From contig BCKL01000014.1 in the NCBI GenBank assembly GCA_001600635.1, forward strand, positions 138,202-202,201: 64,000 nucleotides of DNA. The letters run 5' to 3'. Shown here in pieces: positions 1 to 64,000 of the stretch; the first letter of the stretch is position 1, and the number at the start of each line of letters is the position of its first letter. A program made the position numbers and the translations under genes. Below the pieces are notes generated by a model. That model was not told where the DNA came from. It saw only the letters and a program-made list of their open reading frames with translations, and ran no database searches. The DNA comes from Leucosporidium creatinivorum (taxonomy: Eukaryota > Basidiomycota > Microbotryomycetes > Leucosporidiales > Leucosporidiaceae).

Positions 1-494
1 ACCTGGTCCTTCTTGAGACGTTGCCGAACAGTCAGCTGTTTCGCCTGTCTGCTCTCACCTCTCTCCACTTCCTGGCGAGCTCGGATGCACTTCCACGATT
101 CCTGCAGCACAATCCTCTTCCCTTCCTTGCACATCTCGTCCTCCGCCCCAGCGCAGGGTGCTTTCAAGCGCTACTCTCGGATCTCGACGCCCCTTCACTC
201 CAAACTCTATCGTTCGACGAGCTGTTCTACAAGACTGGGCGTACGTTGGAAGCGGATGACATGTGGTCTTTCATTCGGCGTGACCAGGAACGCGCTGATC
301 AGCAATGGCCGGAGCTCAAGGTGCTGCTGCCCGAGGTGCAGCGCCGCCGTTGGCTGCTCGAGGCCGACGATCTGCTCGACCGAGACAGCAGCGAGCTCAT
401 CTTCATGAAGGAGGGAGAGCTAGAAGTGCAGGTGGAGTACGACATACCTTGGAACTCGGTGGAAGAGCTGTTGGAGCTCAGGCGGAGTTGGTGA
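1..494 (+). CDS. F-box/LRR-type protein A1, C-terminal part (5' end outside window)
   Basis: The frame is open from the left edge and ends at a stop at 492-494, giving the last 163 residues. Leucine-rich stretches such as LTSLHFLAS and APSLQTLSF suggest irregular leucine-rich repeats. The tail SVEELLELRRSW matches the tail of the protein at 12454-13686 (SVEELLELKRSW), and the upstream repeats align loosely with it, so the two are paralogs. Both run towards the inverted-repeat arms, one from each side, so this gene forms the outer left element of the mirror-image array. The F-box expected at the N-terminus lies outside the window. Such proteins usually pick substrates for SCF ubiquitin ligases; for this copy that is inference from the paralog. 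No ATG is needed here because the gene continues leftwards. Confidence 0.6.
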   Translation, partial: LVLLETLPNSQLFRLSALTSLHFLASSDALPRFLQHNPLPFLAHLVLRPSAGCFQALLSDLDAPSLQTLSFDELFYKTGRTLEADDMWSFIRRDQERADQQWPELKVLLPEVQRRRWLLEADDLLDRDSSELIFMKEGELEVQVEYDIPWNSVEELLELRRSW

Positions 495-874
495 GGGTAC
501 GCCGGGGTGAGTTCGTCTCGCTTGTTTCTGCACGAAGACGTCAAGCTGACGCGTGCTTTGCTCTGCAGTACGGTCTGAGAGCCCCTCTGTATGATTTGCA
601 ACGTGCTTGCGTCGCTTTCTCGTCTTGTCGAGCTTCGAGAGCTTGCGAGCTTGATCGCTGCTCGGCGCTCGCATATTACCGGCCTACTGCCTGGCATGAC
701 GGTGGAGAGCTGTAGTATTCGGCAAGCACAGTATCAGCAAGCTCGGGTTCCCAGCTCCTCAGCTCCTCCCATCTCCGCGACTTCCTATCCACCTTCGGCG
801 AAAGCGCGCTCGGGCTCCTCGGCGCAGCTACATCCACTGGTGAGGGGAGCAGCACAGACAAGAGTTATCGCTGC
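495..874. other. 3' flank between A1 and B1
   Basis: No gene is supported. Just after the A1 stop there is an intron-like block (gtgagt at about 506, ctgacg, then ctctgcag at about 569), probably a 3' UTR intron. From about 585 the sequence matches, inverted, the end of the right arm at about 12355, so the outer limit of the inverted repeat lies here. Confidence 0.5.
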
Positions 875-2146
875 TCAGCGCAGAACGCAGATTGAACGAC
901 TCACCCGTGCAGCCTCCTGGTCGCCGTTACAGTCGAGCTCAATCTCCCTCGCTTTGCAGAGCTTGCTCAGCTCGCTCAGGCCCGCCGCTACGGCGTCCGA
1001 GCTTCCATCCCAGTAGAATGAGATTCGTGTAAGTCTCGAAAGCGAGAAGTGGTTGGCTTTCAGCAACGCAGTCAGGTTTGCNAGGTTGCAGGGAGCTTTG
1101 TCCTCCGGTTCGATAAGGGTGAGGCAGTCAATCGGCTCTGGCAAGGCGGCCAAGATGAAGGAATNAAGCTGGTTGATGATAACGTGGTCAACGTTGTGAC
1201 ATCTTTTGATCAGGGGGACAAAGGGGAGGGCGAGGTCGACCGAGGGCGTAGAGAAGCGGATCGTGAGGAGGGGGAATGATAGTCGACTCGTGGTATCGCA
1301 GGACTGCAAGGCGGTCATTCGGTCGCGGGGAAAGGTAGGCGGATGGTTGGGCGGGAGCTCGACNACATCGAGACTTGCCGACAGCGTTGGCGTGGTTANG
1401 AGCGACAGGAGGAAGGGGGGAGGCGGCTTGCCTGGCTGGTGTAGGAAGGCGAAGCTTAAGATTGTGAGCGGATACGGTGTTGTCGAGGGTATGGGGCGGG
1501 AGGGAGCTTTGTAGGCAACGGTCCAACCGAGCTTGATTGACATCAGTTCTGTCAACGCGAGAGCGATCAGCGTTTCGGCGCGCAGCTCGGCGAGCGAGGG
1601 ATGAAGAGACAGCTTACTCGCGAGCTTGTAGAACACAATGGGATCCAGGTCGACGGCATCCCTGATTGAGATAGACTTGAGCTCGCTGCACAGCTGGATA
1701 CAGCGGGCGACGAGGCTGCCGCTAAGAGCGCGGAACGGACCCAAGGGTCGACTGATCAGGCTCGTCGCAAATCGAAGGTGCTCCGTTTGCGTTTCCGCCC
1801 TCTTGTTCGACAGGAAGGATCGNATCCCATCGTCTGACCGCAGCTGAGGACTGATCCAAAGCAACCTCTGGGCTTCCGCGCCCCACAGCGAGCAGACGAG
1901 CGACATCTTGCAGAGGAAAGCGCGCCGTTCGAAGTCTTGCTCGTCACTCGTTCGCGTGGAGACCTGTGCTCCTACTTGGATCATCTTGNGCTGNAGCTCG
2001 GGCGGTAGTCGAGGCGGTCCTGAGTCAAGCTGGAGCTGGGCGAGCTCAGCGTCGAGCTGAGCTTGTCGCTCCTTCTTGAGCTTCCTCCTCGCTGCTCCCG
2101 AGCGTTTGCCGTGCGCTGTAGGCTGTTGAGGCGGCTGAGCTTCCAT
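875..2146 (-). CDS. F-box-like protein, B subtype (copy B1)
   Basis: Exons 2146-1618 and 1548-875 encode 400 residues. The start at 2146 (MEAQPPQQ) is shared with B2 and B3. A basic block, TAHGKRSGAARRKLKKE, is followed by an F-box-like segment (PRLPPE, then RRAFLCKMSLVCSLW and EAQRLLW), and then by poorly conserved leucine-rich sequence typical of fungal F-box proteins. The intron (gtaagc to gacag, branch ctgat) has the same position and phase in all B and C paralogs. The unspliced frame happens to be open through the intron here but not in B2. Three N bases lie in the F-box region (1823, 1989, 1994), making a few residues uncertain. The last codons may be altered by a further intron (gtgagt near 890). 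It is divergent with C1. Substrate unknown; ubiquitin-ligase adaptor role is inferred. Confidence 0.7.
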   Translation of the reverse strand: MEAQPPQQPTAHGKRSGAARRKLKKERQAQLDAELAQLQLDSGPPRLPPEXQXKMIQVGAQVSTRTSDEQDFERRAFLCKMSLVCSLWGAEAQRLLWISPQLRSDDGXRSFLSNKRAETQTEHLRFATSLISRPLGPFRALSGSLVARCIQLCSELKSISIRDAVDLDPIVFYKLASKLSLHPSLAELRAETLIALALTELMSIKLGWTVAYKAPSRPIPSTTPYPLTILSFAFLHQPGKPPPPFLLSLXTTPTLSASLDXVELPPNHPPTFPRDRMTALQSCDTTSRLSFPLLTIRFSTPSVDLALPFVPLIKRCHNVDHVIINQLXSFILAALPEPIDCLTLIEPEDKAPCNXANLTALLKANHFSLSRLTRISFYWDGSSDAVAAGLSELSKLCKAREIELDCNGDQEAARVSRSICVLR

Positions 2147-2915
2147 CTGCGCGAGTGTCGAAGTCGAAGCGAGCGAAGAGACGAAGCGAGCAAGCGAGCA
2201 AAGATGAGGAAAGAAGGAGAGAGGTGAGACGGCGATTCTGCTCTCTCCCTTCAACCTCTCGCTTTCGATTTCTGCTCTCGACTCGACTCAGACAGGACTG
2301 GAAGCTGTATAGGAAGCTACAGGACTACACCTCGACAGCTCCGCCCCTCCCCTTCCCCTCTCGTTTCGACCGCTCTCGGATCGCTCGCTCGACGTGGAAG
2401 CTCGCTCAGCTGCTCTGCGAGTTGACCGCTTCGCTTGAGGTGAGTCGTGCGCTTCTGTTCTGTAGCTGTGAGAGCGCTGTAGGGACTTGNTGTAGTTCAG
2501 CCCCGGCNAGCAGGGTGGCAGAGGCGAGCGAGCTCGAAGCGGACGATGGAGGGGGCTCGTGCACTGTTGACATGGCGAGTCTTGGGTCGGCTGTAGATTG
2601 CTCGGAGCAGTTGTAGAGCACAGGACAGCTCTGAGAGATTGCAGAACTGACCTCGAGTCTCTCCCCTGCTCGCAGATCGCCCGGCGCTCCCCTTGTCGGA
2701 CTTGCTCGCTCGCTGCTGCTCTCGCGTGACCGATACTCCCAGATGGTGAGTAGTAGATTTAGCTTTGAGCTTTTCCAGTATCTTCACACTGCCTCAGAGC
2801 TAACGTGTCACCACCTCTACAGCACCCCCTCCTTCGCTCCCTCCCTCGGCGCTCACCTCTCCTCCTCGGCATCACCCTCCTCGCCCTTCGCCTCGCCTCT
2901 TCGCTAGCCTCCGCC
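2147..2915. promoter_or_regulatory. Unit-1 bidirectional spacer between B1 and C1
   Basis: This 769-base spacer separates the B1 and C1 start codons. Its B-side half is inside the inverted repeat and matches unit 2; its whole core (about 2400-2830) also closely matches unit 3 (about 45060-45485). A leader intron for C1 runs from 2746 (gtgagtag) to 2822 (ctctacag) and is present at the same place in units 2 and 3. It presumably carries promoters for both genes; no specific factor site is claimed. Confidence 0.65.
2406..2573 (-). other. Conserved 55-codon ORF in unit-1 spacer
   Basis: An ATG ORF (MSTVHEPPPSSASSS...) lies upstream of B1 on the same strand. It recurs in unit 2 (10372-10539, 55 codons) and unit 3 (45085-45228, 47 codons). 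It could be an upstream ORF in the B leader, or merely open because the DNA is so conserved. Two N bases (2490, 2508) fall inside it. Confidence 0.3.
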
Positions 2916-4146
2916 ATGGCCGACAAAGCTCCTCCTTCGTCTGAACCACCCACCGCCCACGGAAAGCGATCCGGCGCCGCTAGGAGGAAGCTGAAGAAGG
3001 AGAAGCAGGCTCGCCTCGATGCCCAGATTGACCCGAATAAGGAGCCTCGCCTACCACCTGAGCTTCAAATGCGCGTGTTGCAAGTCACGGCCGAAATTCC
3101 CGATGCCCTGGGACCACTCAACCCTGGTACTCGCGCCCGCCGAGCTTTCCTCCGCCGAGCCTCGCTTGTCTGCTCCGTCTGGAGGATTGAGGCCCAGAGA
3201 CTGCTGTGGGAGACGCCTCACTTCTATTCCAAAGATGGCATGAGCAGGTTCCTAGCGGTGGAGGAGCAGCGAGGGTCAATACACTGCCTAAAAATCGCTA
3301 CGACCGACCAGGAGATGTGGGAGGGTGCAGCGCTGGACGGGGCGCTTGCAGAACGGATCATTAGAACAAGCGAGAGCTTGACACGGCTGTCGGTGGGAGG
3401 ACTATCCACCTAGATGCGCAATGTCTCTACCTTTCGGGCCTCAGGAGTACGTTTGAAATCTGATTGGCTCTCGGTCAAATGGCGCCTCGCCGAGTCGACT
3501 CGCTGACACTCTCGGCTCTGCAGATCTCGTGGATCTACAAATAGGAAGAGGAGTGGTTTTAGAGGGATGTGATCAGCCCCTTCCACCTCGCCTTCCATTC
3601 ACTCTCGTCATGCTTCAGCTCGCCGTGCTCTACCCGCACAGTCTCGTCAAGGCCAATCAAATTATGGTCGCGCTTCTCGAGGCTGTCAGCTTCACTGCAG
3701 TCCTCCACATCTATGACGCCACCGACTTGACGCCGAAACAAGACCGTATCCGACCGGTGAGCTTGAACCCGAGCAGGCCCCTCGGCGTTTTGGCTCTCGG
3801 CGTCCGCTTCGACACGCCCTGCGTCGACCTCGCGCCGCCCCTTTATCCCGTGCTTCAAAATTGCGATTCACTTCAGATGTTCCTCACCAACGAAGCGCAC
3901 AGCGGAATGTTCGCCGCGCTGCACTCCCCCATCGAGCATTTGGTCCTCACGAACGAATCGCCGACGCACGACTTCGCTGACGAAGTGGCGCTGCTCCGCG
4001 CGGGTCATGAGTCGCTATCCGAGCTGGAGTGTGTCGAAGTCGTGCATGTGTCGTCGAGGCTGCATCTCGAGGAGCTCGAGCGCGAGTGCCGAGCGAGAGG
4101 AATTGAGCTGATTTGGAAGGGCGTCAAAACGACGGCCGCCTGGTGA
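2916..4146 (+). CDS. F-box-like protein, C subtype (copy C1), with an apparent frameshift
   Basis: Exons 2916-3446 and 3524-4146. The start MADKAPP at 2916 is shared with C2 and C3. The basic block TAHGKRSGAARRKLKKE is followed by an F-box (PRLPPELQMRVLQ, RRAFLRRASLVCSVW, EAQRLLW). The intron (gtacgt to ctgcag, with cgctgac) matches the family position. Before it, near 3395-3405, the frame reaches a stop, while another frame continues with HLDAQCLYLSGLR, which aligns with DLDPSILYDSGLK of C3. The gene therefore carries a one-base loss or two-base gain, or a sequence error. After the intron the frame is intact to the stop at 4146 and keeps the family C-terminal pattern (PTHDFADEVALLRAGHESLSELE). 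If the shift is real, the protein stops after 166 residues, just past the F-box. Confidence 0.6.
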
Positions 4147-4596
4147 GTGAGCTCTCCCGCTCCATAAATCTAGACCCGCTGATGAGCCCCCTCGCCGTCT
4201 CGCAGAACGTCACCAGCTGGAACTTCGCCGTGGCAACCTCGGTCGAGATTGACTGACGGTCTGGCGCAGGTTCGGCGCTACAAGGCGAGACGGAGGTCGA
4301 TACTATGTACCGTTTGATGGCGACGAGGGCCCCTGTAACGCAAGCGGCTACCCACAGACCTCGGCATTTGGGCCTGCGCGGGCGAGCCCGGCGCAGAAAC
4401 AAACTCGGCGAAGCTCCTCGCGACTCTACTTTCAGTCGGGTGAAGCCGAAGAAGAACCCCTGATATAACACACAAGCGCTCTCGCGCATCGCTAAACGTA
4501 CACTATCGCATCCCTCGTCCTCTCTTCCACCTCCCAACCCCACTCCTTCGCCCTCGCCCGTCCACCAAGTCCCTCACTCCCACGCCCACCCATCGC
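4147..4596. other. Convergent 3' flank of C1 and PNO1
   Basis: No gene supported. An intron-like block directly follows the C1 end (gtgagtgagc at 4143 to ctcgcag at about 4206), so the C1 transcript probably continues here. Confidence 0.4.
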
Positions 4597-5935
4597 TCAG
4601 AACCGCTCCCTACTCCTACTAGCGACCTTCCTCAAATTGGCGTAAATCTTGCCGGGAGGGGAGCCGAGGACGAGGGCCGAGATGGAGTCGCGGGCGATTT
4701 TGATGTTGGAGAAGGTGCCGAGGATGTGGATCTTGCTGTTTGTTTTGATTGCCGGTCCGAGAGGTGGTGAGAATGGGGATGGAGGGAGCACGAGATGGAC
4801 GAGAGAGAGGGAGGGAGGGTTAGCGAGCGGTTGGGGCGATGGAGGGACGAGAAGGGGAGGTAGAGAAGAGGCGGGGAGAAGGAGTACAGAAGAAGGAAGA
4901 AACTCACGTATCGGCCAACACGATCCTCGTCCTACTAGCATTCTCAATCACAAACCTCGTCTTTCCCTCATGACCGGCAATACGACCAATCGCGCGACTC
5001 AAGTGATCGCCATGGAGGGTCTTGATATCCTTGATCTCGAACGACTCGATGTAGAGCTCCTCGAGGCGGAGGAGGGCGATCGCGTCGTCCACTGCGAATC
5101 CGAGGGCGTAGGCGGAGAGGAAGTCGGCGGCGCGGGTGAGGGAGGAGGGGGAGGGGGTGTGCTTTGAGGTCTGTGGTGTGGGAGAGGGAGAGAGGGGTGG
5201 GTGAGGTGGAGGTGGAGAAGGAGCGAAGAGGAGAGAGAGATGAAAGGGAAGAAGGTGGTCAGCCCTCGGCGCCGAGAATCCAGAAAGCTCGTAAAGAGCT
5301 CAGTTGAAGCCACTCTGACCCACCTTCATCTCGACCCAACGTTTATGCATGTTCATCCTAACCTGCAATCCACACTCCTCGACCAACGGGCTGTAGATCT
5401 TGATCCAATCCCGCTTCAAGGGGGTCATCCTATGCGGGGGGATGCCGACCTTCCTCCTCTGGGTGAGCCCACCGGTGGAGACGTGGGAGACGGCGGGGAA
5501 GGAGAGCGAGTTGGAGCCTTGGATTTGCGAGATGGGGGTGCGGGTGACGGGAGTGGGGAGCGAGAGGGAGGAAGGGTCAATCATGATGGAGTCGTCCTCG
5601 TCGTCCTCGTCGTCGTCCTGATCGTCGTCTTGGTCCATGGCCATGGCTGCTGTAGCTTGTTCGTTGGTGACCTTGCTGCTAGCCCCTCCCGAGCGAGCGG
5701 CAGCTTTCTGTTCCTCTGAGCGCGAGTCCATCGGCAAGCGTTCAAATTCCATCATGTCGGAATCTTCTGCGATGGAACTGGCGGAAGGCGTGGGTTGGGT
5801 CGAGAGGAAAGTCGAAGGTTTGCCCTTCTTTTGTCCCTTGCCCGAGGTTGTTGTAGGAGGGTGCGAGTTTGCCTTCTTCAAAGCGAGTTTGCGAGCCTTT
5901 GCTGAGCTGGTCGACGCGGGCTGGAAGTCGTCCAT
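4597..5935 (-). CDS. PNO1: PNO1/DIM2, KH-domain 40S ribosome assembly factor
   Basis: Exons 5935-5324, 5170-4908 and 4735-4597 encode 337 residues. The conserved body matches the Pno1/Dim2 family strongly: [17 protein letters not shown], then [57 protein letters not shown] and the tail [13 protein letters not shown]. The last parts are the KH domain that binds the 3' end region of pre-18S rRNA. Pno1 works with the nuclease Nob1 in late nuclear and cytoplasmic 40S maturation. The N-terminal ~140 residues are low in complexity, with an acidic run around residues 100-115, as is common for fungal orthologs. The start (MDDFQ) was chosen as the first ATG giving a family-like length; a longer open frame upstream lacks similarity. 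It is divergent from YPT7 with a 375-base gap. Confidence 0.95.
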
Positions 5936-6310
5936 GGTGGGTAAGGGTAGAATGTAGGTCGATAGAAGAGGGAGTGCTGAGCTGAGAGCTGTAGGACGGT
6001 AGAGCTGAGATGAGGCGAGTAGCAGGCTAAAAGGTGAGGAAGAGGACGCAAACCTGAGTTTCTTGCGGCCAAGCAAGTCCCTTTTCGAAGCTGACACGGC
6101 TAAGTCCAAAATGAGCTGAGCGGGTGACCACCTCTTAGTACTCTCTCCTTCCCGCCTCACTCGTCTCTTTCTCTCAGCTCGGCACTCGTTTCTGTACCTC
6201 AATCAGACTAGTAGCCCAACACACCCCGCCTGCTGCACCTCATCAGCCCTCTTCACTCTCTTCGACCCAACCCCCCACCGTCTCCCGTCTCGTCTCTCTC
6301 AGTCGCTATC
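5936..6310. promoter_or_regulatory. Divergent promoter region PNO1/YPT7
   Basis: This 375-base interval separates two divergent start codons and is rich in pyrimidine runs (ctcgtctctctc) just before the YPT7 ATG. No specific site is claimed. Confidence 0.4.
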
Positions 6311-7988
<1,678 letters not shown>

Positions 7989-8785
7989 ATCGCAGTCTCC
8001 TCCCTCGCTCTCTTCTGTTACGTTCCCCTCCCTCTCCCGCCGCCCGCCGCGCCTTCTTCGTTCCCCCTTCGTCTCGTCTCATACAGCCCTCTACTCTACT
8101 GTGCCCATCCACTCACCTACACACCTACCTACCTACTAGTTTTATTACACGCCCTCCGCCCTCGCGCCTACCTTCGCTTCTCTTCTCTTTTAGTTCTGAG
8201 TTTCCACTTTCGCCGTTCTGTAACACTGCGCTCGAGTTTTGACATTATCTGGGCGCGAAGGAGGCGAGAGGGATAGAGAGAGCGAGAGAATGTGAGAAGA
8301 GGGAGGGAGAACCGAGGCGCGCCGCAGGTGCTGGGTCTGATCGTTCGCTGCCGGGAGGTCGTTCGGTCGGCGAGAGGAAGCTTTTGGGTCATGTTCTCTC
8401 CTGACTGGCTAGGTGTAGATAGGAAAGGAATGTATGAGGTAGCTCGACGGCTGCTCGTCTCCGTCGCGATCGAAGCGAGCCGCAGAGCGAGCGAACAGGT
8501 CGAGCAGCGTCGCGCTCCCGGCGCCGCCGAGGCGAAGAGAACCTAAACTTCGCCCATCTCTCTCGGCCTCGGGTGTCGCAAGTAAAGTCGAGCACGGTTT
8601 CCAAGCTGGTCCCTATTCCTCGCGCAAGCCTCTTTCCCCCCTGGCCGCTCACACAACGCGCCACTGCCGAGCCGAACATCCCGATGCGACTGTCCCTCAG
8701 CCTCCGCGCTTCCAGTGACTATAGAAAGAGGCCGAGACGTCAGTTTCAAATGTCGAATCCTTCTTGAGTTCGTGCAAAGCTCAAC
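7989..8785. other. Convergent flank between YPT7 and C2
   Basis: Nearly 800 bases with no supported gene. It begins with pyrimidine-rich YPT7 3' UTR. An intron-like block on the minus strand near 8720-8785 (gtgagtt, ctgacg, tatag) adjoins the C2 stop and may be a 3' UTR intron of C2, as in C1 and the B genes. Confidence 0.4.
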
Positions 8786-10031
8786 TCACTTCTCAATGCC
8801 CTCCCAACGCAGCTCAATCCCTCTCGTTCGGCAGTCTTGCGCCAGCTTCGCAACCTTCGTCGAGCAAAGCAAGCTTGATGCGCTGATGGTGAGCCCCTCG
8901 AGCTTGGAGAGCGAATGGTGACCCGCTTGAAGTAAGGCTACCATTCGTGCGAAGTCGCGGGCCGGAGGATTCCCCTCGGGGTCGAGGTAAAGGTAGAGGT
9001 GCTGAATGGGGGAAGGCAGGGCGGAGAAGATGTCGTCGTGCAGCACCGTCAAGACGAGAATCTTGAGCATCTTGCACTGCTGAAGGATGGGGAGTAAAGG
9101 ACGCCAAAGGTTGGGAGAGGAGAGGTCGAAGCGAAGGTCCAGTCGGCGGCAGCGCACCGGTCGGGTGAGAGTGAGGCGAGGGTGCGGCATAGCTCGTACG
9201 TCTTGGACGACATCGTCGGTATCCTCAAACGCCAAGATGGCGGTTCCTGCCACGGCCTCCAAAAGCGAGGCGACCAGCTGATCCGGCGTAACTTCGTTCG
9301 CCCCGAACGGGTACAGAAGATCGAGGTGAAGGTAGGAGAGGGTGAAAGGGTGTTTGCGATAGAGGTGAAGGGATTCGCTCGTGAAGCATACCCCGGTGTT
9401 GAGGCATAGGTAGGAGAGATCTGAGACGAGCAGATTAGCAGGCTGTTGAAACCCCCCGCCCACGAGCCGAGCAGCCGAGCGGGCACTCACAGGCGAGCCC
9501 AGGTCGATGGAGACTAGCGAGGTCCAGGTCTGCTACCAGAGCGAGATACAGTGTCTCCACTCCTTGACGGCGTTCTATGACCCGCTCCACCAGAGCGCCG
9601 CTCAGAAAGGTGATCGTCGCATTACCCTCGGCGGGTCCGATCTTGAGGCATCGTGTTCGACCTCTTATGTCCTCTACCGCAAGGAAACTCATCATGGCAT
9701 CGTCGTTTCGGAGTTGCGGCGTCTTCCAGAGTAGCATTTGCGCCTCTGTCCTCCAAACCGAGCAGACGAGGGCGGCTCGACGAAGAAAAGCTCGGCGGGC
9801 TTGGGTTTCCAGGTTGGTGAAGAAGGACTGCTCTCCGTCCTCAGCGCCGAGCTGGATAATCTTCAACTGTAGCTCGGGCGGTAGGCGAGGCGGTCCCGAG
9901 TCGAGCTGGAGCTGGGCGAATTGAGCGTCGAGCTGCGCCTGCTTTTCCTTCTTGAGCTTCCTTCGAGCGGCGCCGGATCGCTTTCCGTGGGCGGTAGGTG
10001 GCTGAGGTGAAGGAGGAGTGTTGTCGGCCAT
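8786..10031 (-). CDS. F-box-like protein, C subtype (copy C2)
   Basis: Exons 10031-9491 and 9420-8786 encode 391 residues, apparently intact. It starts MADNTPPSPQ, then carries the family block TAHGKRSGAARRKLKKE, an F-box (PRLPPELQLKIIQL, RRAFLRRAALVCSVW, EAQMLLW) and a leucine-rich C-terminal half ending ARGIEL-type (CRTRGIELRWEGIEK). The intron at 9490-9421 (gtgagt to ctcag) is at the family position. It is the mirror-image counterpart of C1 but has clearly diverged from it, unlike the B1/B2 pair. It is head-to-head with B2 across a 767-base spacer. Intactness makes it the best reference for the C subtype in this window. Likely SCF substrate adaptor by domain; partner unknown. Confidence 0.72.
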
Positions 10032-10798
10032 GTGGGAGGTGAGCGCAGAGGCGAGTCAAGGAGCGAGGTGGGTGATGTGGAGGAGGAGGGGGGAAGGCCG
10101 AAGGAGGGGGAGCGGGATGGGCAGCTGTAAAGGCGGCAGTATGTTAGCTCTGAGTAGTAAGCAGAGACTGAAAAGCCAAGAGCTGAATCTAGTACTCACC
10201 AGCTGGGCGGAGCAGTCACGCGAAAGCTGCAGCGAGCAAGCAAGTCCAGCGAGGGGAGCGCCGAGCGGTCTGCGAGCCGGGGAGAGAGTTGATGTTAGTT
10301 CTGCAATCTCTCAGAGCTGTTCTGTGCTCTACAACTGCTCCGAGCAATCTACAGCCGACCCAAGACTCGCCATGTCAACAGTGCACGAGCCCCCTCCATC
10401 GTCCGCTTCGAGCTCGCTCGCCTCTGCCACCCTGCTGGCCGGGGCTGAACTACACCAAGTCCCTACAGCGCTCTCACAGCTACAGAACAGAAGCGCACGA
10501 CTCACCTCAAGCGAAGCGGTCAACTCGCAGAGCAGCTGAGCGAGCTTCCACGTCGAGCGAGCGATCCGAGAGCGGTCGAAACGAGAGGGGAAGGGGAGGG
10601 GCGGAGCTGTCGAGGTGTAGTCCTGTAGCTTCCTATACAGCTTCCAGTCCTGTCTGAGTCGAGTCGAGAGCAGAAATCGAAAGCGAGAGGTTGAAGGGAG
10701 AGAGCAGAATCGCCGTCTCACCTCTCTCCTTCTTTCCTCATCTTTGCTCGCTTGCTCGCTTCGTCTCTTCGCTCGCTTCGACTTCGACACTCGCGCAG
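10032..10798. promoter_or_regulatory. Unit-2 bidirectional spacer between C2 and B2
   Basis: This 767-base spacer is the inverted counterpart of 2147-2915. Its B-side half (about 10305-10798) is nearly identical to unit 1; its C-side half has diverged but keeps the leader intron (minus strand, 10199-10125, gtgagtac to tttacag) at the matching place. The switch from near-identity to divergence is abrupt near 10300. Confidence 0.65.
10372..10539 (+). other. Conserved 55-codon ORF in unit-2 spacer
   Basis: Counterpart of the small ORF at 2406-2573, on the same strand as B2 and upstream of it. It encodes MSTVHEPPPSSASSS and ends in SEAVNSQSS. Function unknown; it may be leader sequence only. Confidence 0.3.
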
Positions 10799-12073
10799 AT
10801 GGAAGCTCAGCCGCCTCAACAGCCTACAGCGCACGGCAAACGCTCGGGAGCAGCGAGGAGGAAGCTCAAGAAGGAGCGACAAGCTCAGCTCGACGCTGAG
10901 CTCGCCCAGCTCCAGCTTGACTCAGGACCGCCTCGACTACCGCCCGAGCTNCAGCNCAAGATGATCCAAGTAGGAGCACAGGTCTCCACGCGAACGAGTG
11001 ACGAGCAAGACTTCGAACGGCGCGCTTTCCTCTGCAAGATGTCGCTCGTCTGCTCGCTGTGGGGCGCGGAAGCCCAGAGGTTGCTTTGGATCAGTCCTCA
11101 GCTGCGGTCAGACGATGGGATNCGATCCTTCCTGTCGAACAAGAGGGCGGAAACGCAAACGGAGCACCTTCGATTTGCGACGAGCCTGATCAGTCGACCC
11201 TTGGGTCCGTTCCGCGCTCTTAGCGGCAGCCTCGTCGCCCGCTGTATCCAGCTGTGCAGCGAGCTCAAGTCTATCTCAATCAGGGATGCCGTCGACCTGG
11301 ATCCCATTGTGTTCTACCAGCCCAAGCTCGCGAGTAAGTTGTCTCTTCATCCCTAGCTCGCCGAGCCGCGCGCCGAAACGCTGATCGCTCTCGCGTTGAC
11401 AGAACTGATGTCAATCAAGCTCGGTTGGACCGTTGCCTACAAAGCTCCCTCCCGCCCCATACCCTCGACAACACCGTATCCGCTCACAATCTTAAGCTTC
11501 GCCTTCCTACACCAGCCAGGCAAGCCGCCTCCCCCCTTCCTCCTGTCGCTCNTAACCACGCCAACGCTGTCGGCAAGTCTCGATGTNGTCGAGCTCCCGC
11601 CCAACCATCCGCCTACCTTTCCCCGCGACCGAATGACCGCCTTGCAGTCCTGCGATACCACGAGTCGACTATCATTCCCCCTCCTCACGATCCGCTTCTC
11701 TACGCCCTCGGTCGACCTCGCCCTCCCCTTTGTCCCCCTGATCAAAAGATGTCACAACGTTGACCACGTTATCATCAACCAGCTTNATTCCTTCATCTTG
11801 GCCGCCTTGCCAGAGCCGATTGACTGCCTCACCCTTATCGAACCGGAGGACAAAGCTCCCTGCAACCTNGCAAACCTGACTGCGTTGCTGAAAGCCAACC
11901 ACTTCTCGCTTTCGAGACTTACACGAATCTCATTCTACTGGGATGGAAGCTCGGACGCCGTAGCGGCGGGCCTGAGCGAGCTGAGCAAGCTCTGCAAAGC
12001 GAGGGAGATTGAGCTCGACTGTAACGGCGACCAGGAGGCTGCACGGGTGAGTCCTTCCATCTGCTTTCGGTGA
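10799..12073 (+). CDS. F-box-like protein, B subtype (copy B2)
   Basis: Exons 10799-11333 and 11403-12073 encode 401 residues. It is almost identical to B1 and starts MEAQPPQQ with the same basic block and F-box. Compared with B1 it has two extra codons just before the intron (tyrosine then QP) and a different base in the intron that closes the unspliced frame, which supports real splicing in both copies. Several residues are uncertain because of N bases. The coding end is followed by a likely intron (gtgagt near 12049 to ctcaccag near 12112); splicing it would give a slightly different last few residues. It is head-to-head with C2 and convergent with A2. Function as an SCF adaptor is inferred from the F-box only. 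Confidence 0.7.
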
Positions 12074-12453
12074 GTAGCGCTGACTCTTGCCTGTGCCCGC
12101 TCCCCTCACCAGTGGATGTAGCTGCGCCGAGGAGCCCGAGCGCGCTTTCGCCGAAGGTCGATAGGAGGTCCCGGAGATGGGAGGAGCTGAGGAGCTGGGA
12201 ACCCGAGCTTGCTGATACTGTGCTTGCCGAATACTACAGCTCTCCACCGTCATGCCAGGCAGTAGGCCGGTCATATGCGAGCGCCGAGCAGTGAACAAGC
12301 TTGCAAGCTCTCGAAGCTCGACGAGACGAGCAAGCGGCGCAAGCACGTTACAGATCAGGGAGCGACTCTCCCGGCTAGATTGTAGAGTAGCGAATCCCTC
12401 AGCTCGATCCCCGGCGCGGTAACGGAGTGAAACGAACTCACCTCAGCCGACCC
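12074..12453. other. 3' flank between B2 and A2
   Basis: No gene supported. It holds the outer part of the right arm and a likely 3' UTR intron of B2. The junction with the A2 end near 12430-12470 (gaactcacctcagccgaccctcaccaactccgc-like order) resembles the A1 end at 480-520, showing that the mirror symmetry extends into the A genes. Confidence 0.45.
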
Positions 12454-13686
12454 TCACCAACTCCGCTTCAGCTCCAGCAGCTCCTCCACCGACCTCCAAT
12501 GCGGGCTGTTCCCCGGCAGATGCTTATGCAGCTCTGGTTCCGACATCCTCTGGAACTCTGGAAATTGAAGCGAGTCGAGCCGCTCGAGCCAATCGTCCGC
12601 GTCGCCCTCCCCTTGCCAACCATACCACTGCCACATTGGCAGCAGCACCCTTCGAGAGACCGGCCGGGGAGGCTTCCATGGTGACCGCGTCTCGCCGTGG
12701 CAAAGAAAGTCATGTAGACCCCACGGCGTAAGCTCTCCGTGCTCGTCGTCGTGACTCTGGTCGATGGAGACGATTCGGAGAGGGAGCGGATCGAAAACGG
12801 CTTCCTCTTCGTCGCTGACGGCGCGCAGGCATTCGTCGGAGGCAGGAACGTTGAGGTGCGTAAGAGAGGGAAGCTCTTTGTGGTGGAGGAGGAATGCGCG
12901 GAAGGGCTCGGGGCTGGTCCAGAGGTCGAGCGAAGTGAGGAGTGGGAGTGGGAGGCGAAAGGGCTCGAGCGGCTCGGGCTCAACTTGACGAAGAGCCAGA
13001 TGAGCGAGGGTGGGTGCGGAGAGGTCGAAATAAGGTCCAAGGGGGAAGGTCCAGCAGTGGTCCAGCTTGAGAGACTGGAGGGCGAAAGTCGCCGGAGGGG
13101 GAGGGGGACCGTCGTTGCTCGGCCCTAACTCGGATTCGAGGAATCCGTTGAACTCGGTAACGGAGAGATGGCGTAGGGTCGAGAATGGCGCGAGGGACTT
13201 TGCGAGTGTAGGGAAGTGTCGTCCAGGGTCCAGCTCACCCCCAAGCTCGGATGCGTCGAGGAGGAGGGTGCGAAGATGGGACAGGTCCTTGCCGAGGAAG
13301 GGGGCCAACGATTCGGGGGAGGGCAGCGGAAGGCCGTCCTTGTAGCTCCTAAGATACTTGTCATCATCTCTCTTGTAGGCTGCGTCGAGCTGAACGAGGT
13401 TCGGCGTGTGGAAGAGGAGGGCGCCAAGGTCGAACGGCGAGATCGCAACTACGCGAAGCGAGGTAAGCTGGGTGGCGAAAGGTGGGGCGGAGAGCCTCTT
13501 GAGCAAGGTGGGATTGAGCTCGTCGAGCTGAATAGACGTCCGCATGAGGAGCTGGGCGAAGGGGGTCCAGTTTCGATGGACGAGCGCGAGAGATGCCCGA
13601 AGTGCCGGACGACGTGTGAGGTTGTCCAGAGTGGAAGTAGCAGCGATGATCTGCTGTGCGATCTCGAGGGGTAGCGGCGGCACCAT
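12454..13686 (-). CDS. F-box/LRR-type protein A2
   Basis: A single exon of 410 residues starting at 13686. The N-terminus PLPLEIAQQIIAAT with RASLALVHRNW about 25 residues later is a typical short fungal F-box. The rest is a leucine-rich array with irregular spacing (LTSLRVVAIS, LVQLDAAY, LSHLRTLLLDASE, LRHLSVTEF, LQSLKLDHC, LAHLALRQ, LTSLDLW, LTHLNVPA). It lacks the basic block of the B and C proteins and has no intron, so it is a separate subfamily. Its tail SVEELLELKRSW links it to A1. Such proteins usually select targets for SCF ubiquitin ligases through the repeats; no target can be named from sequence. Confidence 0.7.
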   Translation of the reverse strand: MVPPLPLEIAQQIIAATSTLDNLTRRPALRASLALVHRNWTPFAQLLMRTSIQLDELNPTLLKRLSAPPFATQLTSLRVVAISPFDLGALLFHTPNLVQLDAAYKRDDDKYLRSYKDGLPLPSPESLAPFLGKDLSHLRTLLLDASELGGELDPGRHFPTLAKSLAPFSTLRHLSVTEFNGFLESELGPSNDGPPPPPATFALQSLKLDHCWTFPLGPYFDLSAPTLAHLALRQVEPEPLEPFRLPLPLLTSLDLWTSPEPFRAFLLHHKELPSLTHLNVPASDECLRAVSDEEEAVFDPLPLRIVSIDQSHDDEHGELTPWGLHDFLCHGETRSPWKPPRPVSRRVLLPMWQWYGWQGEGDADDWLERLDSLQFPEFQRMSEPELHKHLPGNSPHWRSVEELLELKRSW

Positions 13687-14240
13687 CCTGTAGCGAGAGA
13701 TGAGAGGCGTCAGCGGGGGTCGAGGGTTCGAGGCGCTGTAAAGATCTCACCTTGAGCTTTGAGCGTGCTATGCAGCAGCAGCGAGTGATCTCTCTATGTG
13801 TTCCCAACTAGCAATGCTTCCTGTCCCGTCCTGTCCAGCAGCGAAAGCGCCGTCCGAGCTCGTTCGAGCGCTGAGCTGCCGTCAGAGTCGAGCTGTCTGC
13901 ACCGCTGTAGTCCAGTAGCGTAGTCGAAGACGTTTCAAAGAGTTCCAAGCGAGCGATTTGTAGAGTGATGAGCAGATGAAGATGTAGTAGAAGAGAGAAA
14001 GCTGGAAAAGGAGTAGCAGCTCGACTTTCGCTTCCGACCACCTTCGACCAGCGAGCGACGGCTCGACTCGGCTCTTTCGCTGCCAGCAAGCATAGGCGAC
14101 AAAGGAGGTATATCAAGTTGTACAAGATGAATGCCGAGTCAAGTCCATCCAGGCTGCTGCTCTCTCCCATCGCGACCACACCGTGACGTCTAGCGCTCCT
14201 CGTCTCGCTCTCCCTACACACTCCACAGTGGACGAGCACC
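13687..14240. other. Region upstream of A2 and downstream of CDC50
   Basis: No gene supported. A 143-codon minus-strand frame (13808-14239) exists but shows no family likeness and overlaps the CDC50 3' end region; it probably lies in A2 leader and CDC50 trailer sequence. Confidence 0.4.
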
Positions 14241-16232
14241 TCAGTGAGCCCCTGCCTTGTTCCAACTGAGGAACTGGGGATCTCCCTGTGTGCGTCGAGA
14301 AGGAGGATCAGCGTCTATTCGAGCTCGAGATGAAGCACCGAGCGCCGAAGAGCAAAGACTCACCAGCTTCCTGGGCTTGATGAGATGCCTCAAAGTCAAG
14401 ATGAGACCGAGGAGGATGCAGACTCCTCCGACGGCGATGTAGGCGATACCGAGGAAGGGGTTGCGACCTCCGATGAAGGAGACGGTCGAGAAAACGAGCG
14501 ACTTGGTTCCGCCGTAAGGCTGGACGGGGTAGTCTGTAGCAAAGAGAGACAGGAAGAGTCAGCGCCAGTAACTACAGCGACGTAGATGCAGGCGACTCAC
14601 TCATGTAGATCTCAACCTCGTACTCTCCCGCTGCCATGGTCTCGTCGTCGTTGCGGAAGTACAGCTTCCTGAACGTCGGCAGTCCCGCCGTCCTCATCCA
14701 CACCTGGAAGTGCTCGTCCACGCTGAGGTCAGGGATGGGGTTGGCCTCGGTGTAGCCGTCTGGGTAGCGATCGTGCCAGTTGGGAGGAGGGACGGCCTGA
14801 TCGTTCGTGTACTTGGACTTGGTGTACTTCTTGGCCTCGCCGGGCCATGCGATGCCCTTGGAGGTCATGTTGTAGGTGACGTTGCCCGAGGAGCCGGACG
14901 GGTTGACGAGGACGGGAGGGAGGAAGGTGTCTGCGAAGCGTAGGCCGAGTCAGTGCGCGGGCTCGGAGAGCGAGCAGGCTAGTAGGAGCTCACCGTTGAA
15001 GACCGAGTTGGCGATGAGACCGCAAGGGAAGACGGGCATGTCTCCGATGACAGCTAGCGGCTTGCACTCGCCGCCCGAGATGTCGGAGGCAGACTTGGCG
15101 GCGCCCTTGAGCTGGTCTGAATCGATCGATTTGACGTAGCGACGGTGGTTCTGGTAATAGTTGGTGACTATGGGTGAGGCGCGAGAGCAGGATGAGGGCG
15201 GTTCGGCGGGTTAGCTCGACGAAGCGAGAAGGAAGCGAAGGGGACAGCTCACGCTTATAGTACATAAAGACGGGGGCCTTCATATCCGACGGTAGTTGGA
15301 ACTGTAGTCGGCAGACATTGGCGATCGAAGCGTTCGTCTCGGCGGCATCGTGAGTGAACTGCCAAGTCGGAGGAGTGATGGGCGAAGACGAGTCGACGTG
15401 ATAGTTGTAGGCGGAGGACGGGAGAGGGTCGAAGGAAGTGTTGGGTGCAACGAACTCGCACTGAGTGTAGTCGATGGTGAACTCCTTGACCTGTGCGCCG
15501 AGCCAGAGAGTCAGCGCGCCGGTTCAAGAAATGGACGCCGAGCACGCGACTGCTGAGCGCGGCTTGCGAGGCCTGCGGCTGATCATGCATCCTTCTGTAG
15601 CAGCTGCCTCAATCTGCTGGCTACCAGCGTTCGGCCTGCTTCCTAGCAGCGCGCTAGAACCCAGTTGCGGCCTGCGCGCTCGCTCTTCCCAAGCACCTCG
15701 TCGCAAGTCCCGGCGGCCTGTGAAGGGAGCTCACCTGATTACTACCCCACAATAGAACTCCACCGAGAGGGACAAAGATGAGGCCGACGAGGAAGAAGGT
15801 GGGCAGAACGGTCGCAGGGGTGAGGATGGGCTGCCACGCCTTCAATCGCTGCTGCTTGAAAGCCGTGTCTGTAGAGGAACGTAGTTTGATCAGCCAGCGC
15901 CCTCTGTAGCTCGATGTACACCCTGGTAGCGCCACCATCGCCGAAGAGTGTGCGTTCGTCGCGCGCTCCCACCGCTCCCTCGGCCTCGCATCTCCCTCGC
16001 CAGAGCTGCTGCTGGGCTGCAGAGTCTGCAGAGCTGCACTGAAGGGGACAATGACACTTACTAGCTGGCCGGCGGGACCATTTGACCTTCTCCTTGGTCT
16101 CATTAGCTTTCAGCACGTCGGCGTCCTCCTGTTTAGACGATTTGCGGTTGAACAGACCCACTGCAGAAGGCGGGAACGACCGAGGTGAGCTATGGAAGTG
16201 CACGAGAGTAAGCTTGAGCAGCCGAACGCACT
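14241..16232 (-). CDS. CDC50: CDC50/LEM3-family flippase subunit
   Basis: Exons 16232, 16160-16062, 15868-15735, 15490-15253, 15167-14994, 14930-14601, 14533-14364 and 14285-14241 encode 396 residues. The start codon appears split: A at 16232, TG after a gtgcgt-to-ctgcag intron, then [10 protein letters not shown]. Family signatures are clear: [20 protein letters not shown] before the first membrane helix ([17 protein letters not shown]), [62 protein letters not shown], and a second helix ([18 protein letters not shown]) ahead of [10 protein letters not shown]. These proteins pair with P4-ATPases, are needed for their exit from the ER, and take part in phospholipid flipping. Which of Cdc50, Lem3 or Crf1 it corresponds to cannot be decided. 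The split start is inferred from frame fit. Confidence 0.93.
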
Positions 16233-17636
16233 ATTGTGGGATGTTGCGAGATTGCGAAGGTGAGAGCAGGAGCTCAACCTACGAGCTCGTCTCGCTTCCG
16301 AAGGTTGATCTCTCGCTACAACTTGGCTCGTTCGGCGTCAACTCGCTGTACAGCCGTCAATCTTGCGTATCAGGCGCTGCTCCTGCTCGACAACACGCTA
16401 GAGTGGCTCACGTCTTCACCTGCTGTTCCGCCTGCCGAGGATGACCAAGCTCGTCCGTCGTTCGGTCTTCGTACACGGCATGTCAGGGCTCAGCTGGGGG
16501 TCTGAGCCAGGGGAGGAAGATACTACTCGTCTGAAAACCTGGATGGGGCGCTATGTCCAGTTCAGAAGCGGTGAGAGCTCGCCTCGGTCGGCTCGACTCG
16601 AGGGACGTTTCGGCGAGAATTGAGGGCCACACTCGGCGGCTGAAAGGTTCTCGCTCGGCTGTACCGAGTCAAGCTATATGCGTTCGAGAGGCTGACCGCC
16701 CCTCATGTTGCTAGGAAGGGGAGTGCGGAGGCTCGGCGGTGAGTTCGGCGCTCGAACCCTCGCCTTTCTGACCATCCACTGACCTCTTATACCACAGCTT
16801 TACGTCCCAGCGCACTCGAAGAGCATGCTTTTGATCTCTCCAGTGCATTTGGTGGCTCTCGGCTGCACATTCCACGCTTCGGCGACCGTTGTTCGTCGCG
16901 CCCTCCTTCTGCTCCCTCTGAGCGCTTGAGCTGACCCACGATCACTATGATAGCTCCTTGGTCAAGCACCCTCTTGCATGTATGCGACTGCTGCTACGTC
17001 CCAGCGCCGCTTTCGTCCCGCTTGTCGCCGTCAGCAGCATCGCCGAGCTCGGCATAAGCGGCGTGCGCCCTACGACCAGCAACCAGCATCTGCTGAGGAG
17101 GAAGACCAGATCAGTGTCTGCTTCTATGACTAGTCCATTCGCGTCCTTGCTTCGAGGCTGGAGACATCCCATCGAACGAGTCGCTGTCGTCTAAAGCCCG
17201 CCTTCCCTCTTTCGCCGAGGTGGTCGGTCGATCCTCTCGCTCGATACCACCATCAAGCGCTCGCAGCCACCGTGAAACGTTGTTATATCGAGCGTTACCC
17301 AAGAGATGGCCACCTCTTTCCGTCGTTTTCCACACCGATGTGGCAACCAGCCTCGCCGTACCTTGTCTCATCTCGCTCTCGACCGCCTCCCCTCAGCAAA
17401 AACTCGCTTTCTGCAGGGCAAGGGGTGGTCCAGGACTCTCGGACACCGTTACTCAATTGTGGGTACAGAAGGCGGGCTATCCCCAGCTTGTCTCCAGCTC
17501 ACGCGATGGCATGGCAAGGTTGCCCTCCTGCCTCTTACTCTCTCTTGCTCGCTCCCTGGACTTCGCTCGACGCTCTCTTCAACTACAGCGGTGCATACAG
17601 CTCGCAAGTGCAGCACTTAGCTGTGCGTGGGTCGAG
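16233..17636. other. 1.4 kb intergenic region, CDC50 / seven-helix gene
   Basis: Divergent promoters for CDC50 and the gene at 17637. An open frame runs into the latter from 17220 but its upstream part shows no coding pattern. Nothing else recognisable on either strand. Confidence 0.4.
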
Positions 17637-19240
17637 ATGGACATGATGGCAGCTCCACACGCCTCTCAAGTCTACAGCCAGCCCTTCTGGCGGCCTATCA
17701 CTGGAGTCATTCAACTCGTCTCGCTCATGTTGATCACGGCTATGTTTACGCGTCGACTACCGAAGCTGGAGGCATGGAGAGACCTGTCACTACCTCGATG
17801 GGCCATTCTCGCTCTCCTCGCCGACTCGTGAGTTTCTGCATGTCTGGTCGGTGTTGACAATTAGCTTGACGGCTGGGATCGCTCTCAAAATCGCTACTAA
17901 CCACCAGCCTTTCTCCTAGGTTACTGTTCGTCTTCTCCGGCGCTCTGTACACGCTCGGCATCGGCACCTCCCTCAACGAAGCGACTTGCTCCTCCGCCAT
18001 CTGGTTCTGCATCATTGTGAGTCTACAATTGAGGAGGATGTATCATAATATCGCTGACCCGCGATGACCGACAGCTCTACTCCTCCTGCAAGGTCGTAAG
18101 TTGGCTCGACCGAACTCGGCGCTCGGCGCTGCCTTCTTCGACTCGAACTAACCCTTGCTTATTCGCAGCTCATCACCTTCTTCCTCGTCGAGCGAGTACA
18201 CATCGTATGGGGACAAGACGAACCCCGCCGACACAAGAACAAGATCTACCTCTTCAACTGCCTCCTCATCGCCAGCTGGCTCTCCGTCTTCGGCGCCTTG
18301 GTGGCTCGTCAGCAGACCGAGTTGAGACCCAGCGATGGGGAGTGTCGTTTCTACATCAGTCCTTGCAAGTCTTTCTTTCTCTTCCTACACAATCTCTTCC
18401 TACGCAATCCCGTCGACTGCAGACTGCCCGGAGGCCGAAGTGGTGCGCCGAGCGTGAACGGGCGCGAGGGAAACTGGCTTGTGGGAGAGCTGTTCGGGTG
18501 CAAGGCAGCTACTGCGATTTGAATAGCTTGCTGACCCTCGTCCTTCCTTCCCCACTCCTCACAGCCGCCAGTGCCGCCGGAGGAGTGCTCGACGTGGTGA
18601 TCATCTCCTACCTCTCCTTACTCTTCGCCATCCCTCTCTACCGCGGTCGATGGGTCAACACCGAGATCCGAAGGCTGTCGGTGAAGAGCCTCTGCGCCTC
18701 GGTCATCAGCATGGCCAGCTCGACCACCAACTTGATGATCATCGCCTTCACCGGCCACGGCTTCCAACTGAGCTGGCTGTGCTTTGTGATCTGCACCACG
18801 GATTGCTTGATAAACGCCACAGTGCTGTTCATGGTGAGTAGGCTTGGACCAGATTTTGAGCGCATCGGACTGACACTCCTCGTCGACTCCAGATCACCTC
18901 CTCCGACACGTCCTCCTCCTCCTCGGCGCCCTCCCGGCGCCTGACCGACCCCTCCCTCGCCAACCCCTCCAGCAGCAGCCGGCGGCGCAGCGTCGGTCCA
19001 ATAAGCATGACTGTCGAAGCCTTCACTATCTCGGAGCTGATGGACGACGAAGAGCTGGACGGAAGGCGAGCGAGGATGAAGGCGAGGATTGAGGAGGAGA
19101 AGGAGAAGGGCTTGTTGGATAGTGAGAGCGAGGGGAAGGGGGAGGATGATCCGGCGAGCTGGAGAGGGGATACTCTGAGATTGAGCCCGACGATGAGGGT
19201 CGTGGAGTTTAAGGAGGCGGTCGGCGCCGAGAGGGTCTGA
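17637..19240 (+). CDS. Seven-transmembrane protein, receptor-like (family member 1)
   Basis: Exons 17637-17827, 17920-18016, 18075-18095, 18169-18364, 18565-18833 and 18893-19240 encode 373 residues. Seven hydrophobic helices can be seen (for example ITGVIQLVSLMLITAMF, LFVFSGALYTLGIG, LFNCLLIASWLSVFGALVA, GGVLDVVIISYLSLLFAI, CFVICTTDCLINATVLF), leaving a short N-terminus and a ~130-residue charged C-terminal tail with Ser-rich and acidic parts. The tail motif DDPASWRGD recurs in the partial gene at 63304-64000, which also shares the last helices (EIRRLSVKSLCASVISMAS). A microexon of 21 bases and a likely GC-AG intron (gcaagt at 18365) are needed for the frame. The layout resembles a G-protein-coupled receptor, but I recognise no named receptor family. 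Ligand and role unknown. Confidence 0.72.
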
Positions 19241-19743
19241 TGAGGCTCGGCGGGTTTTGAGGGAACGTGCATTGGGTCAGATCGCATATTGTCGTACTTG
19301 TAGAACCCGTTAGATTTCTTTAGACACACTACCAGCTATATACGAAGCTCAGACCTATGCAGAGCGCCAGCGAAGGACGAGCAGGCGAAGCCGAGCTATC
19401 TGCGCCGAGATCGTGAACGCCTACTGTACTGCAGACAGGTAGAGCTCGCTCGCGCTCTATACTCGCTACGAGCAAGTCCAGCCGCAGTTTCAGCCATCCT
19501 GAGCCGCAGAAGATCTGCAGCTCTGTCGAACGCCGAAGGGGGACTTCGGTGCAGAACGAGAGCGATTCTTGCACGGGCTGAGAGGGTTGGCTCCTGGAGA
19601 TATTGCATGTACATATGAGAGTTCCTATGCATGCGAACCGATCCATTCACCGACTCGTGAAGGTGGTCAGAGGTGGTCGACCTCCGCGAGCTGAGCGATT
19701 GACGGCTCTCCCTTCTCCTTCTTCGCGCCAACACTTCTTCAAC
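19241..19743. other. Intergenic region before LSM2
   Basis: About 500 bases without a supported gene. Pyrimidine-rich sequence just before 19744 is probably the LSM2 leader. Confidence 0.4.
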
Positions 19744-20281
19744 ATGGTGCGCATCGCTACAGCACCCAGAAAGTGCTCCAGAGCTAACTGTAACCCCCTA
19801 CAGCTCATCTTCTCCGTGTTCAAGACGCTGACGGATCAAGAGGTGACTGTCGAGCTCAAGAACGACCTCTCCATCGTCGGCACCCTCAAGTCAGTGGACC
19901 AGTTCCTCAACATCAAGTTGGACAACATCCGCGTGCTGGACGAGGATAAGCACCCTCACATGGTGAGGCCTACCTCGTACTGCAGAGCCGCTCCTCGCGC
20001 TTTGCTCGTAGTCTCTCGGCGTTGGCTGACTCTGCGCTCCCTGCTGCAGATTGCTGTTCGGAATTGCTTCATTCGTGGATCGGTCGTGCGCTACGTTCAG
20101 CTACCAAAGGCTGCCGTCGACACTCAGCTGCTCGAGGATGCGACCAGGCGAGGTGAGTCGGTTTGGGAGCTCTGAACATGGCCGTGAGGCTGTAGGAGAC
20201 GTGTGAGCTGACCTTCTGATACATCCGTTTCGCCTCTGCTTCCCTACAGAGAGCTCGAACGCTCAGAAGGCTGCGCGGTAG
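19744..20281 (+). CDS. LSM2: LSM2, Sm-like RNA-binding protein
   Basis: Exons 19744-19746, 19804-19962, 20050-20152 and 20250-20281 encode 98 residues. The first coding exon is only the ATG; the intron starts immediately after it (gtgcgc) and the frame continues LIFSVFKTL. The Sm1 motif (VELKNDLSIVGTLKSVDQFLN) and Sm2 motif (IRGSVVRYVQLP) are textbook Lsm2, and HPHM ahead of the third exon is also typical. Lsm2 is part of both the cytoplasmic Lsm1-7 ring in mRNA decay and the nuclear Lsm2-8 ring on U6 snRNA. Length fits the family (about 95 residues). Confidence 0.96.
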
Positions 20282-20664
20282 ACGCTGGCGGGAGACAAGG
20301 GAGGCCAAAGAGGGGTGTCGGCAATCGTGCAACAGATGCGCTGTACCATGTAAACCGCCGAGAGCTAGAGATGCTCTGAGAGAGCTGCTAGCTGCTTTGC
20401 AGGCTTCAGAATGCGTCGGAGCTGCTCTTGGGGCTCGCGAGCCAGGGGAAGGACGAGATGTAGCTCAGTCGGCGCTCTGCGGCTCGTAAGAGCTATTCCA
20501 GGTTTCTGTATAGCTCGCTGAGCTCTCACCAGAGCTCCCTGTAGGCGGTTGGGCCACTTCTCAACACGACCCTTCGCAGCCGACTCGGTTGGGAAGCGGC
20601 GATCTCCCTCTCTCTCTCTTACCACTCACTGCTCGTCGTTTCTGTCTCTATCAAGCGCTACAAG
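20282..20664. other. Intergenic region LSM2 to YHM2
   Basis: About 380 bases, no gene seen; tandem plus-strand neighbours, so it should hold the LSM2 terminator region and the YHM2 promoter. Confidence 0.4.
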
Positions 20665-22112
20665 ATGAGCAACTCGTCCCTCTCGGCCTCCAACCTCGCC
20701 ATTGGCTCTGCAGTGTCCTTGTTCGAAGGTCGGTAGCAGGCTACTCTCGCTCGCGCGGCAGCTGACTTCTCGTTTGTCGTCTCCAGTGACTACCTTGGGG
20801 CAGGTGAGCAGCTCGGAGGACCCCGCGTAGATCCTACAGCTCACCTGATGCCCTATACCCCTACAGCCCTTCGAAGTGCTCAAGACCCACCTCGCCGCGA
20901 ACCGAAACGACCGCTTGAGAGATGCGATCAGCAAAACGCTCGACCGCGGAGGGCTCAAAGGCTTTTACCAAGGTCTCATCCCTTGGGTACGTACGCTCCT
21001 GCTCGCGCGAGACTAAAGCTGACCTCCTGCACTGACAGGCATGGATCGAGAGTGGTGGGAGCGGAGCCATCCTCCTCTTCGCCGCCAGCGCTGTTGAGGA
21101 CGTCGCCAAGCGTCAAGGTCTCAGTTCTGGTGCTGGAGGACTTCTCGGAGGAGCTGTAGGAGGCGCCGCTCAAGCTTACCTCGTCATGGGTGAGTTTTGA
21201 AGCCGACTCGGCGATTCCCCCACCTCGGCGCTGCCAAGCTGACGTCTCGCGTCCATAGGCGTCTGCACCTGCATGAAGACCGCCGAGATTACGAGGCAAA
21301 AGGCTGCTCGCATCCCCTCGAGTATCCCCGGTCAGCCAGCCGCCATCATCAAGCCCGAGAGCCCCCTCGAGTTCTTCGCTTCGGTGTGGAAGAAGGAGGG
21401 CATCCGCGGCGTCAACAAGGGAGTCAACGCCGTCGCGCTCAGGCAGATGACCAACTGGGCCTCGAGGTGAGTCCGTGTACAAGCGAGGTAGCAGTACGAG
21501 GGTGCTGACCCCGCCTCGGCGTTTGCAGGATGGGCTTCGCTCGCGCGACCGAGGACTTCATCCGCCAGACTAAGGGCATGCCCAAGGGTTCCAAGCTTGA
21601 CACCTCGGACAAGGTTATCGCCTCAGCCGTTGGAGGAGCGTTGGGCGTCTGGAACATGCCCTTGGAGGTCATCCGCGTCGAGATGCAGAGCATGAAGAAG
21701 CTGCCCGATGGTGACGCTCGCCCTCAGAAGCTTACGATGCTCTCAACTCTCAAGTACATCTACAAGGGTGAGTCGATCGCTCGCTCCCTTGATCCATCGA
21801 CCCCTTCGCGCGCTCGTCCGCTCCCTTGCCTTGCTGCTCGGCGCCGCCGCCTCGTCTACTCTGTTGGCTACACAGAGCTGACCAACGACCTCCTCGCTCT
21901 CACAGAGAACGGAAACAAGGGCCTGTTCCGCGGCGTCACTCCTCGCATCGGTCTCGGAGTCTGGCGCGTGAGTCGTCGCCCTCCCTTCACCCGTCTCAAC
22001 GCCGAGCTGATTGCCTCTCTCCGCGCAGACCATCTGCCTCGTCTCGCTAGGCGACTACATCAAAGACGCCGTCAACAGTCGCGAGAAGATCATCACCGCC
22101 ACCGACTACTGA
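20665..22112 (+). CDS. YHM2: YHM2-type mitochondrial citrate/oxoglutarate carrier
   Basis: Eight exons (20665-20728, 20787-20803, 20867-20986, 21039-21189, 21259-21466, 21529-21767, 21906-21967, 22029-22112) encode 314 residues. The protein follows the Yhm2 family closely: [76 protein letters not shown] and [13 protein letters not shown]. Three carrier repeats are present, though the Px[DE]xx[KR] signatures are modified as is usual for this family (QPFEVLK, MPLEVIR). In yeast the protein exchanges citrate for oxoglutarate across the inner mitochondrial membrane, supporting cytosolic NADPH, and also associates with mitochondrial DNA. One exon is only 17 bases. It is convergent with ESF1 with a 245-base gap. 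Confidence 0.94.
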
Positions 22113-22357
22113 GCAGAGGTCGGGAAAAGAGCGCCGCTTCGGTGGAGGGAGGAAGCGTGAGGCGTGATGGACGCTTAGGGATCCCGGCTTGCTTCAGTTT
22201 CGTGTACAGAGGTTCTCAGTGTTCAGGTTGTCTTCTGCAGTTCAATCAGTGCCCAGCCTCTGCTGGGTGATTCCCAGCGAGCGAGCGGACCCCGTTCGCC
22301 GAACAAGAGAAGCGGAGCTATGATGCGAAGGGGCTGGTATGGCGATACTACTGCTGA

Positions 22358-25209
22358 CTACTCCTCTCCCACCTTTGCCCTCTTTCCCCTTCCACCCGTC
22401 TCTCCTGCCTTCCTCTTGACCGACTCGATGAGCTTGCTCAAGCTGTCTCCCTCGTTGGCCTGCGCTCGCTCCTTCTTGGCTCCCGCCGAAAGAGGTGCGC
22501 CGACGGGCGCGCGAGTAGACTGGTTTTTGGCGCGGCGTTTGCGACCTTCGTCGAGGAGGAGGTTCATGTTGCGAGTCTTTTGGAATCTGTGAAGTGAGAG
22601 CGAGGTCAGCCAGCCGCTCGAGAAGAGAGATCAGAGGCAAGACGCACCGGTTGCTGGTAGGATCGATAGCAAAGTCGTAATCCTCGTGCAGACTCTTGAA
22701 ACGGTCGTCCTTGAGGTCGATGCTGAAGTTGTCCTCGGCAGGCTTCTCCTCCTCGGCCTTCTTGCCCTTCTTTCCCTTCCTCGCCTTCTTGCCCGCGTTC
22801 TTCTCGGCCTTGAGGATGGTGCGCATGTCGAAGTGCTTGGATCCATCGTCCTCCTTGTCCGAGTCGACGAGAAGAGCGAGCTCGGCCTGCGCCGTCTTGT
22901 TGGCCTCCTCCTCGGCTTCCTTTGCTCGTCGTCGCTCCGCCTTGGACATCTTGCCCTTCTCCACCTTCTTACCCTTCTTGCTCGGCGCTCCAATCTCGTC
23001 GCCGCTGTCCTCGCCCGCGTCGAGGGTGGAGAATGGATCCCGACCGTCATCGGCAAAGAAGTCGTCGTCGAAGCCTCCAGGTCCAACATCCTCGCCGCCA
23101 AACTCGGGTCCCTCCTCGCCGACTGGTGGCAGCGTCTTGCCGTCCCGCTTGGCCTTCCGTTCGAGCTTCTTGCGCTCCCGACGCTCCTTCTCCTTGCGCT
23201 TGTAGGTCTCGATGGCCGACTCCTCGCGGTTGTCCAGGTCCTCCTCTTCCTCGTCGTCGCTGTCCAAGGCGCCCTTCTTGCCCTTCTTGGTCGAAAGAGC
23301 GGGAGCGAAGGTGATCTGCATCCCGCCCTCGGCGCCCTTGCCGCTCGCCTTGCCTCCATCCCACGACTGCTCCTCGGCATCTCCACCGTCGAGACCGAAC
23401 AGACTCCTCAGCTTGTCTCTCTTGCTCTGAGGGGCCGCCTTCTCGTCGACAACCTCGAAGAAATCGTCCTTCTCCTCGGCTCCCTCGTCCTCGTCCTCGT
23501 CAGACGAGCTGGCGAGGTAAGCGGCGATGTCGGCGTCGTTCATATCCTTCTTGCCCTTGCCCTTGACGTCGGTAGCCGAGGCGAGGAAAGACTGGATCTT
23601 GCTCTTGCGGTGTGGGTCGTCGGCGTCCCAGGTGAGCTTGACCTTCGAGTGACGGAGAGCCTAAAGCGGGAGTGCAGGGTCAGCTATGGAGGCGAGGGAG
23701 AGAGGTGTTCTCGCAGACGTACATCGGTGACGAACTCGACTCCCTCGTAGGTGGTTCCAGCGGCGGCGATGCTCGATTCGGTGGCCTCGTCGTGGATGGT
23801 GTCGCCTTCGAAGGAGGTCTCGTCAGGGATGTACCTGCAGGCGAGTAGATGGTGAGCGATAGTGCGGATCAAGGCGTGAAGCAAGCTCACTGGAGGTCAA
23901 AGACGTTGGCGGTGCGCTCAAACTCGGTGCCGTTGATCTCGGAGAAGACGTGGGCGGCCGCTTCGGGCGTGTCGAAGGTAGCGACGGCGTAGTAGTACCT
24001 GAAAGACCGCGAGTCAGTTTCGAGCTAATCGCAACGCAGCAAGCGCAATACAACTCACCTCAATCGCTCAAGCTGGTACTTGCGAAGCGCCTCGCCGTCG
24101 TAGTCCTCGCCCCCCTCCTCGAGCTGGTCCCGGATGACATCCTTCTCCGTGATCTCATCATCGCTGCCATCATCCCTGCGCTTCCTTCGGTTGCTCTTCT
24201 TCTTCCTGCCCATCACCATCGTGCCCTCATCCTCCTCATCGCTGTCGCCGAGGCCGCCAGCGGCAAAGACCTCCGTTGGTGGTCCCTCCCTAGCCTCGCG
24301 CTCCATGCGCTCGGCTCCAAAGCTTGACGGGTAGATCCTGAGGTTAAGTAGACGACCCTTGGCGATGGTAAGGCGAGAGGCGGGCTTGTAAGAGTCGTCA
24401 ATCTCGTTGCCGTCGGCGTCGAACTTGGTGATGCCGGTCTTGGAGGGTTTGGGCTTGGCGGCGGGGATGGCGGTGGCAGAGAGGGACGAAGCGAGTACAC
24501 GGTAGAGGTCGGCGGCGCGGATATGGTCCCAGTCCATATTCACGACGGCGAGGCGAGTGGTCGCGTCGATGCCCTCTTCGTCAGACTCCTCGTCCTGATC
24601 AATGTCGGACTCGTTGGCAAAGACGGCCTCGGTCTCGGAAAGGTCGATGGAAGGGCTGCGAGAAGGGCGACGCCTGCGAAGCATCGCCGGGGCGAGGGTG
24701 ACGGATCCTTCGTCGTCCGAGGAGTCGGTGCCAGCTCCTTCTTCGTCGGAAGACTCCATCAATCCTTCTCCACGAGCCATGTCCACGAAGGGCTTCTCCT
24801 GCGCCTCTCCATCCTCGTCGCGGTCCTCCCCCTCCGACTCGTCTTCCTCGCTTCCCTCGCCCTGTTCTTCTTCGTCCTTCTCAGCGGCAGCTTCGGGTGA
24901 AGCCATGCGGTAGTAACGCTTGAGCTCATTGCTGGTCGCCTCTTTGTCGAGCAGTCGTCCATACTTGTCGACTTTGCGGCTTCTTTTGCCAGAGCCAGAA
25001 GCGGTGGCTGTTGTAGGTCATCGTGGGCAGTTGGTCAGCTACAGTGCACTGAGAGATTGTCTTGAGCTCAGCGACAAGCGCTACTCACCATCATTGTCCT
25101 CAAAAATGGACTTGAAGCGCTCGTCGACTTGAATCTTGTTCTTCGAGGCCTTGGGGCGAACGAATCGAGGGTCGCTATGCAGGCGAGCAAAGCGAGGATC
25201 GTTCGACAT
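22358..25209 (-). CDS. ESF1: ESF1, pre-rRNA processing protein
   Basis: Exons 25209-25089, 25007-24059, 23998-23891, 23834-23723, 23660-22648 and 22586-22358 encode 843 residues. The start MSNDPRFARLHSDPRF, then DERFKSIF and KVDKYGRLL are standard Esf1 openings. A central RNA-recognition-like part includes TRLAVVNMDWDHIRAADLY, LRIYPSSFG, YYAVATFDTPEAAAHVFSEI and GTEFERTANVFDLQYIPD. Near the C-terminus the NUC153 domain is present (DYDFAIDPTSNRFQKTRNM). Between these lie long acidic and Lys-rich stretches. Esf1 is a nucleolar factor of the small-subunit processome required for 18S rRNA production. The gap between exons 5 and 6 (gtgcgt to cacag) interrupts NUC153 and must be spliced for its reading. 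A long frame on the opposite strand is only a shadow of the biased codons. Confidence 0.95.
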
Positions 25210-25510
25210 GGTGCTAATAGCTCTGGCGCTGTTGCTGTGAGGCGAGAGCGCAGAGACGAGTCGAAGGTGGGGAGAGCGCAAGATGCACTTCTGCGAATTT
25301 TGGCTGAGGGCGCTGGCTCGGCGGCTCAAGGAGCAAGAGCAGCTCGAGCTAAGCTCGGAGTTCGATAAGGAAGTTAGACTTCGCGTGAGAAGGCAGACGG
25401 ATAGACTTCGCTACAACAGCGTTGTAAAAACAGGCGATGTGAATAACGAATGGTGAAGGCCGAGCTCGGCGATGCCTCTCCAAGTCCATAATACAGCCGA
25501 AGGTAGAGCC
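25210..25510. other. Region between RNase III-fold gene end and ESF1 start
   Basis: About 300 bases, probably the promoter of ESF1 and trailer of the upstream gene (both minus strand). Nothing else seen. Confidence 0.35.
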
Positions 25511-26600
25511 CTAGGCCTGCAATACGAATGGCTTGAATCCTTCCCCCGAAAAGAAGGCGACCATAGCAGCATGTCGGGAGTGGACCTGCTTTGAGCCATG
25601 GCCGCATGCGAGCTCGACGCCGTTGGCGAGGAGGGTGGAGTGCCAGATCGAGTCGTTGCTCCCTCTTACGTCGTCCCACTGATAAGCAGGGAACCCGACA
25701 GGCGCCTCCGACGGGGAAGAAGGCGAGCAGCACTCGGAAAGCAGGTGCGGGCGTCCTCGGTGCTTCTCGCGAGAGCCTGCCGAAGCGCAGAGGGTCAGTG
25801 AGCTCGATTTCGAAATGTAGTGCAACTTACGATGAATAACCTCCTGTTCTGCCGCTCGTTTAGTAGACCGCCTCCCCTCCTCACAACCTCCATTGACTGC
25901 AAGTAAGCTTTCCACCTCCTCCTCGACCCCGACGAGAGCACCACTTTCCAGGAAAGCATCTACCCACTGCACCACGCTTCCATTCACATCCCAGACTGGA
26001 TCCTCCGCTGCAAGGGCTCCAATGTGAGCCTCGAGAGCGTTGGCGAGTACGAATTGGCGCTGAGAGATTGGGACGGTGGGATCCGAGTCGGGATGAAAGC
26101 GAAGGAGATGGTCGAGGGAGTACGCCCAGGCGATGTGAGAGAAGGTGTTGTTGGTCGTAATGCGCTCGCGTAAAACCTGACGAGGCGAAGGAGTGAGCTT
26201 AACGTCCAGCTCGGGCGAGAAGTGAACGCCGAACCGTGAGCCCATGCGAGGTCAGCTGCGGCCATCTCCTTGCCAGCGCTCGAGTGAAACACCAGTGTAA
26301 AGCTCCATCTCCGATATGCTCCAGCCGCCTATTGCTCTGCAGCTCGGCCTCGTAAGGATGGTCGATCTTCGGCGCGCTCGCCTCTTGAAAGAACGTCTTG
26401 TGAGTGCGCGCCTGGTCCCGTAAGATAGTATTGGTGATGGCGGGAAGAGGCGGAAGGAGTAGAGGTCGGATTGCGTATGCAGGAGGGCGCCAGCTCGAGG
26501 GCGGAAGCTCGGCGCGCTGAGTTGCGAGGATAGATGGTGGGCGAGCGGAGGTAGCGCCCGAGGACCGAGAGATGCCAGGGCCGGCCGATAGCAGCTCCAT
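25511..26600 (-). CDS. RNase III-fold protein, possibly a mitoribosomal (mL44-like) protein
   Basis: Exons 26600-26235, 26176-25831 and 25776-25511 encode 325 residues. The segment RRLEHIGDGAL (about residues 85-95) matches the RNase III signature LEFLGDAVL, and ANALEAHIGAL about 85 residues later matches the second acidic motif ADxxEAxxGA. In the second motif the usual first Asp is Asn, which in true RNase III would remove a metal-binding residue; the first motif keeps Glu and Asp. The end (WHSTLLANGVELACGHGSKQ, then AAMVAFF) looks like a weak double-stranded-RNA-binding domain. This two-domain layout and length fit mL44-type mitochondrial ribosomal proteins, which use an inactive RNase III fold, but a divergent RNase III cannot be excluded. 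The first intron uses a gttcgg donor. It is divergent from the gene at 27312. Confidence 0.6.
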
Positions 26601-27311
26601 TGTGTATTCTGTACGGTCAAAGCGGGATTGTAGACGAGGGAAGCGACGGTAAACGGGAACTGCGCGGATAGAACGGCGACGAGGTCAGCTAGAAGTTCGC
26701 GGGCGCTTACGTGTACGAAAGCCTGGGTTGAGGTTCCGCGTGGAAAAGCTTTGGGCCCAGATGTGCCCCCACAGTGCTCGAAGAGCGCCTAGGACGGAGG
26801 GGAAGAGGTTGAGAAAGCGCTGAAGCGTTGAAGGGCAGAGGGGGAGTCGGGCTGGCCGAGGAGAGAGAGATTGAACTGACACTGCCGAGCTGTGACACTC
26901 TGGTACTGAGCTGAATCCGAGAGCGGAAGGGAAGCTGGTGTAGAAGAAGCGGAAGGGAGGGAGACGAGAAGAGCGCAATGCTCCAGCAGTTCAAAGGCGT
27001 TTCGGCTCGCAAGGAGTTGATCAACATGCAGAGGGATCGTTCAGTGCGAGTCAGGAAGACCGTGTATAGTTTGATGCAGCATGCTTGACAGCTAAGCTTC
27101 CCTGTAAGGATCTGTAGCGAGACAGCACAGACTAGCCTTCTCTAGCCTTCGTCCTTAAACTCGAAAGCGACCCAACGTCGTCTCTTGCTCTCTCACCACA
27201 ACCTTCTTCACTCAACTACAGTCGACAGCATGTTCAACAGCAGCAGCAAACGTCCTGCTACGATGCCCCGCTGAGATGAAAGCACCCTCATCCATCCTCG
27301 CCAGCTTGGCC
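26601..27311. other. Divergent intergenic region with one small ORF
   Basis: About 710 bases. On the plus strand, 26978-27088 is a 36-codon ATG ORF rich in basic residues (MLQQFKGVSARKELINMQRD...), which has a protein-like look but no recognised family. The rest appears non-coding; pyrimidine-rich sequence precedes the next gene. Confidence 0.35.
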
Positions 27312-29793
27312 ATGTCGAGTGAGTGCAGCTTTGCAGCAGCTCGACGAGAGCAGGCAGACTTGCCTTGGAACCCGCAGCTGACCCTTGATCACCTACAGAC
27401 CAGCAAGACCTCCGCAACTTCTTCCCCGCCAAGTCGCGCAACTCCGACCCTGGCGACGACGACGAGCCTGAGGAGGACGAGCCCTCCGACGGAGACGACG
27501 GCAGTAGCGACGATGATGTTCGTGCGTGCGAGTTGCCCGACGGCACTGTCATCCCCTGTCCCGAAGATGAGGACGACGACTCGCTCGCTCCCAAGGTGCG
27601 TTTCTCAGCCAAGGTCGTCGCTGCAGGAGCTGGGGCGCAAGCTAACGACCCCACTACTGTAGATCATCACCAGGTCATCGCTTCCGGGCATCAACCCCGC
27701 CTTCAAGGGCCCGGTCAAGGTCACCATGCTCGCCTCGCCCGAGGAGCAGCGCGATTTGTTCGTCGAGGCGATGTACGAGTTGGCCGAGACGGAGGATATC
27801 TCTATCGACGCTGAGGAGGTTCTGTCCCGCTGCTTCGAGCACAAAGACCGCCCCAAGTACCTCGAGACGATCAAGCGCGCCAAAGCCCTTCGTCGAGGTG
27901 ACCGTCGCGCTCGCGAGGGCCTAGTCGAGTCGGGCTTCCCGGAGTCGGGTGTAGTGTGAGTGATCCTTTGCAGCCGCTACGCTCGTAGCGACCGCTGACC
28001 ATCACCTGCTCGCCCTCGTCGCCCCTCCTTTACTCGATGCAACAGTCACCCTTCCATCCCCTACGAGGAGCAGGACTGGAACTTGTTTGGCATCTACGGC
28101 TGGCCCGTCCTCTCGCGCATCAACAATAGTCAACAGGGCATCATGGGAGGCGACCCTGCCCGCTTCACGAAGACGGAGCGCCACCTCGAGAAGCAGGGAT
28201 TCACGCGAGCGAACGGCGTGAGTTCGCCGTGTCTGCGTTTCTCGCGCGTCGGAGCGCGTAGCTGACTCCCATTCTGCACCGTTACCTACAGGTTCTGATC
28301 TGCGACCTCAGCGAGGGCGCGTTCGATAACGCCGCTACCAGCACCGACCCCTTCGCCTCCCACACCGAGAGCGTCAAGAACGCTTACGTCAAGCTCGCCG
28401 TCGAGAAGGTTCGCGCCTCCCTCCGCGACGGCCGCACCACCTTCGTCGCTGGAAACGACCAAGCGAAGCGTGTCCTTCCTGCTTTGTTCAAGAAGGCCGA
28501 CGTCGACACCCGAGTGCTCAAGGTCAAGCTGGAGGCCACGCTAGACGGATTCGACGAGGCGGGAGAGCCGCTCTCGCAGACCGTCGAAGTCGTCACCAAG
28601 ACTCACCTCGTGAAAGTCGGCTCGAAGCCCTTCGCCCCGCTTGGGGTCGTCTACCACAACACGTCCGTCGAGAAGCCGCTGCACGGCAAGTTCCGCGTAG
28701 CCATGGTATGATTTCTTCGCTCTCATCCTCTTTGACGCTCCTTCCTCCTTCCTTCTCCGAGCGAACGCTGACCGAACTCGTCACAGGACGTCTACGTCGA
28801 GTTCCTCCGCAACATCTCGGACCCCTCCTTCTCCTCCAACCCCACCATCGAGCGTTCACTCTTCTCCGCCAACTCCCCTCGCGGCGACGTCTTCGCTCCC
28901 ATCGGCAAGCAGCGCGGTGGAATGCCCGAGTTCATCATCCGCGCCACCGCTCTCGGCAAGCAGGAGAGGGAGACGGGCAGGAAAATCGTGCAGCAGGATC
29001 TGCTCAAGACGGAACCTGAGCTTTGGGACAAGCTGGTCGATTATGTAAGCGGGTGGAGCGAGGACGAGCGCTCGGCTGCCGCTGAAGCGGATGCCGACGG
29101 TCGTCCCCGCTCGCTCCAGGGCTCGATGTTGCAGGCAATCGGAGTGGTTTTCCAGATGCGCAAGCTGGCGACCCGTATGCTTCTTGTCAAGGTGTTTAGC
29201 GATTGTCGCTAGAGCTGACCGCCATCTCCCTTTCGCAGGCGAAAGGAACGCGTCTACTCGTCGCGCTCTTCGAACCGAGCCCTCGTCAGTGTCGGTCGCT
29301 GATAAGGCCAAGTTGGCCAAGAGCGAGGTGAGTAGTCGGGAGCTCTTCTGAACCCGACAGCCGCTCACCCTCTTCCCCTCCGAACCTCGACTCTTCGCGA
29401 CCCCGCCTCTCGTTCCTTTCTCATCTTCGACTTCATTGCTTCCCTCAGGCGACTAACAAGCGCCAACGCAAGACGAACCGCACCCTCAAGGCCAAAGACC
29501 CGGTCAAGTTCCAGAAGAAGGTTACGGCGGAGACGGCGCACAAGAAGCGGAGCTTGAAGGATCCGAAGAAGCGCGAGAGGTTCAACAGGACGATGAGGAA
29601 GACTCAGAGCCGACCGGCGTACTGCAGCGTTTGCTGGAAGAAGGGAATGGCGGGCACTATCGCCAATCACCTCTGGAGGGCGAGGACTGGAAAGGGCGAT
29701 CCGGCTTGCCCTGGCGGCAAATGTATCTCTGAGATTCCTGACCAGAGGGTTATTGAGAACCGCACTGAGTGGTACGACATGGAGTGGAACTGA
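27312..29793 (+). CDS. Unrecognised 634-residue protein with C-terminal Cys/His cluster
   Basis: Eight exons (27312-27318, 27399-27595, 27663-27955, 28046-28217, 28292-28705, 28787-29174, 29239-29327, 29449-29793) encode 634 residues; all joins keep one frame. I do not recognise the family. Visible parts: MSNQQDLRNFF start, an acidic stretch (residues ~15-60), a mixed globular middle (including IPYEEQDWNLFGIYGWPVL and GVLICDLSEGAFDN), a Lys/Arg-rich segment (KRQRKTNRTLKAK), and a C-terminal cluster CSVCWKKGMAGTIANHLW with later PACPGGKC that could bind zinc. The basic segment next to it suggests nuclear or nucleic-acid contact, which is inference. An in-frame ATG 12 codons upstream (27276) is an alternative start. 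The intron at 29175 uses gtatgc; using gtgttt at 29193 instead would shift the frame to an early stop. Confidence 0.7.
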
Positions 29794-30355
29794 GGTGAGT
29801 TTCTCCTCCATTCCCTCGAGCTAGACTGGGGCCGAGGGGTCCTCTCCCCCTCGAACTTCGCCGAAAGCTGACCTCTCGCCGACCGACAGCCATTCAAGAT
29901 GCGCCGATTCGCCCTTCTTCCTTATACCCCTTCTCGCTTCTTCTTTGTACCCCCATAACCCGCTTGTCGATACCCCTGCCCCTTCAATCGTTCTTTCGGG
30001 CCTCACACCCTTCCTTTCGGCCGTCCATCGACCTCGCTGCTTTGTTAGCCCTTGCTCGATTCTCGTAGTCGGGGAGGTGTGTCGATAGATAATCCAGACG
30101 ATGGCCGTTGGGATTTGAACGGGCTCGTCAGCTGCGACAGAGCGTAGCGCAGCAAGCGAAGGAGCGCGCGAGACGACGACTCGAAAATGAAAACCCGAGC
30201 TCGCCGCGTTGAGGCGTCGCGACATCCAATGATCGAGATGAAGGATAACTCTATTGCGAAACGACTGTATGTAACTGCTATGTACAAATGATGCGACAAA
30301 GAACTCGTTCCGCTCCGTTCCCTGCTCGGCGCGCTGCTCGGAGGTCGTCGGCACC
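29794..30355. other. Convergent flank between the 634-residue gene and GPD1
   Basis: About 560 bases of probable 3' UTRs. A gtgagt block right after the upstream stop (29795) with ctgacc and gacag near 29870-29888 suggests a 3' UTR intron. No gene seen. Confidence 0.4.
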
Positions 30356-32403
30356 TTACAGATCCACGAAGAGCTCGGAAGGCGAAAGTCCTTCGAAAGA
30401 GATCTGGTATACTTTAGTGAACAGGGGATCTGTTGAGCGAGGTGAGCGTGTAGAGGAGCCAAGGGCGAGGAGGAAGAAGCGAGGAGCCTAAGTTAGCGAA
30501 CCGCGCTGAAGAGGGAGCGAGACGAGGAAACGCGAGGCTACTCACAGCCGTCGAGGCGTCCGCGACCCTTGAGGAACAAAAAGATTTCCTCAGCGGTAAT
30601 AGTACCTTGGAGCTTCTGACCGTTGAGAAGCTCCTCCTCGAGCTCGGGGAAGGTCTTGCCGCTCTTGATGAAAGCCTCAGCGCACTTGCGGTTGCGACCA
30701 CCGAACGAGGTGGTGATGAGGTCCGCGACTCCAGCAGAGTGGTGGGAGAAGGTCTGGGGCGAGGCCGAGGGGAAGAACTCGAGGGTGAAGGACGACATCT
30801 CGAGGAGACCGATGCGGAGGATGGCGGCCTTGGTGTTGCCTCCCATGCCCATTCCGTCGACGAATCCGGCGGCCATGGCGATGATCTGTAGTAAGGAACC
30901 GTCAGCTACTGCTAATCGACTCGGGGACAGGCGTCGAACTTACGTTCTTGAGCGCTCCCGAGAGCGAGACACCGGCGACGTCCTCAACGGGGTGAACGCG
31001 GAACATTTGGGTGTCGAAGACGGCGTGCCAGAGCGAGGCATCCTTGGGCGAAGGGCATCCGATGCTGCAGTGGAAAGGGAAAAGGTCAGCTGGGGCTCTC
31101 CAGCGGCTTCGGCGATGGCGCGTCAGAACTCACGTAGTCTCGCAGAACTCCTCGTTGGCGACCTCGAGGGCGATGTTGGCTCCTCCGAGAGCAGAGCAAG
31201 GAAGGTTGAGCTCCTTCTCGATGATGGAGGGGTAGGTGTAGATGTCGATGGACTTGAGATCGACCTCGATTCCCTTGATGGCCGAGATGGCGCGGGCGCC
31301 CTTGGTGAGGACTCCGGGCTTCTTGAGCTCCTTCATGACCTGTAGAGCAAGAAAGGTCAGCACGAAGAAGCGGTGTGGGAGTGGGTAGTGATGTCGGCGG
31401 GGAAGGCAAGGAGAAGCGACGAACGGGAGGAAGGAACTGATGGGGAACACAGAAGATGATGAGGGTAGCTCCCTGTGATAATGTAGAGCGATGATTAGCG
31501 AGCTGCTCGAACTGCGTAACAACGGACAGCGTGGAGAAGACGAACCTTGACACACTCGACGAGCGAAGGGACGGCGACGAGGTTCTCGGGGAGGATCATC
31601 TGGGGAAGGTAGCGAGCGTTCTCGTGGGTCTCGTTGATGAGGTCGGTGAGCTTTCCCTTCCCGGGGATCTGAGGCGAAGAGCGAAAGGTCAATACATGCT
31701 CTTGGAAGCAGAGATCGGCAATGAGGTCAGCGCCCAAAAAGAACTCACCTCGCGCTCGCGGACCCAGAAATTGACAGTCTCGTCGAAGCTGTAGGGGTGT
31801 AGAGCATGGTCAGTAAGCTGCTATACTCGACGACGAAGCTCAAAGAGGGCCCCAGCCCTCCACGTCGCGTTCGGACTTCAAGTCAAAAACTCACCCAGGC
31901 TTCTCCATGGCGTTCTGAGCTGCGAGACGCGCGAGCGCGGTACCCCAGGAGCCGCTACCAATGACGGCGACCTTCTCCTCGATCTCGGCGTTGCCGTCCA
32001 TCTCCTCGAACTTGGCGAGGAAGGGAGCCATGGCAGGGGAAGATCCACGACGGGGCATGGGCGACTTGAGCGAAGTCTTGCGCTTGAGGAGTGTGTCGCC
32101 GAGCGAGTCTCCAACAGAGCCGCGGCGAGTCTTTGGTGGGGGCTCGGTAGCGTTTTGCATGGAGAGGTTGTTCATGGCGCGGAGGAGGGGGGAAGGAGGG
32201 CGCGACGAGCCAGGGGTGGAAAGGGGGGAGACGGCGCGCGAGCCAGGGAGGGAAGCGAGCTGGAAACCCAGAGGCGAGCCAGGACGGGTGGAAGGAGGGG
32301 AGCCGTCAGGCGTGGCGACCGCCGACTGAGGAGCGGAGAGAGGCTCATGGAAAGAGGTGGTCGAGGCGGTGGAGACGATGCTGGGGCGGTCGGGAGCGGC
32401 CAT
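30356..32403 (-). CDS. GPD1: GPD1, NAD-dependent glycerol-3-phosphate dehydrogenase
   Basis: Eight exons (32403-31895, 31788-31749, 31668-31546, 31472-31425, 31339-31134, 31064-30944, 30885-30546, 30429-30356) encode 486 residues. The NAD-binding loop VAVIGSGSWGTALARLAAQN begins near residue 144; later motifs include INETHENARYLP, ATLIIFCVPHQF, SALGGANIALEVA, FRVHPVEDVAGVSLSGALKN, IGLLEMSSF and ITTSFGGRNRKCAEAF. The enzyme reduces dihydroxyacetone phosphate to glycerol-3-phosphate for glycerol production under osmotic stress and for lipid synthesis. The N-terminal ~140 residues are far longer than in yeast Gpd1 and are Ser/Pro-rich with RRGS repeats and KRKTS, plausible kinase targets. Two introns use gttcgt donors. 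No C-terminal membrane anchor is seen. Confidence 0.95.
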
Positions 32404-33724
32404 GTTGGTGATGAGGTGGTGATGAAGAGGGTGTAGGTGAAAGGTGGCGAAGCCGAGGGTTTTGAAGAATGAGGAAGGTGGGAAAGCGTAGGAAAGAAGA
32501 GTTGAGCCAAAGTTCGAAGTTGTGAAGTCGAGGAAGGATCCTCGGCCCTGCGACGTCATCCCTGTCCCCTAAAATTGCTTTGCGGAGTACGAAACACGCA
32601 CCTCGAGCCCTGTATGTCTCCCTACAGCCCCTGCCAACGAGCGCCGAACTCCTTGCCATCGCATACGTCCTCCTCCTCCTCCAAGTAGTCCTGCTGTCCG
32701 ACCTTGATGTCCTGCAGACGAGTTTTTATACCCTTCATGAAGGCGCTGCTGCCAGCTCGGGGCTCAGGCACTCGAGCCGCCCGCCCAAGAGGTCACCCTC
32801 CTCCAATTTTCGATCTTTCCTGTAGGCGAGTGACGACGAAAGCTCGGCTCGAAAGAGGAAAAGACATCAGCTAGCCTGCTCGTAGTCCCATGGTATACCC
32901 ATCGCCAGAGACGAGGTGCAGCAGGCAGGCGGCAGCTCGGCTGCGCGCCCACCACCATCCCCAGAGAGGACATGTAGGGGATCCGAGCAGTGCCGCCGAA
33001 GTCGTCCTTGGGTTTGAGATCGACATGCGAAGCGAGGCCATTTGGTGCTGTACGCGGGCCATCTGCGCGGCGCTGAAAGCTTGAAAATCTCGTACCGAGG
33101 CTGAGCCGAGCTGGCGCGGGTCGGTCGGCGGTCGTCTCTCCTGGCGAGTGCTGGCTCCCGAGACGACGATCCAGGTTCCAGAAACGACAAAAGAGTACTG
33201 AAAGTTTGTACAGCGAAAGGCGAAGTGAACCGAAGGGCCTTGCACGTTCAACCCTGCCGAGCCGAAGAAAAGGTCAGCTCGAGACGGGGTCGCCGAGAGA
33301 CTCAGAGACGGCGTGCTCACCTTCTTCACAGCGGCAAGCAAGCTCGAGTACAGCGCTCGAACACTGAGAACGGTCATACGGCAAGCGAGAAGAGTCGTCC
33401 TATCGAACTGGCGCTGGAGGGAGGAGTTCGGCGCCGGCGCCCATCAGTTCTCACCACTCAACATTCCGATCTGCTGACTTCAATCGGGTGCTCACCAGAA
33501 CATGAACGCCCTCGTGCAGCTCGGGAGTCCTCAAGAGACGTCTGCGAGGAAGAGACGCGAGGCAGGCTCAACGATTAGAAGGCAAGCCCGAGCGAGCCAG
33601 CGCCGAGCTAGAGAGATACGGACTCGTTGTGGACGATGCGCTCTTACAGGTACATGTGAGGGCGCTTGAGGTGTCTGTGATACCATGAGTAGGTAAGCTG
33701 TCTGTCGGGCGGCAAAGTTGAGGC
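32404..33724. other. Unresolved 1.3 kb upstream of GPD1
   Basis: No coding model I trust. On the minus strand, 32867-33700 contains intron-like blocks (for example gtgagcacgcc near 33320 to ctcggcag near 33253, with gagctgac) between stretches with protein-like reading, such as VDLKPKDDFGGTARIPYMSS, but they do not join into one frame. It may be a spliced non-coding transcript, a long GPD1 leader, or a decayed gene. Confidence 0.35.
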
Positions 33725-34456
33725 TCACTTTTGAGCCTCGGCCGACAGTGACACCATGTCGAACGTCTGGACACGATGAACGATGTCGTGGACCTAGTCA
33801 GAGGTGGATGGGATCAGCAGCTGGACGTGATTCAAGCTCAAACGTTGGTCAGCTCACGTAAGTGGTGATAATGCTGGTGTCGTCGTCCTCGCCCTCCTCC
33901 TCGTCCGTTTCGTCGAGGAGGATATGCGCCGCACGAAGCTCGACGGCGGTGGTCCACAGTCCTTCGATGTACTCCTCGAGGATACGATGGACCTTCTCCA
34001 TGTGTGTGAGAGCCTTGTTCATGTCTGTTGACCCACGCGGAGTCCGGCACATCAGCTGGCGTTCTGAGCTTCCTTCTCCGAGGTCGAGCTGGCTCGTAAC
34101 AGCAGAGACTCACCCTGCTCTGTATCGTTCAGACGATTCTCCCATTTACGCTTCTTCTCCGAAGGCGTCAAAGCTGAGGCAGGATGCGAGGCGTTGTCCA
34201 GAGCGGCGACGTTGAAGGGAGAAGCGGGCTCGGTGAAGGAGCGCTGGAGCGCGTCGAGGGCTTCCATCTGCAGTAGAGCAGTGCGGTCAGCCTCGGCATC
34301 ATAAGCGCTCTACTCCGGCTTGCACCTTTCGCGGGATGGTCCAGTTGGTGAGCAGGTAGGCCTTAGAGCGCGCTTGAAGCTGGCGGAGAAGGAGGGGTCA
34401 GCGCGAGCAGGGCTGTAGAGCGCCGAAATCAAGCTTACTTGAGGGTAATCGTGCAT
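33725..34456 (-). CDS. Small coiled-coil protein, unrecognised
   Basis: Exons 34456-34439, 34379-34326, 34267-34114, 34024-33858 and 33793-33725 encode 153 residues, starting MHDYPQLQARSKAYLL. The stretch RLNDTEQDMNKALTHMEKVH through ILEEYIEGLWTTAVEL has heptad-like spacing and should form a coiled coil; an acidic run (DETDEEEGEDDD) follows. All five exons join in frame with standard introns. The first exon is 18 bases and the start is not certain, because the preceding sequence also contains splice-like signals. Size and coiled coil would fit a subunit of a larger assembly such as a kinetochore or adaptor complex, but no family can be named. Confidence 0.5.
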
Positions 34457-34751
34457 AGCCGCGCTTTTCTGTAGCTTGGTAGACCCTGGGCGAGAGCTGG
34501 AGAGAGGATGCGTGCAGTGCAGGAGGCGAACCGGGAGCTGGCCACCTTGAGGAGGTCGAAGCTCGAAACGGCTTGCCCTTCCACCACATCTCGTCAACTC
34601 GCTCGTCGCTACAGGAAGCTCGTACAGCTCGGATAGACGCCTGCAGAACTTGCCTGCTGCTTTATAGCCCTACATCCGGCCTAGGGAGCTCGCTCAACTC
34701 GTCCGCCTCTCCTCGTTCTCTTCTCTCTCCCTTCTCTCGTAGTCTCAAAGC

Positions 34752-35617
34752 ATGGTAGGCATTTCGATGCCTGTCTGTGTAGACCCAGCGCTAATCTACT
34801 CACCACCAGTCGCAAATCGGAGGACGCTGGGCTGCTCGGAAAGGACAAGGTGCTTTCGTGCCGCGAGCAGAGCTTACAGCGCAGCAGCAGGCCGTGTTGG
34901 CAGCAGGTGAGCTTCTAGCGATATGCAGGTACTCGCACCGCCCTGCTGACTTGCTCTCGGCTCGCAGTCCCTCACTGGAAGCGAGAATGGGTGCGGCCAG
35001 CAGCTCTCAAACCCGGGCAGCGACCAGGCTACAAGGGTGAGCACTCTCTCTGAAGCCTTACATCTCATCTCATATTACCTCTGCTCCGCCTCCTCGCCTC
35101 CTCGCTTTCATCACTCCTTCGCCGCTCTCGTCCTCCAAGCACGCGTCGAGCTGACTCTCCCTTCTTCTCTATAGTCCTTAAATGGGTCATCGACGACTCG
35201 GCCAGCGCACAAGTCGGTACAGAAGAGGAGATGCAAGCCGCCATGCAGGTCGTAGCCGCCGGCGAGGTCGCTCAACTGCCAGGTCAGGCCACCCCCGCCG
35301 GCCTGTCCACCGAGGTCTCGACTCCCGCACCCGCTACAGGCAGCGGCACAGCTACTCCAGCGGTAGCTGAGAGCGATCTTGTCCCTGTCAACGCCGCCGA
35401 CAAGCCTGCTGAAGGACCAGCACCTGATGGGACGAACCCCGGAGTGCAGGATGCCGTCAAGGAGCTGCAGCAGGCGTCGACGGAGGGGCTGATTAGTGAG
35501 GACGTCGAGATGGGACAGCCCAAGACGTTTGTTGAGGATGAGGTGCAGGTGGCTCAAGAGGCGACTCGGGGAATGGTCGGGATGACGGTGCCCGAGGTTG
35601 TCGAGGGAACGGCGTGA
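34752..35617 (+). CDS. BCL7-like protein (weak similarity)
   Basis: Exons 34752-34754, 34810-34906, 34968-35036 and 35175-35617 encode 203 residues. As in LSM2, the first coding exon is just the ATG, with an intron (gtaggc) right after it. Residues ~34-60 contain HWKREWVRP followed by GYKVLKWVIDD, which resembles the [20 protein letters not shown] core at the N-terminus of BCL7 proteins, subunits of SWI/SNF chromatin remodellers. The remaining ~140 residues are Ala/Pro/Thr/Glu-rich and probably disordered, as in BCL7. The identification rests on the short tryptophan-spaced motif only. It is convergent with SLD2 (176-base gap). Confidence 0.5.
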
Positions 35618-35792
35618 GGATTAAGCTAGGACCGCGACACGCAGCTCGATGTTGTACTATACAGAAGTACCTGGAGATTTTCCTCGAGCGTGGCGAAGGA
35701 GCTCAGAGAGGGTGCAAGCAGCTCGAGCTTCTCTCGGCTCTCATTTCGCCGAGTTTCCGCCGAGATGCTAGATGAACACCAATGCTTACAGC

Positions 35793-37760
35793 TCACCACC
35801 TCTCATCATACCAATCCATCTCTCCATCTCCCAGATCCTTCCACCCCTCCGCATCACTCGCCCAATCATCATCACTGCCTCCCTCCTCAACAGCCTCCTC
35901 CTCGCCCTCGCTTCCCGCCGCTTCAGCGAGGTCCACCAACCCCGTCACCTTCTTGCGCCTTGCTGGATCCGTCAGCAGTTCCTTGACGCGCGAGTCGCGC
36001 TCCTTTTCTCGCTTCTGAGCGGTCTTCTTGATGGGCGAGGAGCGGAGGGAGAGGATCGAGGCGAGTTCGGAGTCGAGGAGGGAGGTGTCGATTGGTGGTT
36101 CGCCGTCTTGCACGTGAGGGAGGTCGAGGTCGTCGTCGTCCGAGTCGAGGGGAGCGCTGGCTCGAGCGGTGTGCTGAGAGTGAGGATGCTGGGACGCGAG
36201 GAGGTCGGCCGAGTCGCGATAGAAGAGTGAGGCACCTTGCGATTCGTCGTAGTCGTCCTCATCCTCGTCGTCTGCTCCATCGTCCTGCTCCATGGCTTGC
36301 GGATCCCGCTCGTTGCCGCCCGCCTTGTAATAAGGTCGCCGAGGGTGGATGAGGACTCGGTCGACCTTGTCGCCTCCCTCGCCGACTTTCATGTCCAGCA
36401 CGAGAGCATCGCCAAGCTTTCTCCTTTCCGCCGCTACCTCCTCATCATCCTCGCTGTCCACCTCCATCGCGTTCTTGCCCTTCCCTCGGCCTCGGCCATT
36501 CGTCGCCTTCGCCGTCGCCTTGCCTTTGCCCTTCGCTCCTGCTCCAGCAACGACCTTCTTCCGCTTGGCCTTCGCTCCCTTGCCTTTGGTCTCTTCCTCC
36601 TCAAAGTCCGAGTCGGCCTGCTCGACCTCGGCCGGCGGAGTAGGAGCGCGCTTGGTGCCCCGAGCCGACGAGTGCGAAGTGCCGTTCGAGGCGCCGTTGA
36701 CAGCGGCCTTGGTCGTCTTGAGCGAGCTGGTGAAAGCAGCGGTGAAGGGTTTTGGTGGCGGAGGGGGAAGAGGGGCGGCAGGCTCGGTGGTGGTTTGGAA
36801 GAGAGGCTTGAACTCCTTGCGCTTGCCGGCTGCTGGCTTGACGGGCGAAGGACCGAGGGCCTCGTCAATCATGGCAGCGTAGTCGTCGTCCATGGTCGCA
36901 TCGAAGTCCTCATCGTCCTCCATACGACGAGAGGAGGAAGCTCGAGGCGCCGCCGAGGAGAACATACTCTCCCACCCTCTCGTCGCGTCGCTGCTCCCCC
37001 ATCCAGCACCTTCCCTGGTTCTCCCCTTGCCGAGTATCTTCTCCTTTGACTTCTCCTTGATTTCGTCGTCGAAGAGAGCCTTCTTGGCGGGGCTGTTGCC
37101 GACGGCGAAGGGGTTGTACTTCTTGGGCGAGCCGACGACGGGCAGGGACTCCTCCGCTTTCCTCCCACTGCTGCGCGAAGCTGATGTAGCACGATTGGGC
37201 GAGCCAAATGTGGAATGAGCTGCTGCTAGAGCGCGTAGCTTGGACGGCGAGTTGGCGATCACGTAGGTGGGCCCTCCCTCGCCTCCTCCAGCCGACTGGG
37301 CGGGCGAGACGGCGCCGGCCGAGGCAGCAGAGGTGCGCTTTGGTGGTTTGGGCTTGGTGGGAGTGCGGAAGATGTTGGCGGGGAGGGTGGGGAGAGCTGC
37401 CGCACCGCGAGTCGAGGCAGACGCGTCTGAGGTGGACGAGGAAGGGTGTACAGAGGAGGAAGGAATGGCGCTGGGGGCTAGCTTGGCCGTTTTAGACTTG
37501 TTGTACTCTTTGTACTTGGCGGCTGTAGTATGGTAGCGCGGGTCAGCTCTCGAGAGCAAGCGACGCGAGGTTGGTTCATCGAGCTGCTCACCAATCTCGG
37601 GATTAGCCTTGATATCAGCCTTAGTCGGATCTTGACCACCATGGGAGGCGCGGAAGGCGTTCTCCCACGCCTTGAGTTCAGCCTTGAGCGACGACAGGAT
37701 GAGCGAGACGAACGGGCGGAGGGCAAGAAGCGAGACGCTCTGGCGGCCAAGTCGACCCAT
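35793..37760 (-). CDS. SLD2: SLD2/DRC1-type DNA replication regulator
   Basis: Exons 37760-37592 and 37522-35793 encode 632 residues. The N-terminus contains LKAELKAWENAF and, across the intron, DIKANPEIAAKYKEYNK, the hallmark of Sld2/Drc1 (and of the N-terminus of RecQL4). The rest is Ser/Pro/Lys-rich with several SP and TP sites (for example FRTPTKPKPPK, NSPSKLR, GSPKKYNPF, NSPAKKALF), consistent with control by cyclin-dependent kinase, which in yeast lets Sld2 bind Dpb11 at origins. The C-terminal part has acidic stretches and a region KTAQKREKERDSRVKELL. The intron (gtgagc to ctacag, branch gctgac) restores the conserved motif. The first 25 residues are hydrophobic and not typical, so the true start may be further in. 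Confidence 0.85.
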   Translation of the reverse strand: MGRLGRQSVSLLALRPFVSLILSSLKAELKAWENAFRASHGGQDPTKADIKANPEIGEQLDEPTSRRLLSRADPRYHTTAAKYKEYNKSKTAKLAPSAIPSSSVHPSSSTSDASASTRGAAALPTLPANIFRTPTKPKPPKRTSAASAGAVSPAQSAGGGEGGPTYVIANSPSKLRALAAAHSTFGSPNRATSASRSSGRKAEESLPVVGSPKKYNPFAVGNSPAKKALFDDEIKEKSKEKILGKGRTREGAGWGSSDATRGWESMFSSAAPRASSSRRMEDDEDFDATMDDDYAAMIDEALGPSPVKPAAGKRKEFKPLFQTTTEPAAPLPPPPPKPFTAAFTSSLKTTKAAVNGASNGTSHSSARGTKRAPTPPAEVEQADSDFEEEETKGKGAKAKRKKVVAGAGAKGKGKATAKATNGRGRGKGKNAMEVDSEDDEEVAAERRKLGDALVLDMKVGEGGDKVDRVLIHPRRPYYKAGGNERDPQAMEQDDGADDEDEDDYDESQGASLFYRDSADLLASQHPHSQHTARASAPLDSDDDDLDLPHVQDGEPPIDTSLLDSELASILSLRSSPIKKTAQKREKERDSRVKELLTDPARRKKVTGLVDLAEAAGSEGEEEAVEEGGSDDDWASDAEGWKDLGDGEMDWYDERW

Positions 37761-37929
37761 CGTCAGAGCTGTAGGAGATCAAAGTCGCAAACAATCTACA
37801 TTCAGCTGCTAACTCTTCAGAGGGGTGTATAGCCTGGCAGCTCCACACTTCCGCTCTCTCCGGTTCGCACTTGCCTGCGCGCCGAGCTCGACGACTTCGA
37901 AACAGAGTCTACTTCCATGAGTGACAGAT

Positions 37930-40900
37930 CTACAATAGCTGATGACGCGCCTCGTCGGGCGTGAGAACGTTCATACGACTAGGACGCTCTCCAGCGTTCT
38001 GCGAAACGAGGGAAGGAGAAGGTCAGCTCATCGCCGAAGTCTGCGAAGCGCAGGAGAGACAACGTACAAGCTTGGCAAAGTCGAGCTGCCTGGCAAGATG
38101 CGGAAGATCCTTGGGGATGAGACTAGGGAAGACGAGCACATGGTAAGGCTGCTTGAAGGTGAAGCCTCGTTCCCTCCATTGCGAAGCCAGCTCGTCGGCC
38201 GCCTCGAGTGCGATGCTGATGTCGGCTCGGCGATACCTCGCCTCGGCGGGGATGCAGATCCAGTGCTCGGCGAATCCTCCGTCGACGAGGGAGATGGAGG
38301 TGGCGGACAGCTCGAGCGATTCGACGCGCGAGACGATGGGGTCGGCTTGCGAGTCGATTGAAACGACGGCGACCTTCTGAGGGTGGGTGGGGCGGAATCG
38401 CCAGTAGTGGGCGGAGGCATACTCGAGGCCGTCGAGGCCGTGCTGTGGTTCCGGAGCGAAATTAGCTATGTCGGGCTGAGGATAAGGCGAAAGCTCGACT
38501 GCTCACCCAGAAGTAGGCGGTCTCGGAGCCTTCGCGGAGCACGGTGACATGGCGACCATCCTGCAGGAGAGAGAGGACGTCAGCATAATTAAAGTGGCCT
38601 TCAAGTCTAGCGAACTCACCGCAATCGTCTCGGCAAAATCGACGCAGGACTCCTGCTCCAAAGGAAGCGAGCCCTGTCCGAGCCAAGCGTAGACCTCTCC
38701 GACGAGCGAGAAGACGGTACAGTAGCCTGAGCAGATGCTCTTCGAGGTCTGCGAGGGTAGCTAGGTTAGCAATCTGAAGCTCGGCGAAGTCAAGGCGCTT
38801 ACGAGAGCGACCTCCTCGACGAAGACGACCTCCTCGTGCGATTGGATCGAGTAGAGCTTCGTGTCGAGGTGGTTGAAGTCCTCGCGATTGCCCTAGAGAA
38901 TACGAGAGTGTTAGCGGCTGTCCTCGCTCGACCAAGTCGACCGAAGCTCACCTTGCAGATCGTGATCTGGTCGCCGAAGACCTCGACCAACTCCCTCGGC
39001 TCAAAGCGATATCGCACAAGATGCGGGACGGCGCCGTAAGCCTGCGCGATCTTCCTCGCCCGCTCGTTGATCTTCTCGTCGAACTCCCTCGACTCGTTGC
39101 CGACCCAAATCCACATCTTGGCGACCTCCCTGCCGCCCATGAGGCTGCTCCTGTTGACGATGGCGAGGATCTCGGATTGGTAAAAGACGTGGTTGTGATC
39201 GATAACCTCCGCTGATCCCGAGGTAAGACTGTAGACGTCAAGGCCGAGCGAGTCGCCAGGAACTCGAGGGGAGAGAACGGGCGACTTGGCGAGCTCAACG
39301 GCGCGGTCGATGGAAGGACGGTGGACGGCGACCATACTGGCCTGTCGCTCGCGAGGGGAGAGACCGTCGGGAGCGTCGGTGAAAGCCGAGTCGCCCGAGG
39401 TTTGACGAGACATCATTGACGCCGAGTCGGAGACGGCGATGATTTGGACAGCGCGAGGAGCGGCGACAGTGTGGTAGGTGGCAATCTCGGGGGATGCGGC
39501 GGTGCTGACTTGCGAGAACGTTGTGGTGGGCGAGGGTTGGAAGTCGGTGGGAGTGGAAGGCTCGGCGGTCTGGCGAGAGTCGGGACGAGGCTTGACGCCG
39601 TAAGACTCCTTCGTAGGGGAGGTCATCGCCGAGGCGTTGGACTTGGTGGGACCCCAGGACGAGATGGCGTCGCGAACCGACGTCGGCGAAGCGGTGTCCT
39701 GCAGCGACTGGCTGCGAGCGCCGCTGTTGTTCGACTTGATGGATGCCGAAGAAGGTGGGCCTTGGTACGAGGTGTGTTTGCTCTGCTTTCCTGACAGAAC
39801 TCCCTTGCGAGGGTCGAAAGGCGAGCCGGCGGCGGAGGACGAGGAAGGAGCAGCGCGGAAGGGATCTTGGAAGCGAGGGAAGCCGTCGTCGTGCTCAACA
39901 TTGGTGCTCGTCTCGGGCTGCAGCGAGCGTGGAGAGATCAGCGACAAAACGGTCGGACTGAGACGAGAAGACGAACTTGGCTGAGCTTCGAGATGGTAGG
40001 ATCAGGCGACGAGGTCGTTCCAGGTCGTTGGAAGATGCCGATTCCGATGCCAATCCGTCCTGCCTTCTGCGCCTCCTCCTGCGCTCTCCTCCTATGCTCC
40101 TCGACGGGATCTGTATTGGGGTTGTAGTCCTGAGGCGCGTCGGGGATGGCGACGATAGGAGCTGGCGCAGCAGCGGGAGGCGCCTTTGCGGCCGACATGC
40201 CAGGCAAAGCGACGCCGCGAGTGTGCTTGGGAGCGACGTGCTCGGAAGGCTGAGTGGGAGAGGGGGCATCTTGCGACCAGGGGGAAGCCTTGACGCCGAT
40301 GGGCACTCCGCTCCAGCGACCGACGGCGGGCTTGGCAATGGGCGACTCGGCGGGCATGCTCCGAGGGGAGGCCTCTGCTGGGGCCGCGACGGGCGCAGAA
40401 GGCGAGGGCCAGGAGGCTGAGAAAGTAGGCGGAGAGTCGGCGATGGGGGGGAGAGTAGGCGAGGTGGCGGCGCGCTGAGTTGCTGAAGACTCGGCGGATG
40501 GCTCGACCGAGTAGGTCGATGCGGGACTGGCGATGGTGGGTACCGGACTGGTGATACTGACAGTGGGGAGCCCAGGGAGGGGAGTTGGACTAGCGGTAGA
40601 GACGGAAGGGTTGGGACTGTCGTTGGCGAAGGCGGGGCTGGCCGACGCAAGAGCGGGACTTGAGGAGGCGGAAGTCGAGGTGGCGGTGGTCGCTCCTCGC
40701 GGCGTCGACTTGGGCGGCCGAGCACGGTTGCGGTTGACCTGTAGGCGAGGAAGCGTTAGCGTTGGTGCCGAACGAAGGAATCGAGGAGAACTTACATGCA
40801 CCAGCGCCGGGCTCTCCCTTGGCGGAGAAAGCTCCTCCTTCTTCTCCTGCTTCTCGCTCCACCTCTCAGCAGAGGGCTTCCCAACCCCAGCTCCCACTGG

Positions 40901-43010
40901 CGGGCTCCAAGGACCTGCACCGACCTCAGGACTCCTCGGCGAGCTCTCGCCGCTGCCCGTCACGTTAGGCATGTCCCGTCCCCACCGCTCCAGCACGCTG
41001 TTCTTCTTAGCATGCGTAGGTCGAGATCCTCCGCCCATCAATGGACTCGACTCGGAAGGAGGAGAAGGCGAAGAGACGCCCCTCTCCTTCTCCTCGCCCC
41101 ACTTGAGACGCTCGGCGACGATCTTGGACGACTGAAGTCGAGTAAGCGAGTCGGTGTGCGATGAGTGCGCCGTAGAGCGAGCTGACTCGGGAGAGCTGGG
41201 GGCTTGAGGCGACATGATCGTGGAGAGAGGGCGAGCCGAGCGAAGCGATTCGGGTGAGTCGGGAAGGAGAGGGGATGTGTCTTGGCGGAGGGGAGGCGAG
41301 TACTCGTCATCGTCTTCTGCGACGGGGAGGGGTGGAGAGCGCGAAATGATCTTGGCTTCGACGAGAGGAGGAGCTTCGGGGAGGGGAGTAGGGACGAGAG
41401 GAGGGGCTGCGAAGGTGGGCGCGGGGGTAGGCGTCGAGATACCGGGAGTAGCGACCTTGTTGCCGCTGTTGAGGGACTCCGCACGAGCTCGAACGGATCC
41501 TGCGACGACCATCCCGGGCATAGCAACGCCTCCGAGGCCCTTCGGCCGAGCATGCGCTGGTCCTTCGTCGAGCGAGTGCTGAGGAGATTGCGAGTTGAGA
41601 CGAGGTCCTGCAGCCGTCGAGCCGAAGAGGGTGGCGAGCGAGCGAGCTTGAGGAGGTCCAGCGGTTCTGGTAGGAGAAGCGGGAGCCGACTTGTCGAGAT
41701 TGATGGCGGAGAAGGGGAAAGCTCGACTCGGCGAGGAGGGGCCCGCGACTGCGCCCGCTTTGGTAGGGGAGGCGGGAGGCGCCTTGTCGGTGAAGATCTT
41801 GGGCGAGGGGAGGGGCTTGCGTGCAGATCCAGGCTGGATGGAGATGGCTTTGTAGGAGCGGCCAGCTGGACTAGGCGAGCGAGAGCGAGGCAGTGCCGAA
41901 AAGGTCGAGGCGCCCAGGATGGGAGGGGTGACTGCCGGTTGCGAGAAGGTGTTGTCGGCGGTTCCGAAGGTCATGGAAGGGGTGGATCTGCTCTTGACGG
42001 GCTCTGGTGCTGGCTGGGCGGGCTGCCATCGGTCGAGCACGCTCGGCTTGTTCGGCTTGCTCGGGCTGACGGGCTTGGTGGGACTGGCGGGGACGACCGA
42101 GGAGGCAAGAGGCGGTACTCCTCCCTTGAGGTAGCTTGCGAGGCTGATTCCACGCGCTGGCGGGTCGGCAGGCCGCGCTGGCGGGTCGGCAGGCTCAGGC
42201 TGTTTCCCCCAGCGAGACTTCGTAGCGGCCATCTCGCGCTCGAGGCGATCCGTCTCCTCGCGCTCGTCCTCGGTCGGTCCCGTTCCGATTCGGTGTAGTC
42301 GAGGAGGCTTGGCCCCGCCTCCCATGAAGGAGGCGAGCGAGGGAGGAGCGCCGTCGGTCGGTTTCCTGGCCCCGCCTTGAGCTGCGAGAGCGGTGATGTT
42401 GGCGCGCGCGGAAGCTGCTCCTCCCGACGGTGACGACGTGACGGTGCTTCCCGAAGCTCGTGCGAGACGTTCTTGACGAGCGCGGGCGATGTCCTGTAGG
42501 GAGACGAGAAGCGAGACGCATCAGCCTCCTCCGCCCGTGCACCCTTTCAATCGTCTGCAGAACATCCGGCGAGCTCTCCCAGGCACTGTAGTAATGTATG
42601 TACTCCTTCCGAGCAATCTGCGCCACTCCAGCGCCCTCACTCGACCCCTCAACCCCTCGCTCAACACCACGTCTCTGCGCCCCACTCGTACTCACCTGCT
42701 CTACATCATCGCCAGAAGCTCGAGCAGCTTGTCCAAAGCTTCTCTGACCTTGTCCATATCCTGTAGGGCTCGGCATGTAGCTCGAGTTGCCGTAAGCTTG
42801 GGAGCCCGTGCTCGTGCCGTCCATGCTGAGCGAAGTGTGCGTTGAAGGACCGCTGCCTCGGAGGGAGAGCTTGGAGGAGGAAGGGGACAGGGAGGGGAGG
42901 GGGAAGGCTGGGAGTGAGATGGGAGGGAGCGGCGCCAAGTGAGTCGTCACCTCGCCCTCGTTCGAGTCGTCCAAGTCGAACAAGAGCAGCGAGGGATCCG
43001 GCGCTGCCAT
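37930..43010 (-). CDS. Large gelsolin-domain protein (fungal DUF4045-type)
   Basis: Ten exons (43010-42696, 42617-42543, 42493-40796, 40738-39977, 39917-38952, 38892-38803, 38748-38620, 38560-38507, 38442-38068, 37998-37930) encode 1510 residues. The first ~1100 residues are Ser/Pro/Ala-rich and repetitive, with recurring blocks such as KPSVLDRW and KKNSVLERWGRD; a short ordered piece, ARKEYIHYYSAWESSPDVLQ, comes from a 75-base exon. The C-terminal ~400 residues carry gelsolin-like repeats: AKMWIWVGNESREFDEKINE, SGYCTVFSLVGEVYAWLGQG, HYWRFRPTHPQKVAVVSI. Fungal proteins of this build pair a disordered N-terminus with gelsolin repeats and are thought to act on actin or cell polarity, mostly uncharacterised. 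Every join keeps the frame. One intron uses gttcgt. Confidence 0.8.
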
Positions 43011-43590
43011 GCTGTAGGTGTCGAGTTAGTCGGTCGTTACGGGTACAGCTTTGGTAGGCCCAAGCGGGCGATTCGGAGTTGGAAGTAGTCGAGAAGGTGG
43101 TGGGAGGAGCGAGAGCCTTTTTGGAGCTCGCTTCTGAAGAGGGCCCCTCCGCTGAGAGTTGAGATAGGTTGAGATTCGGTTTTAGGCTGTTGGTAGGCTA
43201 CCTGAACAGTGCAGAAGTTCTGTCAAAGCTACTGACAGCTTGCATCAAACTGCTCGCCTCCTGCAAGCTGGCAAGAGCGACTGCTGGCAAGGCAAGCTTC
43301 GCCGAGCTCATTCGCACTCACTCGCCATCTTCTCCACTTCCGTAACGACTCGCTGAGGGTTGGACTCAAGTCAAGCTTTTCAGGTAGAGCTCGTATGTTC
43401 AGCTGCGTTCTCTCCAGCGCTTCTCACATCACCTTTTGTCGCCTGCCGGCGCGAGTCTCCATCCACCGACTCCGAACTTCGATGCCGAGGCGCATGGAAC
43501 ACCCCTTCGAACCGAAAGTCCGCTCTAGAGCACAACCTTGGTCAGCTCATTCCCAGCTGCGTCCCTCCAGATGCACCTGCTTACTCACGG
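43011..43590. other. Region between gelsolin gene and B3
   Basis: About 580 bases, presumably promoter of the gelsolin gene and trailer of B3 (both minus strand). No gene or repeat recognised. Unlike B1 and B2, this flank does not match the arm flanks. Confidence 0.4.
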
Positions 43591-44804
43591 CTAAGCCCTA
43601 TGGCAACTCGGCGTGCTGCTCCCATGAAGCCCTATCCTCCTCGCTTGGCACTCGGCTTTGAGGTCTTCGAGGTGGATCCACGTATCCGGTTTATTCGCAA
43701 TCATGATGGCGTGGACCTTGGTCAACGAGCGATGAGCGGCTCGTAGTAGGCGGATCTCTTCGGCGAAGTCACGGTCGGGCGACTCGCTGGTGAGGACGAG
43801 ATGGTCGATGGGCGAGGCGAGGGCAGCAAACATTGCGGGATGCAGCTGATTGATGGAGAGTGTCTCGAGTGACTTGCAGCTCACGAATAAGGGCAGGAGA
43901 GGGCGAAGAAGGTCGAGCGAGGAGGTGCCAAAGTCGACGTTGAGGTGTGTGAAGCGCAATGCGCCGGTGAAGCTGAGCTCAGGAAGCTGTACACCCAGGG
44001 TCGGGTACTGGTTTCTCGAATCATCGATAACGAGGACGACAGATCCTGAGGTAGCTTCCAATAGCGACGCGACGAAGCGATTCGGCATCATGCCTTCTCC
44101 GAGCGGGTAGAGCAGGTCGAGATGCAGGTGCTTGAGGGTGAAGGCGAGTCTCTTTGGGATTCCTCGAGCTGTTGCTTTGATCCTGATCTCTCCTAGCAGT
44201 GACAGTCGCGACAGGTCTGCGAAAGGGACGCCGTCAGCGATGGGGAAGCGTCGCCGAGTTGAGACCAAACGCGCTTACCGGCAAGGCTAGGATCGCAGAA
44301 GATCCAGGGATCGATGTGCTCGGCATAGGCGATGTGAATGGCCTGCACCGTTTGGCACTGATGGAGGATCAGCGCAGCCAAAGAGCCATCAAGGGGAGTC
44401 CACGTTTCGGCGGGCATCTCGCCGAGCGCAAGTCTGTACGTGGAGCCGCTCTTATTGGCAGTAGCGAGGAAGCTCTTGATAGAGTCGTTAGTCTTTAGGT
44501 GAGGGGTCGTCCAGAGTAGGCTTTGAGCTTCCAGCCTCCAGAGCGAGCAAACGAGGGAGGCCTGACGGAGGAAGGTACGGCGCTCGAGAGTCTCGGGACC
44601 TGTGTACATCATGGGGTGGGGGCCCTCCTCTGCTCCCGCCTGTATGATCTTGAGTTGGAGCTCGGGCGGCAAGCGAGGGGGTGGGAGTTGGAGCTGGGCG
44701 CACTGAGCGTCGAGCTGAGCTTGTCGGTCCTTCTTGAGCTTCCTCCTCGCTGCTCCCGAGCGTTTGCCGTGTGCTGTAGGCTGTTGAGGTAGCTGAGCTT
44801 CCAT
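43591..44804 (-). CDS. F-box-like protein, B subtype (copy B3)
   Basis: Exons 44804-44279 and 44216-43591 encode 383 residues, apparently intact. It starts MEAQLPQQ and keeps the basic block with one change (KLKKD), then the F-box (PRLPPELQLKIIQ, RRTFLRQASLVCSLW, EAQSLLW) and the family C-terminal half (SPIDHLVLTSESPDRDFAEE, LLRAAHRSLTKV). The intron (gtaagc to ctgcag, with gctgat-like branch ctgac nearby) is at the family site. It has clearly diverged from B1/B2, giving the time depth that the B1/B2 pair lacks. It lies head-to-head with C3 across a 764-base spacer. Near the end the frame passes a possible 3' intron and the last ~15 residues differ from other members. Confidence 0.7.
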
Positions 44805-45568
44805 CCGTACGAGGGTCGAAGTCGAAGCGAGCGAAGAGACGAAGCGAGCGAGCGAGCAAAGATGAGGAAGGAGGGAGAGAGGCGAGACGGCGATTCTGCT
44901 CTCTCCCTTCCACCTCTCGCTTTCTACTTTTGCTCTCGACTCGGACAGGACCGGAAGCTGGCTAGGAAGCTACAGGACTACACCTCGACAGCTCTACAAC
45001 TCGCCTCGCCTGCTCTTGCTTCAACCGCTCTCGGATCGCTCGCTCGACGTGGAAGCTCGCTCAGCTGCTCTACAAGTTGCTCGCTTAGCTTGAGGTAAGT
45101 TGTGCGCTTCTCTTCTGTAGCTGTGAGAGCGCTGTAGGGACTTGCTGGAGTTCAGCCCCGGCTAGCAGGGTGGCAGAGGCGAGCGAGCTCGAAGCGGACG
45201 ATGGAGGCGGCTCGTGCACTGTTGACATGGCGAGTCTTGGGTCGGCTGTAGGTCGCTCGGAGCAGTTGTAGAGCACAGAACAGCTCTGAGAGATTGCAGA
45301 AACGACCTCGAGTCTCTCCCCTGCTCGCAGATCGCCCGGCGCTGCCCTCGTCGGATTTGCTCGTTCGCTGCTGCTTTCGCGTGACCGATTAGCTAGCTAG
45401 TGAGTAGTAGATCCAGCTCTAAGCTTTTCCAGTATGTCCATAATACCTGAGAGCTAACGTGTTACTACCTCTACAGCACCCCCTCCTTCGCTCGCTCCCT
45501 CGGCGCTCACCTCTCCCCCTTCGCATCACTCACCCCCTACACTCCTCGCCTCCTCCCTCGTCTCCGAT
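44805..45568. promoter_or_regulatory. Unit-3 bidirectional spacer between B3 and C3
   Basis: At 764 bases it is nearly the same length as the other two spacers. The stretch 45060-45485 matches unit 1 (about 2400-2830) with only scattered changes, more closely than the flanking genes match. The C-side leader intron is retained (45400 gtgagtag to 45476 ctctacag), although the unit-1 ATG just before it is absent here. Confidence 0.65.
45085..45228 (-). other. Conserved small ORF in unit-3 spacer
   Basis: A 47-codon ATG ORF (MSTVHEPPPSSASSS... ending RSAQLTSS) corresponding to those at 2406-2573 and 10372-10539, but stopping eight codons earlier. It lies upstream of B3 on the same strand. Confidence 0.3.
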
Positions 45569-46778
45569 ATGGCCGACAAAGCCAACCCCGTATCTCAACC
45601 ACCTACCGCCCACGGGAAGCGATCCGGCGCCGCCAGAAGGAAGCTCAAGAAGGAGAAGCAGGCTCAGCTCCACATGCAACTCGCCCAGCTCCAGCTCGAC
45701 CTCGGGCCGCCTCGTCTACCACCCGAGCTTCAGCTACGCGTGATACAGGTGGAAGGCGAGCTGGTAGAAGAGCCAGGCATGTTCAACGACCCATCGCGCG
45801 ATCGCCGAGCTTTCCTGCGAAAGGCCTCCCTCATCTGTTCGCTCTGGAGGATCGAGGCGCAAAGGTTGCTGTGGGATGCGCCTCAGCTACGCTCCGATGC
45901 CGCGGTGAAGAGCTTCGTCAAGAGCTTTCCTCTCGCCAATCGCCCGTGGACGCGCTGCCTTGACCTCCTCGCTCCCCGAGACGAGACGCTGGCCGACACT
46001 GCGCTCGTCGCACAAGTCATCAAGAGCTGTTCGGGGCTACACAAGCTTGCGCTGTCCAACATCTGCGATCTGGACCCCTCGATCCTATACGACTCGGGCC
46101 TTAAGGGTAGGTGGGGAGCTCGCGGTCTCGACGACCCATGAAGTGCTGACTAGTTGCGCTCGCTCGCTCGACAGATCTCACAGAGCTCAACTTGGCGTAC
46201 GACGTGGGGTTCGCGCGCGCAACCGTTTCCCCGTTCGACTACCTTTCACCCTCTCCTTCCTCCGCCTCAACTTCCTATATCAACTCGGCGCCCTGATGCC
46301 GCCCGAGCTCGTAATCGCTCTTCTCGAAAGCGTCAAGGAGTACGCCTACGTGGATGTAGGGCTCCTTGCAGATACGCCAACTCCTCGTCCGCCACGGAGA
46401 TGCATACTGGCGACCTCGAGTAGGCCGCTCCAGCTTCAAGCTTTGTCCCTCGGGTTCACCTCAACTTCCGTCGACCTTGCGCTATCGATACTTCCCGTGG
46501 TTCGCCAGTGCACGCAGCTGGTTGGATTAACCATCAACGAACCCCACGACGAGGTCTTTACCGCCTTGCCCTCCTCCCTCCGCCGCCTCACTATCCGCGC
46601 CAATGCCCCGACCCACGACTTCATCAGGGAGGTCAGGCTACTTCGCAAGGGGCATGCCTGTCTAGCCGACCTGAAGGAGCTCGTTTTCTTCCGCTGGCCG
46701 GAGGCACATGTCAACCTGTGGAAGTTGGAGTTGGAGTGCCGAAGTAGAGGGATCCAGCTTTCCAGCGACTTGTACTAG
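45569..46778 (+). CDS. F-box-like protein, C subtype (copy C3), with an apparent frameshift
   Basis: Exons 45569-46106 and 46175-46778. It starts MADKANPVSQ, with the full basic block, then F-box (PRLPPELQLRVIQ, RRAFLRKASLICSLW, EAQRLLW). The intron (gtaggt to gacag, with gctgac) is at the family position. After it the frame reads DLTELNLAYDVGFAR and then runs to a stop, while another frame supplies PVRLPFTLSFLRLNFLYQLG and the rest of the conserved half up to the stop at 46778. The switch lies within about 46205-46235, and the two exons together are not a whole number of codons. As in C1 this is a one-base-type shift or a sequence error, but at a different place. If real, the product ends shortly after the F-box. 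Confidence 0.6.
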
Positions 46779-47167
46779 GGTCAGAAGCTTCCTTAACGTC
46801 CGAAAGGCAGAGTACGAGCGATTAGCTTACCCCTACCTCCTCAGAGCTACTTCAAGGGACTACAGGACGAGCTGTTTCGTCGGCTGCGAGTCCGACACGC
46901 TCGGTTCGAGTTCGGCGACGATGTGCCAGGCGTCCGGGGTAGACGAACCGACGCAGAGCTTGGCTGTAGGCACGTTGGAGAGGTTTGAAAAGCGCGCGAC
47001 CATAGCAAAGACCCCTCATAGCCGAGAGAAGACGCCCGTTGACCGCTCGGCGCACGGCGAGGCTCTGCGAGTCGGACCTGCTCTTCTGCTCGCTCTTCTG
47101 CTCGCTATGGCAGCAGCAAAATGGATCGTCTAGCTGTATTAGTGCTGTATCTATCGACGCGAAACCT
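46779..47167. other. Convergent flank between C3 and the HAD-family gene
   Basis: About 390 bases of probable 3' UTRs; nothing recognised. Confidence 0.35.
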
Positions 47168-48692
47168 CTATGGCAGAACGTGACCGAATCCTTCCCTCTC
47201 GAGCGCCCACCGAACGCCCTCCTACGAAGCGAAGACGAGAGCGGGTCAGCCGTGCGCCACGACTCCCGAACGGCAGCAAAACTCACCAACACGTTAGGCT
47301 GAATGATTGTCGGCTTATGCGCCGCATCATTCTCGTCCTTCCCCCGGAACACGCCCGTCCTCACGAGGATGCTCTCCCAGCCGAAGCCGTTTGCGCCAGC
47401 AATGTCGGAAGCAGGGTTGTCGCCGACCATGTAGACGCGGCCGTTGAATGTTGGGCTCGTCTTGCCGTGTAGATCGACGTTCGAATGGCCTTCCCGTGCG
47501 GCTTGGATCGCCGAGAAGAGGAGGGAGGAGGAGTAGTCGTAGGTGGCCTTGCTTGGCTTGCCGCCGGTCGTCCTGGGGAGGGATCGGAGTCAGCACTTCG
47601 TGCTACGTCAAAGTGAGAGCTCAAGAGCTAGACGAACCGGTGAAGATCGTAGCCAGTGACCTCTTTAAAGACGGCGGCGATGCTCGTCTGGAGTGCTCCC
47701 TGCCCGAACCGAGGCTGACTCCACTCGTTCCCCCATAGCATATCCGGGTTGGAGAAGTAGACGGGTAGCTGGTTCTCTGCTGTCCAGAGTGAGGGGTCCT
47801 TGAGATCCTTGTGAGTGCCGAGCACTCCCTTCTCCGAGCGAACGAGGTCGAGCACGAGCTGCACGTCTCGGCCCCAGTCCATCGAGTCATGGAAGACAAG
47901 TACGGCGGCGAACTGAGGAAGCGAAAGGTAAGCAGGGATAGCTACAGTTCGGCAAACTGGAAGAAGCTCACCTCGATCTTCGAAAAGTCGACATCACGCT
48001 TGACATACTGCAGCTCGCGCTCGCTCAGACGACCGTAAGGCCATGCCGAGTGGTCCCAGTGAAGGATGTCGGCGGGGATGTAGGCGTGCTTGAATCCGTA
48101 GGCCTCGGCGACGAGACGGCAGCGGTTCGACAGTCCACCGACGACGAGGACGGGCTTGTCACCGTACTTGACGGCTAGAGGACGGAAGATGGTATGACTC
48201 TGTACGATTTGGTGCTCCCCGACCTATTGCACAAGGGGTCAGCGATCATACGCGCGGAAGGAGAGGGTCAAAGTGAGCTCACCTCGCCACCGAGCTCCTT
48301 GGTGAGCTTCTGAGAGCGAGCGTGCTCGATGGAACCACCGCCATTGGTGACGCAGATGAAGGGGAACTTGGTGGAGGTTCTGTTGTTGCCGGTGAGGATT
48401 TGTAGCGCCTCCTTCGCTTCCGGGAGCACTGCGCGATTGCCAAGTTAGCGAGCGATTCACGAGCAGCTGCAGGATAGCAGGCTTACCATTCTCTCCTTGT
48501 TTTAGCACACCATCAATATCGAACGCGAATGCAGGTGGCACGCCAGTAGCTACAGAGTCAGATGAGAGATCAGCTCGACGCGAGCGACCGGCGGTGACGA
48601 AAGGAGGGCTCACTTTGGAGGCAGCGGACGCCTTTAGGAGCTGCCTTGAGCAGAGCAGAGCGTAGCTGAGAAGTAGAAGCGAGTAGAGACAT
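47168..48692 (-). CDS. HAD-superfamily (IIA) phosphatase, HDHD5/CECR5-like
   Basis: Seven exons (48692-48614, 48549-48487, 48428-48283, 48223-47972, 47912-47638, 47572-47287, 47221-47168) encode 384 residues. Catalytic motif I is AFAFDIDGVL (two Asp), motif II FICVTNGGG, and motifs III/IV lie in KPSKATYDY and VYMVGDNPASDIAGAN with the metal-binding DNPASD. This set and the cap domain between motifs II and III mark subfamily IIA, and the order matches the HDHD5/CECR5 (yeast YKR070W) group. The first ~27 residues (MSLLASTSQLRSALLKAAPK) are basic and Ser-rich without acidic residues, suggesting mitochondrial import. Substrate is not established for this group. One intron uses a gttcgt donor. It is divergent from the HbrB-type gene. 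Confidence 0.87.
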
Positions 48693-48920
48693 GTCGAATG
48701 AGCAGCGACGAAGAGGTTCAAGAGCAAGAGAGCTGCTCACTAGCACTCTCCTTCGCGCCGTCCACTTCGCTTCGGACCGCCCGCTCTTCGCACCTCATCA
48801 CTTACTGGCCGGCAGAGGGACTCCGCCGCACCTTGGAGCTGTACAAGATTACAGGCTACGCCCCGTCACCTCACAAGACCGCCCCTCTCCCACTTCAGCT
48901 CAGCGGCACCTCGACCGTCG

Positions 48921-51096
48921 ATGACCAGCTTCCCTCGAGTCGACGAGCGGCAACGGAGCAGCAGTCTGAGCGAGGCTACTTCCAAGGCTACGACACGGCC
49001 TTTCCCCTTCACCGAAGCTCGCGCAGGCTCTTCAGTCAGCGTCGCGACGTTTGGCGGGGCAGCTGCTGGTGCTGGAGCTGGCGCAGGAGGAGGATCAGCA
49101 ACAGCAGGACATCAGCCAGCTCTACCGCGGCATAACAGCGGCCCTAGCACACGCGGCGCTGGCTCTCAGCCCGCCTCTGGTCGCGCCTCGCCAGCCCTCT
49201 CCCTCTCCTCACGGTCCCTTCGCACTCTCCCTCCTTCGCAACGAAACAGCTCTTTCCGTAGTCCCAACCTTCCACCAACCAGCTCGTCTTCCTCGAATAC
49301 ACTGCCCACCTTCAAAAGCTTAGACAGCTACAGCTCGAGGAACGTCTCGGCGGCGCTCGAACCTGGACCTTCGGAGGTGCGCCAGATTGACGATGTGTGG
49401 CAGGCTGTCTGCGTGAGGGTACTGCCGTTGTAGTGGGTTGTCTTTCGAACCTCTCTATAGGCAACGCTGACCTCGTTCTCGTCCACAGCAACGGCGAGGG
49501 CGTCCGAGGCTATGTCGAGGAGCTGTGCGAGCTCGTTATGTACGTCTCGTACGAGTTTCAGCTATTTAAGATCGCTGATTCTGACTGCACCATCCATCTA
49601 CAGCACCCACGTCCAACGCACCTTCACTCGCTGCCAGTCGTCGGCCTCGAGAAGCGCTCAAAACCCCTCGGCCGACCTCTCCTCGCTCGTCACGGGCTTG
49701 CTCATTGCCGACCTCAGCGAGCTGCTACGGATAGGAACGACAACACTCTCTGGCAAACTCTCACCGCTCGCTCCAGCTCAGCCGCTGTCGGATGAAAAGT
49801 TCCTCCTTCGCCTGTGAGTCGTTCCGCTCGGCTTTCTCGGTTCAAGTCAACTGACCCGCTTCCGCCTCTCGCAGCAACGAGATCTGGCTCTTCTTTTGGG
49901 GCAGCGTCCTGCCACACCTGGAAGCCATATTCTGGGTCCTCCGTTGCGACCAGCGACTCAAGGCGGCGGTTGGTGGAGGAGCACGGGAGCGAGAACGAGA
50001 AGGCCGGACAGAGTGGGGCGAGGGACGAATCGACGTGCGCAAGCTCGCTCTCATCGAGTTCCGGGATCATCTCATGCACCCCGAGATCGACCGGATCAAC
50101 CACCTCTTCAACTCGATGTACTCAAGACCGCCGAGCAGTCGAGCCAACGATGACAGCGGGGTCGACACTCCCCCTCAGCAGCACGGACCCAATTCGTCAC
50201 ATCGCCCTATCCCTTCCTTCTCTTCGGCGGCTACTCTCATGGCTTCAGGCTCTACCACTCCCGCTCAATCGACACCTCCCTCTCGCGCCGCCTCGGTCCC
50301 GCCTCTGCAGACGTCGGCTTCTATTCAGGCTGCAGGACGACGTCGACAAATGGTCGCGTAAGCCTCAGCCTACTCTCCTACATCCCTGTCGAGCGAGCTG
50401 ACCCTCGTCTCCTCTATCAGCATCCTCGCCTCGGTCCTCACCGGCGACGAACGACAAGCCGAGATGGACATCCTCCTCCGCACCATGCGCAACAGTCCCA
50501 TGACGGGCCCCTCCTCCCCCGTCATTGACCGTCGCCAACACCGTCCTCCACTCCTCAACGTCACCTCTTCATCAACATGGGGCGCAGGCCGACTCGCCGG
50601 CGACCGTCGAGGCTTCCTCGGCGAACGAGGGGGGACTATGAACGGACAGGAGACCCCGCTGTCGGATGAGCCGTCGGAGTGGAGCGAGGGAGCGGAGAGT
50701 GGGATTGCGATGAGGAGGAATGGGAGTGGGAAAGCCAAGCGGCGGTCGAGGGCGGGGACGATGGACAGTTTGGACGAGGACGAGCCGAGCGGATTCGCCG
50801 ATGGAGGCAGACCAGCAGCGTTAAGCCTGTCAACCCTGACCGATGCCTCAGGCGGAGGAGGGCACGAGGTCGCCGGCTCGGCGACGCCCGTCGGTCGGAG
50901 GAACAGCGGCCGGATGTTCCTCCCTCTCCTCGGTCGCTCGATGAGTGGGAACGAGTCGATCGTCACCGCTTCTTCGGCGCGGACGGCGCTGGGAGGCTCG
51001 CAGGTGGAGGGAGGAGCGACGAAGCTGAGGCGGCATAGTAGTCAGCGAGGGGAGGAGAGCGAGAGCGCTAGCCAGAGCGAGCGGGAGCCGCTGTAG
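48921..51096 (+). CDS. HbrB-type TORC2 subunit (Bit61/PROTOR-like)
   Basis: Exons 48921-49429, 49489-49539, 49604-49813, 49875-50357 and 50421-51096 encode 642 residues. From about residue 155 the HbrB domain can be read: DDVWQAVCVRVLPFNGEGVR, VEELCELV, LIADLSELLRIG, NEIWLFFWGSVLPHLEAIFW and VRKLALIEFRDHLMHPEIDR. In yeast and animals such proteins (Bit61, PROTOR) are peripheral subunits of TOR complex 2 at the plasma membrane. The N-terminal and C-terminal regions are Ser/Gly/Arg-rich and probably disordered, with RRNSGR and RRHSS sites. The first intron (gtagtg donor at 49430) is needed to create FNGEG. An earlier ATG at 48698 begins a frame that does not join to the domain. Confidence 0.87.
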
Positions 51097-51443
51097 GGCT
51101 CGAGTTGGGAGCTGAGCATGTTGTAACGTTAGCGTGTCTCGCTGAGCACTCCTCTGCCCTTCGCGAGCCTGAGCAGTCTTGCGACGACCTCGCTCGCTCT
51201 GCTCGTCGCTTCGTGGATCGCCTCGCTCTCGTCTCGAGACCTATTAGATCTAGACGACTACGCTGCATTTCGTTAGCGGCGGGGTACTACGGTAGAGAGA
51301 GGACGAGATGCTAAGTGGGTACGAATGGAACATGGGGGAGAGGGAAGACGGATTGCGAGCGAGCAAAGCGAGCGACGAGGGGGTATAAATGGACAGTTCG
51401 GAGGACAAGCACAAATAAGGACAGAGGGGGGAGGATGGATACG
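51097..51443. other. Convergent flank between HbrB gene and PHD gene
   Basis: About 350 bases, probable 3' UTRs, no gene seen. Confidence 0.35.
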
Positions 51444-54400
51444 CTACAGGGCGAGGAGATCTGCTAGAGAAGGAGAGTCAGCTTGTGCTCGAAGCGAGAC
51501 GGTCAAGCAAGCGACTCACCATCAAGAGCGACGGCCTGCTCAAGTCCTCCACTCCCGGTGCGAGCCATCGACGAGCCTTGCTGCTGCGCTCGGTACGGCG
51601 AAGCACTGGCAGCGTACTCGATCGATCCACGACGAGCGATGGATCCGACGGCGGCGGCGAAAGGGTTGGAAGCGAGCGCCGAAGTCGACGAGGCATTGCT
51701 GCCGAAAGGTTGCTGGAAGCTGAAGGGGACCGAGGGGACGCGTTGACGGGCCACGCGAGCGCCCTTGGGATGAAGAGGCGAAGTGTGAGGAGGGTAGTAG
51801 GGTGCTGAAGTGGAAGAAGGGACGACGCGATGCTGGTGAGTGGGCGAGCCGAACAGGCGTTGAGCGAATGATGGGGCGCGCTGGTGTCCTCCCTCGTGCG
51901 AATCGTTCTCGTTGTGCAGAGCCGAGAGGAAAGTCTGCGATGCGGTACGAGGAGTGGCGGTGATGTTGCTAGGGCCAGCGCGAGCTCGACCGGGCGTCTC
52001 CCACTCAAAGCTCGAAGCGACGGTCCTCGAGGGAGTCATCGTCATGTCGTGCCATGACTTCGGCTGGAAGTCGTCGTCCGTCTCCACCGGGTAGTGCTCT
52101 TCGTAGCCGTGCGAGTTGCCAAAGACGTGGCCATCCCAGCTGCCGACCCAGGCGCCCTGCTGGCCGACGACGTGAGGATCCTCGAAGCCGCCACCGCTGA
52201 CCATGCGAACGCGGCCGGTGCGGTAAAAGAGAGGCGAACGAGGCGAGTAGTCGGCGCGGTTGTCGTGAGTGAGTTTGGGAGTGACGGGAATGGGGAGGAC
52301 GTGGTTGGCGACGGGCGAGCGAGGAATGGCAGCGTGGCGGCGGATCGGAGAGGTTTTGGGAGAGGGTGCGAGCGCCATATCGGGAGCGTAGCCTCGGTAG
52401 AAGTTGTTTCGAGGACGAGGAGAGGTGGAGGAGGCGACGAGGATCGGCTCTTGGTGCGAGAATGTGGGCGTCGAAGGCGAGCCGACGATGGTCTCGAGAG
52501 GCTCGTCGTCCTGGATCCTCACGCGCTTGGCCGAAGGAAGCTCGGGCTGATCCGAGTCGGTGCAGCGGAAACAGCTCCACTGCTGAGGTAGGCGTTTCGA
52601 GGAGGGGATCTGGAGGCAGGCGAGGTGGAGCCAGACCTGACATTCGTCGCATTGAATCATGGGCTGCTCCTCGTCGTCCGGTTGGTGGCAGATGCAGTCG
52701 ACGATGTCCTCCACGGCGCGACCTTTGCCGTTCGGTCTCCTCGACTCCTGACGGTCGAGCTGCATCGCGAGCGCCGCCCTCGTTTTCGGTGCTGAGCGGG
52801 TGGGCGTTGCTGGGACCGCTGGCTCCTCCTCTGTCTCCTCCTCCGCCTCTTCTTCCATGGCAGCCTCGCTCGCCGCCGCGGCCTCCCCTCGTTCGCTTCC
52901 TTCTTCCCCTCCATCCTCCTCCACCCGCTTCCTCTTGGTCGTGAGCAGAACCCGAATGTTCTTGCCGCCCACCCGGACCTGCTGGTGAAGCACTGGAGCT
53001 GTTTCCTCCTCCTTCTCCTCCTGCTCATCGACGTAAGCGATCTCCAACTCCGGCTCCAATCTCCTCTCGACAAGACGGCGGCGCTCCTCCTCCGCGATCT
53101 CCTGCTCCCACTCCCTCGGCGCAGTGGACCAAGTAAGCTGGCGCTTCTCCTCGACCTCCTCCTCCTCCTCATCGTCGCTCTCGAGCCAAGAGCGAACTCG
53201 TCCTAATCGCTGGTCGACGACATGACTTCCGATCTTGCCGCCCGAGCGTCGAGGCTTGAGCGAGAAGGACGAGGCGACCGTCTTCACGTGGCCGAAGGCG
53301 TCAAATGATTGCGAAGAAGAGGATGAACCCTCTCCTTGCGATCCGACACCGAAGACGAGGGCGGGAGGGGAGGAGGGAAGAAGAGCGGCGGCGGCGATGG
53401 CCTCCCTCGCTGAGTCGGGGCCGAGCTGGGAGAAGAGGAGGGAGCGAGAGAGTGCGACCCTGCCCATCCCCACGACTTGCGCGGCCACCATGGCCGAGGT
53501 AGGTGGTGGAGGAGGAGGGCGATTGCGGGTTTGTCGAGTGGTGGGGCGAGCCGAGGCGGGACTAGGGCGAGGAGTGCTGACTGTCGAGAAGGCGGCGAGT
53601 CGCTGAGTGCGAGGAGTGACGGGGAGTGGTTCGAGTGAAGGTAAGAGTTGAGGTGGAGTGCGAAGGAGCGATTGGGAGGAAGCATGAGAGGGAGCGCGTG
53701 GAGGCGAGGAGAACTCGAAAGCTGGCCGAAGAGTGTCGGAAGGGGTGGAGGGAGATTCGAGTGTACTGAACGGTCTCTTTTGTGGTGAAGGAATGGTGAG
53801 GTGAAGTTTCTCGGGCGTGCGCGGTTGGATGGCTGGCGAAGGAGGGGCATCGTCGTTCCCGTCGAGCGCCGCGAGCGCCTGGAAGAAGGAGTCCACCGTC
53901 AACTCTTGGTCCTTGGACTTGACGATGCGAAGAGTGTCGTCCAGGACTTGATCGCTTGGCGTAATGCTGCAGAGATGGCGAAAGCGGAGAGTTAGCAATC
54001 TATCACCTTCGGCTGACCCTTCCGCGAGGACGCACCCATGCTGTGCGAGCTTGCTCATCAAAGTCTGCTTGTCCGACCTCAGAGTAGCAGCTGTAGCATT
54101 GGCGACTTCGTTGCTAGCCTCGGCCGAGGCGGTGCCAGCCTCCGTTGGGCGCTCGACTTGCTTCCCCTTGGAGGCGGCGGAGGTGATGGGCGAGACAATG
54201 GGAGTGGGTCCATCGTCCTGTAGGTTGTCGGAAGAGGTGATCTGTGCCCTGGTGAGGCTGCGAGAACTCCTGGTGCTCCTGGGAGGCGCCATGGCCGACT
54301 TGAGCGAGCTGCCGACGGACGACTTTGCCAGGGAAGGGGAGGGCGAAGGGGAACCGGGCTTGACGGCTCTGAGGTGCTGGTCGATCCTAGTCTGCCGAGT

Positions 54401-54619
54401 AGCCTTGCCCTTGGCTGATGGGGTGTTTGCCGTGCTCGACGGTCTGCTCTGAGCGCCGGCCGGCGATGAGGCGTGAGTGGGAGTGAGAGAGCGAGGCGGA
54501 GGGGTTGCTGAGGACCAAATGGAAGAGAGGAGCCTTTGGTCGTGAGATTTGCTGGCGGAGGGAGCGGATCTGCTCGGCGTAAGAGCAGAGGCTTGCGTGC
54601 TGCTGCTAGGGGCGGCCAT
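51444..54619 (-). CDS. PHD-finger protein, 1016 residues
   Basis: Exons 54619-54036, 53966-51520 and 51463-51444 encode 1016 residues. A PHD finger at about residues 615-665 shows the C4HC3 pattern: CICHQPDDEEQPMIQCDEC, WLHLACLQI and QWSCFRC. PHD fingers read histone H3 tails, so a chromatin role is likely. The N-terminus has QTRIDQHLRAVKP and many SP/TP sites; the middle is acidic and Arg-rich before the finger; the C-terminal ~350 residues are Ser/Pro-rich with no domain I recognise. The first intron (gtgcgt to ctgcag) avoids a less conserved read-through. The last exon is only 20 bases; without it the frame runs a few codons into the intron to a stop at 51503. No catalytic domain is seen. 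Confidence 0.85.
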
Positions 54620-55927
54620 CTAACGCTGCAGGAAGCCGAAGGATGTGCTGAAGGTGCGAAACGAGTGGGGTGTGCTGAGGCGAGCGAGAGGCGAGTGAGG
54701 CCTGCTGTAGGTCGACAGGCGGCCGTAGTTGGAAAGAGAGAAGCCTAAGATGGAGCCTCCAACTGTGAGTTTGAGAAGACGACGGAAGTGGGCGGGAGAG
54801 AAAGAGCGGCGAAGGGCGAGCACTCGAGTGTGATGGGCGAGCCTTGCTGAGCGAGGTGTAGCCAAGTACAGGCGAGCGAGGACGACGTAGAGCAGGAAGC
54901 AGACGATAATGTAGAAAGAGGGAAAGCCGTCTTCGATCATCGAGCCTCGAGCAAGTCGTCGAGCTCCGCGAGGTCGCTCCTCTTTCGCATTGCAGGCGAG
55001 TTCTCCTCTTCTGCAGCACTACATGAGCTCTATGTTGCTGGGCAGCTCGAGTGGACTCTCAAAACTGCTTCCCGGCGGTATCAGCTTCATCTTGGCCGTG
55101 GCTCGTCCACAGCTAGCCTCGAGCACGGAAAGCTCGGCGCGTGTGATATGCTTGCTGTAGAGCTGTAGGTGTGCAGTTCAGCACTCCCAGCTGTCCAGTA
55201 CAGCTTCAGAAACGAACCGAGAGAACCCCTGAGCCCCACTCTTGCATTGCGAGCCACTTCAACCGCCCGTTGGCTTCCATCCTCCTTCGGACGGGCCCTG
55301 AACATCTACAGTTGAGACCCTACAGCTTCTTGAGGCGAATCCCGGATTCTTCTATCGCCATTTAAACGCTAGAGACCTACAGACCTACATAAAACGCGTT
55401 CAGTCTTGCAGCATCTTGCTTCGGACTTGTCTGCACACCCCTTGTCGCCGCTTTCTGCTCTTGTCTGGGCTCGTTACGGCTTGATCTCCCCCCGAGATAC
55501 TCAACTACACCTCACTGACTAACTCCGTGCCCTTTCCGACTTGCACCAGCTCTCCTAAAGCTTCTAAAGCGCCTCTCATCTAAGGGCGCTCCGACGCGTC
55601 GTCCTCTCCTCTCCATCACACCACGAAAGGCCTGGAGTGGTTAGATTGAAAGCTGTGTGGCTCCCGGAAAGACACGTTTTGCTAGTTGAAATGGAGTACG
55701 AACTGCGATACAACTTTGCTCGCCCCTCCTCTTTCGCCGAGCTGCACTTTGGCCGAGCCTAGAAGAATCTCCAGTAGAGCTACCGCTGAGCTAGTCAGAG
55801 CTGGCTACTGGGTGTACTGAGATATCGATAGATATATTACGACCCTCCTCTATGCCCCACACGATCTACAAACGTCTAAGTATCCTGCTCGGCGAGTCCC
55901 TTCGGCGCCATCCCTTTCTATACACGC
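54620..55927. other. 1.3 kb intergenic region, PHD gene to transporter gene
   Basis: No supported gene. A 106-codon minus-strand frame (54620-54940) ends immediately before the PHD start codon and begins with a hydrophobic stretch (FYIIVCFLLYVVLARL); it more likely reflects leader sequence. The part 55370-55900 is less GC-rich than the genes and holds no tRNA or other RNA gene I could recognise. Confidence 0.4.
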
Positions 55928-58470
55928 TCAGAAGATGTTGGACAAGGTGACAGCGGTGAGGACGACTGAAGAGAAGACGAAGATGATGTACTGCGAGTGA
56001 GAGAGTGGTGACAGCATGGTCAGCGAAGGCTCCACCTTGCGCAAGGCCGCGCCGAGCAGAGAGCTGCTCACTTGGAAGACGATGTATGATGCGAGGGTAT
56101 CACTGTTGCTCTCTCCGTCCTCTGGAGCAAAGATCTGTGTGAAAAGCGGGAGTTTAACTTTGTAGACGATGAGAGAGCGCAGGCCAGAGGAGCGAACTTG
56201 AGTGAGGGCGACCTGCGAAGCGAGAAGAAGAGGTCAGTCGAAGTCACGGGGTGGAGCGAGGAAGCTGGAACGCACCTGAGTTGTTGCTGTTGGTACACAG
56301 CTGAAGTAGATGAGGACTGCAAGGGAGGGAAGAGCGTCAGTTGCGAGACCTCGGCTATAGCCCCCTCGCCGAACGACTCACCGAAACGAAGCACACGGTT
56401 CTCCTCGTCGATGAGGTTGGTGTGATAGGTGAGACCTTGGACCATCAGGAAGCCAACAATAGGGAGTAGGATAAGCTTGCACAGAGCGAGCGAGATGATC
56501 GAGCTTAAAGGGAGCTTCGTGAGGGGTCGAGGGAGGCGCATCCTGGCGAGGGCTGAGCCAAGAACGAGGAGACCGAGGGGAACGGAGGCGCCTCCCAGGA
56601 AATTTGCCGTGTCCAGAATGATTGCGAGGACAGGTTTCCCGTCGGGCGCGGTGGGATTGAAGGATGCGCCGTCGACAAAGACGAAGAGCTGCCGGAAGAG
56701 AGGGGTCAGCCGTCTCTGTCTTTGGTAGAGTTTAATAGAATCGCGACCCACGGACTTGAGCTTCGTGACCAATGCGCACACCAGCGCAACAACGAGCGAG
56801 ATGGTGGGAGGTGTGAGAAGAGCGAGGAAGAACTCCTTGACGCCGACCAGGATGCGGATGTGCAGTGGTCGAGGTGGTATCGACTCGTCCTTGAGGTGCA
56901 GAGGTTCGTCGTGTGATCCAGGAGGGTAGAGCTGAGTCGGGTGCGAGTTAGACAGACGCTTGCGCGAGGGAGACGGAGGAGCGCCTTCTGGCTCGGCCGA
57001 GGTCCCAACAGCGGTTTCGTCCCCATCATCGTCGAAGACCGAGTGTGCGGGAGAGCCGACGATGGTCTTAAGCCGCTCGCGCTCGGCGAGTGCCATGCGA
57101 AGTTGGGCTCGACCAAACGAAGCCCGCCGAACATGCTCCTCGGCGGTGTCCTCGACCGAAGCGGCTGCTGCAGCTCCGGCGAGCTCACGTACTGAAGCCT
57201 GGCCGATCGAGCGAGATGTGGTAATGCGTCTGATGTGGAGTAGCGATCAGTGAGAAGCTCGGCGGGGGACGGCACACAGGCAGCAAGTTCGGCGAGAGCG
57301 CCGGTTCGAAAGAGGCAAGCGGGAGAGGTACTTACTGGAGGTCCGAGAAGGTGGTCGGTGGCGACCTAGTGGCACGCAAATGCATCGCCGACCCTGGCTC
57401 CGTAGCTCGTGTCATCTCCGCCGCCTTCTCGCTCGGCTCGACCTTGCTCGTCCCCGCTCCTGCTTCTGCCTCTGTGCGTCCGCCCTTCCTACGGCGCACA
57501 AGACCAGGAAGACTCCGAACGTGCTCTGAGGCGGCCTTGACCTTCGACCATGGACTCCGAGCGGGGTTCTCCTCATCCTCGATCTCCTTCGGCGGATGCG
57601 TATAGTCTCGCGAAATAAGGAGGGTGCCGCGGAACGGGAAGAGGGTGACTAGAGCGGTAGATGTACGTTGGCTGCATGTACTGCACGCAGCGGAGGAGCC
57701 TCAAACTTGCCGAAGAACAAGACGATGAAGATCGAGACGTAGGCGACCGCCAAGTCGGCGTCGGCTTGCCCTGCGAATGGTGCAGACATACATACGCTCG
57801 CGCAAATCGCCGTAGGCACGTCACCCCCTATCAAAGTACAGAAATGAGCAAGCTAGCACGACTGGGAGCGGCCGGAGAGGCCTCCAGAGCTTCTCGGCGC
57901 TCCTTCGGGTGCAAAAACTCACAATTGGCCCAGATTGAGGCCGCTAAGATGCCGTAGCGGAAGTTGCGAGCTGTAGTGAGGTGATGATTAGTGTGTATCT
58001 CCAGCGAGGGCATAGGAGGACTTACGTGTAGGGAAGATGGTCCGGATCAGAAGTCCGAACAGCGCCGAGACGAGCATATAAACGATTCCGACCAGGAAGA
58101 TGGGCCCAAGTGCAGCGATATTGTCCGAGTTGAACGAAGGGATGATCTTGGAGAAGAGCTGTAGGGAGATTGGCTGTCAGCGAGCGGCAACGGCGCAGAC
58201 CTCGGCCGAGAAGGACTGACCAGCGCAGGGAGGGTGATCTGGGGAGAGAGACGTCAGCTTCGCGACCGTATAGTTTTCCAATATCTCCCGAAGCACTTGA
58301 AGACTTACATTAAGGATGATCTGACTCGCCGAACGAGATCCAGCGGCGGGGAACATGTCGTTTCTTGCGAGGAAGAAGCCAGCGCCAGCTGGGATCACCA
58401 GCTTGATCAACGGCTTGACGGAGAGCCATATGATCTTGTTGATGGGCTGCGAACTGCTCAGCGAGGCCAT
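55928..58470 (-). CDS. Auxin-efflux-carrier (AEC) family membrane transporter
   Basis: Eleven exons (58470-58309, 58238-58221, 58158-58026, 57970-57923, 57827-57711, 57648-57336, 57229-56752, 56688-56382, 56316-56276, 56212-56072, 55990-55928) encode 606 residues. N-terminal helices (IIWLSVKPLIKLVIPAGAGF, ALGPIFLVGIVYMLVSALFG, LAVAYVSIFIVLFF) and C-terminal helices (FFLALLTPPTISLVVALVCA, ILLPIVGFLMVQGL, YIIFVFSSVVLTAV) flank a ~200-residue charged loop, the standard AEC layout. NWGDVPTAICASV and ANFLGGASVPLGLLVLGSAL are family hallmarks. The nearest named relatives are probably the Ecm3-like yeast proteins; substrate unknown. An 18-base exon and a likely GC-AG intron (gcaagt at 57710) are required by the frame. 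Confidence 0.87.
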
Positions 58471-59093
58471 GGGATTAGCGAGCGCTCAGGCAAAGCGACG
58501 GCCGGATCCCTTCTCCGATGGGCTTGTCCCTCGCTCCTCAGTCCCCTGCAGTCCGCGAGCAAGTTCGATTTGAACCAGACGTCACTCCTTCCGCTGCCCT
58601 CTGCCACGCCCACGCCGTGCAGATCGAGAGTTCGGCGCCCACCTGTCCTCCGCCGGTTCCCCAAGTTTGCGGAAAAGCTCTGCACTCACCTCATGATGGC
58701 AGTTCACAGAAGCAGAGAACAATGAACGAAGTCTCAGGAGTCAATCCCTGCTGGGAGACAGCTTATCGAGGTGCAGGTCCGGCGGGAGCGGTTCGAGAAT
58801 GCAGACTTGACGAGGAGGAGGGCCGGGGAGGAGGTGTTGTAAGGGAGGGCGCCAGTGACGGGCCGAGCAGCGTTGTGGTGTACAGGACAAGTCGAAAATG
58901 TGAAGCGAGTAGAAAAGCAGTCGAAGCGAAGGCTGTTTGGCAGCTGGTCTCTGCCGACATTCGATTCTCGGCTCAGCTTCTCGGCCAACACGGCAAGTCG
59001 ACGCGGCGAACGAAATACAGCTTGCAGCCTTGTGAAAGAGAGGGAGAGAGAGAGCGAGCAAAACAATGTACACCAATCAAGCGAACCCTAGCC
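58471..59093. other. Region between the transporter start and ACS stop
   Basis: About 620 bases, promoter of the transporter gene and trailer of the acetyl-CoA synthetase gene. No gene recognised. Confidence 0.4.
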
Positions 59094-62000
59094 TCACTTG
59101 GAACCCTCCTCGAACTTGGATTGCTGTGAAAAGGGGGAGGAGCGAGATCAGCTTCGGCGCTGGCTTGAAGGCGGTCGAAAACTCACAATCTGGTCGACGA
59201 CGCTGGGGTCGGCGAGGGTCGAGAGATCGCCCAACTGATCACCCTCACCAGCCGAGATCTTGCGGAGTACACGGCGCATGATCTGTAGTAAGAAGAAGGG
59301 TCAGCGACTGCCTGGCGAGCGCCGAGAGCCGTTCTACGCACTTTACCACTCCTGGTCTTCGGCAGGTCGGCCACCAAGATGATCCTCTTGGGCGCAGCGA
59401 ATGGCCCAATCGTTTTCCTGACTTGGAGGACCAACTCCTTGAGGAGAGCAGGCTCCTCGGACGCCTCGAACGAGAAGTCGGGCTTCATCGTCACGTAGGC
59501 GACTACCGCCTGTCCAGTCAGCTCGTCGGGGATCTGCAGGCATAGAGGGTCAGTACAGCGGCTGTAAGAGCATGGCATACGACCACTCACACCAACGACG
59601 GCCGTCTCGGCGACTCCATTGTGCTGGATCAAAGCCGACTCAATCTCGGCGGTCGAGAGACGGTGACCGGAGACGTTGATGACATCGTCCACACGTCCGC
59701 GGATCCAGTAGTAGCCATCGTGGTCGCGTCCAGCGCCGTCGCCGGTGAAGTAATAGCCAGGGTAAGGCTGCGAAGAGGCGAGGAGATCAGCGCGACCTCA
59801 AAGGAGCAGGCTCAGTCGACACTCACCAGCATGTAGGTCTCGAGGAACCTCTTGTGGTCACCGTAGACGGTCCTGGCGATACTAGGCCAAGGCTTCTTGA
59901 CGGCGAGAACTCCCTCTTTCTCGTTGCCCTCGATGAGAGCTCCGGTAGTGGGGTCGAGGAGAACGGGCTCGATGCCAAAGAAGGGAAGGGTGGCGGCTCC
60001 GGGCTTGGTCTTGGTAGCTCCAGGAAGAGGTCTACTCGATGCGAAGTTGATCAGCAGCTGCTCGAGCGGAGAAGGCGAGCGCCGAAGACTCACGTGATGA
60101 TGATGGAGCCGGTCTCGGTCTGCCAGTAGGTGTCGACGACGGCGCACTCCTTGTTGCCGACGTGCTCCCAGTACCACTCCCATGCCTCGGGATTGATGGG
60201 CTCTCCGACCGATCCGATGGTGCGGAGGCTGCTGAGATCGTGTCCCTTGGTGTGGTGCTCGCCGAGGCGGCGGAGGAGACGAATGGCGGTAGGGGCGGTG
60301 TAGAACTGGAAGGACGACGAGTCAGCGATGTGAAAAGAGCTTGAAGTAGACACAAACACTCACCTGCGTGAGCTTGTGCTTGGCGACGGTCTCCCAGAAG
60401 CGAGCCGGGGTGGGGTAGACGGGCGTCGACTCGAAGATGGTGGTAGTGACTCCGTCTGCAGGGTTTCAAAAGTCAGCTATCGCGCTCGACTCTCTACCGA
60501 AAGACCAACTCACTGGCAAGAGGGCCGTAGACGATGTAAGTGTGGCCGGTGATCCATCCGACGTCAGCCATGCATGCGTAGCGGTCGTCCTGCAGCATCG
60601 AAGGGGTCAGCGAGAAGCTATAAAGAGCTTCAGCAAGCTCGATACTCACGTGATGGACGTCAAAGACGTATTTGAGGGTCATGAGAGCGCCGAGAAGGTA
60701 GCCTCCCGAAGAGTGAACGACTCCCTTGGGCTATGAGGAGATTGAGGTCAGCTCCAGCTACTCGACAGGATGAGAAGTGGTATAGCTTACCTTTCCGGTC
60801 GATCCGGAGGTGTAGAGGATGAAGAGAGGATCCTCGGAGGAGACGATCTCGGGGGCGCAGTAAGGCTGAACGCCCTCCTTCTCCTCGTGCCACCACTTGT
60901 CGCGGCCCTCGGTCCACTTGACATTGCCTCCAGTACGCTTGAGAACGAGGACATGCTCGACGAGCGGGCACTCGGTCAAAGCGGCGTCGACGATGGACTT
61001 GGTAGCGATCGACTTGCCGCCGCGCTTGCCCTCGTCGGTGGTGATGACAACGCGCGACTTGGCGTCCTGTACGCGGTCACGAAGCGACTCGGCTGAGAAT
61101 CCAGCAAAGACGACCGAGTGAATGGCTCCGAGACGAGCGCAGGCGAGGAAAGCGATGGCGGCCTCGGGGACCCTGGAGGAGGCGAAGAGAGGCGAGTTAG
61201 TAGGTGCTCCAAGCTCCGAGGGACTGCTCGGATGCCTACATGGGGAGGTAGATGGCGACGGTCTGTGAAATCGAGCGAGAAAGAGTCAGCTCTCGCAGAA
61301 ACGACGAGGTGGGGGTAAACACAGCTACTTACATCTCCCTTCTTGACGCCGTACGACTTGAGGATGTTGGCGGTCTTGCAGACCTCTTGCAAGAGCTGCT
61401 CGTAGGTCAACTCGACGTGCTGTCCGGGCTCATCGGCCTCCCAGATGATGGCAGTCTGCGAATCGAGAGCCAATTAGCACCGAGATGATGGGAGTTCGAG
61501 CTCGTGCGAAGCAGCAGGAAACGCACCTTGTTGGGGTGCTTGTACGCCCAGCGGTCGACGCAGTTGTACGAGACGTTGAGGCCTCCCTCGGGGAACCATT
61601 GAACGTCTCCAGCCTCGAACGAGCCGGCCATGACGGTAGTGTAGGGTCGGTGCCAGTAGATGTGCTCCTTGGCCATCTGTAGACGGGTGCGAAGACTCAT
61701 CAGCATACTATCCTGGCCATCTACGAGTGACGCTGAGAGCTTGACTCCAGCGCAAAGGGGCAGGTGGGGAAGGCGGGGACGTTCTACTCGTCGCTGGGAA
61801 CGGCGGGAGGGTGCTGTAGCACATCCCTGCACCTGTAGCAACATTCCTCGACCTCGTCGCGACCGCCCCGCCCCTCAAGCTTAAAGCCGCTTCACTCCGG
61901 GCGCTCCTCCTGCTCCCCAACGATTTCCTGGCTCGCGCTAGTCGTGAACACTACTCACCTTGTCCCAAAAGACCTCGGGCTGGGTGATGGACTCCTTGTA

Positions 62001-62150
62001 CATGGCCTCGTACTGCTCCGTGTTGGCGTGAGGTGTGTGGTGCTCCTTGGACGAGCCATCGGTGCGCTTCGAGATGGGATGAGTTGGCGCCGAGCGGTAG
62101 TCGTGAAGGTCGGCGCCGACCGCCTCTTGCTGCTTGCTATCTGCTGCCAT
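59094..62150 (-). CDS. ACS1: Acetyl-CoA synthetase
   Basis: Fourteen exons (62150-61959, 61676-61527, 61455-61333, 61262-61240, 61172-60791, 60730-60650, 60589-60514, 60455-60364, 60305-60094, 60031-59827, 59767-59591, 59533-59342, 59282-59187, 59123-59094) encode 676 residues, the usual fungal length. All adenylate-forming motifs are present: [62 protein letters not shown] and the catalytic-lysine motif KTRSGKIMRR. The enzyme makes acetyl-CoA from acetate, ATP and CoA for lipid synthesis, growth on two-carbon sources and histone acetylation. There is no peroxisomal tail (ends EEGSK) and no clear mitochondrial presequence, so a cytosolic/nuclear location is likely. One exon is 23 bases. Other fungi have ACS1 and ACS2; the symbol is by general similarity. 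Confidence 0.96.
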
Positions 62151-63303
62151 GGTTGTAAAGTGCTGGTTGAAAGATGTGTGAAGTGTCGAGAAGCGTAGGA
62201 AGAAGAGCGACAAAGCAGCTTCGGGTGCGTGACCTTGAGACGACTTCCCCGCTCCAACTCCGACCTCGGGCGCTTTCGCTTCGCCTGGGCTGCTGATTGC
62301 CTTTCCTCGGGGGGTCCAATCGAGCTGATTCCTCGGCCTGCTGCCTGCCTAGCCCCGAGCACCCTCCTGCACCTTCCTCTGCTCAGCGGTGACCTCCGCT
62401 GGTCCTTCGCGGCGCTCCTCCTCATCTCGGGATCGCCTCTCGCCACTCTTGACGGCCATTCGTGGTCATGTAACACACTGTTGATCTACTTCACCTAATA
62501 CCCGGGGTATCGGACGTCGCTTGATCGCCACCAAAGACCTCTACGCCGATTCGCCGCGCACTCGCTCAGCTTGCGACGGGCCGGTCAAGCGCTTCGGCAT
62601 TGGTTTGAGGAGGATTGCAGGGGCGTAGGGAGATTCCAGATACCTTGAAGTCACCGTCCAGGCTTCCGGCTCTACTTCAACGCCGCTTGACGCCTGCGAA
62701 AGCACTCAGCGAGGGAATCAGCCTTCGCAGCGCCGAGCCCGGCGATGCCCGCGAAAGATATCTGTCGACCGTCTGAACGCCGCTCGGGGACCCAGGGAGC
62801 TCGAGAAACTTGCACCGCGAGGGACTCCGCTCTCAAGAGTGATACAGCTCGAGGCAGTCGGGCTGGAAAGGAGCAGTTGAACATCGCCGAGGTCAGCGGA
62901 GGAGGTTCAGACATGAGCTTTGATAACATGCAGCATCCTAGAAGATTGTAAGAAAGTGTTGTCCCGCGCGTGGACACACATTACAGCCCCTGCGCAGCGC
63001 GAAAAACCCAGGTTCCCTTTCGCCGTCTTCGCCGAAGAGCTCAGCGTGGGTCGGCGCTAACTTGTGACTCGAAGGACGGCTCGCGACGGATCACAAAGCA
63101 TGTAACAGTGTTGGTGAACTCGCGAAACGTGCTGCCCCTTCGTCAGACTCGAGAGCTGCTCAGCTGCTCGGCGCTGGCTTTCGGTCGAGAGCTTGAGCAC
63201 CTTCGAAGCCAATGGCTTCATAATGAGCCTCACCAGTACACGTTACAACAGTTCAATACATGAGTCTTTACAAGACGTCATAGCTCTATCTGCCCTCACT
63301 GTT
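62151..63303. other. 1.15 kb intergenic region, ACS promoter side
   Basis: No supported gene. It should carry the acetyl-CoA synthetase promoter and the trailer of the gene to the right. A short palindrome tacccggggta is at about 62501. Nothing else recognised. Confidence 0.4.
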
Positions 63304-64000
63304 CTATCCCTCAAGCCCTCCGCCCGCCTCCTCCGGCGGCGGCCTCATCTCGGCCGAGCTCAACGCCGAGCCCTTACTCTGCACATCTCCTCTCCAACTA
63401 GCCGGATCATCATCCCTTGTCAAAATCCTGGCCAAACCCTCCTTCTCGCCTTCCTCCTCATCTCCATCGCCAAGAGCGATGCGCCGAACTCGTCCTCCTC
63501 CGGCTTCGAGCTGCCCGTTGTTACTGCGAAGCTCTGAGACGGCGTAGGCTTCGATCTCGACGGTTTTGCTGATGGCTCCGACGGTGCGGCCACGTCGAGC
63601 TTGAGAGCCAGCAGATGGGTAGGGACGGGCGACCGAGCAGGGTTCGGTCGGTGATGGGCCTGCAGACGAGTGGGAGTCCGAGGTGGTGATCTGTTGATAT
63701 AGAGAGTGGTGTATTAGCACTACTCGGAGCCTCTGAAGCGGTGAAATGACTCACGAAGAAGAGAACTCCTGCGTTGGCGAGGCAATCGGCGGTACAAAGA
63801 GCGACGCAGAGGTACGAAACCTGATGCCCACGGGCGCCGAAAGTCGTCCAGAACATGTTGGCCGTAGTGGAAGCCATGGAGATCAAGGAGGCGACCAGCG
63901 AACGGATGGCCAGGCGTCGGATCTCGGGGTTGGCCCAGCTGTCAATGAAGCGAGTTAGCACAACTCGGTCGAGAGCCTGACAAGTCCAGGACACTCACCG
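63304..64000 (-). CDS. Seven-transmembrane protein, family member 2 (5' part outside window)
   Basis: Visible exons are 64000-63999 (continuing out of the window), 63938-63755 and 63690-63304. They encode the last two helices (about SLVASLISMASTTANMFW and VSYLCVALCTADCLANAGVL) and a ~130-residue tail. They align with the end of the protein at 17637-19240: WANPEIRRLAIRSL against WVNTEIRRLSVKSL, the final intron at the same place (before ITTSD against ITSSD), and the tail motif DDPASWRGD shared in full. An extra intron (63998-63939) is not present in the first copy. The tail is charged and Ser-rich, consistent with a cytosolic regulatory segment. Ligand and role unknown. Confidence 0.65.

What the first reader, a model, noticed from the sequence alone, without database searches (positions are those of the whole stretch)
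1..13686. Mirror-image F-box gene array enclosing PNO1 and YPT7
The order A1> <B1 C1> [<PNO1 YPT7>] <C2 B2> <A2 is symmetric in gene type and direction over nearly 14 kb. B1/B2 are almost identical, whereas C1/C2 and A1/A2 are diverged paralogs. The simplest reading is an old inverted duplication (or paired insertion) around two housekeeping genes, with later gene conversion refreshing only the B arms. I know of no described fungal F-box cluster of this form.
Basis: partly seen in the sequence, partly recalled or inferred. Interest (0 to 1): 0.85.

Follow-up and report, generated by a model that had tools for sequence, protein, structure and literature searches.

The report
Mirrored pairs of F-box-like genes
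Two housekeeping genes of a fungus sit between two mirror-image copies of a head-to-head gene pair that recurs along the same chromosome piece; DNA copying between the two copies has probably kept part of them alike, and the pairs share an unusually well preserved start region.

Summary
The mirror-image array is real. The arms form one collinear inverted homology (window -1008..4122 against 14024..8798) around PNO1 and YPT7. Identity falls sharply from about 100% (898-2623) to 74-83% just inside and, past a 92-97% shoulder (592-850), to 56-73% outside, near the predicted places. Two corrections. (1) All 16 Ns of the window lie in the B arms, 14 of them as seven mirrored pairs, so the B arms are probably partly a short-read consensus: near-identical, not proven identical. 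(2) The array is not one of a kind. B and C are halves of a head-to-head pair found on this contig with both gene starts eight times, plus one half. ATG-to-ATG distance is 761-771 bp in all eight and the start regions are 79-92% identical, while silent sites of the genes are nearly saturated. C1 and C2 are not clear sisters; trees suggest tail exchange between B and C genes. A1/A2 are the only A copies found, favouring an old inverted duplication of A-B-C with later conversion. A second near-identical inverted pair lies on contig C40. Closest architectures: Babesia ves and silkmoth chorion pairs.

The parts
1..494 (+). A1, 3' part only; the gene starts outside the window at about C14:137529 and has an in-frame TAG about 150 bp left of the window edge
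   Evidence: 50% identical to A2, one TAG inside; open end of frame
875..2146 (-). B1 (B-type F-box-like/LRR-like gene), predicted intron 1549-1617
   Evidence: 400 aa after removal of the 69-nt intron
592..2623 (.). left homogenised tract (95% at 592-850, ~100% at 898-2623), holds 9 of the 16 Ns
2147..2915 (.). 769-bp intergenic region between the ATGs of B1 and C1, conserved in eight units
2916..4146 (+). C1 (C-type F-box-like/LRR-like gene), head 2916-3410, tail from about 3529; splice sites not worked out
4597..5936 (-). PNO1 (KH-domain protein), approximate ends
   Evidence: PF22891 KH_PNO1_2nd 59.6 bits against cut-off 27
6311..7988 (+). YPT7/Rab7 GTPase, several exons, approximate ends
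   Evidence: Ras family; best PDB sequence matches are Rab7 and YPT7
8786..10031 (-). C2 (C-type F-box-like/LRR-like gene), head and tail in separate frames; splice sites not worked out
   Evidence: F-box-like E 9.1e-5, 22.6 bits (cut-off 24.3)
10032..10798 (.). 767-bp intergenic region between the ATGs of C2 and B2
10322..12357 (.). right homogenised tract, holds 7 of the 16 Ns, all mirrored on the left
10799..12073 (+). B2, predicted intron 11334-11402
   Evidence: 401 aa
12454..13686 (-). A2, open 410-aa frame
8798..14024 (.). whole right arm of the inverted homology (the left arm is -1008..4122)
43605..46777 (.). third head-to-head unit (U3) inside the window: B-type ATG at 44804 (-), C-type ATG at 45569 (+); ends approximate

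Best explanation
The locus is an old inverted duplication of a segment A-B-C that now flanks PNO1 and YPT7. B and C are the two halves of a repeated, head-to-head pair of F-box-like/LRR-like genes that point away from one shared start region of about 765 bp. After the duplication the arms diverged. One or more rounds of gene conversion between the arms then homogenised about 2 kb over the B gene, its 3' flank and the B-side half of the start region (inferred from the sharp steps across non-coding DNA). The wider family on the contig evolves as mosaics: start region and gene heads stay position-specific and similar, while the LRR-like tails are strongly diverged and seem to have been exchanged between B- and C-type genes (tree conflict). 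Proposed function, inferred only: each head binds SKP1 in an SCF ubiquitin ligase and each tail selects a target, so the family is a set of co-expressed pairs of substrate receptors with variable recognition ends.
For: Continuous collinear inverted homology including A, its upstream region and the non-coding A-B junction. A found only twice in the genome. Identity steps across non-coding DNA on both sides. Longest >95% tract between U1 and U2 is 1757 columns (N counted as match); next longest of all unit pairs is 198 columns (U5/U7). Eight units with both gene starts, 761-771 bp between ATGs; start regions 79-92% identical; nine of ten genome matches of the start region on this contig, the tenth a short stretch on C12. 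Intergenic distance 0.20 on average against mean proportions of changed silent sites of 0.59-0.67. No codon rhythm in the intergenic alignment, and the longest homologous frame open in 8 of 8 units is 22 codons. Heads split into B and C types 98/95 without one damaged row; an all-C clade of tails rejected, p 0.001. F-box-like in 14 of 26 heads scanned.
Against: C1/C2 are not shown to be sisters, so the C part of the arms could have a separate origin or have been overwritten. No relative's genome was available to date the duplication or polarise it. The exact identity of the B arms is uncertain because of the Ns. F-box function is not shown: none of the five heads of the window reached the Pfam cut-off, no solved structure matched below E 0.9 by sequence, and both structure models were of low confidence. 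Most branches inside the family trees are weak, and the all-C test was chosen after the first trees had been seen.
Confidence: 0.7

Rival explanations
1. Two independent insertions or copies of the B-C unit landed in opposite orientation on either side of PNO1-YPT7; the mirror is accidental and the B parts were later converted.
For: B-C units recur on the contig and 6 of 8 neighbours are in opposite orientation; C1 and C2 are not clear sisters; the C-side half of the U1 start region is closer to U3 (0.880) than to U2 (0.847).
Against: A1/A2 are the only two A genes found and sit in matching place and direction in both arms; the homology is continuous through A upstream, A, the A-B junction, B and C, whereas DNA alignments of U1 and U2 with other units end inside the B gene on one side and within about 120 bp past the end of C on the other (flanks held for several units are only 0.4-0.8 kb).
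Confidence: 0.17
2. The second B arm is an assembly artefact: one B copy was used twice by a short-read assembler, or the arms are heavily collapsed.
For: All 16 Ns of 64 kb lie in the B arms, 14 of them as seven mirrored pairs; the only other Ns in about 172 kb read lie in a second near-identical inverted pair on C40.
Against: The flanks of the two arms differ clearly on both sides, and the arms carry private differences at 1584-1627 and in 592-897. A collapse needs two truly similar copies. The same N signature at an independent pair points to a repeat effect, not to invention of a copy.
Confidence: 0.07
3. The B arms are alike because the whole tract was recently re-duplicated or is under selection for identical protein, not because of gene conversion.
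For: A recent copy replacing the old one would give the same steps; both B frames are open.
Against: The homogenised tract includes the 3' flank, an intron and half the start region, so selection on protein cannot explain it; a copy that replaces its counterpart within intact flanks is gene conversion in effect.
Confidence: 0.05

Closest known systems
ves1 multigene family of Babesia bovis (PMC7485966, passages read)
   Same: Many divergent head-to-head pairs around bidirectional promoter regions; single genes besides; mosaics made by segmental gene conversion.
   Different: Surface antigens of a parasite, not F-box-like proteins; expression from one locus and switching are described there, nothing is known here. 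The paper calls the promoters quasi-palindromic; my test here was inconclusive.
Chorion gene pairs of silkmoth (PMC4639761, search listing only; details recalled)
   Same: Repeated, divergently transcribed pairs with a shared promoter in one locus; gene conversion is recalled for them.
   Different: Structural eggshell proteins in a developmental cluster.
Head-to-head NLR pairs of plants and, rarely, fungi (PMC12258605, passages read)
   Same: Divergent pairs often sharing a promoter, strongly diverged recognition parts.
   Different: NLR domains; in Sordariales only 13 of 225 two-gene clusters are head-to-head according to that paper.
FLNA/EMD inverted repeats of the human X chromosome (PMC3961182, passages read; arm identity recalled)
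   Same: Two genes enclosed by inverted repeats; predicts inversion of the enclosed segment by recombination between arms.
   Different: In the human case the inversion is listed as genotyped; here orientation polymorphism is only a prediction. Here the arms are a patch of high identity inside an older, diverged inverted repeat.
F-box genes in Basidiomycota (PMC4469406, passages read)
   Same: F-box domain proteins counted per genome.
   Different: That paper lists 3 to 43 PF00646 proteins per species in its ten columns; the present family alone gives 62 matching stretches, fragments included, though the five window heads lie below the Pfam cut-off, so the numbers are not counted in the same way.

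Membership tests
F-box proteins (Pfam F-box-like, PF12937) | head matches the F-box profile | tested here: inconclusive
   14 of 26 family heads match at E<=0.01, best 4.3e-9 (how many pass the cut-off is not shown there); the five heads of the window: 22.6, 20.1 and 18.2 bits against a cut-off of 24.3, two without match
F-box proteins (Pfam F-box-like, PF12937) | A genes match the F-box profile | tested here: not met
   A2: no F-box match up to E 1; A1 not scanned; only the look of the first 40 residues recalls one
F-box proteins (Pfam F-box-like, PF12937) | binding to SKP1 in an SCF complex | not testable with these tools
   no protein data
Leucine-rich repeat proteins | tail matches an LRR profile or fold | tested here: inconclusive
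   no Pfam LRR match in the C1 and C2 tails and none in the B1 frame; no tail was folded (only the C2 head and A2 were, both of low confidence); regular leucine spacing by eye only
Divergent gene pairs with a bidirectional promoter | two genes head to head, starts less than about 1 kb apart, conserved across copies | tested here: met
   ATG to ATG 761-771 bp in eight units, 79-92% identity
Divergent gene pairs with a bidirectional promoter | transcription of both genes from the shared region | not testable with these tools
   no RNA data
Inverted repeats homogenised by gene conversion | tract of high identity with sharp ends inside diverged flanks, crossing non-coding DNA | tested here: met
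   base-exact identity limited by Ns
Inverted repeats that flip the enclosed segment | both orientations of the enclosed segment exist | not testable with these tools
   one assembly only, no reads

The most novel reading that the evidence does not exclude
A fungal counterpart of the ves or chorion architecture: a chromosome-restricted set of head-to-head pairs of ubiquitin-ligase receptors in which one shared, strongly preserved bidirectional start region drives two genes, the heads stay fixed by position, and the variable target-binding tails are passed between the two positions and between units by gene conversion. It would be a recombination-driven generator of paired recognition proteins, for example for non-self recognition or for control of selfish DNA.
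Probability: 0.25. Interest if true: 0.75.

Novelty: new variant of a known kind. Interest (0 to 1): 0.52.

Why it matters
Start regions that are far better preserved than the silent sites of the genes they drive, repeated eight times at nearly constant length, make a natural test of selection against gene conversion in a promoter. The mirrored B arms predict a measurable inversion of a segment with two housekeeping genes. If the tails are really exchanged between units, this is a fungal system for making new receptor specificities, of a kind that I know best from parasites and plants.

Tried and rejected
Coding function of the intergenic region: rejected; changes show no codon rhythm (three gap-free blocks; three zones over the 27 pairs other than U1/U2), gaps are mostly 1 base long, and the longest homologous frame open in 8 of 8 units is 22 codons, although every unit has some open frames of 50 codons or more. 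A known RNA family in 1-15000: none at the gathering score. Quasi-palindromy of the start region: self-complement scores exceed the best of 20 block shuffles in 8 of 8 units, but the matches fold onto themselves at varying places, and I put them down to repeated GAG/CTC-like words seen by eye, so I do not claim it. Mating-type region: the only STE3 matches, two stretches, lie next to each other on C25, not C14. Folds: A2 pLDDT 45.5, C2 head 56.0, too poor for a fold search. PDB sequence matches of A2 and of the heads: none below E 0.9. B2 as a broken gene: first suspected, rejected because the stop lies inside a predicted 69-nt intron present in both copies. Species: a guess from memory was put to a paper search and led nowhere.

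Rows and parts left out. One search used a file that held two loci, so its left coordinates are wrong; redone; pieces under 110 (head) or 140 (tail) residues, neighbour-gene pieces L023_2888, L031_2920, L028_3, L034_2918, L035_3068 (heads) and repeats L028_490, L029_2 (tails); L036 (identical to L035) was never put in; genes outside C14, U2B (same as U1B) and the damaged U7B; U8B exists only as a 54-residue piece and U9 has no C partner in the DNA read. U7C, U2B and U7B not compared; no B values for the 7 pairs with U8; 26 heads scanned; L019, L030, L031 and L036 of the 30 fetched were not (copy of L016 in the other arm, stop, stop, identical to L035); 32 of 62 matches were given no locus; a few of those on C14 and C40 (C14:350891, 351352, 352230, 352442 and C40:107725) were read later through L037 and L041.
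Full report
Where it lies. The window is bases 138202-202201 of contig C14 (726,854 bases) in an unnamed 27.7-Mb genome of 63 contigs. It is a eukaryote with introns; a fungus is my reading from gene content, and no relative's genome was available for comparison, so the species and its group are not established.

The observation. The order A1+ B1- C1+ [PNO1- YPT7+] C2- B2+ A2- is in the sequence. PNO1 is supported by its KH domain (59.6 bits against a cut-off of 27) and YPT7 by Ras-family matches and by best PDB sequence matches to Rab7 and YPT7. The inverted homology is one continuous alignment of 5301 columns at 77.6%, window -1008..4122 against 14024..8798, so the left arm begins about 1 kb outside the window. 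In 100-column windows the region upstream of A is 79-85% alike, the first part of A 65-80%, the rest of A 33-70%, the B tract 91-100%, C upstream and head 57-86%, C tail 42-59%.

How alike the B arms are. Between 898 and 2623 the assembly shows 3 substitutions and one 6-bp indel, all at 1584-1627, and 9 N positions on the left of which 7 are N on the right as well. These 16 Ns are all the Ns in 64 kb. In the other DNA read from this genome (157,910 distinct bases including the window; about 14 kb more) the only other Ns are three at C40:108548, 119722 and 119832. They lie in a second near-identical inverted pair of F-box-like genes (C40:107457-109344 against 120921-119036, 92.4% overall, 98% in a 1100-base part). 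The sums of positions suggest that 108548 and 119832 are mirrored. I infer that N marks places where a short-read assembler met two copies that differ. The B arms are thus truly near-identical, but their exact identity is unknown; if every N is a real difference it is about 99%.

Both B genes look intact. A predicted 69-nt intron (1549-1617 in B1, 11334-11402 in B2) with GTAAG[C/T] and TGACAG ends gives frames of 400 and 401 residues, with X at N codons. A1 has an in-frame TAG, A2 is open over 410 residues.

The wider family. A search with the C2 head gives 62 matching stretches in the genome; the tool calls such counts lower bounds, and the list includes fragments. A2 finds only itself and A1. 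On C14 most matches form head-to-head pairs with one B-type gene (starting MEAQ or MEAR in 9 of 9) and one C-type gene (starting MAD in 4 of 8, otherwise MVD, MTE, MTD or MAN). I call them U1 (B1/C1), U2 (C2/B2), U3 (in the window at 43605-46777), U4, U5, U6, U7 and U8, and U9 with a B-type gene only. The distance between the two ATGs is 761-771 bp in all eight. The start regions are 79-92% identical. A genome search with the U1 start region finds ten places: eight full ones and one half on C14, and about 80 bases on C12. Some units are damaged: U7 genes are split, the U4 B tail is split, and U8 keeps only a piece of its B gene. The matches on C35 and C40 that were listed include several neighbours in the same direction, so the paired form seems special to C14.

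Preserved start, diverged genes. Over 28 pairs of units the intergenic distance averages 0.20 (0.08-0.25). The proportion of changed silent sites averages 0.64 in C heads and 0.67 in C tails (28 pairs), and 0.59 in B heads and 0.63 in B tails (21 pairs, zeros for U1/U2 included). Protein identity averages 0.52 in heads and 0.31-0.34 in tails (7 C and 6 B genes). The intergenic region shows no codon rhythm and no long shared frame. So it is either under strong constraint or repeatedly homogenised; tracts above 95% shared by other units are short (up to 198 columns, U5/U7), so I lean to constraint with some conversion.

Relationships. In the heads, B and C types form two clades (98/95) once the damaged U7C is left out; with it a C clade is not rejected (p 0.46). 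In the tails an all-C clade is rejected (p 0.001 with U7C, 0.0009 without): the B1 tail groups with the U4 C gene (99/98) and the C1 tail with the U9 B gene (91/90). The all-C test was chosen after the first trees had been seen, and these p-values assume otherwise. The simplest reading is exchange of tails between B and C genes; long branches or convergent change in the tails could mislead the trees. This weakens, but does not exclude, a single duplication. If the duplication is as old as the spread of the family, C1 and C2 need not be sisters, and tail exchange would break the link further. A1/A2 and the unbroken homology from A upstream to the C tail speak for one duplication. DNA alignments of U1 and U2 with other units stay within the B gene on one side and end within about 120 bp past C on the other, and A2 matched no other unit.

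Function. F-box-like is supported at family level (14 of 26 heads at E<=0.01, best 4.3e-9) but none of the five window heads reaches the Pfam cut-off; the tails look leucine-rich but match no LRR profile in the pieces scanned. That the pairs act as co-expressed SCF receptors is inference. The prediction that PNO1-YPT7 can flip between two orientations by recombination of the B arms is inference from the arrangement and from the human FLNA/EMD case, for which PMC3961182 lists an inversion that includes these genes (passages read).

Comparison with what is known. Passages of PMC7485966 describe about 33 divergent pairs of ves genes of Babesia bovis around bidirectional promoters and mosaics made by segmental gene conversion; this is the nearest architecture that I found. 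Silkmoth chorion pairs (PMC4639761, listing; details recalled) are a second. Passages of PMC12258605 say head-to-head NLR pairs are rare in Sordariales. Passages of PMC4469406 list 3 to 43 PF00646 proteins per species in ten columns. Ten paper searches were made. By title and start of abstract, the papers listed in the six that bear on F-box families or duplicated gene arrays include no fungal F-box cluster of this form; the lists were cut at 10-15 papers, and the library lacks most subscription papers, so this is no proof of absence from print.

Verdict. The mirror is real and mostly explained: an old inverted duplication of A plus one member of a repeated gene pair, with conversion (and some assembly collapse) at B. 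The more interesting thing is the family of pairs with its preserved start region.

Noticed in passing
window 43605-46777: A third head-to-head B/C unit of the same family inside the window, not mentioned in the finding.
   Followed up: yes
G000 C40:107457-109344 and 119036-120921 (L041, L032): Second near-identical inverted pair of F-box-like genes, about 9.7 kb apart, with Ns in both arms and other frames between (one looks like a mitochondrial carrier, by eye).
   Followed up: partly
L035 (C35:227025-230528) and L036 (C40:4056-7559): 3504 of 3504 bases identical: the end region of contig C35 and the start of C40 overlap or are duplicated, so the assembly may hold redundant sequence.
   Followed up: partly
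about 150 bp left of the window (C14:138051-138053): In-frame TAG in A1, whereas A2 is open; A1 may be a pseudogene.
   Followed up: partly
U7, C14:349800-354300 (L037): Both genes of this unit are split by frame breaks while its start region is about as well preserved as the others.
   Followed up: no
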